Source of the DNA: Collinsella aerofaciens
Lineage (GTDB): Bacteria > Actinomycetota > Coriobacteriia > Coriobacteriales > Coriobacteriaceae
Reading direction: 5' to 3'
DNA: 64,000 nucleotides
Assembly (NCBI RefSeq): GCF_015552075.1
Contig: NZ_JADNDZ010000052.1
Location: 1 to 64,000 of the forward strand
Shown: piece by piece, positions 1 through 64,000 of the stretch
Numbering within the stretch: the first letter of the stretch is position 1
Layout of the letters: each line of letters begins with the position of its first letter
Position numbers and translations under genes: made by a program
Notes under the pieces: model-generated
What the model saw: the letters and a program-made list of their open reading frames with translations, nothing else
What the model was told of the DNA's origin: nothing
The model's database searches: none

Positions 1-1
1 A

Positions 2-24
2 GGAAAGCACTTAATGTGCTTTCC
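2..24. other. Hairpin at window edge
   Basis: A 9-bp perfect inverted repeat (GGAAAGCAC / GTGCTTTCC) with a 5-nt loop lies at the very start of the window. It could be a terminator or leader hairpin of a gene outside the window. No T-run is visible on the side that can be seen, so its role is unresolved. Confidence 0.3.
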
Positions 25-81
25 GTCTTGCGCAGGACTGTAGAGCAGGAAACTTCATATGCGCCGCCCCCGCGCGCAAGC

Positions 82-114
82 AAAAAGGGCGACCCCAGTG
101 CGGAGTCGCCCTTT
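82..114 (-). terminator. Rho-independent terminator of pnp
   Basis: Reading the minus strand, a stem AAAGGGCGAC / GTCGCCCTTT with a GC-rich interior is followed by a run of T. It lies 23 nt past the pnp stop codon, so it most likely ends the rpsO-pnp transcript. Confidence 0.8.
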
Positions 115-136
115 CTGAGCTGCTTATGTGCGGCTG

Positions 137-2383
137 TTACTCGGCGTCGTGGTGACGGCGGGGCTTGCGGCCTCCGTTGTCGCCGGGACGGCGCGGACGG
201 TCGCTGCGCTCGGAGCGCTCGCGACGCGGACGCTCACGGCGCTGGAAGTGCTCGCCGTCGCCCTCGGAGGCACCCTCGGCGCGAGCCGGGGCCTCGGGCT
301 TGTCAAGACGATCGAGCGAGATCTTGCCGCGATCGTCGACCTCAATGACGACGACCTTGACCTCGTCGCCCACGTTGAGGACGTCCTCGACCTTCTCCAC
401 GCGGCCCTTGGCGACGCGGGAGATGTGCAGCAGACCGTCCTTACCGGGCAGCAGGTTGACGAAGGCGCCGAAGGGCTGGATGGAGACCACGCGACCGGTG
501 TACTCCTCGCCCGGCTCGGGAACCTTGATGATGAGCTTGATACGCTCGACGGCCTGGTCGACGGACTCGCCGGTGCCGCCGACAAAGACGGTACCATCCT
601 CCTGGATGTCGACCGAGGCGCCGGTCTCGTCCTGGATGCCGCGGATAACCTTACCGCCGGAACCGATGACGTCGCGGATCTTGTCGGTCGGAACCTGGAT
701 GGAGACGATACGCGGGGCGGTGCTGCGCGTGGTGTGGCGCGGCTCGGGAATCACATCGAGCATCTTCTGCAGGATGAAGGCGCGACCCTCCTTGGCCTGC
801 TGCAGGGCGCGGGCCAGGATGTCGAAGGTGAGGCCGGTGGCCTTGTTGTCCATCTGCAGGGCGGTGATGCCCTCGGTGGTGCCGGTGACCTTAAAGTCCA
901 TGTCGCCCAGGAAGTCCTCGAGACCCTGGATGTCGGACAGGACCACGGTCTTGCCCTCCTCCTGGATCAGGCCCATGGCGATACCGGAGACCGGGCGCTT
1001 AATGGGCACGCCGCCGTCCATAAGGGCGAGCGTGGAGCCGCAGGTCGAAGCCATCGAAGAGGAGCCGTTGGACTCCATAACCTCGGAGACGACGCGGATG
1101 GCGTAGGGGAACTCGTTCTCGTCGGGAAGCACCGGAAGCAGGGCACGCTCGGCCAGATTACCATGGCCGATCTCGCGGCGCTTGGGGCTACCCATGCGGC
1201 CGGTCTCGCCGGTGCAGAACGGCGGGAAGTTGTAGTGGTGCATGTAGCGCTTGCCCTCGGTGGGCTCGATGGTGTCCAAGCGCTGGCCCTCGTTGAGCAT
1301 GCCGAGCGACAGGACGGAAAGCACCTGGGTCTGGCCACGCTGGAACAGGCCGGAGCCGTGAACGAGCGGCAGGTAGTTGTCCTTCACCATGATGGGGCGA
1401 ATCTCATCGGCGGCACGGCCGTCGACGCGCTCACCGGTCTCGACGACCATGGTGCGCATGGCCTTCTTCTCGAGCTTCTTGAGCGCCACGGGGATCTCGC
1501 GCTCCCAAGCGGCCTGCTCCTCCTCGGTGAACTCGGCACGGATGGACTCCTTCAGAGCCTCGACCTTGCCGATACGGGAGAGCTTGTCGGCGTCGCGAAG
1601 GGCGGCTGCCATCTCGTCGTAGTGGGCGAAGATGCGCTCCTGGACCTCCTCGACGGGCTGATCGAGCGGGTACTCCTTCTTGACGATGGGGCCGTTGACC
1701 TGCTCCCACTCGGCGACGAACTCGTCCTGAGCCTGGCAGAAGGCAGCAAGGGCCTCCTGGCCAAACTTCATGGCGGCGAGCATGTCGTCCTCGGAGATCT
1801 CCTCGGCGCCGGCCTCGACCATCGAGATGAAGTCGGCAGAGCCGCCCAGCTCCAGGTCCAGGTCGGAGTTCTCGCGCTCCTCATAGGTGGGGTTGACGAT
1901 AAACTCGCCGGTCTCCACGTTGCGGCCGATGCGCACGCAGGCAAGCGGGCCCTCGAAGGGCACGCCGCCAAGCGTCATGGCCAGAGAGGCACCCATGACG
2001 TTGATGACGTCGAATGGGTTGACCTGGTCGGCGACGAGCGAGGTGGCGACGATGTGCACCTCGTTGCGGAAGCCGTCCGGGAAGCTCGGGCGAATCGGAC
2101 GGTCGATCATGCGCGCGGTAAGCGTGGCCTTCTCGCTGGGACGGCCCTCACGCTTGAGGTAACCACCCGGGATGCGGCCGGCGGCGTACATCTTCTCGTT
2201 GAAGTCGACGGTCAGCGGGAAGAAGTCGTAGTTCTTGCGCTCCTTGGAGACGACCACGGTGTCGAGCATCGTGGTGTCGCCCTGCTTGACCAGGCACGCG
2301 CCGGTAGCCTGCTTGGCAAGCTCGCCCGACTCAAAGGTGTAGGTCTTGCCGTACAGCTCAAAGGTCTTGGATACGAGTGTCAT
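137..2383 (-). CDS. pnp: Polyribonucleotide nucleotidyltransferase (PNPase)
   Basis: 3'-5' exoribonuclease that phosphorolyses RNA to nucleoside diphosphates and can add 3' tails. It is trimeric and cytoplasmic, and takes part in mRNA decay. The 748-aa product has the full family layout: two RNase PH-like domains (roughly residues 10-145 and 330-555) around an all-helical segment, then a KH domain with GSGGKVIRGI near 560-620 and an S1 domain containing GRVVSIQPFGAFV near 630-700. The last ~45 residues are a very Arg-rich, Asp/Glu-dotted tail, probably an RNA-binding extension. The ATG has AAAGGAG five nt upstream. It follows rpsO in the classical rpsO-pnp order, separated by a terminator, so pnp probably receives readthrough plus its own leader control. 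Confidence 0.97.
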   Translation of the reverse strand: MTLVSKTFELYGKTYTFESGELAKQATGACLVKQGDTTMLDTVVVSKERKNYDFFPLTVDFNEKMYAAGRIPGGYLKREGRPSEKATLTARMIDRPIRPSFPDGFRNEVHIVATSLVADQVNPFDVINVMGASLAMTLGGVPFEGPLACVRIGRNVETGEFIVNPTYEERENSDLDLELGGSADFISMVEAGAEEISEDDMLAAMKFGQEALAAFCQAQDEFVAEWEQVNGPIVKKEYPLDQPVEEVQERIFAHYDEMAAALRDADKLSRIGKVEALKESIRAEFTEEEQAAWEREIPVALKKLEKKAMRTMVVETGERVDGRAADEIRPIMVKDNYLPLVHGSGLFQRGQTQVLSVLSLGMLNEGQRLDTIEPTEGKRYMHHYNFPPFCTGETGRMGSPKRREIGHGNLAERALLPVLPDENEFPYAIRVVSEVMESNGSSSMASTCGSTLALMDGGVPIKRPVSGIAMGLIQEEGKTVVLSDIQGLEDFLGDMDFKVTGTTEGITALQMDNKATGLTFDILARALQQAKEGRAFILQKMLDVIPEPRHTTRSTAPRIVSIQVPTDKIRDVIGSGGKVIRGIQDETGASVDIQEDGTVFVGGTGESVDQAVERIKLIIKVPEPGEEYTGRVVSIQPFGAFVNLLPGKDGLLHISRVAKGRVEKVEDVLNVGDEVKVVVIEVDDRGKISLDRLDKPEAPARAEGASEGDGEHFQRRERPRRERSERSDRPRRPGDNGGRKPRRHHDAE

Positions 2384-2396
2384 TGTTCTCCTTTAC

Positions 2397-2419
2397 CCCA
2401 CAGGCCCCTTGCCTGCGGG
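2397..2419 (-). promoter_or_regulatory. Hairpin in pnp leader next to the SD
   Basis: On the minus strand a 9-bp stem (CCCGCAGGC / GCCTGTGGG, one G-T wobble) ends just before the TAAAGGAG of pnp. Two more short stems (GCGTGA/TCACGC at 2463-2478 and CACGCT/AGCGTG at about 2452-2467) precede it. In Escherichia coli the pnp leader is processed by RNase III and PNPase for autocontrol. A similar role here is inference. Confidence 0.4.
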
Positions 2420-2486
2420 CTTCTCATGTGACGCGGGCCCCCTGCCCCCGCCACGCTTCAGAGCGTGATTGTTCACGCCCTTACAC

Positions 2487-2518
2487 AAAAAGAGCGCCCC
2501 GCTGCGCAGGACGCTCTT
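2487..2518 (-). terminator. Terminator between rpsO and pnp
   Basis: On the minus strand AAGAGCG...CGCTCTT with a GC-rich loop is followed by TTTTTGTG, 15 nt after the rpsO stop. It would attenuate rather than fully block transcription into pnp if the two are co-transcribed. Confidence 0.8.
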
Positions 2519-2532
2519 AGCATGTACAAATC

Positions 2533-2811
2533 CTACTGGATGTTGTCGCGGATGCCCAGAGCCTTGATGAGCTCACGGTACTCGACGATGTCGTTCTTCT
2601 TGATGTAGGAGAGAAGACGACGACGACGGCCGACGAGCATGAGCAGACCGCGACGGGTGTGGAAGTCCTTCTGGTGGGACTTCATGTGCTCGGTCAGCTC
2701 CTTGATGCGCTCGGACAGGATGGCGACCTGAACCTTGGGGTTACCGGTGTCGACCGGGGTGTTACCGAACTGGGCAGTCAGCTCCGCCTTGCGCTCTTTG
2801 GAAACAGTCAT
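2533..2811 (-). CDS. rpsO: 30S ribosomal protein S15
   Basis: Primary 16S rRNA-binding protein of the small-subunit platform. The 92-aa product has the usual length and composition, with the conserved segments SHQKDFHTRRGLL and RRRRLLSYIKKND. The frame is open further upstream, but the ATG encoding MTVSKERK is chosen because an AAAGGTGA Shine-Dalgarno lies just upstream and the protein length then matches the family. It is transcribed ahead of pnp. A 16-bp perfect palindrome in its leader may relate to autoregulation, which is known for S15 leaders in several phyla. Confidence 0.97.
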   Translation of the reverse strand: MTVSKERKAELTAQFGNTPVDTGNPKVQVAILSERIKELTEHMKSHQKDFHTRRGLLMLVGRRRRLLSYIKKNDIVEYRELIKALGIRDNIQ

Positions 2812-2831
2812 TGTTTCACCTTTCGTTTTAC

Positions 2832-2847
2832 GTCGCCCGCGGGCGAC
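2832..2847 (-). promoter_or_regulatory. Perfect 16-bp palindrome in the rpsO 5' leader
   Basis: The sequence GTCGCCCGCGGGCGAC is fully self-complementary and sits about 20 nt upstream of the rpsO start, close to the Shine-Dalgarno. It could form a strong RNA stem. S15 commonly represses its own translation through leader structure, but no specific known S15 leader class could be matched by eye. Confidence 0.35.
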
Positions 2848-2949
2848 TCGATTCGCCTCGGACTGGGAAGCCGCCGGTGGAGCGAGCAACCAAGGTCGAG
2901 GTACCAACAGGTCGGTATGTTACCACAAGCAGCCCGCGCCCGCGCATCA

Positions 2950-3699
2950 TCACCGACCCAACATGAATTCCATCGCACGGAGGCGCTGATCGGCATGTGT
3001 TGCCGCCCAGACATGCGAAAGCCCCAACAAAAAAGCGGCAGTATGGGGATCGATCCTCTCAGCCAAAAGCGCATCGAAGGTCATGGACATGAGGGCGCGC
3101 AGCCATGCGACCTCACCGGTCGATACCAACTCTGCACCCGGAACGCTCGACGCGCACGAGCCGCACATGAGCCCGCCGGCCTGGGGCGAAAAATACGACA
3201 GCATGGGGTCTCCGCACAGCACGCAGGCCGAAAAATCGGGTCGATAGCCAACGTGCGATAGCAGCTTAAACACATATGCCGCCACAAGTAGATCCATGTG
3301 CGCTGTGTCGAGCCCGCTGCCCACCAGGGCAAGCGCCCGCTGCGTGATGGCAAAGGTAAACGGGTCCTCGGCGTCCTCGAACGAGCACACGCGCGCGACC
3401 TCGGCGATCGCGCTTGCGGCGCAGGTCGTCTCGTAATCGGGCGCAACGCCGAGCGGCGCCTCCATAAGCTCGGCCTGGGAAACCACGTCGAGTGACCGTC
3501 CATGTGCGAGCAGCATATCTACCGTACAGAACAGCTCGCAGCGCGCAGCCAGGCGTCCGCCGGGTTTGCGGGCGCCCTTTGCCACGGCACGAACCTGCCG
3601 CCCCCGCTCGTCAAGCATCGTCAAGATAAGGTCGGTCTCTTTGAGCTTCGTCTTGTCGAGGACGAGCACCTTGGTACGATATGTCCGGGAGCCTGCCAT
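2950..3699 (-). CDS. recO: DNA repair protein RecO
   Basis: Recombination mediator of the RecFOR pathway that helps load RecA on SSB-coated gaps. The 249-aa product starts with the RecO OB-fold segment (TYRTKVLVLDKTKLKETDLI) and has a Cys-rich patch, CVLCGDP and later CGSC, near residues 160-185. This fits the zinc-binding motif of many RecO proteins. The ATG follows the era stop by 15 nt, with TAAGGA about 10 nt upstream. It is the last gene of the long lepA-to-recO run; the era-recO neighbourhood is common in Gram-positive genomes. Confidence 0.92.
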   Translation of the reverse strand: MAGSRTYRTKVLVLDKTKLKETDLILTMLDERGRQVRAVAKGARKPGGRLAARCELFCTVDMLLAHGRSLDVVSQAELMEAPLGVAPDYETTCAASAIAEVARVCSFEDAEDPFTFAITQRALALVGSGLDTAHMDLLVAAYVFKLLSHVGYRPDFSACVLCGDPMLSYFSPQAGGLMCGSCASSVPGAELVSTGEVAWLRALMSMTFDALLAERIDPHTAAFLLGLSHVWAATHADQRLRAMEFMLGR

Positions 3700-3714
3700 G
3701 CGCGCCGCGCGTCC

Positions 3715-4782
3715 TTAGTCCTCGGCGTTGTAGCCAAAGCGGCGAATCTGGGCCTCGTCGTCACGCCAGCCGGCCTTGACCTTCACATCCAGCTCCAAAA
3801 AGACCTGCGTGCTAAAGATGCGCTCAAGATCGCGACGGGCGTCGATACCGATATGCTTGATCATCTCGCCGCCCTTGCCGATGATGATGCCCTTTTGGCC
3901 CTCGCGCTCGACGTAAATGGTGGCGTGCACGCGCAGCACCTTCTTGGTCTGCTCGAGCGCATCGCAGATCACGCCAACGGAGTGCGGGATCTCATCACGG
4001 GTGCGGCGCAAGACCTTCTCGCGCACAAACTCGGCAACGAGTGTCTCATCGGAAGCGTCGGTACCCATATCCTCGGGGAACCAACGCGGACCCTCGGGCA
4101 AAAAGTGCGCAACGGTCTCGATAAAGGCATCGACGTTGAAGTTCTTGACCGACGACGTCACGATCTCGTCGTCATATTCCATGAGCTCGTGGGCGGCCTT
4201 GAGCTGTTCCATAACCTGGGCGGGATCGGCCTCATCGGCCTTGGTGAGCACCAGGACCTTCTTGGAACGGGAGCATCTGACGCGCTCGGCAACCCAGGCG
4301 TCTCCCCTGCCGATCGGCTTGGTGGCATCAATCAAAAACGCGACGACATCGACATCGTTCAGCTCGAACAGCGCGCTCTTGTTGAGCTCGGACCCCAGGC
4401 CGTCCTTGGGTTTGTGGATACCCGGAGTATCGACAAAGACCAGCTGGTAGCCGGGACGGTTGACGACGGCGCGCATGCGGCGGCGAGTCGTCTGGGCCAC
4501 CGGCGAGGTGATGGCGACCTTTTTGCCATAGCAGGCATTAAGCAGCGTGGACTTGCCGGCGTTGGGACGACCGACCAGGGCCACAAAACCGCTGCGGAAA
4601 CCGGGCTCCACGTCACCAAAGCCCGCGAGGCTGTCGCCCTCGTCGCACAGGGCGTCGAGCTCCTCGTCGCTCATGCCCTCAAACGGGTCGAACTCCTCGA
4701 CATCCTCGAGCTCCTCGGTATCCACCGCATCCAGGACCTCGTCATCCAAAACTTCATCGGTAGGCTGCATATTGTCGGACAT
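3715..4782 (-). CDS. era: GTPase Era
   Basis: Ras-like GTPase that binds the 3' end of 16S rRNA and assists 30S assembly. The 355-aa protein has G1 GRPNAGKST at about 71-79, G3 in VFVDTPGIHKP, G4 in LVLTKADE and a C-terminal KH domain around GIIIGKGGEMIKHIG. About 60 N-terminal residues are an unusual acidic extension dominated by Asp and Glu, absent from the ~300-aa Era of Escherichia coli. The ATG has AAAGGG upstream. It lies between dgkA and recO; ybeY, phoH and era together form an rRNA-maturation block. Confidence 0.95.
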   Translation of the reverse strand: MSDNMQPTDEVLDDEVLDAVDTEELEDVEEFDPFEGMSDEELDALCDEGDSLAGFGDVEPGFRSGFVALVGRPNAGKSTLLNACYGKKVAITSPVAQTTRRRMRAVVNRPGYQLVFVDTPGIHKPKDGLGSELNKSALFELNDVDVVAFLIDATKPIGRGDAWVAERVRCSRSKKVLVLTKADEADPAQVMEQLKAAHELMEYDDEIVTSSVKNFNVDAFIETVAHFLPEGPRWFPEDMGTDASDETLVAEFVREKVLRRTRDEIPHSVGVICDALEQTKKVLRVHATIYVEREGQKGIIIGKGGEMIKHIGIDARRDLERIFSTQVFLELDVKVKAGWRDDEAQIRRFGYNAED

Positions 4783-4794
4783 GGGAATCCCTTT

Positions 4795-5172
4795 CTAAAT
4801 AATGCCGAGCGCGCGGGCAAATACCAGCACGCCCACAATCGCGGCGGTGATGGAAAGAACGTATACAGAGGCGGCGGCGATGTCCTTCGCACGCTTGGCC
4901 AGCGGATGGAGCTCCTGGGTCGCTAGGTCGACGATAGCCTCCATAGCGGTGTTGCACAGCTCGCCGTGAATCACCAGGCCGCAACAGATGATAATCGTGG
5001 CCCACTCGGCAATGTCGAGTCCCACGACGCAGCCGGCAATGACGGTGCACACGCCCGCAACGAGCATGACCTTAATGTTGCGCTCGGTCTTGACGGCGGT
5101 GACGAAGCCCTCCATGGCGTAGGAAAACGACTTTAAGAAGGACGGATGGTCCTTGTTCGATCCGGGAATCAT
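4795..5172 (-). CDS. dgkA: Diacylglycerol kinase / undecaprenol kinase, DgkA family
   Basis: Small integral membrane lipid kinase. In Gram-positive bacteria this family mainly phosphorylates undecaprenol, feeding the cell-wall lipid carrier pool. The 125-aa product has three hydrophobic segments (about 35-55, 58-75 and 100-122) and the family signature GELCNTAMEAIVD followed by LAKRAKDIAAASVYV. These contain the conserved Glu, Asn and Lys-Asp residues of the active site. It sits between ybeY and era, a classic Gram-positive order. Whether the substrate is undecaprenol or diacylglycerol cannot be told from sequence alone. Confidence 0.9.
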   Translation of the reverse strand: MIPGSNKDHPSFLKSFSYAMEGFVTAVKTERNIKVMLVAGVCTVIAGCVVGLDIAEWATIIICCGLVIHGELCNTAMEAIVDLATQELHPLAKRAKDIAAASVYVLSITAAIVGVLVFARALGII

Positions 5173-5181
5173 AGACGGCTC

Positions 5182-5691
5182 CTAGTCGTGGGCGTGGTTG
5201 GTGATGGGGCCGACGTGGACTAGCTTAGGGTCCTCGCCGCGCTCTAGCGCCAGATCGCGCAGGATGGCGTCCTCGCGGGCCTCCATGACCTCGGCCTCGT
5301 CGTCCTCGATGTGGTCATAGCCCAGCAGGTGCAGCATTCCGTGTACGAGCATCAGACGGCACTCGTCAGCGGGGCTATTGCCAAAACCGGGGGCCTGACG
5401 GGCAATAACCTGCGGGGCCAAGATAATATCGCCGAGCTCGAGCGTCTCATCGGCGGGAATGTCATCGTCAAAGGCCGAATCGCACTCAAACGAGAGCACA
5501 TCGGTGGTGCGGTCGATACCTCGCCACTCGTGGTTGAGCTCGTGCATCTCGTCCTCGTCGACATACGAAAGGGAAATCTCGACTCCACGTTCAACGCCCT
5601 CGGCGGCAAGCACAACCTCGCAGATGTGCTCCACCTCCTGCGCGTCGAGCAGCGTATCGAGCTCGGCATCGTTGCTGATCAATACACTCAA
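5182..5691 (-). CDS. ybeY: Endoribonuclease YbeY (rRNA maturation)
   Basis: Single-strand-specific metallo-endoribonuclease involved in 16S rRNA 3' maturation and ribosome quality control. The 169-aa product carries the diagnostic zinc motif HGMLHLLGYDH at about 123-133. The start is TTG, preceded by AAAGGAGT. It overlaps the phoH stop in TTGA, so the two genes are probably translationally coupled. PhoH/YbeZ and YbeY are known to pair up in many bacteria. Confidence 0.95.
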   Translation of the reverse strand: MSVLISNDAELDTLLDAQEVEHICEVVLAAEGVERGVEISLSYVDEDEMHELNHEWRGIDRTTDVLSFECDSAFDDDIPADETLELGDIILAPQVIARQAPGFGNSPADECRLMLVHGMLHLLGYDHIEDDEAEVMEAREDAILRDLALERGEDPKLVHVGPITNHAHD

Positions 5692-6674
5692 CGGGACTCC
5701 TTTCGGTCGCGCGGGCGCTGCTCGCGCACGTCATCATAAGCTTCATATGCCTCGACGATACGACCCACCAGGGCATGGCGCACCACGTCGGCACGCTCGA
5801 GGTGAGAAAATGCGACATCGTCGACACGGCCCAAAATCTGCTCAACGTCAGCAAGACCGCCACGACGACCCACCAGGTCGCGCTGGCTCAGGTCGCCGGT
5901 AATCACGAACTTGGAGTTGAACCCAAGGCGTGTCAGGAACATCTTCATCTGCTCGGGCGTGGTATTTTGCGCCTCGTCGAGCACCACGAAGGCATCACTC
6001 AGCGTGCGGCCGCGCATGTAGGCAAGCGGGGCGATCTCGATCACGCCACGCTCCATAAGCTCATCGGTGCGCTCGCGATCCATCATGTCAAAAAGGGCGT
6101 CGTAGAGCGGACGCATGTAGGGGTCGATCTTTTCCTCAAGGGTACCGGGCAAAAAACCCAGGTTCTCCCCCGCCTCGACAACCGGACGCGTCAAGATCAG
6201 ACGGCCCACCTCGTGACGCTTGAGCGCGGCAACGGCGAGCGCCATGGCCAGATAGGTCTTACCGGTACCGGCAGGACCCAAGCCAAAGGTGATGGTATGC
6301 GAGCGAATGGCATCCACATAGCGCTTTTGCCCGAGCGTCTTGGGACGAATGACGCGGCCGCGATACGAAAGCAGCACGTCATCGCGAAGCGACGTAGCCT
6401 CGTGCTCACCGTCGCGCAAGACGGCTAGGCAGCGAGAGACATCGTCGGCAGGCAGCGTGCGCCCGGCGGCCGCCTCGCGAAAAGCGTGCTCGAAAAAGCG
6501 CGCCACGAGTTCGACCTCGTCCGGGTCGCCGCTCACGGAGATGCTATCGCCACGGGCGACCACGTGAGCGCGAACCAAGCTCTCGAGCGCACGAAGGACG
6601 CCGTCGCCGGCGCCCAAAACGCGCGAGGGATCAATCCCCTCGGGAACGGTAAGTCTAATCTTCGAGGCTTCCAT
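5688..6674 (-). CDS. phoH: PhoH family ATPase (YbeZ-like)
   Basis: Cytoplasmic P-loop ATPase, probably an RNA helicase-like partner of YbeY. The 328-aa product has Walker A GPAGTGKT and Walker B FVVLDEAQNTTPEQMK, the standard PhoH fingerprint, and a KH-like N-terminal part. The frame is open further upstream, but the ATG encoding MEASKI has GGGAGG five nt upstream and gives the family length. This makes a 20-nt overlap with the end of mtaB. Its stop overlaps the TTG of ybeY. Confidence 0.93.
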   Translation of the reverse strand: MEASKIRLTVPEGIDPSRVLGAGDGVLRALESLVRAHVVARGDSISVSGDPDEVELVARFFEHAFREAAAGRTLPADDVSRCLAVLRDGEHEATSLRDDVLLSYRGRVIRPKTLGQKRYVDAIRSHTITFGLGPAGTGKTYLAMALAVAALKRHEVGRLILTRPVVEAGENLGFLPGTLEEKIDPYMRPLYDALFDMMDRERTDELMERGVIEIAPLAYMRGRTLSDAFVVLDEAQNTTPEQMKMFLTRLGFNSKFVITGDLSQRDLVGRRGGLADVEQILGRVDDVAFSHLERADVVRHALVGRIVEAYEAYDDVREQRPRDRKESR

Positions 6675-7947
6675 GAACCTCCCTGCGCGCATGGACCAAG
6701 CCGGAATCATCGACTCCGATGATAGCAACATCGAGCAGGCACGGGGCTGTAAGTCCACAGGTATCGTCAAGACGGGCATGATGGAACGAACCGAGCGTCA
6801 GGTTGTCGCCATACTCGAGCACCGCACGCTCGACCGTGCCCACGCGACGACGAGCGTCGGCAATGGCGAGCTCCTGCGCGGCGGCCCGCATACGGCGGCT
6901 GCGCTCGGCCATAACCTCGGGCGGCACTTGGTCGGGCATGTCGGCAGCAGGGGTACCGGGACGCTTGCTATAGCGGAACACGTGCATACGCGAGAAACCC
7001 ACACGGCGGCACAGCGCCAGCGACTCCTCGAATTCCTCGTCCGTCTCACCAGGAAAACCGACGATGACATCGCACGAAAGTGACGCCTGCGGCAGGTTGG
7101 CGCGAATCATGCGCACCGTGTCCTCAAAGGCCTCGGCGCTATAGGGACGGCCCATGCGATGCAGGGTCGCCGTGCAGCCGGACTGCACGGGCAGGTGCAA
7201 AAACGGGGCGATACGCTGCGGATAGCGCGCCATAACCTTAAGCAGGCGCTCAGAGATATCCATGGGCTCGACCGAGGAAATGCGCACATGCGGAATAGAC
7301 GTGCGCTCCATGATGGCCTCGAGCAGCTCATCGATTTCGACATGCTCGTCGGTCGCGCTCTTGCCATCGTAGGCACCCAGGTTCACACCGGTCAGCACCA
7401 CCTCGGGCACGCCGGCCTCCTGGGCCTCGCGAACTTGCTCGAGCACGGACTCGACGGGCACGGAGCGCTCGGGGCCGCGTGCCTTCCACACAATGCAATA
7501 GGTGCAGCGATGGTTGCAGCCGTCCTGAATCTTCACGCCCAGGCGAGAGCGACCGAGCGCATCGACCACCTCGCCATCGCTGCAGGCGGGAACGCTATCG
7601 GACTCAACGCCCAGCACCTCGCAGACACGTTCGGCGACATCGATCTTGGACGGCTCGGCGATCACGCGATCCGAAAGCTCCAACAACTCCTCAGGATGCA
7701 AATTGACCACGCAACCGGTCACGAGCACAAAGGGCTCGTTTGGATAGGCCAGCGCATGACGAACGGCCTTACGGGTCTTGGCCTCGGCCTCGCCCGTAAC
7801 GGCACAGGTGTTAATGACGATCAGATCGGCATCCTGGGGCTCCACAATAGCGAAGCCCAGGCGCATAAGATCGGCAGTGATACGGTCGGATTCAACCCGG
7901 TTGACACGGCAGCCGAGGTTGACGACGGAAATATGGGGTGCGAGCAC
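6655..7947 (-). CDS. mtaB: tRNA t6A37 methylthiotransferase MtaB
   Basis: Radical SAM enzyme converting t6A to ms2t6A at position 37 of ANN-decoding tRNAs, using two [4Fe-4S] clusters. The 430-aa product has the N-terminal MTTase cysteines (Cys13 in NLGCRVN, one in INTCAVTG, one in VTGCV) and the radical SAM motif CNHRCTYC near 140-150, followed by a TRAM-like C-terminus. The start is GTG. MtaB is preferred over MiaB and RimO because of the NLGCRVN start and the short radical-SAM linker. It lies directly after dnaJ in the run. Confidence 0.9.
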   Translation of the reverse strand: MLAPHISVVNLGCRVNRVESDRITADLMRLGFAIVEPQDADLIVINTCAVTGEAEAKTRKAVRHALAYPNEPFVLVTGCVVNLHPEELLELSDRVIAEPSKIDVAERVCEVLGVESDSVPACSDGEVVDALGRSRLGVKIQDGCNHRCTYCIVWKARGPERSVPVESVLEQVREAQEAGVPEVVLTGVNLGAYDGKSATDEHVEIDELLEAIMERTSIPHVRISSVEPMDISERLLKVMARYPQRIAPFLHLPVQSGCTATLHRMGRPYSAEAFEDTVRMIRANLPQASLSCDVIVGFPGETDEEFEESLALCRRVGFSRMHVFRYSKRPGTPAADMPDQVPPEVMAERSRRMRAAAQELAIADARRRVGTVERAVLEYGDNLTLGSFHHARLDDTCGLTAPCLLDVAIIGVDDSGLVHARREVHGSLED

Positions 7948-7956
7948 GCGGGCTCC

Positions 7957-9105
7957 TTAATCGAGGATATCGTCGAGGGCGCTCTTGATGCGGTCGGTCA
8001 CCGACTTCTTACCGGAAGCGACGTCATCGCCCGTATCATCGGCAAAAGCACGGAGCAGCTCGCGCTGCGTATTGGAAAGATTGGTGGGAACGACCACGCG
8101 CAGTTGCACGATCAGGCGGCCACGCGAACCGCCACCGCCAATGCACGGCATGCCGTAATTATTGACGCTCACGGTATCACCGTACTGGGCGCCGGCGGGA
8201 ACCGTCACCTTAACGACCTCGTCGGGCATAATGCCCTCGACCTCGATCTCGCAGCCGAGCGCAGCCTGCGCAATCGAGATATCGCTCACCAGGTACAGGT
8301 CGTCACCGTTGCGCTTAAAGCGCTCGTGGTCGGCAACGCGCACGCTGACAATCAGGTCGCCCGAAGGCTCGCCGCGAAGGCCGGCCTCGCCAAAGCCGCT
8401 CACACGCAGCTGGCGACCGGTCGAAACGCCGGCGGGAATATCGATGTCGATCTTTTCATGCGAAGGCGTGCGGCCCTGACCGTCGCAGGTCTCGCAGGGA
8501 TGGTCGATGACCGTGCCCTCGCCATGGCAGTCGGGGCAAGGCGAGGAAGACTGAACCTGGCCCAGGAACGAACGCTGAACCGTCGTGACATAGCCCGTGC
8601 CGTGGCAGCGGCTGCACTGCTTTTCCTGTGCACCCTCGGCCCTACCGGTGCCGTTGCAGTCCTCGCAAGGAGCAAGGCGGTCATAGCTGATCGTCTTTTT
8701 GCAGCCGAGCGCCGCCTCCTCGAGCGTCACCGAAAGCGAGATGGCCATGTCACGTCCGCGACGACGCTCACGACGGCTGTGGGCGCCACCGCCGGCACCG
8801 CCACCAAAGAACGACGAGAACAAGTCGTCCATGCCCATGCCACCAAAGATATCGTTGATATCGACGTAGCCCGAACCACCAGGGCCGTCGGCAGTGCCGT
8901 AACGGTCGTAGTTAGCACGCTTCTGCTCATCGGAAAGAACGGAATAGGCCTCGTTGAGCTCCTTGAACTTGGCCTCGGCCTCGGGGTCGTCCGAAACATC
9001 CGGATGTACGGTACGGGCCTTCTTTAGAAACGCACGCTTGATCGTCCGCGCGTCGGCATCCCTGTCGACGCCAAGCACCTCGTAGTAATCCCTATTTTCC
9101 GACAC
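7957..9105 (-). CDS. dnaJ: Chaperone DnaJ
   Basis: Hsp40 co-chaperone of DnaK. The 382-aa product has a J domain with the HPD motif (residues ~3-70), a Gly-rich linker, four CxxCxGxG zinc repeats (CEDCNGTG, CSRCHGTG, CPDCHGEG, CETCDGQG) and both C-terminal substrate domains, so it is a full type I DnaJ. The GTG start (VSENRDYYEVLG) is chosen because GGAAGGA lies about 7 nt upstream and it removes 22 unconserved residues. It lies downstream of a second, membrane-anchored DnaJ-like gene. dnaK, grpE and hrcA are not in the window. Confidence 0.95.
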   Translation of the reverse strand: MSENRDYYEVLGVDRDADARTIKRAFLKKARTVHPDVSDDPEAEAKFKELNEAYSVLSDEQKRANYDRYGTADGPGGSGYVDINDIFGGMGMDDLFSSFFGGGAGGGAHSRRERRRGRDMAISLSVTLEEAALGCKKTISYDRLAPCEDCNGTGRAEGAQEKQCSRCHGTGYVTTVQRSFLGQVQSSSPCPDCHGEGTVIDHPCETCDGQGRTPSHEKIDIDIPAGVSTGRQLRVSGFGEAGLRGEPSGDLIVSVRVADHERFKRNGDDLYLVSDISIAQAALGCEIEVEGIMPDEVVKVTVPAGAQYGDTVSVNNYGMPCIGGGGSRGRLIVQLRVVVPTNLSNTQRELLRAFADDTGDDVASGKKSVTDRIKSALDDILD

Positions 9106-9186
9106 GACCGAATCCTTCCGACTTTCATTTTTGTCACAGTGCGTCCTATACCCAAGCTGGGCCGGCCGCAAACAGAGGGCTAGATG

Positions 9187-10290
9187 TTATTGCATTGCGT
9201 AGGGCGAAAGCATGGCACGTTGCGAGCAGCTCGCAAACCAAACCGACACGAGCGCAAACATAAATCCGTTGGCAAAACCGTTGACAAACTGCATCGCGCC
9301 GCGCTTCCACCACAGCAGGCTGCGGTGCAGCACGCCGTCCGAGACCACCATGAACAGGCCCATGGCAAACGGAATAAAGCACATCACGGCAAAGGCCGAG
9401 AACACGCCCGAGATGGCCGACAGCACCAAAAACGGCGCCACGATGCCCATCAGGTAAAAACCGGTACGAGCCTTGCCCTCCAGACGCTCGGCCTCGACAT
9501 GGGCGCGGCCGACCAGATCGCCACCCGAGGCACCGTTGGTGCCGGCGTGACCCATGCCGCCAATGCGGACCTCGTCGCCATCGTGCGTGCCGGCAGGAAA
9601 CTCAATCATCTGTTCAGAGGTCACACGGGTCCGCCCGCTGCCGCCGCAATCGGGACAGGGGTCGGCGACGACCTTACCGGAACCTCCGCACTCGGGACAG
9701 ACAGACTGGAACGTGCCGGCACCGAACAGGAAGGACAGGTCGACGTCGATGTGACCGCGACCGCCGCAGCTCGGACAGGTATGTGCATGCTCGGACGAAA
9801 CAGATCCCGAGCCTCCGCAGTGACCACAGGTATCGAAGCGCGTATAGCGGACGGTCTTGCGGGCACCGCCCTTGGCCTCCTTGGCGTCGAGCTTGATATC
9901 GACGACCACGTTGGCGCCACTCTCGGGGTTGTAGGCCGCCTGGCCGCGACGGGGCTGGCCCCAGGCGCCACCAAAGGGAAAGCCGCCCTCAAAGGGGTTG
10001 CCATAGCCCGCGCTACCGGCGTAGCCGCCGCCATAGGGAGAAGCCGTAGGAGCGCCGGCAAAGGGATTACCCGAGCGCATGGCGTCGTAGCGCGCACGCT
10101 TCTGCTCGTCCGAAAGCACGGCATAGGCCTCGGAAACCTCTTTGAACCTTTCCTCGGCATCCGGTTCTTTATTGACGTCCGGATGGAGCTTGCGGGCCTT
10201 TTGCTGGAAGGCCTTCTGTATATCACGCGAGGTGGCGTCCTTGGAGACACCCAAAATCTCGTAGTAATCTTTTTCGTTCATCGTCGCCAT
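9187..10290 (-). CDS. DnaJ-like protein with C-terminal membrane helices
   Basis: The 367-aa product has an N-terminal J domain with HPD (residues ~5-70), a Gly/Phe/Ala linker (70-115), the start of the first substrate domain and a complete four-repeat zinc finger ([32 protein letters not shown]; ~155-225). After a short remnant of the first substrate domain, the second domain and dimerisation region are replaced by hydrophobic segments (~277-317, likely two helices, and ~335-355). It should therefore be an inner-membrane J protein with a cytoplasmic zinc finger. The ATG ([13 protein letters not shown]) has AGGAGG 9 nt upstream. Whether it partners DnaK at the membrane is inference. Confidence 0.8.
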
Positions 10291-10348
10291 GCGCGGCAAC
10301 CTCCTGCTCACAGCAGCGTATATATTGCGGTAATTCTACCCGAGCGGC

Positions 10349-11581
10349 CTAGGCTAGACCCCAAAACAGCTCGAACAGCACATTTCCATCGAGCCAGCCC
10401 AAGTGGGTGGGCGCTAAGCGGGCGCGGGCACGACCTGCGCTAACGCCTTTCGAGGCGACGCGCTCCGCAAGCCCCTCAACGCCATCGGGCACCCAAGCGG
10501 CAAGGCCCAACTCGAGCGCACGGTCACAGGCCGCCGCCAGCTCGTCTGCAGCGATCACGCTTGCCGAGCGAACCAACAGGTCGGGCCCAATGCCGCGCGT
10601 CATGCGACAGGCGAGCATCAAATCCTCGGCCGCGGCCTCGCGCTGCGACAGATACTCGGCATCAAACGTCGTCGCGGCATCGTCGCGTTGCACCAAGCGC
10701 ACGCGATAAGCATCGCCGCGAGCAGGCACGTCGGGAAACAGCCCGGCCAAGCGATCGAAATCCTCGGTGTCGAGCATACCGGCGGCAGAGCGACCCAAAC
10801 CCAGATAGCCCCGTCCGGTCCAATAGGCAATGTTGTGGGCGCACTCATGGCCCTCGAGTGCATAGCTTGCCACCTCATACGGGTGATAGCCGGCCGCACC
10901 CAAGCACTCACGCGCCGCGTCCATGCACGCAGCCTGAAAATCCTCGTCGGGCTCGAGCGACTCGTCGTGACACGCCATGCGGTAGAGCGGCGTGCCTTCC
11001 TCGAGCGTGAGCGGGTACACCGACACATGATGCGGCGCCGCCGCCAGCACGCCATCAAGCGTGCGCCGCCAGCTTAGATCGGTCTGCCCGGGAAGGCCAC
11101 ACATGAGGTCGCAGGACACATCGAGCCCAGCGTCCTTAACCGTCGTGATGGCAGCGAGCGCCCGATCGGCATCGTGAATGCGGCCAATCGCAACAAGCTC
11201 GGCGTTGTCGAGGGTTTGGACTCCCAGAGAAATGCGCGTGACGCCCACCCCGGCAAGCGCCGCGGCGAGCTGCGAAGTCAACGACTCGGGATTGGCCTCG
11301 CAGGTAAACTCAACGGGCTTGCACCACGCAGAGATACGCCGGGCAAGTTCTACCAGACGCTCCCCTGCCAGCGACGGCGTGCCGCCACCAACATAGACGG
11401 TGCGGATGCCCTCGAGCGCGCCTGCGTCGCCAAAGGCATCGAGGCGCACATACAACTGCTCAAAATAGGCATCAAGCGCAGCGCTCAGGTCGCACGGAGC
11501 AAAACTGCGCGAGTCAAAGTCGCAGTACCGGCACTTTTGGGCGCAAAACGGCACATGCACGTACAGTGCGGTAACGGCCAC
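10349..11581 (-). CDS. hemW: Radical SAM heme chaperone HemW
   Basis: Radical SAM protein of the HemN family that, in studied members, binds and delivers heme rather than oxidising coproporphyrinogen. The 410-aa product starts YVHVPFCAQKCRYCDF, containing the CxxxCxxC cluster motif in the HemW-type context, and has GGGTPS soon after. The GTG start lies 2 nt past the dusB stop, so coupling is likely. HemW commonly follows lepA in Firmicutes and related genomes. True HemN activity is less likely, since this protein looks like the shorter HemW group. Confidence 0.87.
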   Translation of the reverse strand: MAVTALYVHVPFCAQKCRYCDFDSRSFAPCDLSAALDAYFEQLYVRLDAFGDAGALEGIRTVYVGGGTPSLAGERLVELARRISAWCKPVEFTCEANPESLTSQLAAALAGVGVTRISLGVQTLDNAELVAIGRIHDADRALAAITTVKDAGLDVSCDLMCGLPGQTDLSWRRTLDGVLAAAPHHVSVYPLTLEEGTPLYRMACHDESLEPDEDFQAACMDAARECLGAAGYHPYEVASYALEGHECAHNIAYWTGRGYLGLGRSAAGMLDTEDFDRLAGLFPDVPARGDAYRVRLVQRDDAATTFDAEYLSQREAAAEDLMLACRMTRGIGPDLLVRSASVIAADELAAACDRALELGLAAWVPDGVEGLAERVASKGVSAGRARARLAPTHLGWLDGNVLFELFWGLA

Positions 11582-11583
11582 CG

Positions 11584-12627
11584 TTAGGCCTCCAGCGGAT
11601 GAGCGGGCACCGACTCGCCGGCGGCAAGCGCGGCCTCGCAGGCCACCACATCGCGCTCGATATCATCGACCAATGCCATGAACTCCTCGTATGTGGAGCA
11701 GCGCACCACTTGGGCGCGCCAGGCGGCAGCATGGGGCATGCCCTTTAGATACCAGCTTGCGTACGTGCGGGCACGCGACATAAGCGGCAGCAGCTCGTGC
11801 GTGAGCGTCAGGTGCTCGCGCAGGGCATCCAAGCGCTCGCGTGAGGAGCGAGAGGGCACCGGCGTAGCGTCGAGTGCAAGGGCACGGGCATCGCCGAACA
11901 CCCAGGGATTGCCATAGATACCGCGCGCGATAAACACGGCGCTGGCACCCGAGCTGCGCAGACGCTCCGCCGCATCCTCGGCCGAGAACACGTCGCCCGA
12001 ACCGATAACGGGAATCTCGACGGCGTCGGCCACCTCATCGACGACCGACCAATCGGCCTGACCCGTATAGAGTTGTGTGGCGCAGCGGCCATGCACCGCC
12101 ACCGCAGATGCACCTGCTCCCTCGAGCATCTGGGCAAACGTCGCGGCATTGCGGTCTTCGGCGTAAAAGCCCTTACGGATCTTTACGGTCACGGGCACGT
12201 GCGCCGCGCCCACCGCCGCCTCGACGATCTTCTCTGCCAGCTCTGGCGTGCGCATAAGCGCCGAGCCCTCGCCCTTGGTGACAACCTTGCGAGCTGGGCA
12301 CGCCATGTTGATATCAATCAAAGACAGGCGATCGCCCACACGTTCCTCGACGGCAGCGACAGCACTCGCAAACTGATCGGGCTTGGAACCAAAGAGCTGC
12401 ACGCAGATTTGCTGCTCCTCGTCGGCCGGCAGCACCAGACGCCACGTCTTATTGCTGGCATAGGCAAGGCCTGCCACGCTCACCATCTCGCTATAGGCAA
12501 GATTGGCACCACGGCGACGGCACATGATGCGATAGGCGGGGTCGGTTACGCCCGCCATGGGAGCCATAAGGAACGGCTGCTCGGCATAGGCACCCAGCAG
12601 CCGCTTGCTGTATTCAGAAAGCGCCAT
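11584..12627 (-). CDS. dusB: tRNA-dihydrouridine synthase (DusB-like)
   Basis: FMN-dependent enzyme reducing uridines in tRNA D-loops. The 347-aa product has LMAPMAGVTDPAYR at the N-terminus, the active-site stretch INMACPARKVVTKGEGSAL with its catalytic Cys, VKIRKGF, and VHGRCATQLYTG plus GSGDVFSAEDA for FMN phosphate binding. It is followed 2 nt later by hemW and preceded by lepA. Assignment to the DusB subgroup rests on overall resemblance to Gram-positive Dus proteins; the exact uridine target is unknown. Confidence 0.9.
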   Translation of the reverse strand: MALSEYSKRLLGAYAEQPFLMAPMAGVTDPAYRIMCRRRGANLAYSEMVSVAGLAYASNKTWRLVLPADEEQQICVQLFGSKPDQFASAVAAVEERVGDRLSLIDINMACPARKVVTKGEGSALMRTPELAEKIVEAAVGAAHVPVTVKIRKGFYAEDRNAATFAQMLEGAGASAVAVHGRCATQLYTGQADWSVVDEVADAVEIPVIGSGDVFSAEDAAERLRSSGASAVFIARGIYGNPWVFGDARALALDATPVPSRSSRERLDALREHLTLTHELLPLMSRARTYASWYLKGMPHAAAWRAQVVRCSTYEEFMALVDDIERDVVACEAALAAGESVPAHPLEA

Positions 12628-12631
12628 GGAC

Positions 12632-14443
12632 CTAATCGTCCACCTTGAGAATCGCCATAAAGGCCTCCTGCGGAACCTCGACCGAGCCGATGGCCTTCAT
12701 GCGCTTCTTGCCCTCTTTCTGCTTTTCGAGCAGCTTGCGCTTACGCGAGATATCGCCACCATAGCACTTGGCCAAAACGTCCTTGCGGCGCGCCTTGACG
12801 GTGGAGCGGGCGATGATCTTGTTGCCGATAGCGCCCTGAATAGGCACCTCGAACAGCTGGCGGGGGATAATCTCCTTGAGCTTGTCGCACAGACCGCGTG
12901 CCAGGCCATAGGCCTTGTCCTTGTGCACGATAAACGAAAGCGCGTCCACCTCGTCGCCCGAAAGCAAAATATCGAGCTTGACGAGCTCGGAGGGACGATA
13001 CTCGTTGAACTCATAGTCGAGCGAGGCATAGCCCTTGGTACGGCTCTTGAGCTGGTCAAAGAAGTCCAGGATGAGCTCGGCAAGCGGCATGTCAAAGCGC
13101 ATCTCGACCGATTTGCTCGTGAGATGGATCATGTCGGTTGTAATGCCACGGTGCTCGATGGCGAGCTGCATGACGGCACCCGTATACTCGGGCGGGCAGA
13201 TAATCTTGGCCTTGAGGTAAGGCTCCTCGATGCGCTCGATACGCGTAGCCTCGGGCAGATCTTGCGGGCTGCGGACATCAATCATCTCGCCGTCGGTCTT
13301 GTAGACGTGATAGTCCACCGAAGGGCTCGTGGCAATCAAATCCAGATTGAACTCGCGCTCCAGGCGCTCCTTGACGACCTCCATATGCAACAGGCCCAAG
13401 AAGCCCACGCGGAAGCCAAAACCGAGCGCCACCGAGGTCTCGGGCTCCCACACCAACGATGGATCGTTGACGTGCAGCTTATCGAGAGCGTCGCGCAGAT
13501 TCTCGTAATCCTTGTTGTCGATCGGGAACAGGCCCGTGTAGACCATGGGCTTGGCCTCGCGGTAGCCGGGAAGCGGCTCGGGGCAGGGATTCGACGCCCA
13601 CGTGAGGGTATCGCCCACGTGCACGGCCTCGGGATCCTTCAGGCCCGTGACCACGTAGCCCACCTCGCCAACCGTCAGTGCGTCGACCGGGGTCTCGGCG
13701 GGACGCTTGACGCCCACGCCGTCGACCAAGAAGTTGCCCTCGGCCTGCATCATGCGCAGGGTATCGCCCTTTTTGATGGAACCGTCAAAGACGCGGACCG
13801 TGGCAACGACGCCGCGGTACTCATCAAAATACGAATCCAGGATAAGTGCTTTGAGCGGCGCGTTCGCATCGCCCTTGGGCGGCGAAATCAAAAAGACAAT
13901 GGACTCCAGTAGGTCGTGGATGCCCTCGCCGGTCTTGCCCGATACGCATACGGCATCGTCGGCAGGAATCGCCAGATCATCCTCGATCTCGGTCTTAACC
14001 TCGTCGGGATGGGCCGAGGGCAGGTCGATCTTATTGATGGCGGGCACGATATCCAGATTAGCGTTCATGGCGAGCGTCGCGTTGGAGACGGTCTGCGCCT
14101 CGACGCCCTGCGTGGCGTCGACGACGAGCACCGCGCCCTCACAGGCGGCCAGCGAGCGCGAGACCTCATAGGTAAAGTCCACGTGACCCGGCGTATCGAT
14201 CAGGTTGAACTGATACGTCTCGCCATCGTCGGCGTCATAGGAAACACGAACGGCATTGGACTTGATCGTGATGCCGCGCTCGCGCTCGATATCCATGGTG
14301 TCGAGCAGTTGCGACTCCATATCGCGCTCGTCGACGGTATGGGTGAGCTCGAGGATGCGGTCACTGATCGTGGACTTGCCATGGTCGATGTGCGCAACGA
14401 TCGAGAAGTTGCGGATGTGGGAAATGTCAATTGAAGTATTCAT
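12632..14443 (-). CDS. lepA: Elongation factor 4 (LepA)
   Basis: Translational GTPase that acts on ribosomes during initiation or stalling. The 603-aa product has G1 [10 protein letters not shown]2 [10 protein letters not shown]3 DTPGHVDF, G4 NKIDLP and the LepA-specific C-terminal domain ending near [12 protein letters not shown]. The frame is open 20 codons further, but the ATG encoding [15 protein letters not shown] matches the family start. Its upstream region is only weakly SD-like (GGTAAG). It is first in the run leading to dusB and hemW, separated from rpsT by a strong terminator. Confidence 0.96.
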
Positions 14444-14468
14444 GCGGACTATCTTACCCGAGCGGTAC

Positions 14469-14505
14469 AAAAAATGGAGCCTGTTCCATAAAACAGGCTC
14501 CATTT
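14469..14505 (-). terminator. Terminator of rpsT
   Basis: A 14-bp perfect stem (AAATGGAGCCTGTT with its complement) is followed on the minus strand by six T. It lies 35 nt past the rpsT stop and just before the lepA start. Confidence 0.9.
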
Positions 14506-14539
14506 ATGCGCGTAATCTGTGTGGTGTGAAATTTACAAC

Positions 14540-14806
14540 TTAGGCGTTGATGCTGTTCACGAGCTTGGCAAGACCGGACTTGCGGTTGGAAGCCTGGTTC
14601 TTGTGGATAACATGCTTGGCGGCAGCCATGTCGAGACGCTTGGTGACGGTCTTGAGGGCAGCCTGGGCCTTCTCGGCGTCGCCCTCGGCGACAGCGGACT
14701 GGACGTGCTTGGTCAGCGTCTTGAGCTCGGACTTGACAGCCTTGTTACGCATGCGAGCTGCCTCATTGGTGCGGATACGCTTCTTCTGAGACTTGATGTT
14801 TGCCAC
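14540..14806 (-). CDS. rpsT: 30S ribosomal protein S20
   Basis: Primary 16S rRNA binder in the body of the small subunit. The 88-aa product is Lys/Ala-rich and helical, beginning (M)[17 protein letters not shown], the normal S20 start. The GTG start is chosen over an upstream in-frame codon because it gives the family length and has AAAGGA upstream. It is a single-gene unit with its own extended -10 promoter and a strong terminator. The order holA-rpsT-lepA on one strand is common in Gram-positive genomes. Confidence 0.96.
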
Positions 14807-14881
14807 TTCTGGAGTTCCTTTCGAGTTCCTTGCAAAAAATGTATGACACCTCTGAGACACGGTGAGGTCATGCAAGCGCCT

Positions 14882-14890
14882 ACTATAGCA
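14882..14890 (-). promoter_or_regulatory. Extended -10 promoter for rpsT
   Basis: On the minus strand TGC-TATAGT lies about 75 nt upstream of the rpsT start. No good -35 sits at 17 nt, but the TGn extension is present. The same TGCTAT pattern recurs before rpmB, adhE and rpsB in this window. Confidence 0.5.
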
Positions 14891-14939
14891 CGCTCCCCCT
14901 CAAAGGGATAGAACGAATTTGTCAAATAGGCAGGTATCA

Positions 14940-15902
14940 TCACGATTTTCTCAAGATGTTCGTAATCCAGAGCAAAAGCGCGGTCTGGGAATCGGCCGAA
15001 CCCTTCAGTGCGAGCTCCACATCGACCGCTCCCTCGAGCGCAGCAACGAGCTCGGTCATCGAAAAACGACGAGCCCAGGTCAGGTGATTCTTGACCTGCC
15101 AGGCCTGAAGCTTCAGTGTCGCGGCAAGCTCACGCCCCTGCCCACGCGCATCGAGCGCCTTGGCAACGATAAGCTCGCGAATACGCCCGCACAGTAATGT
15201 GTAAGTCCACACGTAGCTCTTGGCGGGCAGTAGATTGAAGAGCTCAAGCGAGCGGCGCATGTCACGGGCCGAGACCGCATTGAGAAAGTCCCAGGGCTGA
15301 ACTTCGGCCGTGCGCACGATCCAGCGCTCCACATCGGAAAGCTCAATTTGCGGCGCCTCGACCATCTGGGCAAGCTTGGCCAAGTCGTTATCGAGCATGC
15401 GGGTGTTTTCGCCCGAACGCGAGACGAGCTCCTCGGCGGCCGCCGTCGAAATCGACTTACCGCGCTGCGTCGCCATCTGCTGAACACGGCGCGGCAGTTC
15501 CCAGCGCTTGGTACCCGAGCAATCGACGATAGCCTTCTTGTCGATCTTGGCGATTGCCTTATACAGGCGCGTATTCTTGGCAAGTGAGTCAGCGATGATG
15601 AGGCAGACCGTTGTTGGGCTGGGACTCGCCAGATACCCAACGAGCGGCTCCGAGACCGCCTTGGCGAGCTTTGAGCAGCCATCGAGGATTACCAGACGAA
15701 ACTCGCTGATCATCGGAAAGGTGTTAAGCGATCCGATAATGGACTCGATATCGGGGTCCTTGGTCATGTCTCGCTCGTCGAGGTTGAACTCGACCATACC
15801 CGACTTTTCCAGACGCGCTTTCATACGCGAGACGGCGTGGTCGCGCTTAACTCCGTCGGTACCGACGATCAGATATGCCGGCAGCAAACCGGTTTCGGAC
15901 AT
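14940..15902 (-). CDS. holA: DNA polymerase III subunit delta
   Basis: Clamp-loader subunit that opens the beta sliding clamp. The 320-aa product shows the delta pattern: an N-terminal AAA+-like domain starting YLIVGTDGVKRDHAV, the segment VDCSGTKRWELPRRVQ, and a helical C-terminal collar (SYVWTYTLLCGRIRELIVAKAL). The ATG of MSETGLLPAY is used because GGGAGGGGG lies upstream and the extra upstream residues are not conserved. It follows comEC by 78 nt, the familiar comEA-comEC-holA-rpsT order, so holA may be partly transcribed with the competence genes. Confidence 0.92.
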   Translation of the reverse strand: MSETGLLPAYLIVGTDGVKRDHAVSRMKARLEKSGMVEFNLDERDMTKDPDIESIIGSLNTFPMISEFRLVILDGCSKLAKAVSEPLVGYLASPSPTTVCLIIADSLAKNTRLYKAIAKIDKKAIVDCSGTKRWELPRRVQQMATQRGKSISTAAAEELVSRSGENTRMLDNDLAKLAQMVEAPQIELSDVERWIVRTAEVQPWDFLNAVSARDMRRSLELFNLLPAKSYVWTYTLLCGRIRELIVAKALDARGQGRELAATLKLQAWQVKNHLTWARRFSMTELVAALEGAVDVELALKGSADSQTALLLWITNILRKS

Positions 15903-15980
15903 TGCGCCCCCCTCCCGCAGGCCTTCGTATTCGTTCCGTGCCATTCTAGCCCAGGGGCCCACCACACGCCAACGACGTCG

Positions 15981-18284
15981 TCACGGTCGCTGGCATCGCA
16001 TCGCAAAGCCATTCGCAGTCGGTGTGACGGTAATGTCGCCGTGTTCGATGGTACACGCGAACACACCACCCGCTTCCTTAACGGCATCGATGCAGGCATC
16101 GGACGGATGGCCGTATCGATTCCCCTCACCGGCGCTTGCGAGGGAAAGCTCGGGCTTCAGGACGTCCAGCAACTCGCCATCGACTGAAACCTTGGAGCCG
16201 TGATGCCCAAGTTTAAGGATATCGATATCCCCCACCTCCTGCACGAATTCCCGCTCTTGGTCGAGCTCGGCATCACCGGTGAGGAGCATACGCAGGCCCT
16301 TGCCTTCCTGAACATAAGAGAGCAGAAGGACAAGCGAGTCCTCATTTCCCTCGCCATCCACGGACTCGAATGGCCACATCACGCGAGCGCAAAATGAGCC
16401 GATGTCGACCGTATCCCCACGGCGCACCTGCCGATACTCCACGCCAGGTCGGTTCAATACCTCGGCAGGAGCATCCTCCAGCGCATCCGCCGCCACGGCA
16501 ATCGTTCCGACCGAAAACTGTTCGAGCACGGCAGGCAAACCACCCCAGTGGTCCTCATCCCAATGCGTCACAAAAACGGCATCGATATGGTGCACGTTAT
16601 TGCGAACCAACGCCGCAACCACACGCTCGTCGAGCCCGCAGTCGACAAGTGCAACTGCGCCGCCCTGGCGGATAAGAATCGCATCGGCCTGGCCCACATC
16701 GAGCACCGTCACCGAAGGCGGAGCGAATCGATCCCAATAGACGTACGGAATCGCAGCCAAGAGCATCAGGCATGCAAGCCCCACCGCCATAGGACGTGCA
16801 CGGGGACGCGGCCACCAGACCAGCAGAACCGCCAGAAAACACGGCACTAGGTAAATCCACATGCTATCGGGCGGCACGCTCACGTATGCACCCGGCACGG
16901 CGGCAAACAGTTGCTCGAAGAACAGCGCGCAACGGGCGGCAATCATGGGCACAACGAGCGCCCAAGTCCGCAACGGTGCCACGAACGAAAAGGGAACCAG
17001 CACGATCGACACAGCGAGCAGTACGCTCACCACCGGACCGAGGACCGCATTTGCCAACGGAGCAATGAGCGAGAATGTACCGAAGGCAGGAATGGTAATG
17101 GGAAGTGTCGCCAGTTGCGAGCACAGCGTGACGGAAAGCACGCTGGCAACGCCCGATGGCACACCTAGCTCACCCAACGCGTAGGTCGCATAGGGACAAA
17201 AGCACAGAATGGCTAAGACGCTGGCGCATGAAAGCTGAAAGCCCATCTCGAACAGCACCGTCGGCCGCAGTAGCACAAAGATGGACATGGTTACGAAGAG
17301 TGCCGAAAGGCCGTGCCGACGACGCCCCGCGCCGTTTACGACAAGCGTCACGAACACCATGCAGCACGCGCGCACGGCCGAGGGAGACGCGCCCGTAAAG
17401 GCAGCGTAGCCCACAAGCGTTATCGCCAATATCGCCCGCTGAAGACCACGTGAGCACCGAGTCTTTTGCAATACACCCTCGATTACAAAGCCCACGATAG
17501 CCAAATGGCTGCCCGAGACTGCGATAAGATGCGCCGTTCCCGTCACCGAAAACCAGTCGCCCGCCGGCTGGGCGCGCAGCTCGGCCGAACGACCGCAGAC
17601 GACACCGGCTATGAGCGCACGCGCCGGGTCGGTCGCAGGCGCGATGGACGCAAGCAGCCCATTTCGCAGCCGAAGCAGCGGCCTCGGAGAACCCTCATCG
17701 ACCGACACGACTCGAACGGCTTTAACCTTGCGCACCTCGCCTCGAAGCACGCGCGATCGTCCATACGCATCGTTCTCAAAACGTGACACGCGACCGATAA
17801 CACGCACGTGCGCCCCGACCTTGAACTCACGGTCACACGATAGGCGAACCGTTGCCAAGTTCTTACCGTCCGAGCGTGCCTCGCAGGTATAGGAATACAC
17901 GTCGTCATTTATGGATGGGTCACCCTGCACGACAAACTCGAGACTGCTTGCCGCTCGACCGTCGAGCGTCTTCGAGGCGTTGAGCGCACCCACGGCCCAC
18001 CACGCCGAAACGACCGCACCCGCTATGAGACCGACGGACGCGGCATACAGCCACCGCTTCAAAGGGGCAAGCCTCGCACAAGAGTGAGCCAGCACAACGA
18101 AAACCGCTGCCGCAACGGGAATGGCCCATAGCGGCCCGACCGCCGTCGCCCGCTCCCTCAGCAGCGCATCAGCGGCTATGCTGAGCACCAAGGCGCAGCT
18201 CACGCACATGCCGGCACACAGGGCCATCGTCCACGGAATCAGGGGCCGCGGAGGCATCACGTGCTCTCGTTCGGTCGCACTCAT
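15981..18284 (-). CDS. comEC: ComEC/Rec2 DNA-uptake channel protein
   Basis: Polytopic membrane protein that passes single-stranded DNA into the cytoplasm during natural transformation. The 767-aa product has two N-terminal helices and a DUF4131-like region, a multi-helix competence domain (~220-500) containing the HLIAVSGSHLAIVGF stretch, and a C-terminal metallo-beta-lactamase fold with THWDEDHWGG and LGHHGSK. The ATG (MSATEREH) overlaps the comEA stop as ATGA, indicating coupled translation. The MBL His/Asp ligands look intact, consistent with a nuclease role. It is followed by holA. Confidence 0.94.
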   Translation of the reverse strand: MSATEREHVMPPRPLIPWTMALCAGMCVSCALVLSIAADALLRERATAVGPLWAIPVAAAVFVVLAHSCARLAPLKRWLYAASVGLIAGAVVSAWWAVGALNASKTLDGRAASSLEFVVQGDPSINDDVYSYTCEARSDGKNLATVRLSCDREFKVGAHVRVIGRVSRFENDAYGRSRVLRGEVRKVKAVRVVSVDEGSPRPLLRLRNGLLASIAPATDPARALIAGVVCGRSAELRAQPAGDWFSVTGTAHLIAVSGSHLAIVGFVIEGVLQKTRCSRGLQRAILAITLVGYAAFTGASPSAVRACCMVFVTLVVNGAGRRRHGLSALFVTMSIFVLLRPTVLFEMGFQLSCASVLAILCFCPYATYALGELGVPSGVASVLSVTLCSQLATLPITIPAFGTFSLIAPLANAVLGPVVSVLLAVSIVLVPFSFVAPLRTWALVVPMIAARCALFFEQLFAAVPGAYVSVPPDSMWIYLVPCFLAVLLVWWPRPRARPMAVGLACLMLLAAIPYVYWDRFAPPSVTVLDVGQADAILIRQGGAVALVDCGLDERVVAALVRNNVHHIDAVFVTHWDEDHWGGLPAVLEQFSVGTIAVAADALEDAPAEVLNRPGVEYRQVRRGDTVDIGSFCARVMWPFESVDGEGNEDSLVLLLSYVQEGKGLRMLLTGDAELDQEREFVQEVGDIDILKLGHHGSKVSVDGELLDVLKPELSLASAGEGNRYGHPSDACIDAVKEAGGVFACTIEHGDITVTPTANGFAMRCQRP

Positions 18285-18991
18285 ACGCAGATGCAATCTT
18301 TGATTTTGGCAAGTTTTTTCTCACCGATCCCCGATACGCGCATGAGGTCATCGACCGAGGTAAAAGCCCCGTTTTGCGTCCGCTCGTCGATAATCGATTG
18401 AGCCATAGAAGGCCCGATGCCCGAAAGCGTCTGCAGCTCCGCCGCACTTGCCGTATTGATGTTCACGAGTCCCGACGAAGACCCCACACCAGAAGTCGCG
18501 GCGGCACCGCTTTCGCCCCCGCCGACCGCCGCAGCCGCTTGTTGCTCCCCCACCGCCGGAACATAGATCTTTTGTCCATCCGTGATCTTGGACGCGCGAT
18601 TAAGCCCTGTCACATCCGCCTCGGCCGTAAGCCCTCCGGCGGCGTCGATCGCTTGGGATACCCGTGCTCCATCTTTGAGCCGGTAAACGCCAGGCCTCAC
18701 AACGGCGCCATCAACATCGACGTACACCTCGGCAGCAGAAGAGCTCTTGTCAGACGACTCATCGGCATCGTCAGGTGACGCATCCCCGGCCCCGCGCACA
18801 TCCGAGGCGCCCGCCTCATCGCTACGTTCAAACGACACGTCGCTGGAGTGGCCACCAAAACCTGCTATCGCCAAGCCGCTCGCGGCGGCAATGACAACCA
18901 GAATCGCCAGGACCATCGCCTTGTGGCCGAGCAGCTTTTCTGCCCAGCGGTCCATCCGTTTAACCCGTTCGTGTTGCTCGCGCTGCGCCAT
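18281..18991 (-). CDS. comEA: ComEA DNA receptor for competence
   Basis: Membrane-anchored dsDNA receptor of the transformation machinery. The 236-aa product has a cytoplasmic start, one helix at about 25-44, a Ser/Asp-rich linker, an SLBB domain (VYVDVDGAVVRPGVYRL onward, ~85-145) and C-terminal paired helix-hairpin-helix motifs (VNINTASAAELQTLSGIG and VDDLMRVSGIGEKKLAKI). The ATG of MAQREQ has GGGAGGTG upstream. A sequence 77 nt upstream is shared with the yraN-comM-dprA operon. comEC follows with a 4-nt overlap. Confidence 0.93.
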   Translation of the reverse strand: MAQREQHERVKRMDRWAEKLLGHKAMVLAILVVIAAASGLAIAGFGGHSSDVSFERSDEAGASDVRGAGDASPDDADESSDKSSSAAEVYVDVDGAVVRPGVYRLKDGARVSQAIDAAGGLTAEADVTGLNRASKITDGQKIYVPAVGEQQAAAAVGGGESGAAATSGVGSSSGLVNINTASAAELQTLSGIGPSMAQSIIDERTQNGAFTSVDDLMRVSGIGEKKLAKIKDCICV

Positions 18992-19067
18992 AGCAAACAC
19001 CTCCCAACACCATCGTGTCAGGAAACGAACGCCGCAGCCTCCGCACGCCCACGCCGGTTTTCGCGGA

Positions 19068-19087
19068 CAAACCAAAAGTTAACCAAA
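19068..19087 (-). promoter_or_regulatory. Candidate competence operator upstream of comEA
   Basis: Minus-strand sequence TTTGGTTAACTTTTGGTTTG contains two TTTGGT units 11 bp apart. It matches 18 of 20 positions of the sequence at 48430-48449, which sits at nearly the same distance upstream of yraN-comM-dprA. Both lie just after the terminator of the preceding gene. The regulator is unknown. Confidence 0.5.
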
Positions 19088-19162
19088 ACCTTGCGCAAAT
19101 GTGCCCGTTTATTCAGGCACACGTCAGCAAATGAACACTTAGCCGCAAAATGCCCAGATAGC

Positions 19163-19195
19163 AAAAGACCGACGATGCAGGCGCATCGTCGGTCT
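19163..19195 (-). terminator. Terminator of the mihF-gmk-rpoZ-thiI unit
   Basis: A 13-bp perfect stem (AGACCGACGATGC and its complement) with a 4-nt loop is followed by TTTTGC on the minus strand, 10 nt past the thiI stop. Confidence 0.85.
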
Positions 19196-19205
19196 ATGCA
19201 CAAAT

Positions 19206-20450
19206 TTACTCGTGATCTTGGTAAATCTCACGCGGAGCAAGCTCAGAATGTTTGCGTTTTAAGGTCTTAGGGGCCTTGTACGTGTTGCTCTCGAAGTCGA
19301 TGTACTCGGTCTGCTTGAGCAGACGCTCAATCATCTCCTCGTGATCAAACAGTTCCCAGGCCTCATGCACGGCATCGAGTTTAGCGTGCGTCTCGGGACG
19401 GCGCGGCATAAACAGCGTGCAGCAGTCGGGAGCGGCCTCAGTCGAGATATCGAACGTACCGATCTCCTCGGCGCGTGCGATGATCTCCTGTTTGTCCGAA
19501 CCGATGAGAGGACGGAACACGGGAATCTTCACGGCTTCGTTGACGGCCATGATGTTCTCAAGCGTTTGGGAGGCAACCTGCCCAAGCGATTCGCCCGTAA
19601 CGATGGCCCTGGCACCCTCGATGTGTGCAATGCGCTCGGCAACCGAATACATAATGCGGCGATACATGATCACGCGCAGGTTACTGGGACAGGTGACCGA
19701 AATCTCACGCTGGCAGTCGCCAAACGGCACCACGTACAGGCGGCCGATCTGGACACCCGGCTCAAGCGCACGGATGATATCCTGCACCAAATACTCGCTC
19801 GTATCGGGCGTCTGCGGACGACCGGAGAAATGCACCGGCACGCAGACCGCGCCGCGACGCGCGAGCATCCAAGTCGCCACCGGAGAATCGATACCCGACG
19901 ACAGCAGCGTCACGACCTTGCCGGCAGAACCCACCGGAAGGCCGCCAACGCCGCGCTCGGAGCGCGCATACACGTAGACACTACCCTGAACCACCAGAAC
20001 GTGCACCATCGCGTCGGGGTCGTGCATCTGGACCTTTTTATCGGGAAACGCCTCACACAGCACCTCGCCAACCTGTCGATTGATATCAATCGAGGTGAGC
20101 TCATAGTCAGTATTGGAGCGCTTGGCGTGCACCTTAAACGAATCGAAGGAACCAAACTCGCGCAGCGCCTTCACAGCGGCGGCGCAGTACTCCTGCGGGT
20201 CGCGGTTGGTGTGATACGCCAAAGACACACGGGCGACGCCGGGGACGGTGCGGATGACACGCGCCGCCTCGTCGGCCTGATGCTCGTTAAAGGTCACGAG
20301 GATATAACCGGAAATTCGAGACACGGCGTTCACGGAAAAGGCGGCCAAGGCCGCCTTGATATTATCCATGAGGATATGCTCGAAATGTGCGCGGTTCTTG
20401 CCCTTCAGCCCAACCTCGTGATAGTGGACTAGGCAGACGCGAGCCGCCAT
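19206..20450 (-). CDS. thiI: tRNA 4-thiouridine synthetase ThiI
   Basis: ATP-dependent enzyme that adenylates U8 of tRNA for sulfur transfer; it can also feed thiazole synthesis. The 414-aa product has an N-terminal ferredoxin-like/THUMP region (~1-165) and a PP-loop with LLSSGIDSPVA, then VTGESLGQVASQT. There is no C-terminal rhodanese domain, the short form typical of Gram-positive bacteria where a dedicated IscS/NifS partner donates sulfur; no such partner is adjacent. It follows rpoZ with no gap. Confidence 0.93.
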   Translation of the reverse strand: MAARVCLVHYHEVGLKGKNRAHFEHILMDNIKAALAAFSVNAVSRISGYILVTFNEHQADEAARVIRTVPGVARVSLAYHTNRDPQEYCAAAVKALREFGSFDSFKVHAKRSNTDYELTSIDINRQVGEVLCEAFPDKKVQMHDPDAMVHVLVVQGSVYVYARSERGVGGLPVGSAGKVVTLLSSGIDSPVATWMLARRGAVCVPVHFSGRPQTPDTSEYLVQDIIRALEPGVQIGRLYVVPFGDCQREISVTCPSNLRVIMYRRIMYSVAERIAHIEGARAIVTGESLGQVASQTLENIMAVNEAVKIPVFRPLIGSDKQEIIARAEEIGTFDISTEAAPDCCTLFMPRRPETHAKLDAVHEAWELFDHEEMIERLLKQTEYIDFESNTYKAPKTLKRKHSELAPREIYQDHE

Positions 20451-20732
20451 TTAGGCTTCAGCAACCTTGTGGCCGAGCGCCTTCTCGTAACGGGCCTCGT
20501 CGTAAGAGATGTCGCCGTCGACAATCTCGTCCATAGCCATCGAGATGGTATCGGCACCGGAAAGCCCGATGGTGATGTCATCGACATCCTGGACGGCAAG
20601 CACGCGGTTGTGCTGGCCACGCAGCATGCTATTGATGTCGCAGGCGCGCTTGGAGGCAAGCGAAGCGAGCAGGAAGCGGTTGTGATCGGTCTTCTCCAGA
20701 AGATCGTCAATGCAAGGCTTTACAACGGACAC
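20451..20732 (-). CDS. rpoZ: RNA polymerase omega subunit
   Basis: Small subunit that helps assemble RNA polymerase by chaperoning beta-prime. The 93-aa product has the omega core, with NRFLLASLASKRACDINSML and a C-terminal region similar to YEKALGHKV. The start is GTG. It lies between gmk and thiI with gaps of only a few bases. gmk-rpoZ adjacency is one of the most conserved pairs in bacteria and supports the call despite the short, divergent sequence. Confidence 0.92.
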   Translation of the reverse strand: MSVVKPCIDDLLEKTDHNRFLLASLASKRACDINSMLRGQHNRVLAVQDVDDITIGLSGADTISMAMDEIVDGDISYDEARYEKALGHKVAEA

Positions 20733-20737
20733 GGACC

Positions 20738-21307
20738 TCAGATCCTTTCATGCATATCGAGAACGCGAACGAGCTCATCGGTCGCGCGGTCGAGATCGTC
20801 ATTCACCACGACGTCGTCGTAGCGGTCGGCAAGGGCAAGCTCATCGGCGGCGTTTGCCATACGCAGCTCAATCGTCTCGGGCGTCTCGGTACCGCGACCG
20901 ACTAGACGCTCGCGGAGCACCTCAAGCGAAGGCGGCTTGATAAAGATCAGCACGGCCTCGGGGAAACGCTCCTTCACCTGCAGGGCGCCCTGGACATCGA
21001 TCTCCAAAATCAGAGACGAGCCCGAGGCGAGCTTGGATGTGACCTCGCTCACCAACGTGCCGTAGCAGTTACCGTGGACCTCGGCCCACTCAACAAACTC
21101 ACCGTTTGCCACGCGGCGGTCGAACTCCTCGCGCGTCAGAAAAAAGTAGTTGACGCCGTCGACCTCACCTTTGCGTGGTGCTCGCGTGGTAGCCGAAACC
21201 GTCAGACCCAGGTTCGAGCGGCGCTCGCGCACACGAGTGACGAGCGTACCCTTGCCTGCGCCTGACGGTCCAGAAATCACAAAGAGCTTGGAATCCTGAG
21301 CGCTCAC
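20738..21307 (-). CDS. gmk: Guanylate kinase
   Basis: Converts GMP to GDP with ATP. The 189-aa product has the P-loop SGPSGAGKGTL at about 12-22, the GMP-binding segment TTRAPRKGEVDGVNYFF, and ILEIDVQGALQVKERFP. The GTG start is immediately after the mihF stop with no intergenic base, so translation is probably coupled to mihF. Length and motifs are normal for the family. Confidence 0.96.
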   Translation of the reverse strand: MSAQDSKLFVISGPSGAGKGTLVTRVRERRSNLGLTVSATTRAPRKGEVDGVNYFFLTREEFDRRVANGEFVEWAEVHGNCYGTLVSEVTSKLASGSSLILEIDVQGALQVKERFPEAVLIFIKPPSLEVLRERLVGRGTETPETIELRMANAADELALADRYDDVVVNDDLDRATDELVRVLDMHERI

Positions 21308-21616
21308 TTATTTGGTCAGCTGCTCGAGGAGCTGCTCGCGCTGACGGACACCGAGGCCCTGGACGCGACGGGTAGCGGAGATACCGAGCTCCTCCATGAT
21401 CTTGGCGGCCTTGGCCTTGCCATAACCGGGGAGAGACTCGATGAGGGTGGAAACCTTCATGCGGGAAGCGATGGGGTCATCGGAGTTGAGCACGGACTCG
21501 AGGGACTTCTCGCCCTTCTTGATCTGCTCGCGAAGCTCAGCGCGGGCGTGACGTGCGGCAGCAGCCTTCTCAAGAGCCTGCTTGCGCTGCTCGTCGGTAA
21601 GCTGAGGGAGTGCCAT
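21308..21616 (-). CDS. mihF: Actinobacterial integration host factor (MihF type)
   Basis: Nucleoid-associated DNA-binding protein first known as mycobacterial IHF, unrelated in sequence to the IhfA/IhfB proteins of Proteobacteria. The 102-aa product has the diagnostic block VSTLIESLPGYGKAKAAKIM (helix-two-turns-helix-like) and ends GLGVRQREQLLEQL. The ATG of MALPQLTDEQ has GGAGG six nt upstream. The order pyrF-mihF-gmk-rpoZ is the actinobacterial arrangement and is the best single taxonomic marker in this window. Confidence 0.93.
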   Translation of the reverse strand: MALPQLTDEQRKQALEKAAAARHARAELREQIKKGEKSLESVLNSDDPIASRMKVSTLIESLPGYGKAKAAKIMEELGISATRRVQGLGVRQREQLLEQLTK

Positions 21617-21704
21617 TCGTACCTCCAAATAGTTGGGTTATATCTGATTCAATAATTGGCATTTTAGCACGTAGAACGCACAAAAAGCCTAATCGCGGCT
21701 CCAT

Positions 21705-21733
21705 AGGTTAGACGATACCCGCAAAAAGTGCAA
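21705..21733 (-). promoter_or_regulatory. Possible mihF operon promoter
   Basis: On the minus strand TTGCAC, a 17-nt spacer and TAACCT precede mihF by about 90 nt. The -35 is fair and the -10 poor, so this is tentative. Confidence 0.35.
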
Positions 21734-21752
21734 TATACTGCGCCCAAAGTTA

Positions 21753-21810
21753 AGCCCCTGACCTGCGATTCCACACAAAGGATGGGAAAGTTTACGCAGG
21801 CACAGGGGCT
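21753..21810. other. Large imperfect hairpin between pyrF and mihF
   Basis: AGCCCCTG-A-CCTGCG pairs with CGCAGG-CA-CAGGGGCT, giving 14 base pairs with a small internal loop around a 27-nt apical loop. There is no T-run on the minus side, so it is not an ordinary terminator of the pyr operon. It may be a processing or regulatory structure. Confidence 0.5.
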
Positions 21811-21855
21811 ATTTTGTGCTAATGAGACCCAAAAGTGGTGACTTAGGGGAATCTT

Positions 21856-22572
21856 TTACGCGACGTTTTCGACCAGCTCGGCGACGATGGCGTCAAAGGC
21901 GGCAACCGGATCGTGGGCACCGGTGATGGGACGGCCCACCACAATGTGGCTTGCGCCACGCTCGATAGCCTGGGAAGGCGTCGCCACGCGGGACTGGTCA
22001 CCAAGGGCGGCACCCACCGGACGCACACCCGGAGTCACGATCAGGGCATCAGGACCCAGCAGCTCACGCATGTCGTGAGCCTCCATCGGTGAGCACACGA
22101 TGCCATCGATGCCGTTGGCCTGAGCAAGCTTTGCCAAGCGGGCGGCCTCCTCGGCCACGGGAGACTCGACGCCGATCTCGCTCAAGGCATCCTGATTCAT
22201 GCTCGTGAGCACGGTGATGGCGACGAGCTTTGCGCGGTCCTCACGCGCCTCCTCGGCACCCTCGCGGCAGGCAGCGAGCATAGCACCCGAGCCCAGGCCG
22301 TGGACCGAAAGCAGGTCGGCACCGGCAAGCGAGGCCGAGCGGGCAGCGCCGCGCACCTGATGCGGAATGTCATGGAACTTAAGGTCGAGGAAGACCTTAA
22401 AGCCAAGGTCCTTAAAGGTCTTGACGATCTGGGGACCCTCAGCGTAATAGAGCGTCATGCCGACCTTGAGCCAGGTGGCATGGCCCGAAAGCTCGTGGGC
22501 GAGCTCGAGCGCGCGCTCACGGTCGCAGTCGAGGGCGACGATAGCACGGTCGCGGGCATCATTCTCTAGCAT
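21856..22572 (-). CDS. pyrF: Orotidine 5'-phosphate decarboxylase
   Basis: Final step of UMP synthesis, decarboxylating OMP. The 238-aa product contains the catalytic block DLKFHDIPHQV near 62-72 and VTPGVRP plus HIVVGRPIT for phosphate binding, all typical of the short bacterial PyrF family. The ATG overlaps the end of pyrD by 7 nt. It is the last gene of the pyrR-B-C-K-D-F operon. Confidence 0.96.
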   Translation of the reverse strand: MLENDARDRAIVALDCDRERALELAHELSGHATWLKVGMTLYYAEGPQIVKTFKDLGFKVFLDLKFHDIPHQVRGAARSASLAGADLLSVHGLGSGAMLAACREGAEEAREDRAKLVAITVLTSMNQDALSEIGVESPVAEEAARLAKLAQANGIDGIVCSPMEAHDMRELLGPDALIVTPGVRPVGAALGDQSRVATPSQAIERGASHIVVGRPITGAHDPVAAFDAIVAELVENVA

Positions 22573-23474
22573 TCGAAAGCACCCACCAGCTCGTTGATGT
22601 CCTTTACGCCCTGGGACTCGGCCCAGGCCTCGAGCTCATGCGCGATCTTAAGCGAAGCACACGGATCGACGAAGTTGGCCATGCCGACCGACACGCAGGT
22701 GGCGCCGGCCAGGATAAACTCAGCCGCATCCTCGCCAGTCATGACACCGCCGACACCGTTGATGGGGATATCGACGGCCTGGGCAACCTCCCAGACCATG
22801 CGCACGGCGATGTGGTGGCACAGCGGGCCCGAAAGGCCGCCCTTGGGCTTGGCCACGCGGGACTTGCGGGTATGGACGTCGATGGCCATGCCCTGGATGG
22901 AGTTGATGACCGAAAGGCCGTCGGCGCCGGCAGCCTCGAGGGCCTTGGCGATCTCAGCGACGTTGACCGGCGCCATCTTCACGAACAGCGGCTTATCAGT
23001 CACCTTGCGGCAGGCGGCCATGACGGAAGAGGCGCCCTCGGGCGTGGAGCCCATGGCGGCACCGCCGGCGGCGATGTTGGGGCAGCTCACGTTGATCTCG
23101 TAGCCGGCAGCCCAGGGGCATAGCTCGACATACATCTCGAGCGCGCGCACAAACTCGTCAACGGAGTGGCCGGCAACCTGACAGATGACCTGGCAACCGT
23201 CCTTGGACAGCTGTTCGAGCCACGGGCCTGACTCACGGGCAAAGGCGGCCACGCCGGGGTTCTGAAGGCCCACGGAGTTGATCATGCCGCCCGGGATCTC
23301 GGCCATGCGGGGCGCGGGGTTGCCGGGCCAGGGCTCGGCTGCGCAACCCTTGGTGGTGATGGCGCCCAGCTGGGAAACATCAAAGAAGTTCTGGAACTGC
23401 CAACCGTAACCAAAAGTACCGGCTGCGGTGTTGATGGGGTTCTGCATCTTGACGCCGCCGAAATCGACGGCCAT
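22566..23474 (-). CDS. pyrD: Dihydroorotate dehydrogenase B catalytic subunit
   Basis: FMN-dependent class 1B enzyme oxidising dihydroorotate to orotate and passing electrons to PyrK. The 302-aa product has the class-1 catalytic cysteine in INVSCPNI, GLQNPG, and the FMN phosphate loop GVGGVMTGEDAAEFI. The start is uncertain: ATG at 23474 (MAVDFGGVK) fits the family, while GTG codons 6 and 12 nt upstream are also in frame. It lies 14 nt after pyrK, its electron-transfer partner, confirming type 1B. Confidence 0.94.
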   Translation of the reverse strand: MAVDFGGVKMQNPINTAAGTFGYGWQFQNFFDVSQLGAITTKGCAAEPWPGNPAPRMAEIPGGMINSVGLQNPGVAAFARESGPWLEQLSKDGCQVICQVAGHSVDEFVRALEMYVELCPWAAGYEINVSCPNIAAGGAAMGSTPEGASSVMAACRKVTDKPLFVKMAPVNVAEIAKALEAAGADGLSVINSIQGMAIDVHTRKSRVAKPKGGLSGPLCHHIAVRMVWEVAQAVDIPINGVGGVMTGEDAAEFILAGATCVSVGMANFVDPCASLKIAHELEAWAESQGVKDINELVGAFEC

Positions 23475-23488
23475 GTTCACGGTACCCA

Positions 23489-24280
23489 CTAGAAGACCAC
23501 CACCTTGGAAGCATCGAACACGGGGCCGCACATGCAAGCACCCTTCATACCGTCGACCGTCTCGACATTGCAGGTGTTGCAGGCGCCAAAGCCACAGCTC
23601 ATCATGCGCTCGAGGGACACCTCGCAGTACGCACCGGCCTCGGCGGCAGCAGCGGCGACCTTCTTCATCATGACGGCGGGACCGCAGCTGGCGACGTAGT
23701 CGTAGCCGCCCTCGCCGAGCAGCTCGGCGGCAGGATCGGTGCAAAAACCGTGCGTGCCGAGCGAGCCGTCGTCGGTGCAAACGTTGACCGTGGCGCCCAG
23801 CGCGCGGAACTCATCGATGCCCACGGCCTTGGAAGCGGTGCCAAAACCCAGGCACACGTCGACGGCCACACCCTGCTCGGCAAGCTTGCCGGCAAGGCAC
23901 AGCACGGGCGGAACACCGATGCCGCCCGCCACGAGCAGCGCCTTCCTGGTGCCCTCGGGAACAAGCCAGCCGCGGCCGCCAGGGCCCAACAGGTTAGAGG
24001 TGGAGCCGGGGCCCATCTGGGACAAACGACGGGTATCGTCGCCCACGACGGCGTACCACAGCTCGACGGTGCCGGCCTCGGCGTCGGCGCGGTAGTAGCT
24101 CAGGGGCACGCGAAGCAGCGAGGACGCATCACCGGGTACGGCGATGTTCACAAACTGACCGGGCTTGAGCGCACTTGCAAGCTTGGGGGCCGAGATGACG
24201 AGCGAGAAGACGCCGTCGGCAATCTCCCGGTTCGAGACGACCTCGAAGTCGTGCATGCGTGCAGTGGAAGGTGTGGGCAT
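23489..24280 (-). CDS. pyrK: Dihydroorotate dehydrogenase electron transfer subunit
   Basis: FAD/[2Fe-2S] reductase subunit that lets PyrD use NAD+. The 263-aa product has an FAD-binding barrel with LLRVPLSYYR, the NAD-binding motif VAGGIGVPPVLCLA, and C-terminal cluster cysteines in CGFGACNTC with a fourth in ACMCGP. The ATG of MPTPSTARMH is chosen over an upstream one because GGAG lies 7 nt before it. It is preceded by a 92-nt gap with a hairpin, the only sizeable gap within the operon. Confidence 0.93.
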   Translation of the reverse strand: MPTPSTARMHDFEVVSNREIADGVFSLVISAPKLASALKPGQFVNIAVPGDASSLLRVPLSYYRADAEAGTVELWYAVVGDDTRRLSQMGPGSTSNLLGPGGRGWLVPEGTRKALLVAGGIGVPPVLCLAGKLAEQGVAVDVCLGFGTASKAVGIDEFRALGATVNVCTDDGSLGTHGFCTDPAAELLGEGGYDYVASCGPAVMMKKVAAAAAEAGAYCEVSLERMMSCGFGACNTCNVETVDGMKGACMCGPVFDASKVVVF

Positions 24281-24327
24281 AAACGCTCCAATCCCCCATG
24301 CGGTTGCATGGTCCAAACGAATAGAAA

Positions 24328-24352
24328 GCGCGGCACCGCAAGGGCGCCGCGC
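24328..24352 (-). terminator. Hairpin between pyrC and pyrK, possible internal attenuator
   Basis: GCGCGGC pairs with GCCGCGC around an 11-nt loop that itself has complementary ends. On the minus strand it is followed by TTTCTATTC. The T tail is weak, so it may reduce rather than stop transcription, or stabilise the upstream mRNA. Confidence 0.4.
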
Positions 24353-24372
24353 ACAAAAGCGATAAGGCTATG

Positions 24373-25662
24373 CTAGCAGATGCAGCCGTCGGCAAGCGTC
24401 TGTTTACCGCCGACAAATACATCGGTGGCACGACCGGTGAGCGTGCGGCCGGCAAAACCGGAGTTCTCGGCGCGCGACTCGTAACCGTCCTCGCCAACCG
24501 TCCAGGTTGCGGAGGGGTCGAACACGGTCAGGTCGGCAACGGATCCCGCCTTGACCTGAACCTGGTCGAGACCCAGGATCTCACGCGGTTTGATGGCCAT
24601 GAGCTCGACCATGCGGCCCATGCTCATCTTGCCCGTGTTGACCAGCTCGGTGAGCACGAGCGACAGCGAGGTCTCGAGGCCGATCATGCCAAAGGGTGCG
24701 AGCTCGAACTCGCGGGCCTTCTCCCACGGGGTGTGCGGAGCGTGATCGGTAACGATCACGTCGACGGTACCGTCGATGACGCCCTGACGAATGGCTTCGG
24801 CGTCCTCGTCGGTGCGCAGCGGCGGATTGACCTTGAGCGAGGTGTTGTAGGTCTCGTCCAGGTCGTTCTCGGTCAGGAACATGTGGTGCGGGGTGGCCTC
24901 GCAGGTAACCTGAACGCCAGCGGCCTTACCGGCACGCACGATCTCCAGACCATGGGCGGTGGAGATGTGCTGGATGTGCAGCTTGGCGCCGGTCAGCTTG
25001 GCGATCTCGATGTCGCGGGCGATCTGGAGCTCCTCGCCGGCAGCCGGCCAACCCTCGAGGGCCAGACGGGTCGAGACCTTGCCCTCGTTGATCTGGCCAT
25101 GGCCGACCAGGTCCTCGTCCTGGCAGTGGCTCATGAAGACCTTGCCGAACATCTTGCCGTAGTCCATGCAGCGACGGAGCATGCCCGCGCCCTGCACGCC
25201 GCGACCGTCATCGGTGAAGGCGACGGCGCCGTGGGCGACCATATCGCCCATCTCGGACATGGCCTCGCCCTTAAGACCGCGGGTCATGGCGCCCGACGGA
25301 TAGACGCGGCAGTGGCCGACCTCGGCAGCGCGGGACTTGACGAACTCAACGACAGTGCCGTTATCGGTGACGGGATCGGTGTTGGGCATGGCGCACACGC
25401 CGGTAAAGCCGCCCTTGGCAGCTGCGCGGGTGCCGCTCTCGATGTCCTCTTTGACCTCGTAGCCGGGCTCGCGAAGGTGAACGTGCATGTCCACCAGGCC
25501 GGGGACGAGGTACTTGCCGGAAAGGTCGCGGACCTCGGCCCCCTCGACGGCGAGATTCTCGCCGACCTCGGCGATCTTGTCGCCGTCAATCAGGACGTCA
25601 ACGACACCGTCAAGCTCGACGGACGGGTCGACGACGTGGGCATTCTTAAGAAGCAAGGCCAT
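24373..25662 (-). CDS. pyrC: Dihydroorotase
   Basis: Zinc amidohydrolase that cyclises carbamoyl aspartate. The 429-aa product is the long class-I type, with metal motif DMHVHLREPG near 60, the later histidine in EATPHHMFLTEND, and VTDHAPHTPWEK carrying the catalytic Asp. The ATG of MALLLKNAHVVDP has GGAGGTG 8 nt upstream and gives a 17-nt overlap with the end of pyrB, so the two are likely coupled. Confidence 0.96.
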   Translation of the reverse strand: MALLLKNAHVVDPSVELDGVVDVLIDGDKIAEVGENLAVEGAEVRDLSGKYLVPGLVDMHVHLREPGYEVKEDIESGTRAAAKGGFTGVCAMPNTDPVTDNGTVVEFVKSRAAEVGHCRVYPSGAMTRGLKGEAMSEMGDMVAHGAVAFTDDGRGVQGAGMLRRCMDYGKMFGKVFMSHCQDEDLVGHGQINEGKVSTRLALEGWPAAGEELQIARDIEIAKLTGAKLHIQHISTAHGLEIVRAGKAAGVQVTCEATPHHMFLTENDLDETYNTSLKVNPPLRTDEDAEAIRQGVIDGTVDVIVTDHAPHTPWEKAREFELAPFGMIGLETSLSLVLTELVNTGKMSMGRMVELMAIKPREILGLDQVQVKAGSVADLTVFDPSATWTVGEDGYESRAENSGFAGRTLTGRATDVFVGGKQTLADGCIC

Positions 25663-26590
25663 TATCGGCACCTCCAAGCAGCAGATACAGGATAGCCATA
25701 CGCACGCAGATACCGGCGTAGACCTGCTCCAGGATGACGGAGCGTTGCGGGTGGTCGGCCATATAGGAGTCGAACTCGACGCCGCGGTTGATGGGGCCCG
25801 GGTGGCAGATGATCGCGTCGGGCTTCATGAGCTTCTCGCGGTCCTTGGTCAGGCCGAAGAGCTTGTGGTACTCGCGAATGGTCGGGAACGGGGCACCCTC
25901 GAGGCGCTCCTGTTGCACGCGCAGCATGTAGACGACGTCCAGCTCGGGCAGGACGGAATCGAGGTCGCTCGTCACGTGATCGCAGCCCAGGACCTCGGGC
26001 GACGGCGGCAGCAGCGTGCCGGGGGCGACGGCGTAGGTCTCACAGCCCATGATCTTAAGGGCGGGGATCAGCGAGCCGCAAACGCGGGAGTGGGCGATAT
26101 CGCCGACGACGGCGACCTTCAGACCGTGGAAGTCACCCTTGTGCTCCCAGATGGTGTACAGGTCGAGCAGGGCCTGCGTAGGATGGTTGTGCTTGCCGTC
26201 ACCGGCGCAGATGACGCTTGCGGGCGAGTTCTGCGTGACGATGTAGGGAGCGCCGGCGTGCTTGTCGCGCACGACAATGCAGTCGATCTTATAAGCGTTG
26301 AGGGTCTCAACGGTGTCGACGAGGCTCTCGCCCTTGACCGTGGAGGTCGAGGAGCCGCCAAAGTTAAGACTGTCGGCCGAAAGACGCTTCTCGGCGAGCT
26401 CGAAAGAGCTGCGGGTGCGCGTCGAGGGCTCGTTGAACATGTTGACGATGGTCTTGCCCTTGAGCGTGGGGACCTTCTTGATGGCACGCTCGTTGACCTC
26501 GGAGAACGCCTTGGCGGTCTCGAGGATGAGCTTGATATCCTCTTCGGAGTACTCGGTAATGTCGATCAGGTGCTTATGGTTGAACGCCAC
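25646..26590 (-). CDS. pyrB: Aspartate carbamoyltransferase catalytic subunit
   Basis: Joins carbamoyl phosphate and aspartate, the committed pyrimidine step. The 314-aa product has the carbamoyl-phosphate loop PSTRTRSSFELA, the 80s-loop region FGGSSTSTVKGES and GDGKHNHPTQALLD. No pyrI regulatory subunit is present, so control is expected at the RNA level through PyrR. The GTG start is inferred from family length; GGGAGGTGA lies about 11 nt upstream. It starts 4 nt after the pyrR stop. Confidence 0.95.
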   Translation of the reverse strand: MAFNHKHLIDITEYSEEDIKLILETAKAFSEVNERAIKKVPTLKGKTIVNMFNEPSTRTRSSFELAEKRLSADSLNFGGSSTSTVKGESLVDTVETLNAYKIDCIVVRDKHAGAPYIVTQNSPASVICAGDGKHNHPTQALLDLYTIWEHKGDFHGLKVAVVGDIAHSRVCGSLIPALKIMGCETYAVAPGTLLPPSPEVLGCDHVTSDLDSVLPELDVVYMLRVQQERLEGAPFPTIREYHKLFGLTKDREKLMKPDAIICHPGPINRGVEFDSYMADHPQRSVILEQVYAGICVRMAILYLLLGGADNGLAS

Positions 26591-26594
26591 GGTA

Positions 26595-27191
<597 letters not shown>

Positions 27192-27200
27192 TCACATGTC

Positions 27201-27220
27201 TTGACTGCTGACACAGTCAA
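27201..27220 (-). promoter_or_regulatory. Second leader hairpin next to pyrR SD
   Basis: TTGACTG and CAGTCAA form a 7-bp stem with a 6-nt loop, directly after the terminator U-run and just before the pyrR Shine-Dalgarno. It would form only in readthrough transcripts and could protect the 5' end or tune pyrR translation. Confidence 0.4.
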
Positions 27221-27327
27221 AAAAAATAGATGCCCGACCGCTTAAAGCGGACCAGACACCCACAGGAAGGGCTGCTCTTTGGCAGCTATGTAATTCCATG
27301 TGGGTATCTCGTACCCCTTTAATGGTC
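27219..27327 (-). promoter_or_regulatory. pyr operon attenuator leader
   Basis: On the minus strand: (a) an intrinsic terminator with stem CCGCTT/AAGCGG (27238-27250) followed by eight T (27219-27226). (b) A competing antiterminator, GACC-A-TTAAAG (27317-27327) with CTTTAA-GC-GGTC (27236-27247). (c) A long hairpin GATACCCAC/GTGGGTGTC (27255-27263 with 27300-27308), topped by GCTGC-CAAAGA-GCAGC, a stem with a hexaloop like PyrR-binding loops. (d) An alternative stem GGGTA/TACCC (27302-27316) incompatible with (c). PyrR-UMP is expected to favour termination; this is inference from family knowledge. Confidence 0.75.
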
Positions 27328-27334
27328 ATGGGAT

Positions 27335-27340
27335 AGTGTA
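27335..27340 (-). promoter_or_regulatory. Possible -10 of the pyr operon promoter
   Basis: TACACT on the minus strand would place the transcript start just before the antiterminator arm at 27327. No convincing -35 is visible. Confidence 0.35.
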
Positions 27341-27433
27341 GCCAACCTCGAGCTTAATTGCGAGCATTAATACAGAGCAATCCGTAAACGGAGCCCAATG
27401 CTCAATAAACCTATATATATTTGTGGGACGAGC

Positions 27434-27462
27434 TTGAAAACACACGCACGAGCTGGCATAAT
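27434..27462 (+). promoter_or_regulatory. Sigma-70-type promoter for rpmB
   Basis: TTGAAA and CATAAT are separated by exactly 17 nt, each differing from consensus at one position. It points at rpmB and would give a leader of about 160 nt containing hairpins GCACAG/CTGTGC (27550-27571) and GCGACA/TGTCGC (27596-27615). Confidence 0.65.
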
Positions 27463-27568
27463 CCCCTCTGCTGCACGCAAATCGGATCTACGTCCAGGGC
27501 CGTGGCGTGAGCACTATCGCCAGAAGAGGAATATCTCTGTGTAGATTACGCACAGGGAGCTGCTTCTG

Positions 27569-27577
27569 TGCTATAGT
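27569..27577 (+). promoter_or_regulatory. Second, extended -10 promoter for rpmB
   Basis: TGC-TATAGT lies 54 nt before the rpmB start. It lacks a clear -35 but has the TGn extension seen at several other genes here. Confidence 0.45.
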
Positions 27578-27631
27578 TCAGGCTTGTTTGTTAACGCGAC
27601 ATGTTCGTTTGTCGCCCAAGGAGGGTCAGTT

Positions 27632-27820
27632 ATGTCCAAAGTTTGCGAAGTTTGCGGTAAGCACCCCGTTGCCGGTCGCTCCATCAGCCACTCTCACCGC
27701 GTCACCAACCGTAAGTTCCGCCCCAACATCCAGCGCGTCTACGTCGTCGTCGATGGTCACCGTCGCAAGATGAACGTTTGCTCCACCTGCCTCAAGTCTG
27801 GCAAGGTTGCGCGCTCCTAA
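27632..27820 (+). CDS. rpmB: 50S ribosomal protein L28
   Basis: Large-subunit protein. The 62-aa product is MSKVCEVCGKHP..., with a second cysteine pair in CSTCLKSGKV, so it is the zinc-ribbon (C+) form with four Cys. The ATG has AAGGAGGG upstream. It is one of four plus-strand genes and diverges from the pyr operon. It has its own promoters and terminator, so it is monocistronic. In many bacteria C+ ribosomal proteins have zinc-free paralogues; none is in this window. Confidence 0.96.
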   Translation: MSKVCEVCGKHPVAGRSISHSHRVTNRKFRPNIQRVYVVVDGHRRKMNVCSTCLKSGKVARS

Positions 27821-27888
27821 ATAAGGTCTTACCAACAAGTACCTCGGACTCTCCGGGTCAAAGACCTCGCGTTCACATAGAACTTACC

Positions 27889-27921
27889 AAAGGAGCCCTC
27901 CCCTACGGAGGGTTCCTTTTT
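27889..27921 (+). terminator. Terminator of rpmB
   Basis: AAGGAGCCCTCC pairs with GGAGGGTTCCTT (one G-T wobble), followed by TTTTT. The REP-type element begins 7 nt beyond it. Confidence 0.9.
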
Positions 27922-27927
27922 GCACTC

Positions 27928-27975
27928 ATTGGGGACAGACCTACATGAGTGCTTTCACGCATTGGGGACAGACAT
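27928..27975 (+). repeat. Left inverted end of the REP-type element
   Basis: 48 bp: ATTGGGGACAGAC, a near-palindrome ATGAGTG-CTTT-CACGCAT, then a second TTGGGGACAGACAT. It differs from the inverted right copy at three positions. Confidence 0.85.
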
Positions 27976-28016
27976 GAAGCACGCATGCGACGCACTGACT
28001 GGCTCCGGCCCCTGCC

Positions 28017-28784
28017 TCACGCAGCATCCTTCCAGCCTGCAGTTGCCTTGGTCACGCTTGTAGCGCCGATGCCGGTGATACGGGCAATTTGCTTAACCGT
28101 GAGATGCGCCCGCTTAAGCCTCAGCAGACACGCATCGCGTTCGGGGCGTGGCAGGGCTTTGAGCAGTGCAGGATCTATGCTCGGCAGAACTTCGCGCGCA
28201 ACGGAAAGGGCCTCCTCATCGGGGATCCGCCGGCGTGGAAGAACCTCCATTGACCAGATGCGCCCGGCAACTTCCTCGAGATGCTCGCAATAGCAACGGG
28301 AGCCACCGACAATATCGAGCATAGGGGCCGCATCACAGATGTCAAAGGGATCATAGCCCAGCTGATACGCCTTATAGCTTGACCAGCGGTACGCATCGAG
28401 CGAGTCAAGCGCACCCTTCACGGGATTGAGATGAATATAGTCGAGCAGCTGCACCGCCTGCGTGTCCGACTCAACCGCGACCCGCGAATAGCGATTGTCA
28501 AACAGATGTCCCGTTCTCCCCGTTTTTCCATTGAAATACTTAGCATATGCCGTCAGCGCGCACTGCATTGCCTTTGAAAGGTTGTCAAATGGGTCATCAA
28601 CCATCAAATGGAAGTGATTGTCCATAAGGCACCAAGCCAACACCGCCACTTCATGGCGCGCAAACCTGTCCGAGATATCCGATAAGAAACGATAACGGTC
28701 GGAGTCATCTTCAAAAATAATCTGTTTGGAGTTGCCGCGGTCAAAGACGTGGTAATAGCCGGTGATCGAAACGGGGCGGGCCAT
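28017..28784 (-). CDS. REP-associated tyrosine transposase (Y1 family)
   Basis: Single-strand-specific HUH/Y1 transposase related to IS200/IS605 TnpA. The 255-aa product starts MARPVSITGYYHVFDRGN, has the HUH motif in CLMDNHFHLMV (~55-62) and the conserved YIHLNPVKGAL, and carries a C-terminal helix-turn-helix (LTVKQIARITGIGATSV). This RAYT class typically acts on nearby REP palindromes and is usually domesticated rather than highly mobile. The ATG has AAAGGAG about 13 nt upstream, somewhat far. An out-of-frame ATG lies between them. Confidence 0.88.
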   Translation of the reverse strand: MARPVSITGYYHVFDRGNSKQIIFEDDSDRYRFLSDISDRFARHEVAVLAWCLMDNHFHLMVDDPFDNLSKAMQCALTAYAKYFNGKTGRTGHLFDNRYSRVAVESDTQAVQLLDYIHLNPVKGALDSLDAYRWSSYKAYQLGYDPFDICDAAPMLDIVGGSRCYCEHLEEVAGRIWSMEVLPRRRIPDEEALSVAREVLPSIDPALLKALPRPERDACLLRLKRAHLTVKQIARITGIGATSVTKATAGWKDAA

Positions 28785-28920
28785 CGGGGCATAATCTCTC
28801 CTTTCAAAACTGTTCAGGCAACACCTAAAAGGAGAGAAGCAACGCGAAATGCTGAGCCTGCAACCTATTTATATCCAATAAGCGGCAATAACAGGCCCAG
28901 AACGGCAAAATGGCAAAACG

Positions 28921-28968
28921 ATGTCTGTCCCAAATGAGTGAAAGCACTCATGTAAGTCTGTCCCCAAT
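28921..28968 (-). repeat. Right inverted end of the REP-type element
   Basis: 48 bp with a perfect hairpin ATGAGTG-AAAG-CACTCAT flanked by GTCTGTCCCA and GTCTGTCCCC words; it is the inverted partner of 27928-27975. A tandem duplication of TAAGCGGGGA follows it at about 28968-28988. Confidence 0.85.
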
Positions 28969-29013
28969 AAGCGGGGATAAGCGGGGAGATGCAGCGGGCA
29001 GATAGTTCTAGTT

Positions 29014-29041
29014 AAAACGTTTCAGTTTATTGAAGCGTTTT
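29014..29041 (+). promoter_or_regulatory. Candidate operator upstream of adhE
   Basis: AAAACGTTTCA and TGAAGCGTTTT form an 11-bp inverted repeat (one mismatch) around a 6-bp spacer. Each half carries a CG-centred core (AAACGTTT, AAGCGTTT) like LacI/CcpA-family sites. It lies upstream of the adhE -10. The regulator is not identified; a Rex site (TTGTGAA...) is not seen. Confidence 0.4.
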
Positions 29042-29085
29042 AGTTTGTCTTTTACGGGAATCTGACCGTTCACCGAATTATTTCT

Positions 29086-29094
29086 TGCTATCAT
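29086..29094 (+). promoter_or_regulatory. Extended -10 promoter of adhE
   Basis: TGC-TATCAT lies 40 nt before the adhE ATG. CTGACC further upstream is at a poor spacing (about 24 nt), so the extended -10 is the main support. Confidence 0.5.
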
Positions 29095-29134
29095 GCATCT
29101 TGTAGGGTAAATCTCCGATCGCAAGGAGACACAA

Positions 29135-31783
29135 ATGGTGAAAAAGTCACCGGAAAACACTACTCCCGCAATTGTGGACAACGTAGAGGCGCTTGAGGCT
29201 AAGCTCGCTCAGATGCGAGAGGCCCAGGCGCTTTTTGCTACGTACACGCAGGAGCAGGTCGACAAGATCTTCTATGAGGCCGCCATGGCCGCCAACAAGG
29301 CTCGTATCCCGTTGGCGAAAATGGCCATCGAGGAGACCGGCCGCGGCGTTCTTGAGGACAAGGTCATCAAGAACCACTACGCCGCAGAGTACATCTACAA
29401 CGCTTACAAGAACACCAAGACCTGTGGTGTCCTGGAGCGCGACGAGGCTTACGGCATCACCAAGATCGCCGAGCCCATCGGCATCGTGGGCGCCGTCATC
29501 CCGACGACCAACCCCACCTCCACCGCAATCTTCAAGACGCTGATCAGCCTGAAGACCCGCAACGCCATCATCATCTCCCCGCACCCGGCTGCCGCCAAGT
29601 GCACCATCGCCGCCGCCAAGCTCGTGCTTGACGCCGCCGTCAAGGCTGGTGCCCCCGAGGGCATCATCGGCTGGGTCGATGTCCCCTCCATCGAGCTGAC
29701 CAACATGGTCATGCGCGACGTCGACATCATCCTCGCCACCGGTGGCCCGGGCATGGTCAAGGCCGCCTACTCCTCGGGCAAGCCCGCCCTGGGCGTTGGC
29801 GCCGGTAACACCCCGGTCGTCATCGACGACACCGCCGACGTTCTGCTCGCAGTCAACTCCATCATCCACTCCAAGACCTTCGACAACGGCATGATCTGCG
29901 CTTCCGAGCAGTCCGTGACCGTCATCGACACCATCTACGACCAGGTCAAGGCCGAGTTCCAGAAGCGCGGCTGCTACTTCGTCAAGCAGGGTGCCGAGAT
30001 GGAGGCCCTGCGTGCCGCCATGTTCAAGAACGGCGCCCTCGATCACCGCATCCCCGGCATGGCTGCCGCCAAGATCGCCGAGCTCGCCGGCATCGAGGTT
30101 CCCGCCAAGACTAAGATCCTGATCGCCGAGGTCACCTCCACCGACCCCGCCAAGGAGGAGTTCTCCCACGAGAAGCTCTCCCCGGTCCTGGCCATGTACC
30201 ACGCCAAGGACTTCCAGGAGGCCGTCGACAAGGCCGAGCACCTGGTGCTCGCCGGTGGCCCGGGCCACACCGCCTCTCTGTACGTGCACCCCGCCCAGGC
30301 CGAGAAGATCAGCCTGTTCGAGCACGTCATGAAGGCCTGCCGCATCGTCATCAACACCCCGTCCTCGCACGGTGGCATCGGTGACCTGTACAACTTTGGC
30401 ATGAAGCCGTCTCTGACCCTGGGCTGCGGCTCCTGGGGCGGCAACTCCGTCTCCGAGAACGTTGGGGTGAAGCACTTGATCAACGTTAAGACTGTGGCCG
30501 AGCGCCGTGAGAACATGCTGTGGTTCCGCGCTCCCGAGAAGGTCTACTTCAAGAAGGGTTCCACGCCCGTCGCCCTCGACGAGCTGGGCAACGTCATGGG
30601 CAAGAAGCGCGCCTTCATCGTTACCGACCAGTTCCTCTTCAAGAATGGCAACACCCGCGCCATCGAGGCCAAGCTCGACGAGATGGGCATCGCCCACGAC
30701 TGCTTCTACGACGTCGAGCCCGATCCGTCGCTGCAGTGCGCACGTCGCGGCGCCAAGCAGATGGCTCTCTTTGAGCCGGACGTCATCATCGCCGTCGGCG
30801 GTGGCTCCGCTATGGACGCCGGCAAGATCATGTGGATGATGTACGAGCACCCCGAGTGCAAGTTTGAGGACATGGCCATGGACTTCATGGACATCCGCAA
30901 GCGTATCTTCACCTTCCCCGAGATGGGCAAGAAGGCCTACTTCGTCGCCGTCCCGACCTCCTCGGGTACCGGCTCCGAGTGCACGCCGTTCGCCATCATC
31001 ACCGACAAGGAGACCGGCATCAAGTGGCCGCTCGCCGACTACGCGCTGCTCCCCAACATGGCTATCGTCGACGCCGACAACTGCATGACCGCCCCGCGCG
31101 GCCTGACCGCTGCCTCCGGCATCGACGTCATGACCCACGCCATCGAGTCCTACGTCTCCATCATGGCTTCCGACTACACCAAGGGCCTCTCCGAGCGCGC
31201 TGCCAAGCTCGTCTTTGAGAACCTGCCCTCCAGCTTCACGAACGGCGCCAAGGACCCGCACGCCCGCGAGGAGATGCACAACGCCTCCTGCATGGCCGGT
31301 ATGGCCTTCGCCAACGCCTTCCTGGGCCTCAACCACTCCATGGCTCACAAGCTCGGCGCTTTCCATCACCTGCCCCACGGCATCGCTAACGCCGTCATCC
31401 TGACCCGCGTCATGCGCTACAACGCCGCCGAGGCTCCCGTCAAGATGGGTACCTTCTCCCAGTATCCTTACCCCAACGCGCTGCACAACTACGCCGAGAT
31501 GGCCAAGTACTGCGGCATCGAGGGCAAGGACGACAAGGAGGTCTTCGAGAACTTCATCACGAAGCTCGAGGAGCTCAAGGACTTCATCGGTGTCAAGAAG
31601 ACCATCGCCGACTACGGTGTTGACGAGCAGTACTTCCTCGACACCCTCGACGAGATGACCGAGCAGGCATTCAACGACCAGTGCACCGGCGCTAACCCGC
31701 GCTACCCGCTCATGAGCGAGATCAAAGAGCTCTACCTGGACGCCTACTACGGCCGCGAGCCCCAGGATTACGCCGTCTGCTAG
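29135..31783 (+). CDS. adhE: Bifunctional aldehyde-alcohol dehydrogenase AdhE
   Basis: Fermentative enzyme reducing acetyl-CoA to acetaldehyde and then ethanol, regenerating NAD+. It assembles into filaments (spirosomes). The 882-aa product joins an N-terminal CoA-acylating aldehyde dehydrogenase (catalytic Cys in NGMICASEQS, ~250) to an iron-dependent alcohol dehydrogenase (GGGSAMDAGKIMW, and metal ligands in NHSMAHKLGAFHHLPHG). The ATG has AAGGAGACAC upstream. Codon use is strongly C/G-ending (AAG, GAC, GCC), more extreme than its neighbours, as expected of a highly expressed gene. It is transcribed from a separate promoter with a candidate operator. Confidence 0.97.
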   Translation: MVKKSPENTTPAIVDNVEALEAKLAQMREAQALFATYTQEQVDKIFYEAAMAANKARIPLAKMAIEETGRGVLEDKVIKNHYAAEYIYNAYKNTKTCGVLERDEAYGITKIAEPIGIVGAVIPTTNPTSTAIFKTLISLKTRNAIIISPHPAAAKCTIAAAKLVLDAAVKAGAPEGIIGWVDVPSIELTNMVMRDVDIILATGGPGMVKAAYSSGKPALGVGAGNTPVVIDDTADVLLAVNSIIHSKTFDNGMICASEQSVTVIDTIYDQVKAEFQKRGCYFVKQGAEMEALRAAMFKNGALDHRIPGMAAAKIAELAGIEVPAKTKILIAEVTSTDPAKEEFSHEKLSPVLAMYHAKDFQEAVDKAEHLVLAGGPGHTASLYVHPAQAEKISLFEHVMKACRIVINTPSSHGGIGDLYNFGMKPSLTLGCGSWGGNSVSENVGVKHLINVKTVAERRENMLWFRAPEKVYFKKGSTPVALDELGNVMGKKRAFIVTDQFLFKNGNTRAIEAKLDEMGIAHDCFYDVEPDPSLQCARRGAKQMALFEPDVIIAVGGGSAMDAGKIMWMMYEHPECKFEDMAMDFMDIRKRIFTFPEMGKKAYFVAVPTSSGTGSECTPFAIITDKETGIKWPLADYALLPNMAIVDADNCMTAPRGLTAASGIDVMTHAIESYVSIMASDYTKGLSERAAKLVFENLPSSFTNGAKDPHAREEMHNASCMAGMAFANAFLGLNHSMAHKLGAFHHLPHGIANAVILTRVMRYNAAEAPVKMGTFSQYPYPNALHNYAEMAKYCGIEGKDDKEVFENFITKLEELKDFIGVKKTIADYGVDEQYFLDTLDEMTEQAFNDQCTGANPRYPLMSEIKELYLDAYYGREPQDYAVC

Positions 31784-31800
31784 TTTTAGCACGGTTTTAA

Positions 31801-31837
31801 CGGCGGGGGTGCACGGGTGTTTCACACACCCCCGCCG
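31801..31837 (+). terminator. Strong hairpin after adhE
   Basis: An 11-bp perfect GC-rich stem (CGGCGGGGGTG and complement) lies 18 nt past adhE. There is no T-run, so it may be an mRNA 3' stabiliser or partial terminator, letting some transcription reach the next gene. Confidence 0.45.
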
Positions 31838-31870
31838 TCGCTTCTATCGCATCGTTGAAAGGATGCAACC

Positions 31871-32635
31871 ATGCTGCTACCCGATTCCAAGACCGAGCTC
31901 GTCCGCCGTGGCAACAAGGTCGTTTACGACCTGGGCGACAAGATCGTCAAGGTCTTTAACGAGACCAAGCCTGTCTCCGACGTGTTCAACGAGGCTTTGA
32001 ATCTTGCCCGCATCAATGAGTGCGGCATCCGCAGCCCCAAGGCGCTCGAGGTTTCCCAGCTTGAGAACGCCAACGGCTGGGCGCTCGTGACCGAGAAGGT
32101 TCCGGGCACCACCCTTGCCGAGAAGATGACTGCCGAGCCCCAGCGCTTTGGTGAGTACCTCGAGATGTTCGTCGACCTCCAGATCGAGATCCACGGCTAC
32201 ACCTCCCCGCTGCTCAACCGTCAGCGCGACAAGTACGCCCGCATGATCGACAGCCTTGATCAGCTCAATGCCACCACGCGCTACAACCTCCAGGAGCGTC
32301 TGGACGGCATGACCAAGGAGTTCAAGGTCTGCCACGGCGACTTCAACCCCTCCAACGTCATCGTCGGCGACGACGGCCAGCTCTATGTGTGCGACTGGGC
32401 ACACGCCACCCAGGGCTCCCCTGCTGCCGACGTTGCCACCACCTACCTGCTCTTCGCCCTCAACAGCAAGGACCAGGCCGAGGCCTACCTGGAGCTCTAC
32501 TGCGACCGCGCCGACATGCCCATGCAGGTCGTGCGTCAGTGGACGAGCATCGTCGCCGCTTCCGAGCTCGCTCGTAAGCGCAACGTGAACGATGAGTTCC
32601 TGAAGAACTGGATCGACGTCGTCGATTATCAGTAA
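31871..32635 (+). CDS. APH-fold small-molecule kinase (choline/aminoglycoside kinase-like)
   Basis: The 254-aa product has the aminoglycoside phosphotransferase fold: a kinase N-lobe (GNKVVYDLGDKIVKVFN), the catalytic loop VCHGDFNPSNVIV (~155-167) with its Asp and Asn, and a metal-binding segment CDWAHATQGSPAADVA corresponding to DFG. The hydrophilic, membrane-free sequence suggests a cytoplasmic enzyme. The substrate is unknown; a sugar, amino alcohol or choline is more likely than an antibiotic, given the chromosomal core context. The ATG has GAAAGGA upstream. It lies 87 nt after adhE and ends at a strong terminator; whether they share a transcript depends on the hairpin between them. Confidence 0.75.
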   Translation: MLLPDSKTELVRRGNKVVYDLGDKIVKVFNETKPVSDVFNEALNLARINECGIRSPKALEVSQLENANGWALVTEKVPGTTLAEKMTAEPQRFGEYLEMFVDLQIEIHGYTSPLLNRQRDKYARMIDSLDQLNATTRYNLQERLDGMTKEFKVCHGDFNPSNVIVGDDGQLYVCDWAHATQGSPAADVATTYLLFALNSKDQAEAYLELYCDRADMPMQVVRQWTSIVAASELARKRNVNDEFLKNWIDVVDYQ

Positions 32636-32668
32636 TATCTGAGCGATTTATTTCGCATCGGAGGCACT

Positions 32669-32710
32669 AAGGAAACCCCGCAGCTCGCATGGGCTGCGGG
32701 GTTTCCTTTT
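32669..32710 (+). terminator. Terminator after the APH-like kinase
   Basis: A 16-bp perfect stem (AAGGAAACCCCGCAGC and complement) with an 8-nt loop, followed by TT at the end of TTCCTTTT. Confidence 0.9.
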
Positions 32711-32734
32711 AACACTTGAGCGTGCCGACAAGAT

Positions 32735-32785
32735 AAAAGGACGGCCCCTGCATCTCCCCGATCTGGAGAAATGCAGGGGCCGTCC
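32735..32785 (-). terminator. Terminator of proS (end of the pyrH-proS run)
   Basis: A 15-bp perfect stem (GGACGGCCCCTGCAT and complement), extended by CTCC/GGAG, is followed by TTTTAT on the minus strand. With the previous hairpin it separates convergent transcripts. Confidence 0.9.
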
Positions 32786-32815
32786 CGTATATCGAACTAC
32801 AAGCGAAATCGCCGA

Positions 32816-34537
32816 TTAACGGCGTGCCGCCTTCACAAGCTCGGCAACCTTGGTGACGACCTCGTCGATCGCCACGTCCTCGCGCTCGCCCGTGGCACGG
32901 TCCTTGAGCTCGACGGTGCCGTTCTTAAGGCCACGCTTGCCGAGCACCACCTGATACGGGAAGCCCATAAGGTCGTTGTCGGCAAACTTAAAGCCGGGAC
33001 GCTCATCGCGATCGTCGACGACGACCTCGATACCCTCGGCGCACAGGCCATCAACGATCTGCTCGCAGACGGAAGCGCACTCCTCCTTCTTGGGGTCGAG
33101 CGGAATCACCGCAACCTCGTACGGGGCAACGGAGACCGGCCAGACGATGCCGTGCTCGTCGTTGTGCTGCTCCACGACGGCAGCGAGCGAGCGAGAAACG
33201 CCCACGCCGTAGCAACCCATGATAAGCGGCTTCTCCTTGCCGTCCTCATCCATAAAGGTGGCACCCATGGCCTCGGAGTACTTGGTGCCCAGCTGGAAGA
33301 CCTGGGAAACCTCGATGCCGCGAGCAGCAGAGAGCGGCTTGCCGCAGTGCGGGCAAGGATCGCCGGCAACGACGGTGACCAGGTCGGCCCACTCGTCGAC
33401 GGTAAAGTCGCGCTCGGGGCAGGCGCCGGTAAAGTGATAGTCGACCTCGTTGGCACCGCAGGCCCACTGCTTGGACTCGCGCAGGCTCTCGTCGCAGACC
33501 AGACGAATGCCCTCGGGCAGGTTAACCGGTCCGATAAAGCCCTTATGCAGACCGTAGGTCTGGAGCTCCTCATCGGTCATCATGCGATAACCCTTGCCAA
33601 AGACATGCTCGGCCTTGCAGTCATTGAGCTCATGATCGCCCGGAACAATGGCCACGACCGGCTTGCCCTCGGAGTCGATCAATGCCAGCGACTTGCGCGT
33701 GCCGTTCTCGGGGAAGCCAAAGAACTTAGCAACAGCTTCGATGGTGCCCATGCCCGGAGTCTCGACCTTGGTGAGCGTACCGTCGCCGGGGCCCTCAGTC
33801 ACGACGACCTTGGTGCTTGCCGCCTCGTCATCGGCAGCAAAGCCGCAATCGTCGCAGTAGACCAGTGAAGCCTCGCCGGCGTCGGCCAGAGCCATGTACT
33901 CGACGGAAGTGTCGCCGCCGATCTCGCCGGAGTCGGCGACAACGGGCAGGGCCTTGATGTAGCAGCGCTCGCAAATGTTGGCGTAGGCCTGCTTCATCTT
34001 GTCGTACTCCTCCTGCAGACTCTCCTGCGTGGCAGAGAAGCTGTAGGCGTCCTTCATGATGAACTCGCGACCGCGCATCAGGCCAAAGCGGGGACGGAAC
34101 TCGTCGCGGAACTTGTCCTGGATGTGGTACAGGTTGACGGGCAGTTGCTTGTAGGAACGCAGCTCATTGCGAACCAGGGCGGTCACGGTCTCCTCGTGCG
34201 TGGGGCCCAGCACGAACTCGCGGCCGTGGCGGTCATCGAAGCGCACGAGTTCCTTGCCATAGGCGTCGATGCGGCCGGACTCGCGCCATAGCTCAGCGTC
34301 GACCATAATGGGCATCATGAGCTCCTGGGCACCGGCGGCATCCATCTCGTCGCGCACGATGTTCTCGATCTTGCGAATCGAGCGCCATGCGAGCGGCAGG
34401 TAGGAATACAGACCGGCGGCCTCCTTGCGGATCATGCCGGCACGGAGCAGCAGGCGGTGGCTGGCGAGCTCAGCGTCCGCCGGATCCTCTTTAAGCGTCG
34501 GCGCATAGAGCTTAGACATATACATTGCTCGGGTCAT
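32816..34537 (-). CDS. proS: Prolyl-tRNA synthetase
   Basis: Charges tRNA-Pro. The 573-aa product is the bacterial type: class II motifs 1-3 (RKEAAGLYSYLPL, then FRDEFRPRFGLMRGREFIMKDAYSF, then GCYGVGVSRSLAAV), an inserted YbaK-like editing domain (~220-385) and the anticodon-binding C-terminus. The ATG immediately follows the ispG TAA, with GGAG 6 nt upstream. Two more in-frame ATGs lie within the first seven codons. ispG-proS adjacency and the cdsA-dxr-rseP-ispG-proS order are widespread in bacteria. Confidence 0.96.
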   Translation of the reverse strand: MTRAMYMSKLYAPTLKEDPADAELASHRLLLRAGMIRKEAAGLYSYLPLAWRSIRKIENIVRDEMDAAGAQELMMPIMVDAELWRESGRIDAYGKELVRFDDRHGREFVLGPTHEETVTALVRNELRSYKQLPVNLYHIQDKFRDEFRPRFGLMRGREFIMKDAYSFSATQESLQEEYDKMKQAYANICERCYIKALPVVADSGEIGGDTSVEYMALADAGEASLVYCDDCGFAADDEAASTKVVVTEGPGDGTLTKVETPGMGTIEAVAKFFGFPENGTRKSLALIDSEGKPVVAIVPGDHELNDCKAEHVFGKGYRMMTDEELQTYGLHKGFIGPVNLPEGIRLVCDESLRESKQWACGANEVDYHFTGACPERDFTVDEWADLVTVVAGDPCPHCGKPLSAARGIEVSQVFQLGTKYSEAMGATFMDEDGKEKPLIMGCYGVGVSRSLAAVVEQHNDEHGIVWPVSVAPYEVAVIPLDPKKEECASVCEQIVDGLCAEGIEVVVDDRDERPGFKFADNDLMGFPYQVVLGKRGLKNGTVELKDRATGEREDVAIDEVVTKVAELVKAARR

Positions 34538-35620
34538 TTATTTCTCCTCAATAAGTTTGTCGACCTCTGCCATAAGCGCGTCGACAATTTGGTCCTCAGC
34601 TACTTTACCAATGATCTGGCCATGCGAAAAGAGCAAGGCCTGACCACGTCCGCAAGCAACGCCCAGGTCGGCATCAGAAGCCTCACCGGGGCCATTAACG
34701 GCACATCCCATCACAGCGATAGAAAGCGGCGCGGAGTAGTTCTTAAGCCGCTCGGCGACCTCCTCGGCGATGGGAATGAGGTTAACCTGGCAGCGGGCGC
34801 ACGTGGGGCACGAGACAATCTCGGGGCCACGGCGACGCAGGCCCAGCGACTGCAGAATACCCCAGGCAACCGGCGGCTCCTCAACCGGATCGGCCGTGAG
34901 AGAGACGCGCATGGTGTCACCGATACCCTCAGACAGCAGAATACCAAGGCCCACCGAGCTCTTAATGGTGCCCTGAAGCTTGGTACCCGCCTCGGTTACG
35001 CCCAAGTGAAGCGGAACGTGAGGAATCTCACGCGACAGGGCTCGATAGGTATCGAGCGTCGTTTGCACGCTATGGGCCTTAGCCGAAAGCACAATGTTCG
35101 TAAATCCGCGGTCCTCAAAGTGCTTGACGAAACGCTCGCTCGACATCACGAGCTTTTCGGGCTGCGTAAGGTCGTCGCGCTCGGCGATATCCTGCTCAAG
35201 CGAGCCCGCGTTCACGCCAATACGAATCGCACAACCCGCAGCGCCGGCGGCATCGATAACGGAATCGACCTTGGCCCAATCACCGATATTGCCGGGATTA
35301 ATGCGCAGTTTGGCGGCACCAGCCTCGACGGCACCAATGGCAAGCTTATGGTTAAAGTGGATATCGGCGACGATCGGCACCGGAGACTCGGCACAGATGG
35401 TGCGGAAACCCTCAAGCGCGGCCTCGGTGGGCACGCTCACGCGCACGATATCGCAGCCAGCCTGCGCCAACGCGCACACTTGCGCAAGCGTTGCCTGGGC
35501 ATCAGCGGTATCGGTGCAGGTCATGGATTGGACCACCACCGGCGCGCCGCCACCGATCTGCACACCGCCCACATGCACGGGGCGCGTCAACTCGCGAGGC
35601 AAAGGATGGGATAAAGACAA
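34538..35620 (-). CDS. ispG: 4-hydroxy-3-methylbut-2-enyl diphosphate synthase (flavodoxin)
   Basis: [4Fe-4S] enzyme of the MEP pathway making HMBPP. The 360-aa product has a TIM-barrel N-terminal part (QSMTCTDTADAQATLAQV, VADIHFNHKLAI) and cluster ligands in SCPTCARCQV and MGCAVNGPGEASDAD. The start is taken as TTG (encoding MSLSHPLPRELT) because AGGGGAG lies about 8 nt upstream; an in-frame GTG 9 nt earlier lacks room for an SD. It lies 13 nt after rseP. Confidence 0.94.
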   Translation of the reverse strand: MSLSHPLPRELTRPVHVGGVQIGGGAPVVVQSMTCTDTADAQATLAQVCALAQAGCDIVRVSVPTEAALEGFRTICAESPVPIVADIHFNHKLAIGAVEAGAAKLRINPGNIGDWAKVDSVIDAAGAAGCAIRIGVNAGSLEQDIAERDDLTQPEKLVMSSERFVKHFEDRGFTNIVLSAKAHSVQTTLDTYRALSREIPHVPLHLGVTEAGTKLQGTIKSSVGLGILLSEGIGDTMRVSLTADPVEEPPVAWGILQSLGLRRRGPEIVSCPTCARCQVNLIPIAEEVAERLKNYSAPLSIAVMGCAVNGPGEASDADLGVACGRGQALLFSHGQIIGKVAEDQIVDALMAEVDKLIEEK

Positions 35621-35633
35621 TCCAAACACTCCC

Positions 35634-36995
35634 CTACAGGATAAATCGAAGGACGTCGGAACGAAGCATATAGACAAACAGCAGCGCAAAGAGCGCGATG
35701 CCCACATAGCTCACAATCGTCTGGACCTTGAGAGGTAGCTCGCGGCCCGCAATCTTTTGAATGATCTCGATGACCAGCTTGCCGCCATCGAGTGGTGGGA
35801 TGGGCAGCAGGTTCATAAAGCCAAGCGAGAACGAAATGAGGGCGGCAAACGAAAGGAATGTGGCAGGACCGGCAGCAGCAGCCTGTGAGGACATAACGCT
35901 AATACCCACGATCGAAGAAGACTGATCGAGAATCTCCATCGTATGCTGCGGCTGGAGCAGGCGCATCACGCCCTCCGCGGTCTGCACAACATAGGAGAAT
36001 GACAGACGCGCCGAGGTGATGGGGTCCAAACGGACTACCTGCGTAGAGGCATACACACCTAGGCGCTCGTCCTCTTTGAGCGCAACCGTGGTCGAATGCT
36101 GCTTGCCGTCACGCTCGTACTCGATGGCGATATCGTCCTTACCGGCGGCCTTGCCGATGGCATCGTAAACGTTCATCCATGTGGAGCACGATACACCGTC
36201 AACCGAAAGGATCGCATCACCAGCCTCGATACCCGCCTTGGCGGCAATAGACCCCTCGTCAACCTGACCGATCACGTTGGTATCGATCGGCACGGTGACG
36301 CCCGCAATGGAATAGATGCTCATAAGCAGCAAAAAACCCGTCAGGATATTGACGAGAATGCCCGCGAGCAGCATAAAGGCGCGCTTGAGAAAACCCTGGC
36401 CAAGATAAGTGTGCGAGCGCTCTTGCGCCAAGAAATCAGCCTCGCCGCACGGCAGCTCCCACACATCGCCCTCGGCAGTCGCATGCTCTCGATCGAACCG
36501 GCGGCCGTCAAAGGTGGTGTAACCCGCCGCGTCTCGCGGCAGCGTCTGATACTTGGTGGGATAGTAGCTCGGCGAGGGTTTCTCCCCCTCCTCATACCAG
36601 GGAGCGATGGAGCCCCAGCCCAGCAACAGAGCACAAGCCTCGAGCACATCCTCCTCGGAAAGCTCGAGCTCGAAGGCAAGGTCGGCCACGGTCACGCGAC
36701 CATGACGGTAGATAGCCGCGAGCACGCGATCGGCGCAGGAGACATCGGTCGGATCCATACCGCAGATGGCAGCGTAGCCACCCAGCAGCAGCGGGGTCAC
36801 GCCAAACTTGGTTCCAATGCGACGCGACGTGTAATGGATGTCAAAGCGGCACGGCAGGCCCAAAAAGAACTCGGTCACACGGACGCCGCAGGCACGCGCC
36901 GCCAAAAAGTGGCCGCCCTCGTGCAAAAACACGAGGACGGAAAGCATCAGCAGGCCCCAAAAGACCGATGAGAGAACGCTCAGAACAGTATCCAT
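35634..36995 (-). CDS. rseP: Site-2 metalloprotease RseP with an inserted HTH-like segment
   Basis: Intramembrane zinc protease that cleaves membrane-bound anti-sigma factors or signal peptides. The 453-aa product has HEGGH at 25-29 in the first helix, a later helix at ~203-228, a PDZ domain (~235-330) and the third metal ligand in NLLPIPPLDGG. Between GGYAAICGM (80) and the second helix lies a ~115-residue insertion. Its first part (~88-135, RVLAAIYRHGRVTVADLAFELELSEEDVLEA...) resembles a winged helix-turn-helix. The ATG of MDTVLSVLSS is preferred; AAGGA is 15 nt upstream, so translation may be weak. dxr lies just before it, a standard order. Confidence 0.9.
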   Translation of the reverse strand: MDTVLSVLSSVFWGLLMLSVLVFLHEGGHFLAARACGVRVTEFFLGLPCRFDIHYTSRRIGTKFGVTPLLLGGYAAICGMDPTDVSCADRVLAAIYRHGRVTVADLAFELELSEEDVLEACALLLGWGSIAPWYEEGEKPSPSYYPTKYQTLPRDAAGYTTFDGRRFDREHATAEGDVWELPCGEADFLAQERSHTYLGQGFLKRAFMLLAGILVNILTGFLLLMSIYSIAGVTVPIDTNVIGQVDEGSIAAKAGIEAGDAILSVDGVSCSTWMNVYDAIGKAAGKDDIAIEYERDGKQHSTTVALKEDERLGVYASTQVVRLDPITSARLSFSYVVQTAEGVMRLLQPQHTMEILDQSSSIVGISVMSSQAAAAGPATFLSFAALISFSLGFMNLLPIPPLDGGKLVIEIIQKIAGRELPLKVQTIVSYVGIALFALLFVYMLRSDVLRFIL

Positions 36996-37020
36996 AAAAC
37001 GAAAAAGCAATCCTTATGGG

Positions 37021-38208
37021 TTAGGAACGGGTTGCGGCGAGTACCTGCGCAGCCTTTTCACGCGCCCACGCATCGATGTCGCGAAGCTGCTCAAACGAAT
37101 CGACCGCCTGCATATCGTGGGCATCCATGCAGGATTCCACAATGCGATCGATATCGGTAAAGCTGCAGCCATCGTGCAGGAAGGCATCGACGGCGACCTC
37201 GTTGGCGGCATTGAGCACGCACGGCATGGTGCCACCCGTCTTGCCGGCACGCTCGGCCAGTGCCAGACAGCGGAAGGTATCCATGTCGGCAGCATCAAAC
37301 GTGAGCTGCCCCAGCTCGCGGAAATCGATACGAGGCGCCGGGGTATCCCAACGCTCGGGATACGAGAACGCGAACTGGATGGGAATACGCATGTCGGAAG
37401 CACCGAGATGCGCCATCACGGAGCCGTCGGCAAACTCGACCATAGAGTGAATCTTGGACTGACGCTGCACGACCACGTTAATGAAATCGAGGTCGCAGTT
37501 AAACAGATGCATGGCCTCAATGCGCTCCAGGCCCTTGTTCATGAGGGTGGCGGAGTCGATGGTGATCTTGGCGCCCATGGCCCACGTGGGATGTGCGAGG
37601 GCATCGGCACGCGTCACGCGATTGAGCTCGTCGCGGGTGCGGCCAAAGAACGGACCGCCCGAGCAGGTGAGCCAAATACAATGAGCCTCGCGTGGGTTCT
37701 CCCCCAGATAGCACTGGTAGATGGCGGAGTGCTCAGAGTCGACTGGAATAAGCTGGCCCGGTTGCGCCAACGGCATAAGCAAGTCGCCGCCGACGACGAG
37801 GGACTCCTTGTTGGCAAGGGCAAGACGCTTATTCGAGGTCAAGGCCGCATGGCTCGCCTCGAGACCGGCGGCGCCCACAATAGCGACGAGCACGCAGTCG
37901 ACATCGTCGCGACACGCGAGCTCGCAAACCGCCTGCGCGCCAACGCCGAGCTTCGTTCCCTCGGGCAACTCCTGCAGCACGGCGTCATCGCCATGAGCGA
38001 CATCGGCCACGGCAACCGCCGGAACCGAGAACTCGCGGGCAGCGGCAACGAGCTCGGAGGTACTGGAGTTAACGGACAGCGCCGTCACCTGCAGGCGATC
38101 GGCATGCTGGCGGCACACATCGAGCGCCTGGGTGCCGATAGAGCCCGTACAACCCAGGATGGCAACACGGAGACGTCCATCGGGGCCATACGTCGTCTGG
38201 AAGGACAT
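37021..38208 (-). CDS. dxr: 1-deoxy-D-xylulose 5-phosphate reductoisomerase
   Basis: First committed MEP-pathway enzyme (DXP to MEP, NADPH). The 395-aa product has the NADPH motif GCTGSIGTQALDV, the LANKESLVVGG block, and substrate/metal residues in IPVDSEHSAIYQCL-like context, then the flexible-loop region TCSGGPFFGR. The ATG shares one base with the cdsA TAA (TAATG), so translation is coupled. With ispG two genes downstream, two MEP steps share the run. Confidence 0.96.
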   Translation of the reverse strand: MSFQTTYGPDGRLRVAILGCTGSIGTQALDVCRQHADRLQVTALSVNSSTSELVAAAREFSVPAVAVADVAHGDDAVLQELPEGTKLGVGAQAVCELACRDDVDCVLVAIVGAAGLEASHAALTSNKRLALANKESLVVGGDLLMPLAQPGQLIPVDSEHSAIYQCYLGENPREAHCIWLTCSGGPFFGRTRDELNRVTRADALAHPTWAMGAKITIDSATLMNKGLERIEAMHLFNCDLDFINVVVQRQSKIHSMVEFADGSVMAHLGASDMRIPIQFAFSYPERWDTPAPRIDFRELGQLTFDAADMDTFRCLALAERAGKTGGTMPCVLNAANEVAVDAFLHDGCSFTDIDRIVESCMDAHDMQAVDSFEQLRDIDAWAREKAAQVLAATRS

Positions 38209-39107
38209 TACAGCACGCCTCCGATCATCAAAAGCAGCTGCGCGGTAATGCAGCCAAAGATAAGCGAATCGCTACGATCGAGCATGCCGCCGTGGCCCGG
38301 GATAAGGTTGCCGGAATCCTTGACGCCCACACCGCGCTTGATGCGCGACTCGATGAGGTCGCCGATAACGCCCAGGACGGACACGACCACGCCGCACAGC
38401 AGCGCATAGGGCAGGCTGAGCTTGTAGAAGTGCGTCGCCCACAGGATGAGCCAAATCAAACCCGAGCCAAGAATGCCGCCAACAAACCCCTCCCAGCTCT
38501 TTTTGGGAGAGATCTTGGGGACCATCTTGTGTTTACCGATACGGCTGCCCACGATGTAGGCAAACGAATCGGAGACCCAAAGGGACGCACAAATGCCCAC
38601 CGAAAGCAGGGCGCCGGCAAAACCGGGCACGGCATCGCGCAGCAGCACGATAGCCGACAGCATAAAGCCAGTGTAGATGGGACCCATGAGCGTCACGGCC
38701 ACATCAGAGATGCGGGTACGCGGCGACCAGACATACCAAATGCCCACAGCGAGCATCAGGGCAAAAAGCAGGGCATTCAGCAACATCGAATCGCCCAACG
38801 CCGACAGCGGAAAGAGTACGGCAGCAGCGATACCCATGCGCTCGTTAGCCATCTTGCCATCGAGCCTCGTCATACGGAAAAACTCATAGCAGCACAGACC
38901 GCTCATGACAGAAACAAAGATGGCCGTGGGCACAATACCCAAAACCAAGCACAAGATAAAGACAACGGCGTAGACGATACCGGCGGCGGCACGGGTAATA
39001 AAGCCCGCCAGCCACGAACCGGTGCCGCTCTTCGCTGCAGGCGCTCCCGAAGTGGCAGCTTTGCGCGCAGGCGTCTTGGGAGAAGATGCCTTGGGACGAT
39101 TGGACAC
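38208..39107 (-). CDS. cdsA: Phosphatidate cytidylyltransferase
   Basis: Integral membrane enzyme making CDP-diacylglycerol for phospholipid synthesis. The 299-aa product has a basic, Ala/Pro-rich cytosolic start (~1-30), about eight hydrophobic helices, and the CDS signature SRIKRGVGVKDSGN...PGHGGMLDRSDS near the C-terminus. It lies between uppS and dxr, 2 nt after uppS and overlapping dxr by one base. Confidence 0.95.
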   Translation of the reverse strand: MSNRPKASSPKTPARKAATSGAPAAKSGTGSWLAGFITRAAAGIVYAVVFILCLVLGIVPTAIFVSVMSGLCCYEFFRMTRLDGKMANERMGIAAAVLFPLSALGDSMLLNALLFALMLAVGIWYVWSPRTRISDVAVTLMGPIYTGFMLSAIVLLRDAVPGFAGALLSVGICASLWVSDSFAYIVGSRIGKHKMVPKISPKKSWEGFVGGILGSGLIWLILWATHFYKLSLPYALLCGVVVSVLGVIGDLIESRIKRGVGVKDSGNLIPGHGGMLDRSDSLIFGCITAQLLLMIGGVL

Positions 39108-39109
39108 GA

Positions 39110-39904
39110 TTAAGCCTCCTCGGTCTTGCTCAGTCCACCAAACCTACGGTCACGGCCCTGATAGGCCAAAATGGCGTCGACAAGGCCCCAACGATCAAAA
39201 TCGGGCCAATAGGTATCGGTGACGTAGAACTCGGAATAAGCCACCTGCCACAGCAGATAGTTCGAAAGGCGCAGCTCACCAGAGGTGCGAATCACAAGCT
39301 CAGGATCGGGAAGACCGGCAGTATAGAGGTGAGAAGCCACCATGTCGTCATCAATTGAGCCAGGATCGATCTTACCGGCGGCAGCGTCGAGTGCGATCTG
39401 ACGGACAGCGCGGGTAATCTCGGCACGCGCGCCGTAGTTGACGGCAAGCGCCAGCGTCATGCCGGTGTGATTGGCGCACTCAGCAAGACCGCGCTCAAAA
39501 ACGTCGCGGGTCTTCTTGGGCAGCGCGGAAATATCACCCAAAAAGACAACGCGCACGTTTTCGCGCTTCAGAAGCGGCAACTCGTCGATGAACGTCTTGG
39601 CAAACAGGTGCATCAAGACGTTGACCTCATGCTGCGGGCGGTTCCAGTTTTCGGTAGAAAACGCATAGGCCGAAAGCACGTCGACGCCCAGGCGCACGCA
39701 GGCGGTAATGATCTCGCGCAGCGAGACGATACCCGCCTTGTGGCCCTCAGTGCGTGCAAGACCGCGCGACGTGGCCCAACGACCGTTGCCGTCCATGATG
39801 CATGAGATATGGTGCGGAATGTTATTGAGGTCAAGGTCTGAAAAACCGACGCCCGCAGGGGCGTCGGCAAAGTACTCGACCAGTTTATGCTCGTCGTATT
39901 GCAC
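39110..39904 (-). CDS. uppS: Isoprenyl transferase (undecaprenyl diphosphate synthase)
   Basis: cis-Prenyltransferase building the C55 lipid carrier for cell-wall synthesis. The 264-aa product has ISCIMDGNGRWA with the catalytic Asp near 38, the SAYAFSTENWNRP block, and the C-terminal IRTSGELRLSNYLLWQ with YSEFYV. The GTG start follows the frr stop by one nucleotide. It has a slightly long N-terminus compared with the ~250-aa enzyme of Escherichia coli. Confidence 0.95.
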   Translation of the reverse strand: MQYDEHKLVEYFADAPAGVGFSDLDLNNIPHHISCIMDGNGRWATSRGLARTEGHKAGIVSLREIITACVRLGVDVLSAYAFSTENWNRPQHEVNVLMHLFAKTFIDELPLLKRENVRVVFLGDISALPKKTRDVFERGLAECANHTGMTLALAVNYGARAEITRAVRQIALDAAAGKIDPGSIDDDMVASHLYTAGLPDPELVIRTSGELRLSNYLLWQVAYSEFYVTDTYWPDFDRWGLVDAILAYQGRDRRFGGLSKTEEA

Positions 39905-39905
39905 C

Positions 39906-40442
39906 TTAGATCTCCATGACCTCGGCTTCTTTTTCCTTCAGAAGCTCCTCGACCTTGGCGACATACTCATCAGTGTGCTTCTGGACCTTGGCCTGCTCGC
40001 GACGGACATCGTCCTCGGTGAGCTCCTCATCGCGCTCGAGCTTGTTGTTGAAGTCGCGACGGATGTTACGGATAGACACCTTGGCCTGCTCGGCGTACTC
40101 GCGGCACTCCTTGACGAGCTCGCGACGGCGCTCCTCGGTGGGAGCCGGGAACGGCAGACGAACGACGGTGCCATCGGAGTTGGGGGTAATACCCAGATCG
40201 GAAGCGCCGATGGCCTTGACGATAGCGTTGATAAGTGCCTTGTCCCACGGCTCGATGAGCAGCATGTGGGCCTCGGGGGTCTTGACGGCGGCAATCTGCG
40301 TGACCGGCGTGGGAACACCGTAATAATCGACGGTGATGTCGGACAGAATGTTGGCATTGGCGCGGCCGGTACGGACCTTGGAGAAGTTATGCTTGAGGGA
40401 CTCGAGCGACTTGTCCATATGGGCGGTGATGTTCTCTGCCAT
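39906..40442 (-). CDS. frr: Ribosome recycling factor
   Basis: Splits post-termination ribosomes with EF-G. The 178-aa product has the RRF pattern: KSLESLKHNFSKVRTGRAN at the N-terminus and a helical bundle with KVSIRNIRRDFNNKL and C-terminal KHTDEYVAKVEELLKEKEAEVMEI. It lies 2 nt after pyrH; pyrH-frr-uppS-cdsA is near universal. Confidence 0.96.
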   Translation of the reverse strand: MAENITAHMDKSLESLKHNFSKVRTGRANANILSDITVDYYGVPTPVTQIAAVKTPEAHMLLIEPWDKALINAIVKAIGASDLGITPNSDGTVVRLPFPAPTEERRRELVKECREYAEQAKVSIRNIRRDFNNKLERDEELTEDDVRREQAKVQKHTDEYVAKVEELLKEKEAEVMEI

Positions 40443-40444
40443 GC

Positions 40445-41167
40445 TTAATCCTCCTGATAGACGAGCGTGCCGACGGGCTCACCCGCGAGCGCGCGCTTGA
40501 CGGTGTCCTCGCCATCGATGTTGAGGACCAAAATCGGCATACGGTTGTCCTGGCACAGTGCCGTAGCCGTGGAATCCATAACCTGCAGACCGCGGACGAG
40601 CACCTCGTGATAGGTAATCTTGTCAAAACGGACGGCGTCGGCGCACTTGACGGGATCCTTGTCGTAGATGCCGTCAACCTTGGTGGCTTTAATCAGAATC
40701 TCGGCGCCGATCTCGCACGCACGAAGAGCCGCGGCGGTGTCGGTCGTAAAGTACGGATTGCCCGAACCGGCGGCAAAGATAACGACGTTGCCCTTGGAAA
40801 GGTGGTTGATGGCGCGACGGCGAATATAGGGCTCGCAGATCTCGTTCATCTGGATAGCGCTCATAACGCGGCAGGGAACATCGTTGTGCTCGAAGGCATC
40901 CTGCAGGGCGAGCGCGTTCATAACGGTTGCCAGCATGCCCATGTAGTCGGCCTGAGCACGCTCCATGCCACCGGCAGCGCCGGCCATGCCGCGGAAAATA
41001 TTGCCGCCGCCGACAACGACGCCGACCTCATGGCCAACGGCGAGCAGCTCCTTGACCTGTTTGGCAAGATGGTCGGTAACCTTGGGGTCGATGCCATATT
41101 GGCCGTCGCCCATCAGTGCTTCGCCAGAAAGCTTAAGAAGCACGCGTTTATATCGGATGTCGGACAA
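40445..41167 (-). CDS. pyrH: Uridylate kinase (UMP kinase)
   Basis: Bacterial hexameric UMP kinase of the amino-acid kinase fold. The 240-aa product starts [15 protein letters not shown], with [10 protein letters not shown] and the C-terminal [18 protein letters not shown]. It opens a run of eight genes to proS. It is separated from tsf by a terminator and has its own probable promoter, so unlike in many bacteria it is not simply downstream of tsf. The start has AAAGGAGGA upstream. Confidence 0.96.
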
Positions 41168-41197
41168 AGCGATCCTCCTTTAGATTGAACTCTCAAC

Positions 41198-41206
41198 ATT
41201 CTATCA
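41198..41206 (-). promoter_or_regulatory. Possible extended -10 for pyrH
   Basis: TGA-TAGAAT on the minus strand lies about 31 nt before the pyrH start, just after the tsf terminator and a short hairpin GGCTCT/AGAGCC. Confidence 0.4.
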
Positions 41207-41227
41207 AAGGCTCTAAGAAGAGCCATG

Positions 41228-41262
41228 AAAAAGCAGGCTGTGAGTAAAACCCACAGCCTGCT
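41228..41262 (-). terminator. Terminator of rpsB-tsf
   Basis: An 11-bp perfect stem (AGCAGGCTGTG and complement), 9-nt loop and TTTTT on the minus strand, 23 nt past tsf. Confidence 0.9.
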
Positions 41263-41285
41263 CATTACCAGCTACAAGAGCTTAT

Positions 41286-42155
41286 TTACTCGCCACGGAC
41301 CAGACGGTCAAAGGCAACGACGGTAATGGTGTCGCCGAGCTCCTTGGAGACCTGCTCAGCGTACTTCTTGATGGTGAGGGAGCTGTCCTTGATGAACTCC
41401 TGCTCGGTGAGCACGGACTGCTTGTAGAACTTCTCCAGACGGCCGACAGCCATCTTCTCCTGAATGGCCTCGGGCTTGCCGGACTCGGCAGCCTGAGCCA
41501 TGTAGATCTGCTTCTCGTGCTCGACGGTCTCGGCCGGAACCTGATCGCGGGTAGCGCAGATCGGGGCGACGGCGGCAACCTGAAGGGCAACGTCGTGAGC
41601 GAAGGTCTTGAAGGACTCAGCCTGAGCGGTCTCGGCCTTCTCAAAAGCAAACTCGACGAGGACGCCGATCTTACCACCCATGTGGATGTAAGAAGCGAGA
41701 GCGCCGTTCTCGGCCTTGCGGGCAGCGAAGCGGGAGATCTTCATGTTCTCGCCCATGATGTGAATCATCTCGGTGAGCTCGGAGGAAACAGTCTCCTCGC
41801 CCATCGGCTTCTCGAGCAGAGCGTCGACGTCAGCAGGCTCGGTGGTAGCGACAACCTCAGCGACCTTGGAAGCAAAGCCGGTGAACTTGGCGTTGGAGCC
41901 AACGAAGTCGGTCTCGCAGGAGAGCTCGAGCAGAGCGCCGGTCTTGCCATCCTCGGAGACGAACGCGGCAACAGCGCCCTCGTTGGTCTCACGGCCAGCC
42001 TTCTTGGCAGCCTTGGCAAGGCCGTTCTTACGCAGAACGTCGACAGCGGCGTCCATGTCGCCGTCAGCCTCGACGAGAGCCTTCTTGCACTCCATCATCG
42101 GGGAGTCGGTCATCTCGCGGAGCTGCTTGACCATAGCGGCGGTAATCTGGGCCAT
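41286..42155 (-). CDS. tsf: Elongation factor Ts
   Basis: Guanine nucleotide exchange factor for EF-Tu. The 289-aa product has the N-terminal VKQLREMTDSPMMECKKAL, the core ELSCETDFVGSN, and a C-terminal region KYAEQVSKELGDTITVVAFDR. The ATG of MAQITAAMV has AAAGGAA upstream; five earlier in-frame residues are dropped. It follows rpsB by 45 nt and shares its terminator. Confidence 0.97.
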   Translation of the reverse strand: MAQITAAMVKQLREMTDSPMMECKKALVEADGDMDAAVDVLRKNGLAKAAKKAGRETNEGAVAAFVSEDGKTGALLELSCETDFVGSNAKFTGFASKVAEVVATTEPADVDALLEKPMGEETVSSELTEMIHIMGENMKISRFAARKAENGALASYIHMGGKIGVLVEFAFEKAETAQAESFKTFAHDVALQVAAVAPICATRDQVPAETVEHEKQIYMAQAAESGKPEAIQEKMAVGRLEKFYKQSVLTEQEFIKDSSLTIKKYAEQVSKELGDTITVVAFDRLVRGE

Positions 42156-42200
42156 TGTGGTTCCTTTCAAAGAGATGAAAAAGAATTAACTAAGACTGAT

Positions 42201-42929
42201 TTACTCGGCCTTGGGCTCAGCGGCCATCTCGGCCTCGGAGACCTGCTCCTTGCCGGAGCCAGCGAGGCAGGCATCAGCCATGAGCTCGCACATAAGGGTG
42301 ACAGCGGAGATAGCGTCATCGTTGCAGGGGATGCCGTACTCGACCTCGTCGGGATCGGAGTTGGTGTCGATCAGAGCGACGACGGGGATGTTCAGGCGCT
42401 GAGCCTCCTTGATGGCGTTCTCCTCGCGCTTGGTGTCGATGACGAAGAGAGCCTGGGGCAGACCCTTCATGTCGCGGGCGCCACCGAGGTTGGTCTGGAG
42501 CTTGGTGAGCTCCTTGCCGAGAACAGCCTGCTCCTTCTTGGGCAGAACAGCCATGCGGCCGTCCTCGACCATGGCCTCGAGCTCCTCCATGCGGTTGATG
42601 CGGGAGCGGATGGTGACGAAGTTGGTCAGCATACCGCCGAGCCAACGCTGGTTGATGTAAGGCATGTTGGCGCGCTCAGCAGCGTTCTTGACGGCCTCCT
42701 GAGCCTGCTTCTTGGTGCCGACGAACAGCACGTTGCCGCCCTTGGCGACGTTCTTGACGAAGGTGTAGGCCTGGTCGGCGTCGAGGATGGTCTGCTTGAG
42801 GTCGAGGATGTAGATGCCGTTGCGCTCACCGAAGATGAACGGCTTCATCTTGGGGTTCCAGCGACGGGTCTGGTGACCGAAGTGGCAGCCGGCCTCGAGC
42901 AGGGTGCGGATATTAATCTTGGTAGCCAT
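42201..42929 (-). CDS. rpsB: 30S ribosomal protein S2
   Basis: Small-subunit protein near the mRNA channel. The 242-aa product is canonical: [43 protein letters not shown] and [13 protein letters not shown]. The ATG has AGGAGG upstream. A 5' leader of about 130 nt from a strong promoter suggests S2 autoregulation, as in other bacteria. Confidence 0.97.
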
Positions 42930-43070
42930 GTTAAACCTCCTGTGGTTTGCCTCCGCGCGGGGTCATCCTCCAAAACCAACCCGGACATGTGCTACCAAAG
43001 CCCGGGCACCACGGTATGAAGTAGCCGCGCGTGCGTGATAAAAACATGTTGCCGTGAAGCAACCCGATGA

Positions 43071-43099
43071 ATGATAGCAGGAATGCATCTTCCTGCCAA
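43071..43099 (-). promoter_or_regulatory. Strong promoter of rpsB-tsf
   Basis: TTGGCA, a 17-nt spacer and TATCAT preceded by TGC (extended -10). Downstream, the ~135-nt leader holds stems such as GTTGC/GCAAC and a larger CCCGG...CCGGG pairing. Confidence 0.75.
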
Positions 43100-43148
43100 C
43101 CCGCAATCAAAACCACACACCTGAGTGCGGCGCGGGTCGTCTCAGCCA

Positions 43149-44069
43149 CTATTCGCCGCGGGGATGGGCTTGAGCCACGGCACGTTTGAGCCGATCGGGC
43201 GTGAGATGTGTGTAGATCTGCGTCGTGGACAGGCTCGCATGACCCAGCAGCTCTTGAACCGAGCGCAAGTCCGCACCGCCCTCGAGCAAGTCGGTCGCAA
43301 AAGTATGGCGCATCGCATGCGGGGCGATGTCGGACGGAATGCCGGCGAGCGTCGCCAGCGTATGGAACCGCCGCCGGAGGATGGCGGCACTCATGCGATT
43401 GCCGCGCGCCGATATAAGCAGCGGATGCGGCCCGGTAGCGAGGTCAAGGCGCTTTGCACGAGAGAGCAACTCCGGCCTCCCCTCCTCAATATAGAGACGC
43501 GTCGCCTCGAGCGCACGACGATACAGAGGGACGATACGTTCTTTGCTCCCCTTGCCCCAAAGGCGCAGCGTGCGTTCGGACCAAGCGATGGACTCCACAT
43601 TGAGTGCTGCGAGCTCAGAGATACGAGCACCCGAGGCATAGAGCAGCTCGAGCATCGCCGCATCGCGCAGTCCCGCGGGCGTTGAGGTATCAGGCGTCTT
43701 GAGCAGCGCCTCGACCTGCTGGGTCGTAAGGACGCCCGGCAGGTCGCGCGGCAGCTTGGGCGACGCGATCGCCGAGACTGCATCGCCCTCGACAATCCCC
43801 TCGGCAGCCATCCACCGATAGAGCGAGCGAATGGCAGACAGATGCGCCGCAAGCGTTCGGGGAGCCACCTGCTCACGCGAAAGCTCGGCAAGATAGCGAC
43901 GAATGGTGCGCACGTCGGCAGCGAAAGCATCGATATCCTCGCGCTCGCACCAGGCAGCAAAGCGCTCCAACCGCGAGCCATAGGCCGTCACCGTGTTGGG
44001 AGAAAGTCCCTCGACACGTGCGATGTAGGCGATAAACGAGTCGACGGTGTCGTACAGGTCAAAGGCTAT
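43149..44069 (-). CDS. xerC: XerC/CodV-type tyrosine recombinase, probable ATA start
   Basis: Site-specific recombinase that resolves chromosome dimers at dif. The 306-aa reading has an N-terminal SAM-like core-binding domain (~4-90) and a catalytic domain with Arg in SGARISELA, Lys in GKGSKERIV, HAMRHTFAT, LLGHASLSTTQIYTH (active-site His and Tyr). The first ATG/GTG/TTG in frame (GTG at 43991) would remove 26 residues of the core-binding domain, including DLYDTVDSFIAYIARVEG. An ATA at 44069 overlaps the trmFO TAG stop (ATAG), with GGAGG 9 nt upstream, giving the family length. Start assignment is inference. The order trmFO-xerC is conserved in Firmicutes. Confidence 0.82.
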   Translation of the reverse strand: MAFDLYDTVDSFIAYIARVEGLSPNTVTAYGSRLERFAAWCEREDIDAFAADVRTIRRYLAELSREQVAPRTLAAHLSAIRSLYRWMAAEGIVEGDAVSAIASPKLPRDLPGVLTTQQVEALLKTPDTSTPAGLRDAAMLELLYASGARISELAALNVESIAWSERTLRLWGKGSKERIVPLYRRALEATRLYIEEGRPELLSRAKRLDLATGPHPLLISARGNRMSAAILRRRFHTLATLAGIPSDIAPHAMRHTFATDLLEGGADLRSVQELLGHASLSTTQIYTHLTPDRLKRAVAQAHPRGE

Positions 44070-45409
44070 GACCGGTCGCCTCCAAACAAATCGGGGCGAG
44101 TGGCCAGATAGGCATCAAGGGCCTCGAGCGCACGGTCCGCATAGGCCTGGTAGCGGTCGCGCTTGCTGCGGCGCTTACCATCCTCGAGTGGCGGCACCAG
44201 GCCAAAGTTGACATGCATGGGCTGATAGCCCACGGTGGCAGGATCGGTCGCATAGCCCACGAGCGCACCCAGGGCGCCCACACGCGGCAACTCGACGCCC
44301 GCGGCACCGATAGCCTCGGCATAGGTGTTGAGCGCCGCGAGCAGGCCCGTCGCCACGGCTTCCATGTACCCCTCGGTGCCGGTGATCTGACCGGCCAGGC
44401 GCACGCCGGTACCGGGCACGGCAAAGGTGCCATCGAGCACGTGCGGGGCGTCGACAAAGGTATTGCGGTGCATGACACCGTAGCGGAAGAACTCAGCGTT
44501 CTCCAGGCCCGGCACCATATGGAAGACGCGCTTCTGCTCGCCAAAGGTCAGGTTGGTCTGGAAGCCCACCAGGTTATAGGCGGTCTTCTCCTTGTTCTCG
44601 GCACGCAGCTGAATCGCCGCCCAGGGGCGACGTCCGGTACGCGGGTCGGTGAGGCCGACGGGCTTCATGGCGCCAAAGCGAATGGCGTCCTTGCCGGTGC
44701 GCGCAACTTCCTCGGCAGGCTGGCAGGCCTGGAACAGATCGCCGCCCTCAAAGTCTTTGAGCACCACGCGGTCGGCCGTGGTAAGCGCCTCGATAAAGGC
44801 CTCGTACTCCTCCTTGTTGAGCGGAGCGTTGAGATAGTCGCCGCTCCCCTGCTCCTCGTAGCGCGACTGCGAGAACAGCACGTCCATATCGAGCGTGGAG
44901 GCATCGACGATCGGCGCCGCCGCATCAAAGAATGCCAGGGCATCGCCACCGACGAGCTTCATAACCTCTTCGCTCAGCGCCGGTGAACACAGCGGGCCCG
45001 CGGCAATGACCACGTGACCCTCGGGAATCTGCGTGACCTCGCCGTGCACGACCTCGATATTGGGACGAGCGGCAACCTCGGCCTCGACAAGCTCGGAAAA
45101 CTTGACGCGGTCGACCGCCAAGGCGCCACCGGCGGGAACAGCCGCGCGATGGGCGCAATCGAGCAGGACTGAACCCATGCGCTCAAGCTCGGCCTTCAGC
45201 AAACCAGCCGCGGAATCCGGACGGGTCGACTTAAACGAATTGGAGCAGACGAGCTCTGCCAGGTGATCGGTATGGTGGGCCGGGGAGCTCACCTGGGGGC
45301 GCATCTCGCACAGCTTTACGGCAAACCCGCGGTCTGCCAGCTGGATCGCGCATTCCGAACCCGCCAGACCGCCACCGATAACCGTCACCTGATCGAACTG
45401 CATCTGCAA
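44066..45409 (-). CDS. trmFO: tRNA m5U54 methyltransferase TrmFO (folate/FAD)
   Basis: Flavoprotein using methylenetetrahydrofolate to make m5U54 in the T-loop. The 447-aa product has the FAD motif VIGGGLAGSECA near 10-21, CEMRP, and LAELVCSNSFKS containing the catalytic Cys region. It lies between dprA and xerC; topA, often between dprA and trmFO, is absent here. The stop overlaps the proposed xerC start. Confidence 0.95.
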   Translation of the reverse strand: MQMQFDQVTVIGGGLAGSECAIQLADRGFAVKLCEMRPQVSSPAHHTDHLAELVCSNSFKSTRPDSAAGLLKAELERMGSVLLDCAHRAAVPAGGALAVDRVKFSELVEAEVAARPNIEVVHGEVTQIPEGHVVIAAGPLCSPALSEEVMKLVGGDALAFFDAAAPIVDASTLDMDVLFSQSRYEEQGSGDYLNAPLNKEEYEAFIEALTTADRVVLKDFEGGDLFQACQPAEEVARTGKDAIRFGAMKPVGLTDPRTGRRPWAAIQLRAENKEKTAYNLVGFQTNLTFGEQKRVFHMVPGLENAEFFRYGVMHRNTFVDAPHVLDGTFAVPGTGVRLAGQITGTEGYMEAVATGLLAALNTYAEAIGAAGVELPRVGALGALVGYATDPATVGYQPMHVNFGLVPPLEDGKRRSKRDRYQAYADRALEALDAYLATRPDLFGGDRS

Positions 45410-45417
45410 ACACCTTT

Positions 45418-46353
45418 CTAATTGACACGTTTTCCATTGTGACCGAAGGGCGTCTGGGCGTGAAGGGCAAACTTGGAGGGCGCATACCTTCCATCCATCA
45501 TGCGCTCGATAAGGCCCTCGAGTTCAAGCGAACCCAGGAGTTTGAGTACGCCGGCAGCATCGAGCGAGACGAGCGCCGCGATGTCGTCGACCTTGAGCGG
45601 AGAGGCGATGAGCGCATGCATCACGGTCTGCTGCGTTGGATCCAGGTCGGCAATGCCGGGAGCATCGGGGCGCGAGTAGCGCAGGGTTCCGTAGATGCGT
45701 GAGATAGCCATCTCGATAGATTCCTCGTCGACGATGCAGCAGGCACCGTTCGCAATGAGGTAATTCGTGCCACGCGACTCGGGCGATAGGATCGACCCCG
45801 GCACGGCAAGAAGTTCGCGCCCCAAATCCATAGCAGCCTCGGCTGTAGAAAACGTCCCGGAAGGCATACCCGCCTCGGATACAAAGAGGGCTTGCGACAG
45901 GGCCGCGATCACGCGATTGCGGCGCGGAAAGGCAAACTTGCGCGGACCCATGCCCCACGGAGAGATCGACACGACCGCGCCACCCGTATCGAGCGTGCGC
46001 GTAATAAGCCCCGCGCTCGAACGCGGATAGACCACGTCGGCGCCCGTCCCCAGCACCACGACGTGTTTGCCGCCGGCGTTGACCACAGCCCAACCCGAGG
46101 CCTGGTCACAACCGACCGCGCCGCCCGAAACAACCGTCACTCCTGCCTCGATCGCCACCTTCGCCGCAAGCTCTGCCACGGCAAGACCATACGGCGAGGC
46201 CTTGCGCGCGCCGATGATGGAGAGCGCGGGCGTCGAAAGTACCTCGGGGTTGCCGCGCACATAAAGCGTCTGGGGTATATCAGAAAGCTCCAAAACGGTC
46301 TCGGGATACAACGCATCGCCTGGATGCAGCTCGAAGGTTCCCTCGGCCATCAT
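45418..46353 (-). CDS. dprA: DNA processing protein DprA
   Basis: Loads RecA onto incoming single-stranded DNA during transformation. The 311-aa product has the Rossmann-like core (SGGAVGCDQASGWAVVNAGG, VLGTGADVVYP, FPRRNRVIAALSQALFVSEA) and a C-terminal winged helix (~245-300). An N-terminal SAM domain found in some homologues is absent or very short. The first ATG of MMAEGTF overlaps the comM stop as ATGA, with GGAGG 5 nt upstream. It is part of yraN-comM-dprA, which carries the candidate competence operator. Confidence 0.94.
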   Translation of the reverse strand: MMAEGTFELHPGDALYPETVLELSDIPQTLYVRGNPEVLSTPALSIIGARKASPYGLAVAELAAKVAIEAGVTVVSGGAVGCDQASGWAVVNAGGKHVVVLGTGADVVYPRSSAGLITRTLDTGGAVVSISPWGMGPRKFAFPRRNRVIAALSQALFVSEAGMPSGTFSTAEAAMDLGRELLAVPGSILSPESRGTNYLIANGACCIVDEESIEMAISRIYGTLRYSRPDAPGIADLDPTQQTVMHALIASPLKVDDIAALVSLDAAGVLKLLGSLELEGLIERMMDGRYAPSKFALHAQTPFGHNGKRVN

Positions 46354-47873
46354 TGGTCCCTCCTTCCCTGGTACATCGCCGCCTCGAGCACGTGGTCCTG
46401 CGTCACTTGCTCGCTCTCGGCGACATCTGCGATCGTACGCGCAATGCGAACCAGGCGCACGGTGCCACGCCCTGTGAGATGTGTGCGTTTGGACAGGCCG
46501 AGTACGCATTTCTCGGCAGCATCATCGAGCTCAAAGGTCGAAACGACGCCGTCAATGGACCGCGTCTCGTCATCCTCGGCCTCGGCATCCGCATCGTCCA
46601 TACGGGATTCGCGCCAAGCGCGAAAAGCGCGACCGCGCACAACGTAGTCACGTAACTCGGCCGACGACATACCCTCCGCGCCCTCGATAATCACCTGAGG
46701 GTCGGGACGAGTCACATCGATCATCATGTCGATACGGTCGGCCAAAGGACCGCGCAGCTTTGCCCGATAGCGCTCGACCATCGCCGCCGAGCAGCGACAC
46801 GGTACCTCGCGATCGCCCAAAAAGCCGCAGGGGCAGGGATTGCTCGCAGCGAGCAGCTGAAAGCGCGACGGGAAGGTAAAGGCCCCGTCGACGCGTACGA
46901 TCCTCACATAACCGCGTTCGATGGGCTGACGCAGCGCCTGCAGTACACCCGTGGGAAACTCGGCAAGCTCGTCCAAAAAGAGCACGCCGCCATGAGCCAG
47001 GCTAATTTCGCCCGGATGCACTGGACGTCCGCCGCCGATGAGGCCCGCGGTCGAAATGCTGTGATGCGGGCTGCGGAAGGGGCGATGCCCCGCAAGCAGT
47101 CCATCGATGTTCTCACCCAAAACCGAATGGATGCACAGCGCCTCCTGTTGATCCTCAACGGAAAGCTCGGGCAGGATGCCGGTCATACGGCGCGCAAGCA
47201 TCGTCTTGCCCGATCCCGGGGACCCAATCATGAGCAAGCCGAGTTCTCCTGCCGCCGCAAGCGCCATGCCGCGTTTAGCGACTTCCTGCCCCAGCACGTC
47301 TGCATAGTCGAGCTCAGGCTCAAAGGTCGCCTCGACGCCCTCAGAATCCAAGTAGTGCCGCGCGGCATCGCCCATACCATGAGCAAGCTGAGACAAATGA
47401 TCGATGAATCCACAATCCACGCCCGCGAGTGGCACATGCTGGTCGGACCTGCCGGCGATAAAAGACAGCCCCATATCACGCGCCAATAGTTGAAACGCCA
47501 CCTCGCCCTTGACGGGAAGCACCGTACCGTCCAGACCAAGCTCACCTGCGATAAGGCAGCGATCGAGGTTGTCACGGGGAATCTGCCCATCGGCCGCCAA
47601 TACCGCGATGGCGATGGGCAGGTCAAAGCCGCTACCGGTCTTGCGGATATCGCCGGGTGCCAGGTTAACGGTAATGCCCGAGCGTGGGATCTCGAACCCG
47701 GCGGAGCGCATCGCACAACGAATACGACCACGTGACTCCATCACCTCCATACTCGGAATGCCGAGCATCTGGATGCCCGGGATGCCACCGGCAAGCGAGA
47801 CCTCGACCGTGACGTGAATCGCCTCGACGCCGCGGATGCAGGCCGCGTGAACGGCAAACGTCTCGAACGCCAT
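46350..47873 (-). CDS. comM: ComM/YifB AAA+ helicase (Mg chelatase-like)
   Basis: Hexameric helicase that promotes branch migration during natural transformation. The 507-aa product has an N-terminal Lon-protease-like ChlI domain (~20-145), Walker A GSPGSGKTMLARRM (~215-229), Walker B GGVLFLDELAEF and a C-terminal Mg-chelatase domain with four zinc-type Cys in NPCPCGF...PCRC. The ATG shares a base with the yraN stop (TGATG) and its own stop overlaps dprA. Confidence 0.93.
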   Translation of the reverse strand: MAFETFAVHAACIRGVEAIHVTVEVSLAGGIPGIQMLGIPSMEVMESRGRIRCAMRSAGFEIPRSGITVNLAPGDIRKTGSGFDLPIAIAVLAADGQIPRDNLDRCLIAGELGLDGTVLPVKGEVAFQLLARDMGLSFIAGRSDQHVPLAGVDCGFIDHLSQLAHGMGDAARHYLDSEGVEATFEPELDYADVLGQEVAKRGMALAAAGELGLLMIGSPGSGKTMLARRMTGILPELSVEDQQEALCIHSVLGENIDGLLAGHRPFRSPHHSISTAGLIGGGRPVHPGEISLAHGGVLFLDELAEFPTGVLQALRQPIERGYVRIVRVDGAFTFPSRFQLLAASNPCPCGFLGDREVPCRCSAAMVERYRAKLRGPLADRIDMMIDVTRPDPQVIIEGAEGMSSAELRDYVVRGRAFRAWRESRMDDADAEAEDDETRSIDGVVSTFELDDAAEKCVLGLSKRTHLTGRGTVRLVRIARTIADVAESEQVTQDHVLEAAMYQGRRDQ

Positions 47874-48358
47874 CACGACACCTGCCAATCGAACGCGCTG
47901 TACTGGTGCTCGATCTCGGCGATATGCCCGCCGCGAATGGTGACGCCCACGGCATCGAAGCGAATCGCCTTGAGCGGATAATGCTCCATGAGATAGCAGC
48001 TTGCGATGCGGCGGTAGCGGCGTTGCTTTTGGGCATCCACGGCCTCCTCGGGAAAGACCCGCGTGGTGCAATCCAGGGCGACGCGTCTCGTCTTGACCTC
48101 GGCCATCACAACGACATCGTCGAGCTCATCGAGCAGCACCAGGTCGGCCTCGCCCTCGGTGCAACGATAGCCCTGCTCCAGCAAGGTGTAGCCGCGCTCG
48201 TTAAAGTAGTCGATTGCGATAAGCTCACCCAGCATGCCCAGCTCGCGAGGACTGAGTCCCTTGATAAACTCGGGCGTCATCGCTCCGCAGTCGAGCTCGC
48301 CGTTTTCCCAACGCTCTTTGAGCTGCTGCGTCTTGCTCTTTTTGCTTGCGGCACTCAT
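47873..48358 (-). CDS. yraN: YraN/UPF0102 nuclease-like protein
   Basis: Restriction-endonuclease-fold protein of unproven function, often found beside comM-dprA and rnhB. The 161-aa product has GMLGELIAIDYFNERGY, then the PD-(D/E)xK-like core GEADLVLLDELDDVVVMAEVKTR with acidic and Lys residues in place. A 40-residue N-terminal extension (~1-40, starting MSAASKKSKTQQLKER) is longer than in the ~120-aa family. The ATG has AAAGGAGA upstream. It heads the comM-dprA operon and shares a candidate operator with comEA. Confidence 0.88.
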   Translation of the reverse strand: MSAASKKSKTQQLKERWENGELDCGAMTPEFIKGLSPRELGMLGELIAIDYFNERGYTLLEQGYRCTEGEADLVLLDELDDVVVMAEVKTRRVALDCTTRVFPEEAVDAQKQRRYRRIASCYLMEHYPLKAIRFDAVGVTIRGGHIAEIEHQYSAFDWQVS

Positions 48359-48429
48359 GGGGTCTCCTTTCCCGCACACTGCATTGCCCCGATGATGAGG
48401 GCACCTTTCATGCGGGTAAGTACCGGAAG

Positions 48430-48449
48430 CAAACCAAAAGCTGACCAAA
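48430..48449 (-). promoter_or_regulatory. Candidate competence operator upstream of yraN-comM-dprA
   Basis: Minus-strand TTTGGTCAGCTTTTGGTTTG, 72 nt before the yraN start, differs at only two positions from the copy before comEA. It has two TTTGGT units 11 bp apart, and lies directly after the rnhB terminator. Confidence 0.5.
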
Positions 48450-48456
48450 TGCCGAC

Positions 48457-48498
48457 AAAAAACGGGCCGTACGCAGCGATGGTGTTGCATACGGCCCG
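48457..48498 (-). terminator. Terminator of rnhB
   Basis: A 13-bp stem (CGGGCCGTACGCA with TGCATACGGCCCG, one wobble) followed by TTTTTT on the minus strand. Confidence 0.9.
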
Positions 48499-48547
48499 CT
48501 ACCAGCAGGTTTATAAAACCCCAGGGGTCCCTATCTCCACAATTGGC

Positions 48548-49336
48548 CTAGAAAAGGCGCTCAGTCTGCAGAAAGTTTCCGCAAAAGCTCACGCGGTGCA
48601 GCGGACAAAGTCCATGTTTGCGAATGGCCTCGATGTGCTCGGGGCTCGCATAGCCCTTCGACTCGGCCAGATGGTACTCGGGATACTCGGCGTCGTACTC
48701 GACCATCATCTCGTCACGCGTGACCTTGGCCATGATGGACGCCGCGGCGATGCAGGCGATCTTGGCATCGCCCTTCACCACATCGCGCTCGTTAGGAACG
48801 GCGCCCAAGGGGTTGCCATCCATAAGCACGCAATCGGGCTCGAGCCCCGTATCGGCCACGGCGCCCGCAACGGCGGTACGGATAGCACGGGCCATGCCCA
48901 TCTCATCGATATCCTTAGGCGCGATATGGCAAAAACCGATCGCCGTCGCCACCTCGGCAATCTTCACTGAGAGCAACTCGCGGCGCGCCGGCGTGAGCTT
49001 TTTGGAATCGTTGATGCCCCAGACGCGCGGCTCCATAGGAAGGCAGACAGCGCATACCGTCAAAGGACCGGCCACCGATCCGCGACCCACCTCGTCGACA
49101 CCAACGACCACTCCATCGCCGCCAAGCTCATGCATAAGCTCGTACATGTCATTGACGCGCTCGCGCTCGGCAAGCTCTTTGGCATGGCGTTTGAGGGCGC
49201 GTTCGCAAGCCTTGATCACCTGCTGGCGCGGGTCCTCGCGATAATGCTCCACGAGGGCGGGAATCTCCTCAAACGTGGCGCTCGCCAACTCACCGGCAAC
49301 CTGCGATGCCGAAACCGAGCTCGTCATGTTGGCCAT
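48548..49336 (-). CDS. rnhB: Ribonuclease HII
   Basis: Removes ribonucleotides from DNA and cleaves RNA-DNA hybrids. The 262-aa product has an ~80-residue N-terminal helical extension, as in Bacillus-type RNase HII, then VGVDEVGRGSVAGPL with the catalytic Asp-Glu, LMDGNPLG, and CIAAASIMAKVTRDE. The ATG of MANMTSS has GGAGG 7 nt upstream. It lies between rplS and yraN, each separated by terminators. Confidence 0.95.
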   Translation of the reverse strand: MANMTSSVSASQVAGELASATFEEIPALVEHYREDPRQQVIKACERALKRHAKELAERERVNDMYELMHELGGDGVVVGVDEVGRGSVAGPLTVCAVCLPMEPRVWGINDSKKLTPARRELLSVKIAEVATAIGFCHIAPKDIDEMGMARAIRTAVAGAVADTGLEPDCVLMDGNPLGAVPNERDVVKGDAKIACIAAASIMAKVTRDEMMVEYDAEYPEYHLAESKGYASPEHIEAIRKHGLCPLHRVSFCGNFLQTERLF

Positions 49337-49365
49337 ACCAGGCCCTCCTTGCATGCAAATCAGAT

Positions 49366-49395
49366 AAAAAGAAGGGCCACCCGAAGGTGACCCTT
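49366..49395 (-). terminator. Terminator of rplS
   Basis: AAGGG-C-CACC pairs with GGTG-A-CCCTT around a stable TTCG-type loop, followed by CTTTTTA on the minus strand. Confidence 0.8.
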
Positions 49396-49429
49396 GTGTC
49401 CAAACGAGTGGACAGACGCTGCGATCTTC

Positions 49430-49771
49430 TTAGCGCTTCTCGGGGATGCGAGCAGCCTTGCCCACCTTGTCGCGGAGGTAGTACAGCTTGGCGCGACGGA
49501 CGCGACCATGACGAACGACCTCGAGCTTGGCGATCTTGGGGCTGTGAAGCGGGAAGGTACGCTCAACACCGACACCGAAGGACATCTTGCGGACGGTGAA
49601 GGTCTCGCGGGCACCGGCGCCGGCCATGCGGATGACGTCGCCCTGGAAGACCTGGATGCGCTCGCGGTCGCCTTCCTTAATGCGGTAGTGAACCTTGACG
49701 TTGTCGGCGACGCGAACCTGAGGAATGTCCTCGCGGATCTGCTGACGCTCGATTGCGCGGATGTAATCCAT
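49430..49771 (-). CDS. rplS: 50S ribosomal protein L19
   Basis: Large-subunit protein at the 30S interface. The 113-aa product matches the family: [35 protein letters not shown] and [18 protein letters not shown]. The ATG of [10 protein letters not shown] has AAGGA 7 nt upstream. Its usual neighbours rpsP-rimM-trmD lie 8 kb upstream on the same strand, displaced by glyQS and ppdK. Confidence 0.96.
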
Positions 49772-49840
49772 GTGCAATTCCTTACTCTTCTAGAGGTGCC
49801 GTACCATCTTGGCCGGCACGTAGTTGAACAAACGTATTCG

Positions 49841-49868
49841 AGTATACACGCGCGGGTTTCTGCTGCAA
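49841..49868 (-). promoter_or_regulatory. Possible rplS promoter
   Basis: TTGCAG, 16-nt spacer, TATACT on the minus strand. The ~70-nt leader includes a stem GTGCCG/CGGCAC (49796-49819) near the rplS start. Confidence 0.5.
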
Positions 49869-49914
49869 GAACAATTTTTTACGCAGACAAAAAGACAAAA
49901 CCCGCACATGATAA

Positions 49915-49942
49915 CCGCCCGCCTCACGAATGAGACGGGCGG
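49915..49942 (-). terminator. Hairpin after ppdK
   Basis: CCGCCCG-C-CTCA pairs with TGAG-A-CGGGCGG around CGAA, 39 nt past the ppdK stop. On the minus strand TTATC follows, with T-rich tracts about 20 nt further; a moderately convincing terminator. Confidence 0.55.
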
Positions 49943-49980
49943 CATGAGGGGGGCTACACTAGACGTCGATGTGCGGGGCG

Positions 49981-52731
49981 CTAGGCGTTGCGCTTGGCCT
50001 CGAGCTTGGCCTGAGCGGCAGCCAGGCGCGCGAGGGGCACGCGATAGGGCGAGCAGGACACGTAGTCCACGTCGGCCACGTTAAACAGGCCCTTGATGGA
50101 CTTGGGGTCGCCGCCGTGCTCACCGCACACGCCAAAGTGCATGCCGGGGTTGGTGGCACGACCCTTCTCGACGGCCATGCGCACGAGCTCCAGCACCGCC
50201 GAGTCGATGGTCTCGAAGGGGTTGTCCTTCAAGATCTTCTTGTGCAGGTACAGCGGAATGAACTTGGCCTCGGCATCGTCGCGGGAGAAGCCAAAGGTCG
50301 TCTGGGTAAGGTCGTTGGTGCCAAAGCAGAAGAAGTCGGCGTGCTGTGCGATCTCGTCAGCGACCATGCAGGCGCGCGGCAGCTCGAGCATCGTGCCCAC
50401 GGGAATGTCGAGCTCGACGCCTTCCTCGGCGGAAACCTCGGCGATCACGCGCTCGATGACCTCGCGGGTCTGGACATGCTCGGCCGTGATGGAAACAAGC
50501 GGAACCATGATCTCGGGGCACGGGTCGACGCCTTCCTTGATAAGGCGAGCGGCAGCCGTTGCCACGGCACGGACCTGCATGAGCGGCAGATCACCGAAGA
50601 CGACTGACAGGCGCACGCCGCGCAGGCCGAGCATCGGGTTGGACTCGACCATGCCGTCGATACGGCGCAGGCGGGCACGCAGGGCGGCAAGCTCTTCCTC
50701 GCTGGCGCCGGCGGCTTCCTTCTTGGTGATGGCGACCTCGAGTTCGCGAGGATTGTCCAGGAACTCATGAAGCGGCGGATCGAGCAGGCGAACGACCACA
50801 TCGCGACCGGACATGGTCTTGAACATCGCCAAGAAGTCCTCAGTCTGAACCTTGAGCAGATCGGCCAGGGCCTGCTGCTTCACAGCCTCGTCGTCGGACA
50901 GGATGAAGCTCTGGATAATGTTCTTGCGATCGCCCAGGAACATGTGCTCGGTACGGCACAGACCGATGGCCTCGGCGCCAAACTCGAGCGCGAGCTCGGC
51001 ATCCTCGGGGTTGTCGGCGTTGACGCGCACGTGGTTGGCATGACCGTCGGTCTCGTCCAGACGGATCTCGTCAGCCCAGGACAGGATGGTGTCCAAGTCG
51101 CCAGTGAGCTCGGCCGAAACCAGATCGACGGCGCCGTCGACGACGATGCCCTGAGTGCCGTCGATGGAGATGATGTCACCCTCGTGCAGCACGCGATCGC
51201 TGTCCTCGATACGAACGACCTTCTCGGCAGCGTTGATATGGAAACGCTCGACACCGCAGACACAAGGGGTACCCATGCCACGGGCAATAACGGCGGCGTG
51301 GCTCGTCTTGCCACCATGGCTCGTCAAGATACCCTCGGCGGCGACCATACCCTTCAGGTCGTCAGGGTTGGTCTCCCAGCGGACCAGAATGACCTTATGA
51401 CCCTCGGCAGAACGCGCGACGGCGTCATCGCTCGAGAACACGACCTCGCCCACGGCGGCACCGGGACTGGCGTTAAGGCCGCATGCGAGCGCCTCGTACT
51501 TCTTGGAGGAATCGAACTGCGGGTGCAGGAGCTGGTCGAGCTGCGCGGGATCGATGCGGCTCACGGCCTCCTCACGGGTGATGAGGCCTTCCTCGACCAT
51601 CTCGATAGCGATGCGCAGGGCGGCGGTTGCGGTACGCTTGCCCACTCGGGTCTGGAGCATCCAGAGCTTACCCTGCTCGATGGTGAACTCGATGTCGCAC
51701 ATATCGCGGTAGTGATCCTCAAGCGTCAGGAAGACACGCTCAAGCTCCTCACCTGCGGACTCGAGGCCCGGGGTGGTCTTGAGGTCGGCAATGGGCTCGG
51801 TGTTGCGGATGCCGGCGACGACATCCTCGCCCTGGGCGTTGACCAGAAAGTCGCCGTAGAATTCCTTGGTGCCGTCGGCTGGGTTGCGCGTAAAGGCGAC
51901 GCCGGTCGCCGAGGTCTCGCCCTTATTGCCAAAGGCCATAGCCTGGACGTTGACGGCGGTGCCAAGGTCGTCGGAAATGCCGTGCTGCTTGCGGTAGATG
52001 CAGGCACGCTCGTTCATCCAGCTGCCAAAGACGGCCTGAATGGCAAGGCGCAGCTGGAGCTCCGGATCGTGCGGAAAGACGGGCTTGCCTTCCGCGACCT
52101 CGAGCTCGGGGTACTGGGCGGCCTCGACGTTGTCGGAGAAAATGCACTTGAAGGTCTCGACGAGCTCCTGCAGGTCCTCGGCCGAAAGCTCAGAATCGAC
52201 GCGAACGCCGGCGACCAGGCGAGCCTGGGTCAGGGCATTCTCGAACAAGTCGGCATCGACACCCATGACGACGTTGGAGAACATCTGGATAAAGCGACGA
52301 TAGCTGTCCCAGGCAAAGCGCGGGTTCTGCGTCTGGGCGATAAGGCCCTGAACGGACTCGTCGTTGAGGCCCAAGTTGAGGACCGTGTCCATCATGCCGG
52401 GCATTGAAAACGGAGCGCCCGAGCGCACCGAGACGAGCAGCGGGTCACGGGCATCGCCGAGCTTCTTGCCGCAGCGAGCCTCGAGGTCGGCCTCGGCGGC
52501 AACGATCTCGTCGAGCGCGCCTTCGGGCCAGACGTTGCCGGCACCGGAGTACTCGACGCAGGTCTGGCAGGTAATGGTAAAGCCACCGGGAACCGGCAGG
52601 CCGATACGGCTCATCTCGGCAAGGTTAGCGCCTTTGCCGCCAAGTACGAAGTTCATAGACTTGTCGCCCTCAGTGACACAGGTGCCCTGGGCATCGGTTC
52701 CAAAACGGTAAACCCTCTTGCAATCGCTCAC
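49981..52731 (-). CDS. ppdK: Pyruvate, phosphate dikinase
   Basis: Interconverts PEP + AMP + PPi with pyruvate + ATP + Pi; in anaerobes it serves glycolysis or gluconeogenesis. The 916-aa product has an N-terminal ATP-grasp domain (GGKGANLAEMSRIGLPVPGG), the swivelling phosphohistidine domain GGKTSHAAVIARGMGTPCVCG (~455-475) and a C-terminal PEP/pyruvate barrel with GVCGEHGGD carrying the catalytic Cys. The start is GTG. Its dedicated regulator ppsR lies upstream on the same strand. Three phased GGTAAA repeats and a 106-bp inverted-repeat element occupy the gap between them. Confidence 0.97.
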   Translation of the reverse strand: MSDCKRVYRFGTDAQGTCVTEGDKSMNFVLGGKGANLAEMSRIGLPVPGGFTITCQTCVEYSGAGNVWPEGALDEIVAAEADLEARCGKKLGDARDPLLVSVRSGAPFSMPGMMDTVLNLGLNDESVQGLIAQTQNPRFAWDSYRRFIQMFSNVVMGVDADLFENALTQARLVAGVRVDSELSAEDLQELVETFKCIFSDNVEAAQYPELEVAEGKPVFPHDPELQLRLAIQAVFGSWMNERACIYRKQHGISDDLGTAVNVQAMAFGNKGETSATGVAFTRNPADGTKEFYGDFLVNAQGEDVVAGIRNTEPIADLKTTPGLESAGEELERVFLTLEDHYRDMCDIEFTIEQGKLWMLQTRVGKRTATAALRIAIEMVEEGLITREEAVSRIDPAQLDQLLHPQFDSSKKYEALACGLNASPGAAVGEVVFSSDDAVARSAEGHKVILVRWETNPDDLKGMVAAEGILTSHGGKTSHAAVIARGMGTPCVCGVERFHINAAEKVVRIEDSDRVLHEGDIISIDGTQGIVVDGAVDLVSAELTGDLDTILSWADEIRLDETDGHANHVRVNADNPEDAELALEFGAEAIGLCRTEHMFLGDRKNIIQSFILSDDEAVKQQALADLLKVQTEDFLAMFKTMSGRDVVVRLLDPPLHEFLDNPRELEVAITKKEAAGASEEELAALRARLRRIDGMVESNPMLGLRGVRLSVVFGDLPLMQVRAVATAAARLIKEGVDPCPEIMVPLVSITAEHVQTREVIERVIAEVSAEEGVELDIPVGTMLELPRACMVADEIAQHADFFCFGTNDLTQTTFGFSRDDAEAKFIPLYLHKKILKDNPFETIDSAVLELVRMAVEKGRATNPGMHFGVCGEHGGDPKSIKGLFNVADVDYVSCSPYRVPLARLAAAQAKLEAKRNA

Positions 52732-52853
52732 GATACTTCCCCTTCCATGCGATCTCGCGCACGACCGTGGTAACGAATCGGCCCGCCGGATGCGGGCCGT
52801 GAGGGAACTATACGGCGGGTTTTGAATGGGCTTGAGCAGAGGATACGCGGTTT

Positions 52854-52893
52854 GGTAAACGTGCTAAAACTAGCGGTAAACGGTAGGTAAAGG
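52854..52893. promoter_or_regulatory. Helically phased repeats upstream of ppdK
   Basis: GGTAAACG at 52854 and 52875 and GGTAAAGG at 52886 are direct repeats spaced 21 and 11 bp, i.e. two and one helical turns, followed by a GGTTACC. They lie 123-162 nt upstream of ppdK. They may be an operator or enhancer for a regulator of carbon metabolism; identity unknown. Confidence 0.4.
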
Positions 52894-52971
52894 TGGTTAC
52901 CTTATGAAGATACCACTACAAGAAATTAGCAGGTCAGATGCGATGTTTTTGCTAAATCGCTTTACCATAAG

Positions 52972-53077
52972 TAGCTAATTTGGGACGGGGCTTTTTTAGC
53001 TACCCCGGCTGAGGTCGCGAAGTTTTTGACCGATTGCCGACGGGGGTAGCTAAAAAAGCCCCGTCCCAAATTAGCTA
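52972..53077. repeat. Perfect 35-bp inverted repeat pair (REP/MITE-like)
   Basis: Arms 52972-53006 and 53043-53077 are exact reverse complements over 35 bp, separated by 36 bp. Each arm begins TAGCTAATTTGGGACGGGGC and has TAGCTAA/TTAGCTA ends of its own. The right arm supplies the ppsR stop codon. It could act as a two-way terminator or be a small mobile REP doublet. No target duplication is evident. Confidence 0.85.
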
Positions 53078-53950
53078 TTTTTGTTGGTCTCGGCGGGCGG
53101 TACGGCGGGCACGGGCTTCCCGGATTTCCTCCAAGTGACTAATGATCTCGGCAGCGCTTTCCTCGATGGCCTTGCCGTCGGTGCGCACTACAAAGCAACC
53201 CAGACGCTTCATGAGGGCACGGGCTTCCTCGAGCTCACTGCGCACGCTCTCGGGCTCGGCGTAGGAGCCGGCAACGGCGCGGGCGTAGTCATCGCCCAGG
53301 CGGCTATCACGGATCTCGGAAATCACATCGACAGTCGATATCAGGCCGAACAGGCGCATCGGGTCGACCTCGTAAATCGACTTGGGCGGCTCCATGCCGT
53401 GCGCCAGCGGAACGTTTGCGACCTTGTAGCCCTGATAGGCCAGATACATCGAAAGCGGCGTCTTAGACGTGCGCGACACACCCAGTAACACGATATCGGC
53501 GTCCGACAGATCGTCGCAACCGCGTCCGTCATCGTGCTCGACAAAATACTCCATGGCCTCGATGCGATGGAAATAGCGGTCGTCGGTCTTGTGGATCACG
53601 CCGGCCACGCCCTTGGGCGGCACACCGATGAGCGACGACAGCACGGCAAGCGTCGGGCCGATCAGGTCGACCGAGCGAATGTGCAGCATGCCCAAGTAGT
53701 CGAGCACGCGAGCACGAAGCGCCGGATCGACGATGGTATGGAACACGGCGATATCACGATGGTCGGCATCGACTCGCGGGCCCACAAACGACTTGACCTG
53801 CTCCACCGAGGTCACCTTAGACAGACGTAAAACACGAAAAGCCCCTTCATCAAATTGCCCGGACGCCGCAAGCACCACCTCACAAGCGGTATCACCGAGC
53901 GAGTCGGAGATAACGATAACGGTGGGACGAGCGGTGACCGGGCAATCCAT
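53075..53950 (-). CDS. ppsR: Pyruvate, phosphate dikinase regulatory protein (kinase/phosphotransferase)
   Basis: DUF299-family bifunctional enzyme that phosphorylates PPDK with ADP and reverses this with Pi, controlling PPDK activity. The 291-aa product has the P-loop VSRTSKTPLSMYLAYQGYKVANVPL (~155-175) and HKTDDRYFHRIEAMEYF. It lies 343 nt upstream of its probable target ppdK. Its TAG stop falls in the outer edge of the 35-bp repeat arm, so the gene's 3' end may have been shaped by that element. Confidence 0.94.
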   Translation of the reverse strand: MDCPVTARPTVIVISDSLGDTACEVVLAASGQFDEGAFRVLRLSKVTSVEQVKSFVGPRVDADHRDIAVFHTIVDPALRARVLDYLGMLHIRSVDLIGPTLAVLSSLIGVPPKGVAGVIHKTDDRYFHRIEAMEYFVEHDDGRGCDDLSDADIVLLGVSRTSKTPLSMYLAYQGYKVANVPLAHGMEPPKSIYEVDPMRLFGLISTVDVISEIRDSRLGDDYARAVAGSYAEPESVRSELEEARALMKRLGCFVVRTDGKAIEESAAEIISHLEEIREARARRTARRDQQK

Positions 53951-53984
53951 GCGGGGCTCCTTTTGCGCTTATGCGCAGGCTAGC

Positions 53985-56081
53985 TTACTTTTTGCGGGCA
54001 AGCTCACCGATGTTGGCGATGCCGGAGAAAACAGCCTCGAAGCGGTTAAGCAGCTTAAGGCGATTATCGCGGAGCTGCTCGTCCTTGTCCATGACCATGA
54101 CCTCGTCGAAGAAACGGTCGATGGGCGCGCGCAGGGCGGCCAGGGCGGCAAACGCGGCAGGGTAATCCTCGGCAGCAAGGGCGGCGTCGACGGCGGTCTG
54201 GGCGGCCTCGGAGGCGTCGGCAAGCGCAAGCTCGACCTCGCCCATCAGGGCGCGGTCGTACTCCACGCCCAGCTCGGGCTTGGAGATATGCGCGGCGCGG
54301 GCGTAGGCAGTCGCCAGGTTGTCGAAGGTCTCGGCGTCGTTCTTGCGGGCCTCGTCGAGGGCGGCGCAGCGGGCGAAGAAGACCGACGGGGCAATAATGT
54401 GCACCGCGGAAACGGCGGCAACGGTGTCGGCCGGGATCTTCTCATCGCGAGCCATGCTCACCAGACGGCCGTGGAAGAAGTCACGGACCTGCTGGGCGAC
54501 CTCGGCGGCGTCAAACTCAATGCCCTGCTCGCTATAGAGCTCGAGCGCAAAGTCGATGAGCGACGTGGGGTCGATCGGCAGACGGTCGCGCAGGATGTTG
54601 ATGATGCCGATGGCGGCACGACGCAGCGCGTACGGGTCGGAAGAGCCGGTCGGGGGCTCGCCGATGGCAAAAATACCGGCAATGGTATCGAGCTTGTCGG
54701 CGCAGGCCACGATGCAGCCAGCGGTACCCTCGGGCAGCTCGTCGCCGGCGAAGCGGGGACGATAGTGATCGCGAATGGCGTGGGCGACCTCGTCGTTCTC
54801 CCCCATCGCGATGGCGTAGTAACCGCCCATCACGCCCTGCTGGCTCGTGAACTCGACGACGGCGTTGGACACCAGGTCGGCCTTGCACAGGTGAGCGGCG
54901 CGGCCGGCATCGGCGGCCAGGTGGGCACCCAGGTGAGCCTCGCGGGCAATAGCGAGCGCGAGCTGCTCAATACGCTCGGACTTGGCGAGCACGCTGCCGA
55001 GCTTCTCCTGGAAGGCGACCTTGGCCAGACGCTCGCGGAACTCGTCGAGGGAGATCTTCAGATCCTCCTCGTAGAAGAACTTGGCGTCATCCAGGCGGGC
55101 GCGCACAACGCGCTCGTTGCCGTCGATCACGCGCTCGGCGTTCTCGGGCTTGCTGTTGGAGACAATCACGAACTCACGCGTCAGCTTGCCCTCGCCGTCA
55201 TAAATCGGGAAGTAGCGCTGGTTGGTGAGCATAGACTCGCAGATGATCTCGTGCGGGACCTTGAGGAACTCCTCATCGAAGGTACCGACGAGCACCGTCG
55301 GCCACTCGCAGAGGTTGATGACCTCCTCGAAGACCTTCTTGGGCGTATCGACGTGGCAGCCAGGACGGGCAGCCTCGACCTCGGCGATTCCGGCAAGGAT
55401 GGCCTCGCGACGGCGCTCGGCAGAGAGCACGCCGGCGTCCTCGAGCACCTGCTCGTAAACAGCGGGGCTGGCGACCACATGGTCACCGGGGCCAAGCACG
55501 CGATGGCCGCGCGTGGTATTGCCGCTCGTCACGTCAGCAAAGGACACGGGCACGACATCCTCGCCCAAAAGGCAGCAGATCCAGCGGACCGGACGCACGA
55601 ACGTGGCGTGCTGGTGACCCCAGCGCTGAGAGCGGTAATTGGGCCACTGCAGGCCGGCGATGGTCTTCTCGCACAGGGCCGTCAGAATCGGGGTGGCCGG
55701 GGCGGAAGGGATGTTCTTCTCGGCAAAGACGTACTCACGGCCGTCGGTGTCCTCGCGACGGACCAGGTCCTCGGCAGCCACACCGCACTTGCGGGCGAAG
55801 CCCTGGGCGGCTTTGGTGGCGTTTCCGTCGGCGTCGAAGGCGATGTTGGCCGCGGGGCCACGCTTAACCTCGTGAACCTCATCGGTCGCGGTGGCGACGT
55901 CGGCAACGAGCGCAGCCAGGCGACGCGGGCTCGAGATCACGCGGACCTCGCCGTGGGCCAGACCGGCCTCGTCGAGACCCTTGGCAATCATGGTGCCAAG
56001 CTGCTTGACGGCATTGTTCAGCGGTGCAGAGGGCATTTCCTCCGTACCGATCTCAAACAGGAAATCCTTAGCGTCTGCCAT
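53985..56081 (-). CDS. glyS: Glycyl-tRNA synthetase beta subunit
   Basis: Large subunit of the alpha2-beta2 GlyRS that binds tRNA-Gly. The 698-aa product starts FLFEIGTEEMPSAPL, has RVISSPRRLAALV and the HD-like domain YEQVLEDAGV-downstream regions, and ends in an anticodon-binding DALR domain (~590-690). It lies 3 nt after glyQ and 34 nt before ppsR. Length is normal for the family. Confidence 0.96.
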   Translation of the reverse strand: MADAKDFLFEIGTEEMPSAPLNNAVKQLGTMIAKGLDEAGLAHGEVRVISSPRRLAALVADVATATDEVHEVKRGPAANIAFDADGNATKAAQGFARKCGVAAEDLVRREDTDGREYVFAEKNIPSAPATPILTALCEKTIAGLQWPNYRSQRWGHQHATFVRPVRWICCLLGEDVVPVSFADVTSGNTTRGHRVLGPGDHVVASPAVYEQVLEDAGVLSAERRREAILAGIAEVEAARPGCHVDTPKKVFEEVINLCEWPTVLVGTFDEEFLKVPHEIICESMLTNQRYFPIYDGEGKLTREFVIVSNSKPENAERVIDGNERVVRARLDDAKFFYEEDLKISLDEFRERLAKVAFQEKLGSVLAKSERIEQLALAIAREAHLGAHLAADAGRAAHLCKADLVSNAVVEFTSQQGVMGGYYAIAMGENDEVAHAIRDHYRPRFAGDELPEGTAGCIVACADKLDTIAGIFAIGEPPTGSSDPYALRRAAIGIINILRDRLPIDPTSLIDFALELYSEQGIEFDAAEVAQQVRDFFHGRLVSMARDEKIPADTVAAVSAVHIIAPSVFFARCAALDEARKNDAETFDNLATAYARAAHISKPELGVEYDRALMGEVELALADASEAAQTAVDAALAAEDYPAAFAALAALRAPIDRFFDEVMVMDKDEQLRDNRLKLLNRFEAVFSGIANIGELARKK

Positions 56082-56084
56082 GGC

Positions 56085-56996
56085 TTACGCCACCTCGCCT
56101 TCCTGGTCGGCATTCTCGTTGACTCCAGCGACCTCGGCCATGTAGGCCTCGCAGCACGCCTTGGCGACGGCGCGGACGCGCAGAATGTAGTTGGCGCGCT
56201 CGACTGCGGACAGCGCGCCACGGGCATCGAGCAGATTGAAAGCGTGGCTGCACTTCATGACGCAGTCGTATGCGGGCAGCGGCAGCTTGCGCTCCAGGCA
56301 GGAGTGGCACTCGGCCTCGTAGTCGTCAAACTTCTGACGCATCATCTCGACGTTGGCGACCTCAAAGTTATAGGCACTGAACTCGCGCTCGTTCTCGAGG
56401 AACACGTCGCCGTAGGTCATGGGCGTGCCGTCGGGCAGGTAGCTCCACACCAGGTCGTAGACCGAGTTGACGCCCTGAGCGTACATGGCGATACGCTCCA
56501 GGCCATAGGTGATCTCGACGGGCACGGGGTCGACCTCGATACCGCCCACCTGCTGGAAGTACGTAAACTGCGTGACCTCCATGCCGTTGAGCCAGACCTC
56601 CCAGCCAAGGCCCCAGGCGCCGAGCGTCGGGCTCTCCCAGTCGTCCTCGACAAAGCGGACGTCATGGTCGTTGGGATCCAGGCCAATGGCGGCAAGAGAC
56701 CCCAGGTAGAGCTCCTGGGCGTTAACCGGCGAGGGCTTGATGAGCACCTGGAACTGATAGTAGTGCTGCATGCGGTTGGGGTTCTCGCCGTAGCGGCCGT
56801 CGGCGGGACGGCGGCAGGGCTGCGCATAGCAGGTGCGCCACTCGGCGGGACCGAGCGAGCGCAGCGTGGTCGCGGTGTGGAAGGTACCGGCACCGACCTC
56901 GGAGTCATAGGGCTGCATAATGACGCAGCCCTGCTCGCCCCAGTACTGCTGGAGACGCAGGATGATGTCTTGGAAGGAAAGCGATGAAGCGTTCAT
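56085..56996 (-). CDS. glyQ: Glycyl-tRNA synthetase alpha subunit
   Basis: Catalytic subunit of two-subunit GlyRS. The 303-aa product starts [19 protein letters not shown], has [21 protein letters not shown] and AYVQPCRRP-like block [19 protein letters not shown]. It lies after lepB and before glyS, with TATAGT as a probable -10 upstream. The two-subunit enzyme, rather than the single-chain glyRS, is a useful phylogenetic marker. Confidence 0.96.
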
Positions 56997-57042
56997 GCCT
57001 CTAATATCCCCTCGTCGAAACGATTACACGGTTAGGTACTGT

Positions 57043-57048
57043 ACTATA
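57043..57048 (-). promoter_or_regulatory. Possible -10 of glyQ-glyS
   Basis: TATAGT on the minus strand lies 47 nt before glyQ, just past the end of lepB. There is no convincing -35. Confidence 0.4.
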
Positions 57049-57055
57049 GCGGTTT

Positions 57056-57619
57056 TTAGTCGATAGCGCCGATACGGTTGAGCGGCCAGTAGCGAACAAG
57101 CGCCACGGCGATCAGGTCCGAACGGTCGACCGGGCCAAAGTAGCGGGAGTCGGCAGAGTTCTCGCGGTTGTCGCCCATCACCCACACGCACCCGTCAGGG
57201 ACGGTGTAAGGATAGCTCACCTGAGCAGCGGGCGCCTGGACCGAAAGCGGCCAGCTCATGCCGGTCGTATAGTCTTCATCGAGCGCCTGGCCGTCGACGA
57301 CCACGTGTCCGTCCTGAAGGTCGACCGTCTGGCCGGCCGTGGCAATAACTCGCTTGACGAGAACATCGTGCTCGGAGGTGCCATCGGGGTTGTGGAATAC
57401 CACAATATCGCCCTGTTTGACGGGCTGACCGAGCTCGAGGCTCACCTTTTGCGCCAGAATCTGATCGCCAATCTCGATCGTAGACTCCATGGAGCCGGTA
57501 GGCACCACAAAGGGTTCAACCACAAACGAGCGAATCAAAAAGGTGGCGACGAGCGCAATCGCGACGACCACGATCCACTCAAAGGCACCCTTTAGCACGG
57601 AATGCTGCGATGGAACCAT
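57056..57619 (-). CDS. lepB: Signal peptidase I
   Basis: Membrane serine protease removing Sec/Tat signal peptides. The 187-aa product has one helix (~9-30), the catalytic Ser in PTGSMESTI (~43), the general-base Lys in DVLVKRVIATAGQ (~85), and GDNRENSADSRYFGPV. The ATG of MVPSQHS has GAGGAG upstream; a longer upstream open frame overlaps trmD and is not used. It follows trmD by 2 nt. Confidence 0.95.
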   Translation of the reverse strand: MVPSQHSVLKGAFEWIVVVAIALVATFLIRSFVVEPFVVPTGSMESTIEIGDQILAQKVSLELGQPVKQGDIVVFHNPDGTSEHDVLVKRVIATAGQTVDLQDGHVVVDGQALDEDYTTGMSWPLSVQAPAAQVSYPYTVPDGCVWVMGDNRENSADSRYFGPVDRSDLIAVALVRYWPLNRIGAID

Positions 57620-57621
57620 TC

Positions 57622-58380
57622 TCACTCCTCGCTTAGCGAATACGACGCGTCCAAAATCTCTTGCGCGTACGCGCGCTCCTCGGGCGTGAGCCGTGCCGTC
57701 TCGATCAGATCGGGACGCCAGCGGCAGGTGCGCTCGATAGCGTTCTTGCGACGCCAAGCATCGACCTTGGCGTGGTCGCCGCTCACGAGCACCGGAGGCA
57801 CGCCCTCGCCGTTGAACTCGGCCGGACGGGTGTACTGCGCGTACTCGAGCAGTCCTCCGTCCTCGGCAGTCGAAAACGACTCGTCCACGTTGCTCATCTC
57901 GTCACCAAGGGCGCCGGGAATCAGACGCACGACGGCGTCGGCAACGACCATAGCGGGAAGCTCGCCGCCCGTAAGCACGTAGTCGCCGATCGACAAGCGC
58001 TCATCGGCATACGCATACGCGCGCTCGTCGACGCCCTCATAGCGACTGCACACAAACAGCAGGCGCTCGCTTTTGAGCAGGCGCTCGGCCACATGCTGCG
58101 TAAAGGGCTCGCCGCAGGGCGTAAAGAACACAACCGTGGGCTTGGGACCTTCGGAGCTAATAGCCTCGATGGCCTCGGCGATGGGCTCGACCTTCATGAG
58201 CATGCCCTGCCCGCCGCCGTACGGCTCGTCATCGACGGTGCGATGACGGTCGTGCGTCCAGTCGCGCAGGTTATACGCCTTAAAATCAAAAAGGCCGGCC
58301 TTGCGGGCGCGGCCCAAAATCGATGTGGACATAACGGGCTCAAACATCTCGGGAAAGACCGAAAGGGTCTCGATCAGCAT
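57622..58380 (-). CDS. trmD: tRNA (guanine37-N1)-methyltransferase
   Basis: SPOUT-family enzyme making m1G37 to prevent frameshifting. The 252-aa product has the knot region CSRYEGVDERA and SIGDYVLTGGELPAMVVADAVVRLIPG, which bind SAM, and GEGVPPVLVSGDH. It lies 10 nt after rimM in the rpsP-khpA-rimM-trmD order. Confidence 0.97.
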   Translation of the reverse strand: MLIETLSVFPEMFEPVMSTSILGRARKAGLFDFKAYNLRDWTHDRHRTVDDEPYGGGQGMLMKVEPIAEAIEAISSEGPKPTVVFFTPCGEPFTQHVAERLLKSERLLFVCSRYEGVDERAYAYADERLSIGDYVLTGGELPAMVVADAVVRLIPGALGDEMSNVDESFSTAEDGGLLEYAQYTRPAEFNGEGVPPVLVSGDHAKVDAWRRKNAIERTCRWRPDLIETARLTPEERAYAQEILDASYSLSEE

Positions 58381-58390
58381 GTTGTCCTCC

Positions 58391-58912
58391 CTACTTGTCC
58401 ATATCGATCAAGCCGTCCATAACGTGGACGGAAATTGTTCCTGTGTCGGGAAGATCGAGCACAACCTGCTCGATCACGGGAATCAGCACCTCGCCGTACC
58501 GATCGCCCTCGACAACCCAAACATCGTTGGCGGGCGTCGACATAATCTCGACAATCGTGCCGAGCGAGCCAAAGCGCTCATCGACCACCTCGCGACCCAT
58601 CAGGTCGGTATAGGCGGCGTCGAGTGAATCGAGCTCAAAATCGTCACGATTTGCCAGCACATAGCATCCCGTGATGCCCTCGGCGGCCGTCAAGTCATCA
58701 ATGCCCTCAAACGCGACCAGATCGCCATCGCCCGTATCGTTAACGGATGCGACCGTGCAAAAGCGGTCGCGCTTGAGTGCCGGCGGCGTCAAGGCGACGC
58801 GCATACCCGGCTCCAATACAGAAGGAAGCCCCCGCAGCGGCTGCGCGAGGACCTCCCCCTTCCTTCCGTGCGGCTTGACCACACGGGCGATGTTTTTGTA
58901 CTGGGACCTCAA
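58391..58912 (-). CDS. rimM: Ribosome maturation factor RimM
   Basis: 16S processing factor that binds S19 in the 30S head. The 173-aa product has an N-terminal RimM barrel (ARVVKPHGRKGEVLAQPL) and a PRC-barrel C-terminus (DLMGREVVDERFGSLGTI, EVLIPVIEQVVLDL). The start is probably TTG, since no ATG or GTG is suitably placed, with TAGGA nearby upstream. It follows khpA by 4 nt. Confidence 0.93.
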   Translation of the reverse strand: MRSQYKNIARVVKPHGRKGEVLAQPLRGLPSVLEPGMRVALTPPALKRDRFCTVASVNDTGDGDLVAFEGIDDLTAAEGITGCYVLANRDDFELDSLDAAYTDLMGREVVDERFGSLGTIVEIMSTPANDVWVVEGDRYGEVLIPVIEQVVLDLPDTGTISVHVMDGLIDMDK

Positions 58913-58916
58913 GGTC

Positions 58917-59201
58917 CTAGCCCAGAACCTCTACCTCGACTGCAGTGTCGAGGCGAGCGGCCAGTGCACGGGCGAGCGTGCGAATGGCCTTGATGGTACG
59001 GCCACGACGGCCGATGACCTTAGCGACGTCATCCTCGGCAACCGAAACCTCAATAGTAGAGGCGTCTTCGCCATCGATGACCTCAAGGCTCACGGAATCC
59101 GGGTCGTCGACGATCTGAACAACGAGATATTCGACGAGATCGGCGATGCGATCTGAGAGCATTGCCTCACCCTCGAGCTGTGCAGCGTCAACCTCAGGCA
59201 C
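58917..59201 (-). CDS. khpA: KH-domain RNA-binding protein KhpA
   Basis: Small KH-domain RNA chaperone that pairs with KhpB/Jag in Gram-positive bacteria. The 94-aa product has an N-terminal helix, EVIDGEDASTIEVSVAEDDVAKVIGRRGRTIKAIRTLA with the GRRG loop (~64-67), then the closing segment. It lies 3 nt after rpsP, its standard position. It was formerly annotated YlqC/UPF0109. Confidence 0.94.
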   Translation of the reverse strand: MPEVDAAQLEGEAMLSDRIADLVEYLVVQIVDDPDSVSLEVIDGEDASTIEVSVAEDDVAKVIGRRGRTIKAIRTLARALAARLDTAVEVEVLG

Positions 59202-59204
59202 GAT

Positions 59205-59546
59205 TTACTCCTCGGCGCCCTCAGCGGCCTCAGCGGCAGCCTTAGCGGCCTCGGCCTCTTTGGCGAGCTGCTTCTTGGACTTCTTGACGACGGTCTCGGT
59301 CTTCTCGCCCTCGTTGGCGGCCTTGACCAGAGCGACGACAGCGTCGGTGAGCTGAGCGCCCTTGGCCTGCCAGTCGGCGATCTTCTCGAGATCGAGGTTG
59401 ATGGTCTTGGGGGCGGTCATCGGGTTGTAGCGGCCAACCTCCTCGATGATACGACCGTCACGCGGGGCGCGGGAATCGGCGACGACGACACGGTAGTACG
59501 GACGCTTCTTAGCGCCGTGACGAGCAAGGCGAATCTTGACTGCCAA
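59205..59546 (-). CDS. rpsP: 30S ribosomal protein S16
   Basis: Small-subunit assembly protein. The 113-aa product has the core (M)[25 protein letters not shown]...IEEVGRYNP and an extended Ala/Lys/Glu-rich C-terminal tail (~85-113), longer than the 82-aa Escherichia coli protein. The TTG start has GGAGG 8 nt upstream; the frame stays open for 12 unconserved codons before it. It heads the rpsP-khpA-rimM-trmD-lepB operon. Confidence 0.95.
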
Positions 59547-59602
59547 AGGAAACTCCTCCAACCAAGCAGCTTTAGGCTGCAACTACAAACAAACAGTTGA
59601 AC

Positions 59603-59631
59603 ATAATACGCCATCGACGCGGGCAGGTGAA
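59603..59631 (-). promoter_or_regulatory. Promoter of rpsP operon
   Basis: TTCACC, 17-nt spacer, TATTAT on the minus strand, about 57 nt before the rpsP start. Confidence 0.6.
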
Positions 59632-59735
59632 GTCCGTGAGACCAACTTCTTCGGTGTAGTCGAAGGCAAATCCATATCTTAGACAAGAATTCGCGATTTG
59701 CAAGCACATCCACGCACCCCACATGAGCTGCGCGG

Positions 59736-59741
59736 TATACT
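59736..59741 (+). promoter_or_regulatory. -10 of dinB, consistent with a leaderless transcript
   Basis: TATACT ends six nt before the dinB ATG, so the predicted transcript start is at or next to the initiation codon. No Shine-Dalgarno lies between, and no clear LexA box or -35 is seen. Confidence 0.5.
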
Positions 59742-59747
59742 CATGCC

Positions 59748-61001
59748 ATGAAAAGACGCGAACATACATACGGTTATGAGGATGCTGCGGGCGTCACGCC
59801 GCCGCCCTGGACGGGACCGGCGGTGGGCCTCATGGACCTCGACGCGTTTTTTGCGAGCGTGGAGATGCTCGACCACCCCGAGTGGCGCGGCAAGCCGCTC
59901 ATCGTGGGCGGTGACGCCGATTCTCGCGGTGTTGTATCGACCTGCTCCTACGAGGCGCGTCGCTTTGGCGTGCATTCCGCCATGCCCTCGGCCGAGGCAC
60001 GGCGCCTGTGTCCGCAGGCCATTTGGACGCATGGGCATTTTGATCGCTACCGCGATGTCAGCGCGCAGGTCATGGCGATTCTCGCCGACGAGACCCCGCG
60101 CGTTGAGCGCGTATCCATCGACGAGGCCTTTATCGATATCACACCGGGTCGTTTTGCGCCCGAAGACCCGCTGCTGGTTGCACGGCGCATCAGTGATCGC
60201 GTGGCAGCGCTCGGCGTGACCTGCTCCATCGGTGTCGGCTGCAACAAAACGGTCGCAAAGATCGCAAGTGAGCGGGACAAGCCGTTTGGGTTGACCATCG
60301 TGCGTCCCGGAACCGAACAGCGCTTTTTGGCTGCGCTGCCGGTATCTGCCATGAGCGGCATCGGGCGCTCGGCCGAGGAGCGACTGCGCCGCATGCGCAT
60401 CTACACGCTCGGCGAGCTGTCACGTGCACCGGAATCCACCTTGGCCTCTATTTTTGGTGTCAACGGCGAACGCATGCGCCAGCGTGCGCTGGGACTCGAG
60501 GTTTCCGAAGTCACGAGTCTTGATGAGGAACGCGAGGTTAAATCGGTGAGCAATGAGCGCACCTTTGCGAAAGATTTGACTGAGCGTGGGGACATCGAAG
60601 CGGCGATTGCACTGTTGGGAGAGTCAGTGGGACGCCGTCTGCGCCGTCAGGGACTAACGGGCGCCACGGTGACGCTCAAGCTCAAGTATTCGTATGGAAG
60701 CGGGCGAACGGCGCAGCGGCGGCTGCCTCATCCGACCGACGATGAGAACATCTTCGTGGCGGTTGCACTCGAACTGCTCGACAACATCTGGCAGGAAGGC
60801 ATGCATGTTCGCTTAGCTGGCATCGGCATGAGCGATTTCGATCACCAAGGCGGGATCCAAACCGACCTGTTCTGCGAGATCGATGACCGCGGAGCCCAAT
60901 CCAGCGACCGCCGCGACCTCTCCGTCGCCATCGACGCCGTCCGAGACAAATTCGGCGACACCGCCCTATCCTTCGGCCGCCAATCCCGCTTCAACGATTA
61001 A
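59748..61001 (+). CDS. dinB: DNA polymerase IV (Y-family)
   Basis: Error-prone translesion polymerase. The 417-aa product has palm motifs MDLDAFFASVE, TCSYEARRFGVHSAM and VSIDEAFIDI, thumb HhH-like GIGRSAEERLRRM, and a little-finger domain. A clear beta-clamp motif at the very C-terminus is not obvious; IQTDLF at ~380 may serve. The first ATG lacks any SD and abuts the -10. It is convergent with rsfS. Confidence 0.94.
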   Translation: MKRREHTYGYEDAAGVTPPPWTGPAVGLMDLDAFFASVEMLDHPEWRGKPLIVGGDADSRGVVSTCSYEARRFGVHSAMPSAEARRLCPQAIWTHGHFDRYRDVSAQVMAILADETPRVERVSIDEAFIDITPGRFAPEDPLLVARRISDRVAALGVTCSIGVGCNKTVAKIASERDKPFGLTIVRPGTEQRFLAALPVSAMSGIGRSAEERLRRMRIYTLGELSRAPESTLASIFGVNGERMRQRALGLEVSEVTSLDEEREVKSVSNERTFAKDLTERGDIEAAIALLGESVGRRLRRQGLTGATVTLKLKYSYGSGRTAQRRLPHPTDDENIFVAVALELLDNIWQEGMHVRLAGIGMSDFDHQGGIQTDLFCEIDDRGAQSSDRRDLSVAIDAVRDKFGDTALSFGRQSRFND

Positions 61002-61013
61002 CCACCTTTGGGT

Positions 61014-61056
61014 AAAAAGAAAGCCGGGCAGGTGCGGAAAACCGCAACTGCCCGGC
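61014..61056 (-). terminator. Terminator between dinB and rsfS
   Basis: GCCGGGCAG-G-TGCGG pairs with CCGCA-A-CTGCCCGGC around AAAA. On the minus strand TTTCTTTTTA follows, so it mainly ends the obgE-rsfS transcript; it could slow dinB too. Confidence 0.8.
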
Positions 61057-61070
61057 GATATGCGTGAGGT

Positions 61071-61097
61071 TAGCTAAACCCCGTCTCAAATGAGCTA
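61071..61097. repeat. Degenerate single copy of the TAGCTAA...TTAGCTA repeat
   Basis: TAGCTAAACCCCGTCTCAAATGAGCTA resembles the 35-bp arm at 53043-53077 with a 4-nt deletion and two changes. Like that copy, it abuts the 3' end of a minus-strand gene (rsfS stop at 61098). Confidence 0.55.
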
Positions 61098-61553
61098 CTA
61101 GAGGAGGTTGAGGGGGAGCTGGGGGGCGTCGCCCCAGAGCTTTTCTAGGCGGTAGAAGTCGCGGGCTTCGGGAGTGAAGACGTGGACGACAACAGAACCG
61201 TAGTCCATGAGCATCCAGGTCTTCTGCTCACGGCCCTCGATGGAGAACGGATGCTCGCCGCAAGCCTCGGCGACCTTCTCCTCGATCTCGTCGACGATCG
61301 AATCGACTTGGCGGTTGTTGGTACCGGTGGCGAGCACAAAGTAGTCGCACACATCGGAAAGCTCGGTCAGGTCGAGCACCTGCACGTCCTCGCCCTTCTT
61401 GTCGTAGGCGGCCTGCGCGGCGGCGCGGGCGACATCCTCGGCGGCGACACCGCTCGCAGACAGCGAGGCGGCAGTGCGGTCGGACGTGGCGACGAAGCTC
61501 TTGTGCTCCACACCTTCAAGAATCTGCTCGTCGGTCATGGTCTCGTCGGCCAT
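61098..61553 (-). CDS. rsfS: Ribosomal silencing factor RsfS
   Basis: Binds L14 and blocks subunit joining when nutrients are low. The 151-aa product has the family core KKGEDVQVLDLTELSDVCDYFVLATGTNNRQVDSI...WMLMDYGSVVVHVF and an N-terminal extension of ~40 residues. It ends the obgE-nadD-yqeK-rsfS order common in Gram-positive bacteria, and its stop sits beside a degenerate repeat. Confidence 0.95.
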   Translation of the reverse strand: MADETMTDEQILEGVEHKSFVATSDRTAASLSASGVAAEDVARAAAQAAYDKKGEDVQVLDLTELSDVCDYFVLATGTNNRQVDSIVDEIEEKVAEACGEHPFSIEGREQKTWMLMDYGSVVVHVFTPEARDFYRLEKLWGDAPQLPLNLL

Positions 61554-61580
61554 GGAATACCTCTTTCTAGACAGCCCGAG

Positions 61581-62189
61581 CTAGCGCAGCTGGGCGTAAT
61601 GGTTGTAAATCGAAATAGCCGTGGGATAAAGATAGCGCCCGGACTGAATCACATAGACCAAACCCTGCGCAAAACAGGAGAAGAACAACTCGTCGAGCGT
61701 CGACTCCCCCACCATCTTGCGCAGCGCATGGGCATAATCGCCGTGGCGGTTGGGTTCGATGGCATCAGCCACAAAGACCACCATATCGAGCGGCGTCATG
61801 TCGCAAGCGCCCACGGTGTGACGGTCGACAGCCTGAAAGACCGCCGGCGACAGCTCGGGAAAAAGCTGCGGAAGTTCATAGGCGGCAACAGGGCCATGCA
61901 AAAGCGGCGTCGCGGCGGAAGGAGAGCCGGCAATCTTGATGCCATAGTGAAGCGCGCGGGCCACGAGCTCGTCATCGGAAAGCACCTTGTCCCAGTCGTG
62001 GATCAAGCCGGCGGCAGCGGCATCAAAGCGGTCAACGCCGTAGACCTCGGCCAGATGAAGTGCGGTCTCGGCAACACCCAGCGAATGCACATAGCGCTTG
62101 CGCTTATCCTTCATGCGAACATCGAGCAGCTCTTGAATGCGCTTGAGCAGTGCGCGCTCATCGCCCTCAAACTGATCCTCTACCGACAA
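61581..62189 (-). CDS. yqeK: HD-domain diadenosine tetraphosphatase YqeK
   Basis: HD-superfamily hydrolase that cleaves Ap4A symmetrically in characterised members. The 202-aa product has the metal His of VHSLGVAETA, the HD in GLIHDWDKVL, HGPVAA, VDRHTVG and VADAIEPNR. The start is TTG with GGGGG upstream. It lies between nadD and rsfS, the usual context. Confidence 0.92.
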   Translation of the reverse strand: MSVEDQFEGDERALLKRIQELLDVRMKDKRKRYVHSLGVAETALHLAEVYGVDRFDAAAAGLIHDWDKVLSDDELVARALHYGIKIAGSPSAATPLLHGPVAAYELPQLFPELSPAVFQAVDRHTVGACDMTPLDMVVFVADAIEPNRHGDYAHALRKMVGESTLDELFFSCFAQGLVYVIQSGRYLYPTAISIYNHYAQLR

Positions 62190-62201
62190 CGTAGACCCCC
62201 A

Positions 62202-62879
62202 TCACTCAAAATCTTCTTGGCCCAAATCGGCATATAGCCTGCGTTTGCGAATGTAGCCGAGCACGGACTCGCTCGTAAGATAGCGCACGCTCATGCCGCG
62301 GGCAACTCGCTTACGAATGTTCGTCGAGCTGATCGCCAGCGCCGGAATCTGAATATAGCGCACGTCGAACGGCAGCCCCGACTCTTTGATTCGGGCACGC
62401 GCCGTATCGATATCAAAGCCCGGTCGTGTCGCCGCAATAAAGGTAGCAAGCTCAGCGATTCGTTCGGCATCATGCCAGGTCACAATATCGATAATCGCGT
62501 CGGCGCCCGTAATAAAGTAGAGCTTTACCTGCGGCGGGTAAAAGTCGCGAAGGGCATGAAGCGTATCGGCCGTATAGGTTACGCCCGGGCGGTCGATCTC
62601 GAACCGGCTCGCCAAAAAGGCCGGGTTCGCAGCGGTGGCGAGGACCGTCATGGCATAACGGTCCTCGGCAGGCGTCACCGGCTTGTCAAGCTTAAAGGCA
62701 GGAGAGCCCGCCGGCATAAAGAGCACAGCGTCCAAGTCGAGCGACTCGCGCGCCTGCTCGGCGGTCACCAGGTGCCCGTAATGGATGGGATCAAAGGTGC
62801 CACCCATAATACCGAGCCTAAACTCCTGCCCGTCCTCTAGAGGAAGCTCGGGCAAACCGATTCCACCGCGCAGCGACAT
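62202..62879 (-). CDS. nadD: Nicotinate-nucleotide adenylyltransferase
   Basis: Forms NaAD from nicotinate mononucleotide and ATP. The 225-aa product has GIMGGTFDPIHYGHLVTAEQA with the HxGH-type nucleotidyltransferase motif and the C-terminal ISSTNIRKRVARGMSVRYL. The ~20 residues before the core are slightly long. It follows obgE by 3 nt. Confidence 0.96.
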   Translation of the reverse strand: MSLRGGIGLPELPLEDGQEFRLGIMGGTFDPIHYGHLVTAEQARESLDLDAVLFMPAGSPAFKLDKPVTPAEDRYAMTVLATAANPAFLASRFEIDRPGVTYTADTLHALRDFYPPQVKLYFITGADAIIDIVTWHDAERIAELATFIAATRPGFDIDTARARIKESGLPFDVRYIQIPALAISSTNIRKRVARGMSVRYLTSESVLGYIRKRRLYADLGQEDFE

Positions 62880-62882
62880 GGC

Positions 62883-64000
62883 TTACTCGCCCTCCGGTGT
62901 CTCGGTATCGTCCGCGGCATCCGCCGCATCGACAACCTCGACTCCCTCATCCGCAGCATCGGCCACGTCAATGGCTTCAACGGCAACGTCCTCGCCAGCA
63001 TCCTCGAGCTCCTCGTACTCCGAGAAGTCCTCGGCGCCCTCAAAGTCAAAGGCGCGCTGGCAAATGCGGACCTCGTCGCCCGCACGGCAACCGGCCTTCT
63101 CGAGCGCGTCGTCAACACCCATACGCGCAAACTTATGCTGCAGGTAAATGACGGCTTCCTCGTTTTCCCAGTCGGTCTGGATGACCATACGCTCAATGGC
63201 ACGACCGACCACGCGGAAGGCACCGGGCTCTTCCTGAACAATGCGGAAACGCTTCTCACGCTGCAGGCGACGGCGCTCCCACTCATCGTCGCGCAGAACG
63301 ACCGGCTCATCCGAGACAGCCAACTCGGCGCGCAGCTTAGCCACCTGCTCGCCCACGGCAAGCATCAGCGTGTTGAGGCCGGCGCCCGTCACGGCAGACA
63401 CGGCAAAGAACATATGTCCATCGTCGAGCGCTGCGTGCTTGAGGTCGGCAATCTTATCGGCCGTGCCCGGCGCGTCGCACTTGTTGGCAACAACGATCTG
63501 CGGACGCTCCGAAAGCTCGGCGCCATACTGCTCGAGCTCGCGGTTGATGATGCGATAATCCTCGACCGGATCGCGATCCTCAAAACCACCCGTCATGTCG
63601 ACGACATGCATGATCAGAGCCGTACGCTCAATGTGGCGCAGGAACTGGTGACCCAGGCCCTTGCCCTCGCTCGCGCCCTCGATCAAACCGGGAACGTCGG
63701 CAACGACGTAAGAATATTCGCCGGCACGCACCATGCCGAGATTCGGCACGAGCGTGGTAAACGGGTAGTCGGCGATCTTGGGGCGGGCGGCACTCATGCG
63801 CGCGATGAGAGATGACTTACCCACCGAGGGGAAGCCCACGAGCGCGGCATCGGCCATGAGCTTCATCTCGAGCTCAATCCAGTGCTCCTCGGCCGGCTCG
63901 CCCAGCTGGGCGAACGCGGGCGCGCGGCGCACCGACGTCACAAAGTGCGTATTGCCGAGACCACCGGCGCCACCAGGGGCCACGACAACGCGCTCGCCAT
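62883..64000 (-). CDS. obgE: GTPase Obg (N-terminus beyond the window)
   Basis: Large GTPase acting in 50S assembly and stress control. The visible ~372 codons begin inside the Obg fold (GERVVVAPGGAGGLGN), then the G domain with GFPSVGKSSLIARM, DVPGLIEGA and VVANKCD, the Obg C-terminal (OCT) domain (~DDEWERRRLQREKRFRI to AGDEVRICQ), and a strongly acidic Ala/Asp/Glu tail of about 55 residues. About 120-130 N-terminal residues are missing only because the window ends. Confidence 0.96.
   Translation of the reverse strand, partial: GERVVVAPGGAGGLGNTHFVTSVRRAPAFAQLGEPAEEHWIELEMKLMADAALVGFPSVGKSSLIARMSAARPKIADYPFTTLVPNLGMVRAGEYSYVVADVPGLIEGASEGKGLGHQFLRHIERTALIMHVVDMTGGFEDRDPVEDYRIINRELEQYGAELSERPQIVVANKCDAPGTADKIADLKHAALDDGHMFFAVSAVTGAGLNTLMLAVGEQVAKLRAELAVSDEPVVLRDDEWERRRLQREKRFRIVQEEPGAFRVVGRAIERMVIQTDWENEEAVIYLQHKFARMGVDDALEKAGCRAGDEVRICQRAFDFEGAEDFSEYEELEDAGEDVAVEAIDVADAADEGVEVVDAADAADDTETPEGE

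Follow-up and report, generated by a model that had tools for sequence, protein, structure and literature searches.

How the genes for DNA uptake are controlled in Collinsella aerofaciens is a question raised by two short and nearly identical elements in a stretch of 64,000 nucleotides (contig NZ_JADNDZ010000052.1, positions 1 to 64,000, hereafter the window), one in front of comEA-comEC and the other in front of yraN-comM-dprA. Late-competence regulons in which shared sites precede comEA-comEC, dprA, ssb, recA and a pilus operon exist in Bacillus (ComK) and in streptococci (SigX/ComX). Among the literature matches listed, none is by title devoted to natural transformation in Collinsella or to how it is controlled, and in a whole-word search comEA, SARP and competence were not treated together. 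A preliminary description of the window read the pair as the site of an undescribed competence activator or of an alternative sigma factor.

The paired elements of the window

Both elements were found on the minus strand where they had been described, as 20-mers at 19068-19087 and 48430-48449 that are alike at 18 of 20 positions, and each contains two TTTGGT units spaced 11 bp. The distances claimed to the start codons, 77 nt for comEA (ATG at 18991) and 72 nt for yraN (ATG at 48358), are exact. Terminator-like hairpins of the genes on the 5' side, identified by Pfam as thiI and rnhB, are located between those genes and the 20-mers (judged by eye), and the competence identities assigned downstream were borne out by Pfam matches to ComEA-type SLBB and helix-hairpin-helix domains, ComEC, UPF0102 (YraN), ComM-type Mg_chelatase and DprA. 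Nor is there a third copy in the window, since TTTGGTNANCTTTTGGTTTG with up to 3 mismatches matches exactly two sites; shuffled windows gave a mean of 0.03 matches, and two were reached in none of 100 shuffles.

The 20-mers are part of a larger element composed of 2 to 5 tandem 11-bp units with the consensus CGTCAAGCN-TTTGGTCAGCN-TTTGGTTTG. Further units in the same 11-bp phase flank both of them, namely an extra unit on the 5' side of each and an additional 3' unit at yraN only. The features of the two loci are as follows, all on the minus strand.

19068..19087, minus: 20-mer with two 11-bp-phased units, 5' of comEA-comEC (PWM score 39.6; 76 nt from the end of the 31-mer to comEA)
19088..19098, minus: extra upstream 11-bp unit TTGCGCAAGGT of the comEA element (GCAAGGT kept in the comEA orthologues displayed)
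18281..18991, minus: comEA, SLBB and helix-hairpin-helix (Pfam)
15981..18296, minus: comEC, Competence and metallo-beta-lactamase domains, start codon not established (Pfam)
48430..48449, minus: second 20-mer with two 11-bp-phased units, 5' of yraN-comM-dprA (PWM score 41.1; 71 nt from the end of the 31-mer to yraN)
48450..48460, minus: extra upstream unit TTTTGTCGGCA of the yraN element, in the same phase (from the sequence)
48417..48427, minus: extra downstream unit TCCGGTACTTA of the yraN element, in the same phase (from the sequence)
48407..48412, minus: CATGAA, an inferred, possible -10, 8 bp past the last heptamer of the yraN element
47873..48358, minus: yraN, UPF0102 (Pfam)
46350..47933, minus: comM, Mg_chelatase/ChlI, start not established (Pfam; homologues in 7 of 7 genomes asked)
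45418..46509, minus: dprA (Pfam)

Copies in the source genome and in the C. aerofaciens group

A pattern derived from the two window sites alone, with up to 3 mismatches allowed, was searched against the source genome (2.32 Mb, 126 contigs) and gave nine matches, seven of them beyond the window pair, compared with one for the reversed control. The preliminary description had called for such a search among late competence genes, and ssb, recA and a Tad/Flp pilus operon were indeed met: three of the seven new matches precede rpsF-ssb, recA and the rcpC (Flp/Tad pilus) operon, with ssb and recA confirmed by Pfam and rpsF named from its sequence. Further genes of the rcpC operon encode a ParA-like protein, a TadA-type ATPase and a T2SSF protein, and the operon also holds Flp1-like and TadE matches that are weak and below threshold. 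Of the other four matches, one precedes a gene with a sub-threshold HTH_11 match, one a 235-aa gene for which Pfam gave nothing at E<=0.01, one a transposase-like gene (Y1_Tnp) and one a nitroreductase gene. The last (G000:C117, L008) was left undecided and not counted as a target: its leader is TTTGG-rich in general, and the relatives G124 and G168 carry TTTGGGTAC repeats there. The chance of three of seven new matches falling at DNA-processing or pilus operons was estimated at 5e-7 to 2e-4, a range that depends on operon numbers which are assumptions; the estimate was taken from the window-only pattern and not from a hypergeometric calculation on the R1 model described below, since R1 was partly trained on the same sites.

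R1 is a sequence-only model of 31 columns built from 29 sites. Whole-genome R1 searches score the best 150 first-look candidates per genome, so weak sites may be missed. The source genome yielded 20 matches at E<=10, of which 15, falling in 14 regions, were at E<=0.1; 14 of these 15 face an immediately downstream ORF, and the remaining one is a reversed partner at rcpC. In 10 of these regions the site of the source genome had itself been used for training, only C33, C56, C66 and C77 being new, and sites orthologous to those of C56 and C77 had also been in the training set. Regions added by R1 are those of a 148-aa gene with an rmuC-like ORF behind it (a name read from the sequence), putative nuclease-like genes (with sub-threshold MTES_1575/DUF559 matches in some relatives), a small exported-protein operon (our own reading) and prmC (NCBIfam). 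The five matches at E 0.26-2.9 comprise one in C45, a second piece of the yraN site, a reversed one at prmC, one at a SpaA-type surface-protein gene (identified by Pfam on the G010 relative) and one upstream of a gene for an NTPase/BTAD protein. The match in C45 (E 0.26) lies within an MFS-like ORF by our own reading and was taken as chance.

Several side observations concern the accessory box-bearing genes. The Y1_Tnp gene, which has a C-terminal HTH and a sub-threshold NCBIfam match to the REP-associated type, carries a box in the source genome, G007 and G014 (L007/L044, L194, L199). At L048 an accessory gene with a box is flanked by the hairpin-like inverted repeats GGTGAAATACGGACTG and CAGTCCGTATTTCACC, an arrangement resembling a small mobile cassette. 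Variable proteins of about 320-400 aa share the box at L038, L047, L048, L052, L055, L197 and L198; some have weak restriction-endonuclease-like (MTES_1575/DUF559) matches, and a role in defence or DNA processing is possible. A LexA-like palindrome (CGAAC...GTTCG) apparently stands between the box and recA in the source genome and in G201 (L009, L273; by eye).

Among 29 genomes including the source, the pattern found a match in 20, and in genomes of other families its matches showed no excess over the reversed control. R1, applied to 17 genomes of the same genus, gave 9-17 matches in 10 of them and none at E<=0.1 in the other seven. The preliminary description had made its reading depend on conservation at both window genes in related genomes, and this was found at comEA in 11 of 11 and at yraN in 10 of 11. 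The comEA site lies 76-77 nt 5' of the ATG in all 11 (orthologous sites checked by coordinates). The rpsF box is present in 11 of 11 by tblastn, 166 nt from the end of the 31-mer, and the rcpC box in 11 of 11 clade genomes; the yraN and recA boxes were found in 10 of 11 each, and both misses coincide with contig ends (yraN in G003, recA in G002). Core spacings are near-constant at 75-76 nt for comEA, 71 for yraN, 166 for rpsF and 103 for rcpC (108 in G012). At rcpC a reversed box lies about 14 bp farther upstream of the forward one, back-to-back with it, in 11 of 11 (L006, L031, L181, L183, L209).

These assignments differ in how they were checked. For rcpC, tblastn was used in the source genome, G006, G010, G012 and G014, and the assignment in G002, G003, G004, G007, G009 and G011 rests on identical site sequence only. 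For yraN, tblastn was used in the source genome, G002, G004, G006, G009 and G014, reading in G012, and position 28-29 kb from comEA in G007, G010 and G011. The recA site was checked by tblastn in the source genome only and by sequence plus position 28-29 kb from comEA in nine others. In G002 the comEA matches (G002:C33:72810-73519) come in two pieces in different frames, and this copy may be frameshifted. On the genomes compared, the exact box sequence is restricted to the C. aerofaciens group.

On these observed sites, positions and target identities, and on their conservation, the element is very probably the operator of a competence (natural-transformation) regulon of the C. aerofaciens group; binding, activation and transformation itself are inferred, without data. 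The activator half of the preliminary reading is supported by the ssb, recA and Tad matches and by conservation, while its sigma factor option is disfavoured for reasons given below.

Eleven-bp phasing beyond the TTTGG box

The seven genomes of the same genus without the TTTGG box retain comEA (42-53% identity), comM (60-64%), TadA (69-76%), rpsF and recA. Phasing was examined in these genomes in 35 regions of 300 nt each, before comEA, yraN, rpsF, recA and rcpC. At lag 11 self-similarity was higher than the average over the remaining lags in the range 7-20 (p=5.5e-5, 35 regions). By the same measure there was no signal farther upstream, at 300-600 nt (n=35) or at 600-900 nt (n=34), or in front of 51 other genes, and the comparison of targets with these other genes at lag 11 gave p=3.6e-5. 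The signal is collective, as single regions rank lag 11 first in 9 of 35 cases and none do so in G015. The units in these genomes are often GTCGG or TTCGG, and T[CT]GG pairs at lag 11 numbered 10 in the forward orientation, against 1.09 in shuffles, and 2 in reverse. The T[CT]GG count was chosen after looking, and the sequence-free lag tests are independent of that choice; lag 11 as an idea originated with the preliminary description. In these seven genomes, as far as the sequences can tell, only the 11-bp architecture before the same genes persists, and the sequence of the units differs.

Beyond the genus the picture is weaker. In a hold-out of 21 regions (comEA, rpsF) from other genera, lag 11 was less pronounced (p=0.018) and lag 15 nearly as high, and the TTGG/TCGG pairs all came from a single genome, G020 (three TTGG pairs). 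In that genome (L079), which belongs to another family, four TTTGGA units precede comEA in exact 11-bp phase; a TadA match is absent from it although comEA is preceded by these four units. In G201, from another genus, recA is preceded by three TTTGG in phase. An exact triple-TTTGG search of 296 genomes of the class gave 39 matches in 21 genomes, with 9 in 6 for the reversed control. Sixteen of the 21 bearing genomes belong to the same genus, where the match is by sequence mostly the recA site, and outside the genus the 5 matches in 5 genomes were not above control.

The putative regulator and its rivals

The repeats suggest how the element might be read. Two to five direct repeats, one per helical turn and in both orientations, suggest oligomeric binding of a winged-helix protein, with five units at recA. 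In the mechanism proposed, the 2-5 units would offer the same contacts to protein along a single face of the helix, and an OmpR-type winged-helix activator would bind there as a side-by-side oligomer and recruit RNA polymerase. Its targets would be the uptake channel (comEA-comEC), the Tad/Flp pilus (rcpC operon), DNA processing (yraN-comM-dprA, rpsF-ssb and recA) and accessory genes. The activator itself would be the protein of about 1000 aa whose gene was met above, which is NTPase-like (STAND-like) in its front part and ends in a SARP-like module of winged helix plus BTAD. We favour this protein as the activator of the regulon with some confidence; there are no binding or expression data, and the identity of the regulator, the direction of activation and the signal are all inferred.

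The domains of this protein are observed as far as profiles reach. In six of six proteins scanned BTAD was above its cut-off (29.9-48.6 bits against 22.1) and sat at the end of a chain of 998-1184 aa; Trans_reg_C immediately precedes it in all six, below threshold (15.9-22.6 bits against 26.2), and NTPase matches were found in the front part of five, all below cut-off, and not in the sixth. In L109 and L110 the module spans residues ~765-987 of ~1000, with the NTPase-like part ahead. Comparison of the winged-helix profile with OmpR-type chains and EmbR was weak (E 0.13-0.33), phmmer of the module against the PDB returned nothing, and its AlphaFold model (pLDDT 50.3) was too poor for use. BTAD family matches occur in 26 of 29 genomes, singly in 25, and are not specific, since 6 of 14 control genomes had them too. 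A near-identical gene is present at 20 named loci, 19 of Collinsella (many of them C. aerofaciens) and one of a MAG that bears the label Leucobacter. Compared with intact relatives, the source copy (G000:C68) is frameshifted around residue 530 and interrupted by an in-frame TAG around residue 631 (L108:4583 and ~4883), differences that are either real or a sequencing error; its C-terminal part with winged helix and BTAD stays open over 368 aa.

In 12 loci of the NTPase/BTAD gene R1 found 11 weak matches (11.1-14.1 bits). All are reversed and lie upstream of the gene at one of two positions; they occur in 9 of the loci, whereas three have no match. The 12 loci are related, and L112 and L128 are probably the same genome. 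In the seven TTTGG-less genomes no excess of the 11-bp signal was found 5' of this gene in either orientation. Reversed T[CT]GG pairs in the same seven regions peak at spacing 18 (6 pairs) and not at 11. Four clade proteins have almost the same presumed recognition helix, assigned by analogy with OmpR-type proteins, and three proteins from TTTGG-less genomes have a different one. A wider proposal, that the SARP-module protein is the competence master activator of Coriobacteriia, the first such in Actinomycetota, and that the 11-bp boxes diverged in sequence from species to species in step with its recognition helix, the set of genes served staying unchanged, we consider finely balanced between acceptance and rejection.

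The geometry of the box recalls SARP promoters, in which, according to the part of the published account available, direct repeats are 11 or 22 bp apart and the 3' repeat lies 8 bp from the -10 (PMC10936776). Like the SARP (afs) box of Streptomyces coelicolor AfsR, the Collinsella box has 11-bp direct repeats on one DNA face, and the putative activator would share with AfsR, a SARP with NOD and TPR domains, an NTPase-like part, a winged helix (like the NTPase, a sub-threshold match) and BTAD (PMC10936776, consulted in part). A possible -10 lies 8 bp past the last heptamer in four Collinsella target classes: CATGAA stands there at ssb, yraN, the L197 gene and the SpaA-type gene, the yraN copy of G012 having CAAGAA instead. 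When 16 target classes were examined together, however, no significant A/T peak marked a -10 (p=0.26). As far as the source available goes, there are also differences from AfsR, in that the Collinsella targets are competence, pilus and recombination genes and not antibiotic genes, the SARP-like module is C-terminal in the candidate but N-terminal in AfsR, and the Collinsella box has 2 to 5 units and no binding data. Large SARPs have an N-terminal SARP module with extra domains behind it. The module of the candidate being C-terminal, the protein may work in the manner of a SARP, but we do not class it with the large SARPs of the AfsR type.

The same regulon could instead be governed by a protein of about 264 aa with an HTH_11 match, encoded downstream of asnS (G000:C57), which would control itself together with the competence genes and might respond to DNA, as is reported for other WYL regulators. 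A strong forward box lies 137-138 nt upstream of its gene in five genomes by tblastn (the source, G007, G011, G012 and G014; the search covered the source and four clade genomes, not the other six), and a match at E<=0.001 was found in none of the seven TTTGG-less genomes of the genus, so that it tracks the box better than the NTPase/BTAD protein does. On the portions of the sources at hand, genes for DNA damage and phage defence have WYL regulators elsewhere. We nevertheless consider this assignment unlikely: genomes that lack the protein still have 11-bp-phased repeats in front of these genes, its HTH_11 match is below threshold (18.9 bits against 25), WYL was not detected by Pfam and its C-terminal part is WYL-like by eye only, and the gene may simply be a target. 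The SARP-like candidate was preferred because the phasing survives without the HTH_11 protein and the geometry is one described for SARPs. The PafBC box, as far as is known, differs in architecture from the Collinsella box. PafBC, an activator of the WYL-domain type, serves the mycobacterial DNA-damage response (PMC6789036, available in part), and is alike in its link to DNA-damage genes; one member of the Collinsella regulon may be WYL-like.

Direct repeats about one turn apart also fit OmpR/PhoB-type response regulators, and the regulon might be bound by another OmpR-type protein, such as an ordinary response regulator, or by an unknown regulator. This is improbable in our judgement, as no further regulator gene was recognised in the hit regions examined, although response regulators were not surveyed. 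We give little credence to the view that the box is a stress or DNA-repair operator with the competence genes only a part of its targets. The presence of recA, ssb, the 148-aa gene with its rmuC-like ORF and prmC among the targets speaks for it, as would the apparent LexA-like palindrome near recA, judged by eye, in the source genome and G201; against it, we know of no repair role for comEA-comEC or the Tad pilus, and competence regulons elsewhere include ssb and recA. A promoter for an alternative sigma factor, the second option of the preliminary description, is hard to sustain, and an activator is preferred, because the number of 11-bp units varies from 2 to 5 and reversed copies exist, unlike a -35/-10 pair; nor was a constant -10 found. 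A chance or mobile repeat can practically be ruled out, being contradicted by the near-constant spacing, the conservation and the shuffle and reversed-pattern controls, on which a chance origin was rejected.

The target set resembles that of the ComK and SigX regulons, but Collinsella has a Tad/Flp pilus instead of the ComG pilus, and the candidate regulator is unrelated. A parallel may also be sought in Micrococcus luteus, also of the Actinomycetota, in which tad genes are required for transformation (PMC4322843) and mutants with altered comEA/EC promoter activity show that transcription of these genes is regulated (PMC8467076); the signals or cascade controlling its competence remain to be identified (PMC12849477), and no cis element was found described there in the portions of these sources that were available.

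The box, if the regulon is as inferred, points to a coordinated and so far undescribed switch for the uptake of foreign DNA. With a target list and two candidate regulators at hand besides the box, competence can be tested directly in a genus that is dominant in the human gut. Shared control would tie Tad/Flp pili to DNA uptake in the Collinsella group and could lead to genetic tools and to a better understanding of gene exchange in the gut. If the SARP-like regulator holds true, control of the SARP type, known from antibiotic clusters, would also cover DNA uptake.
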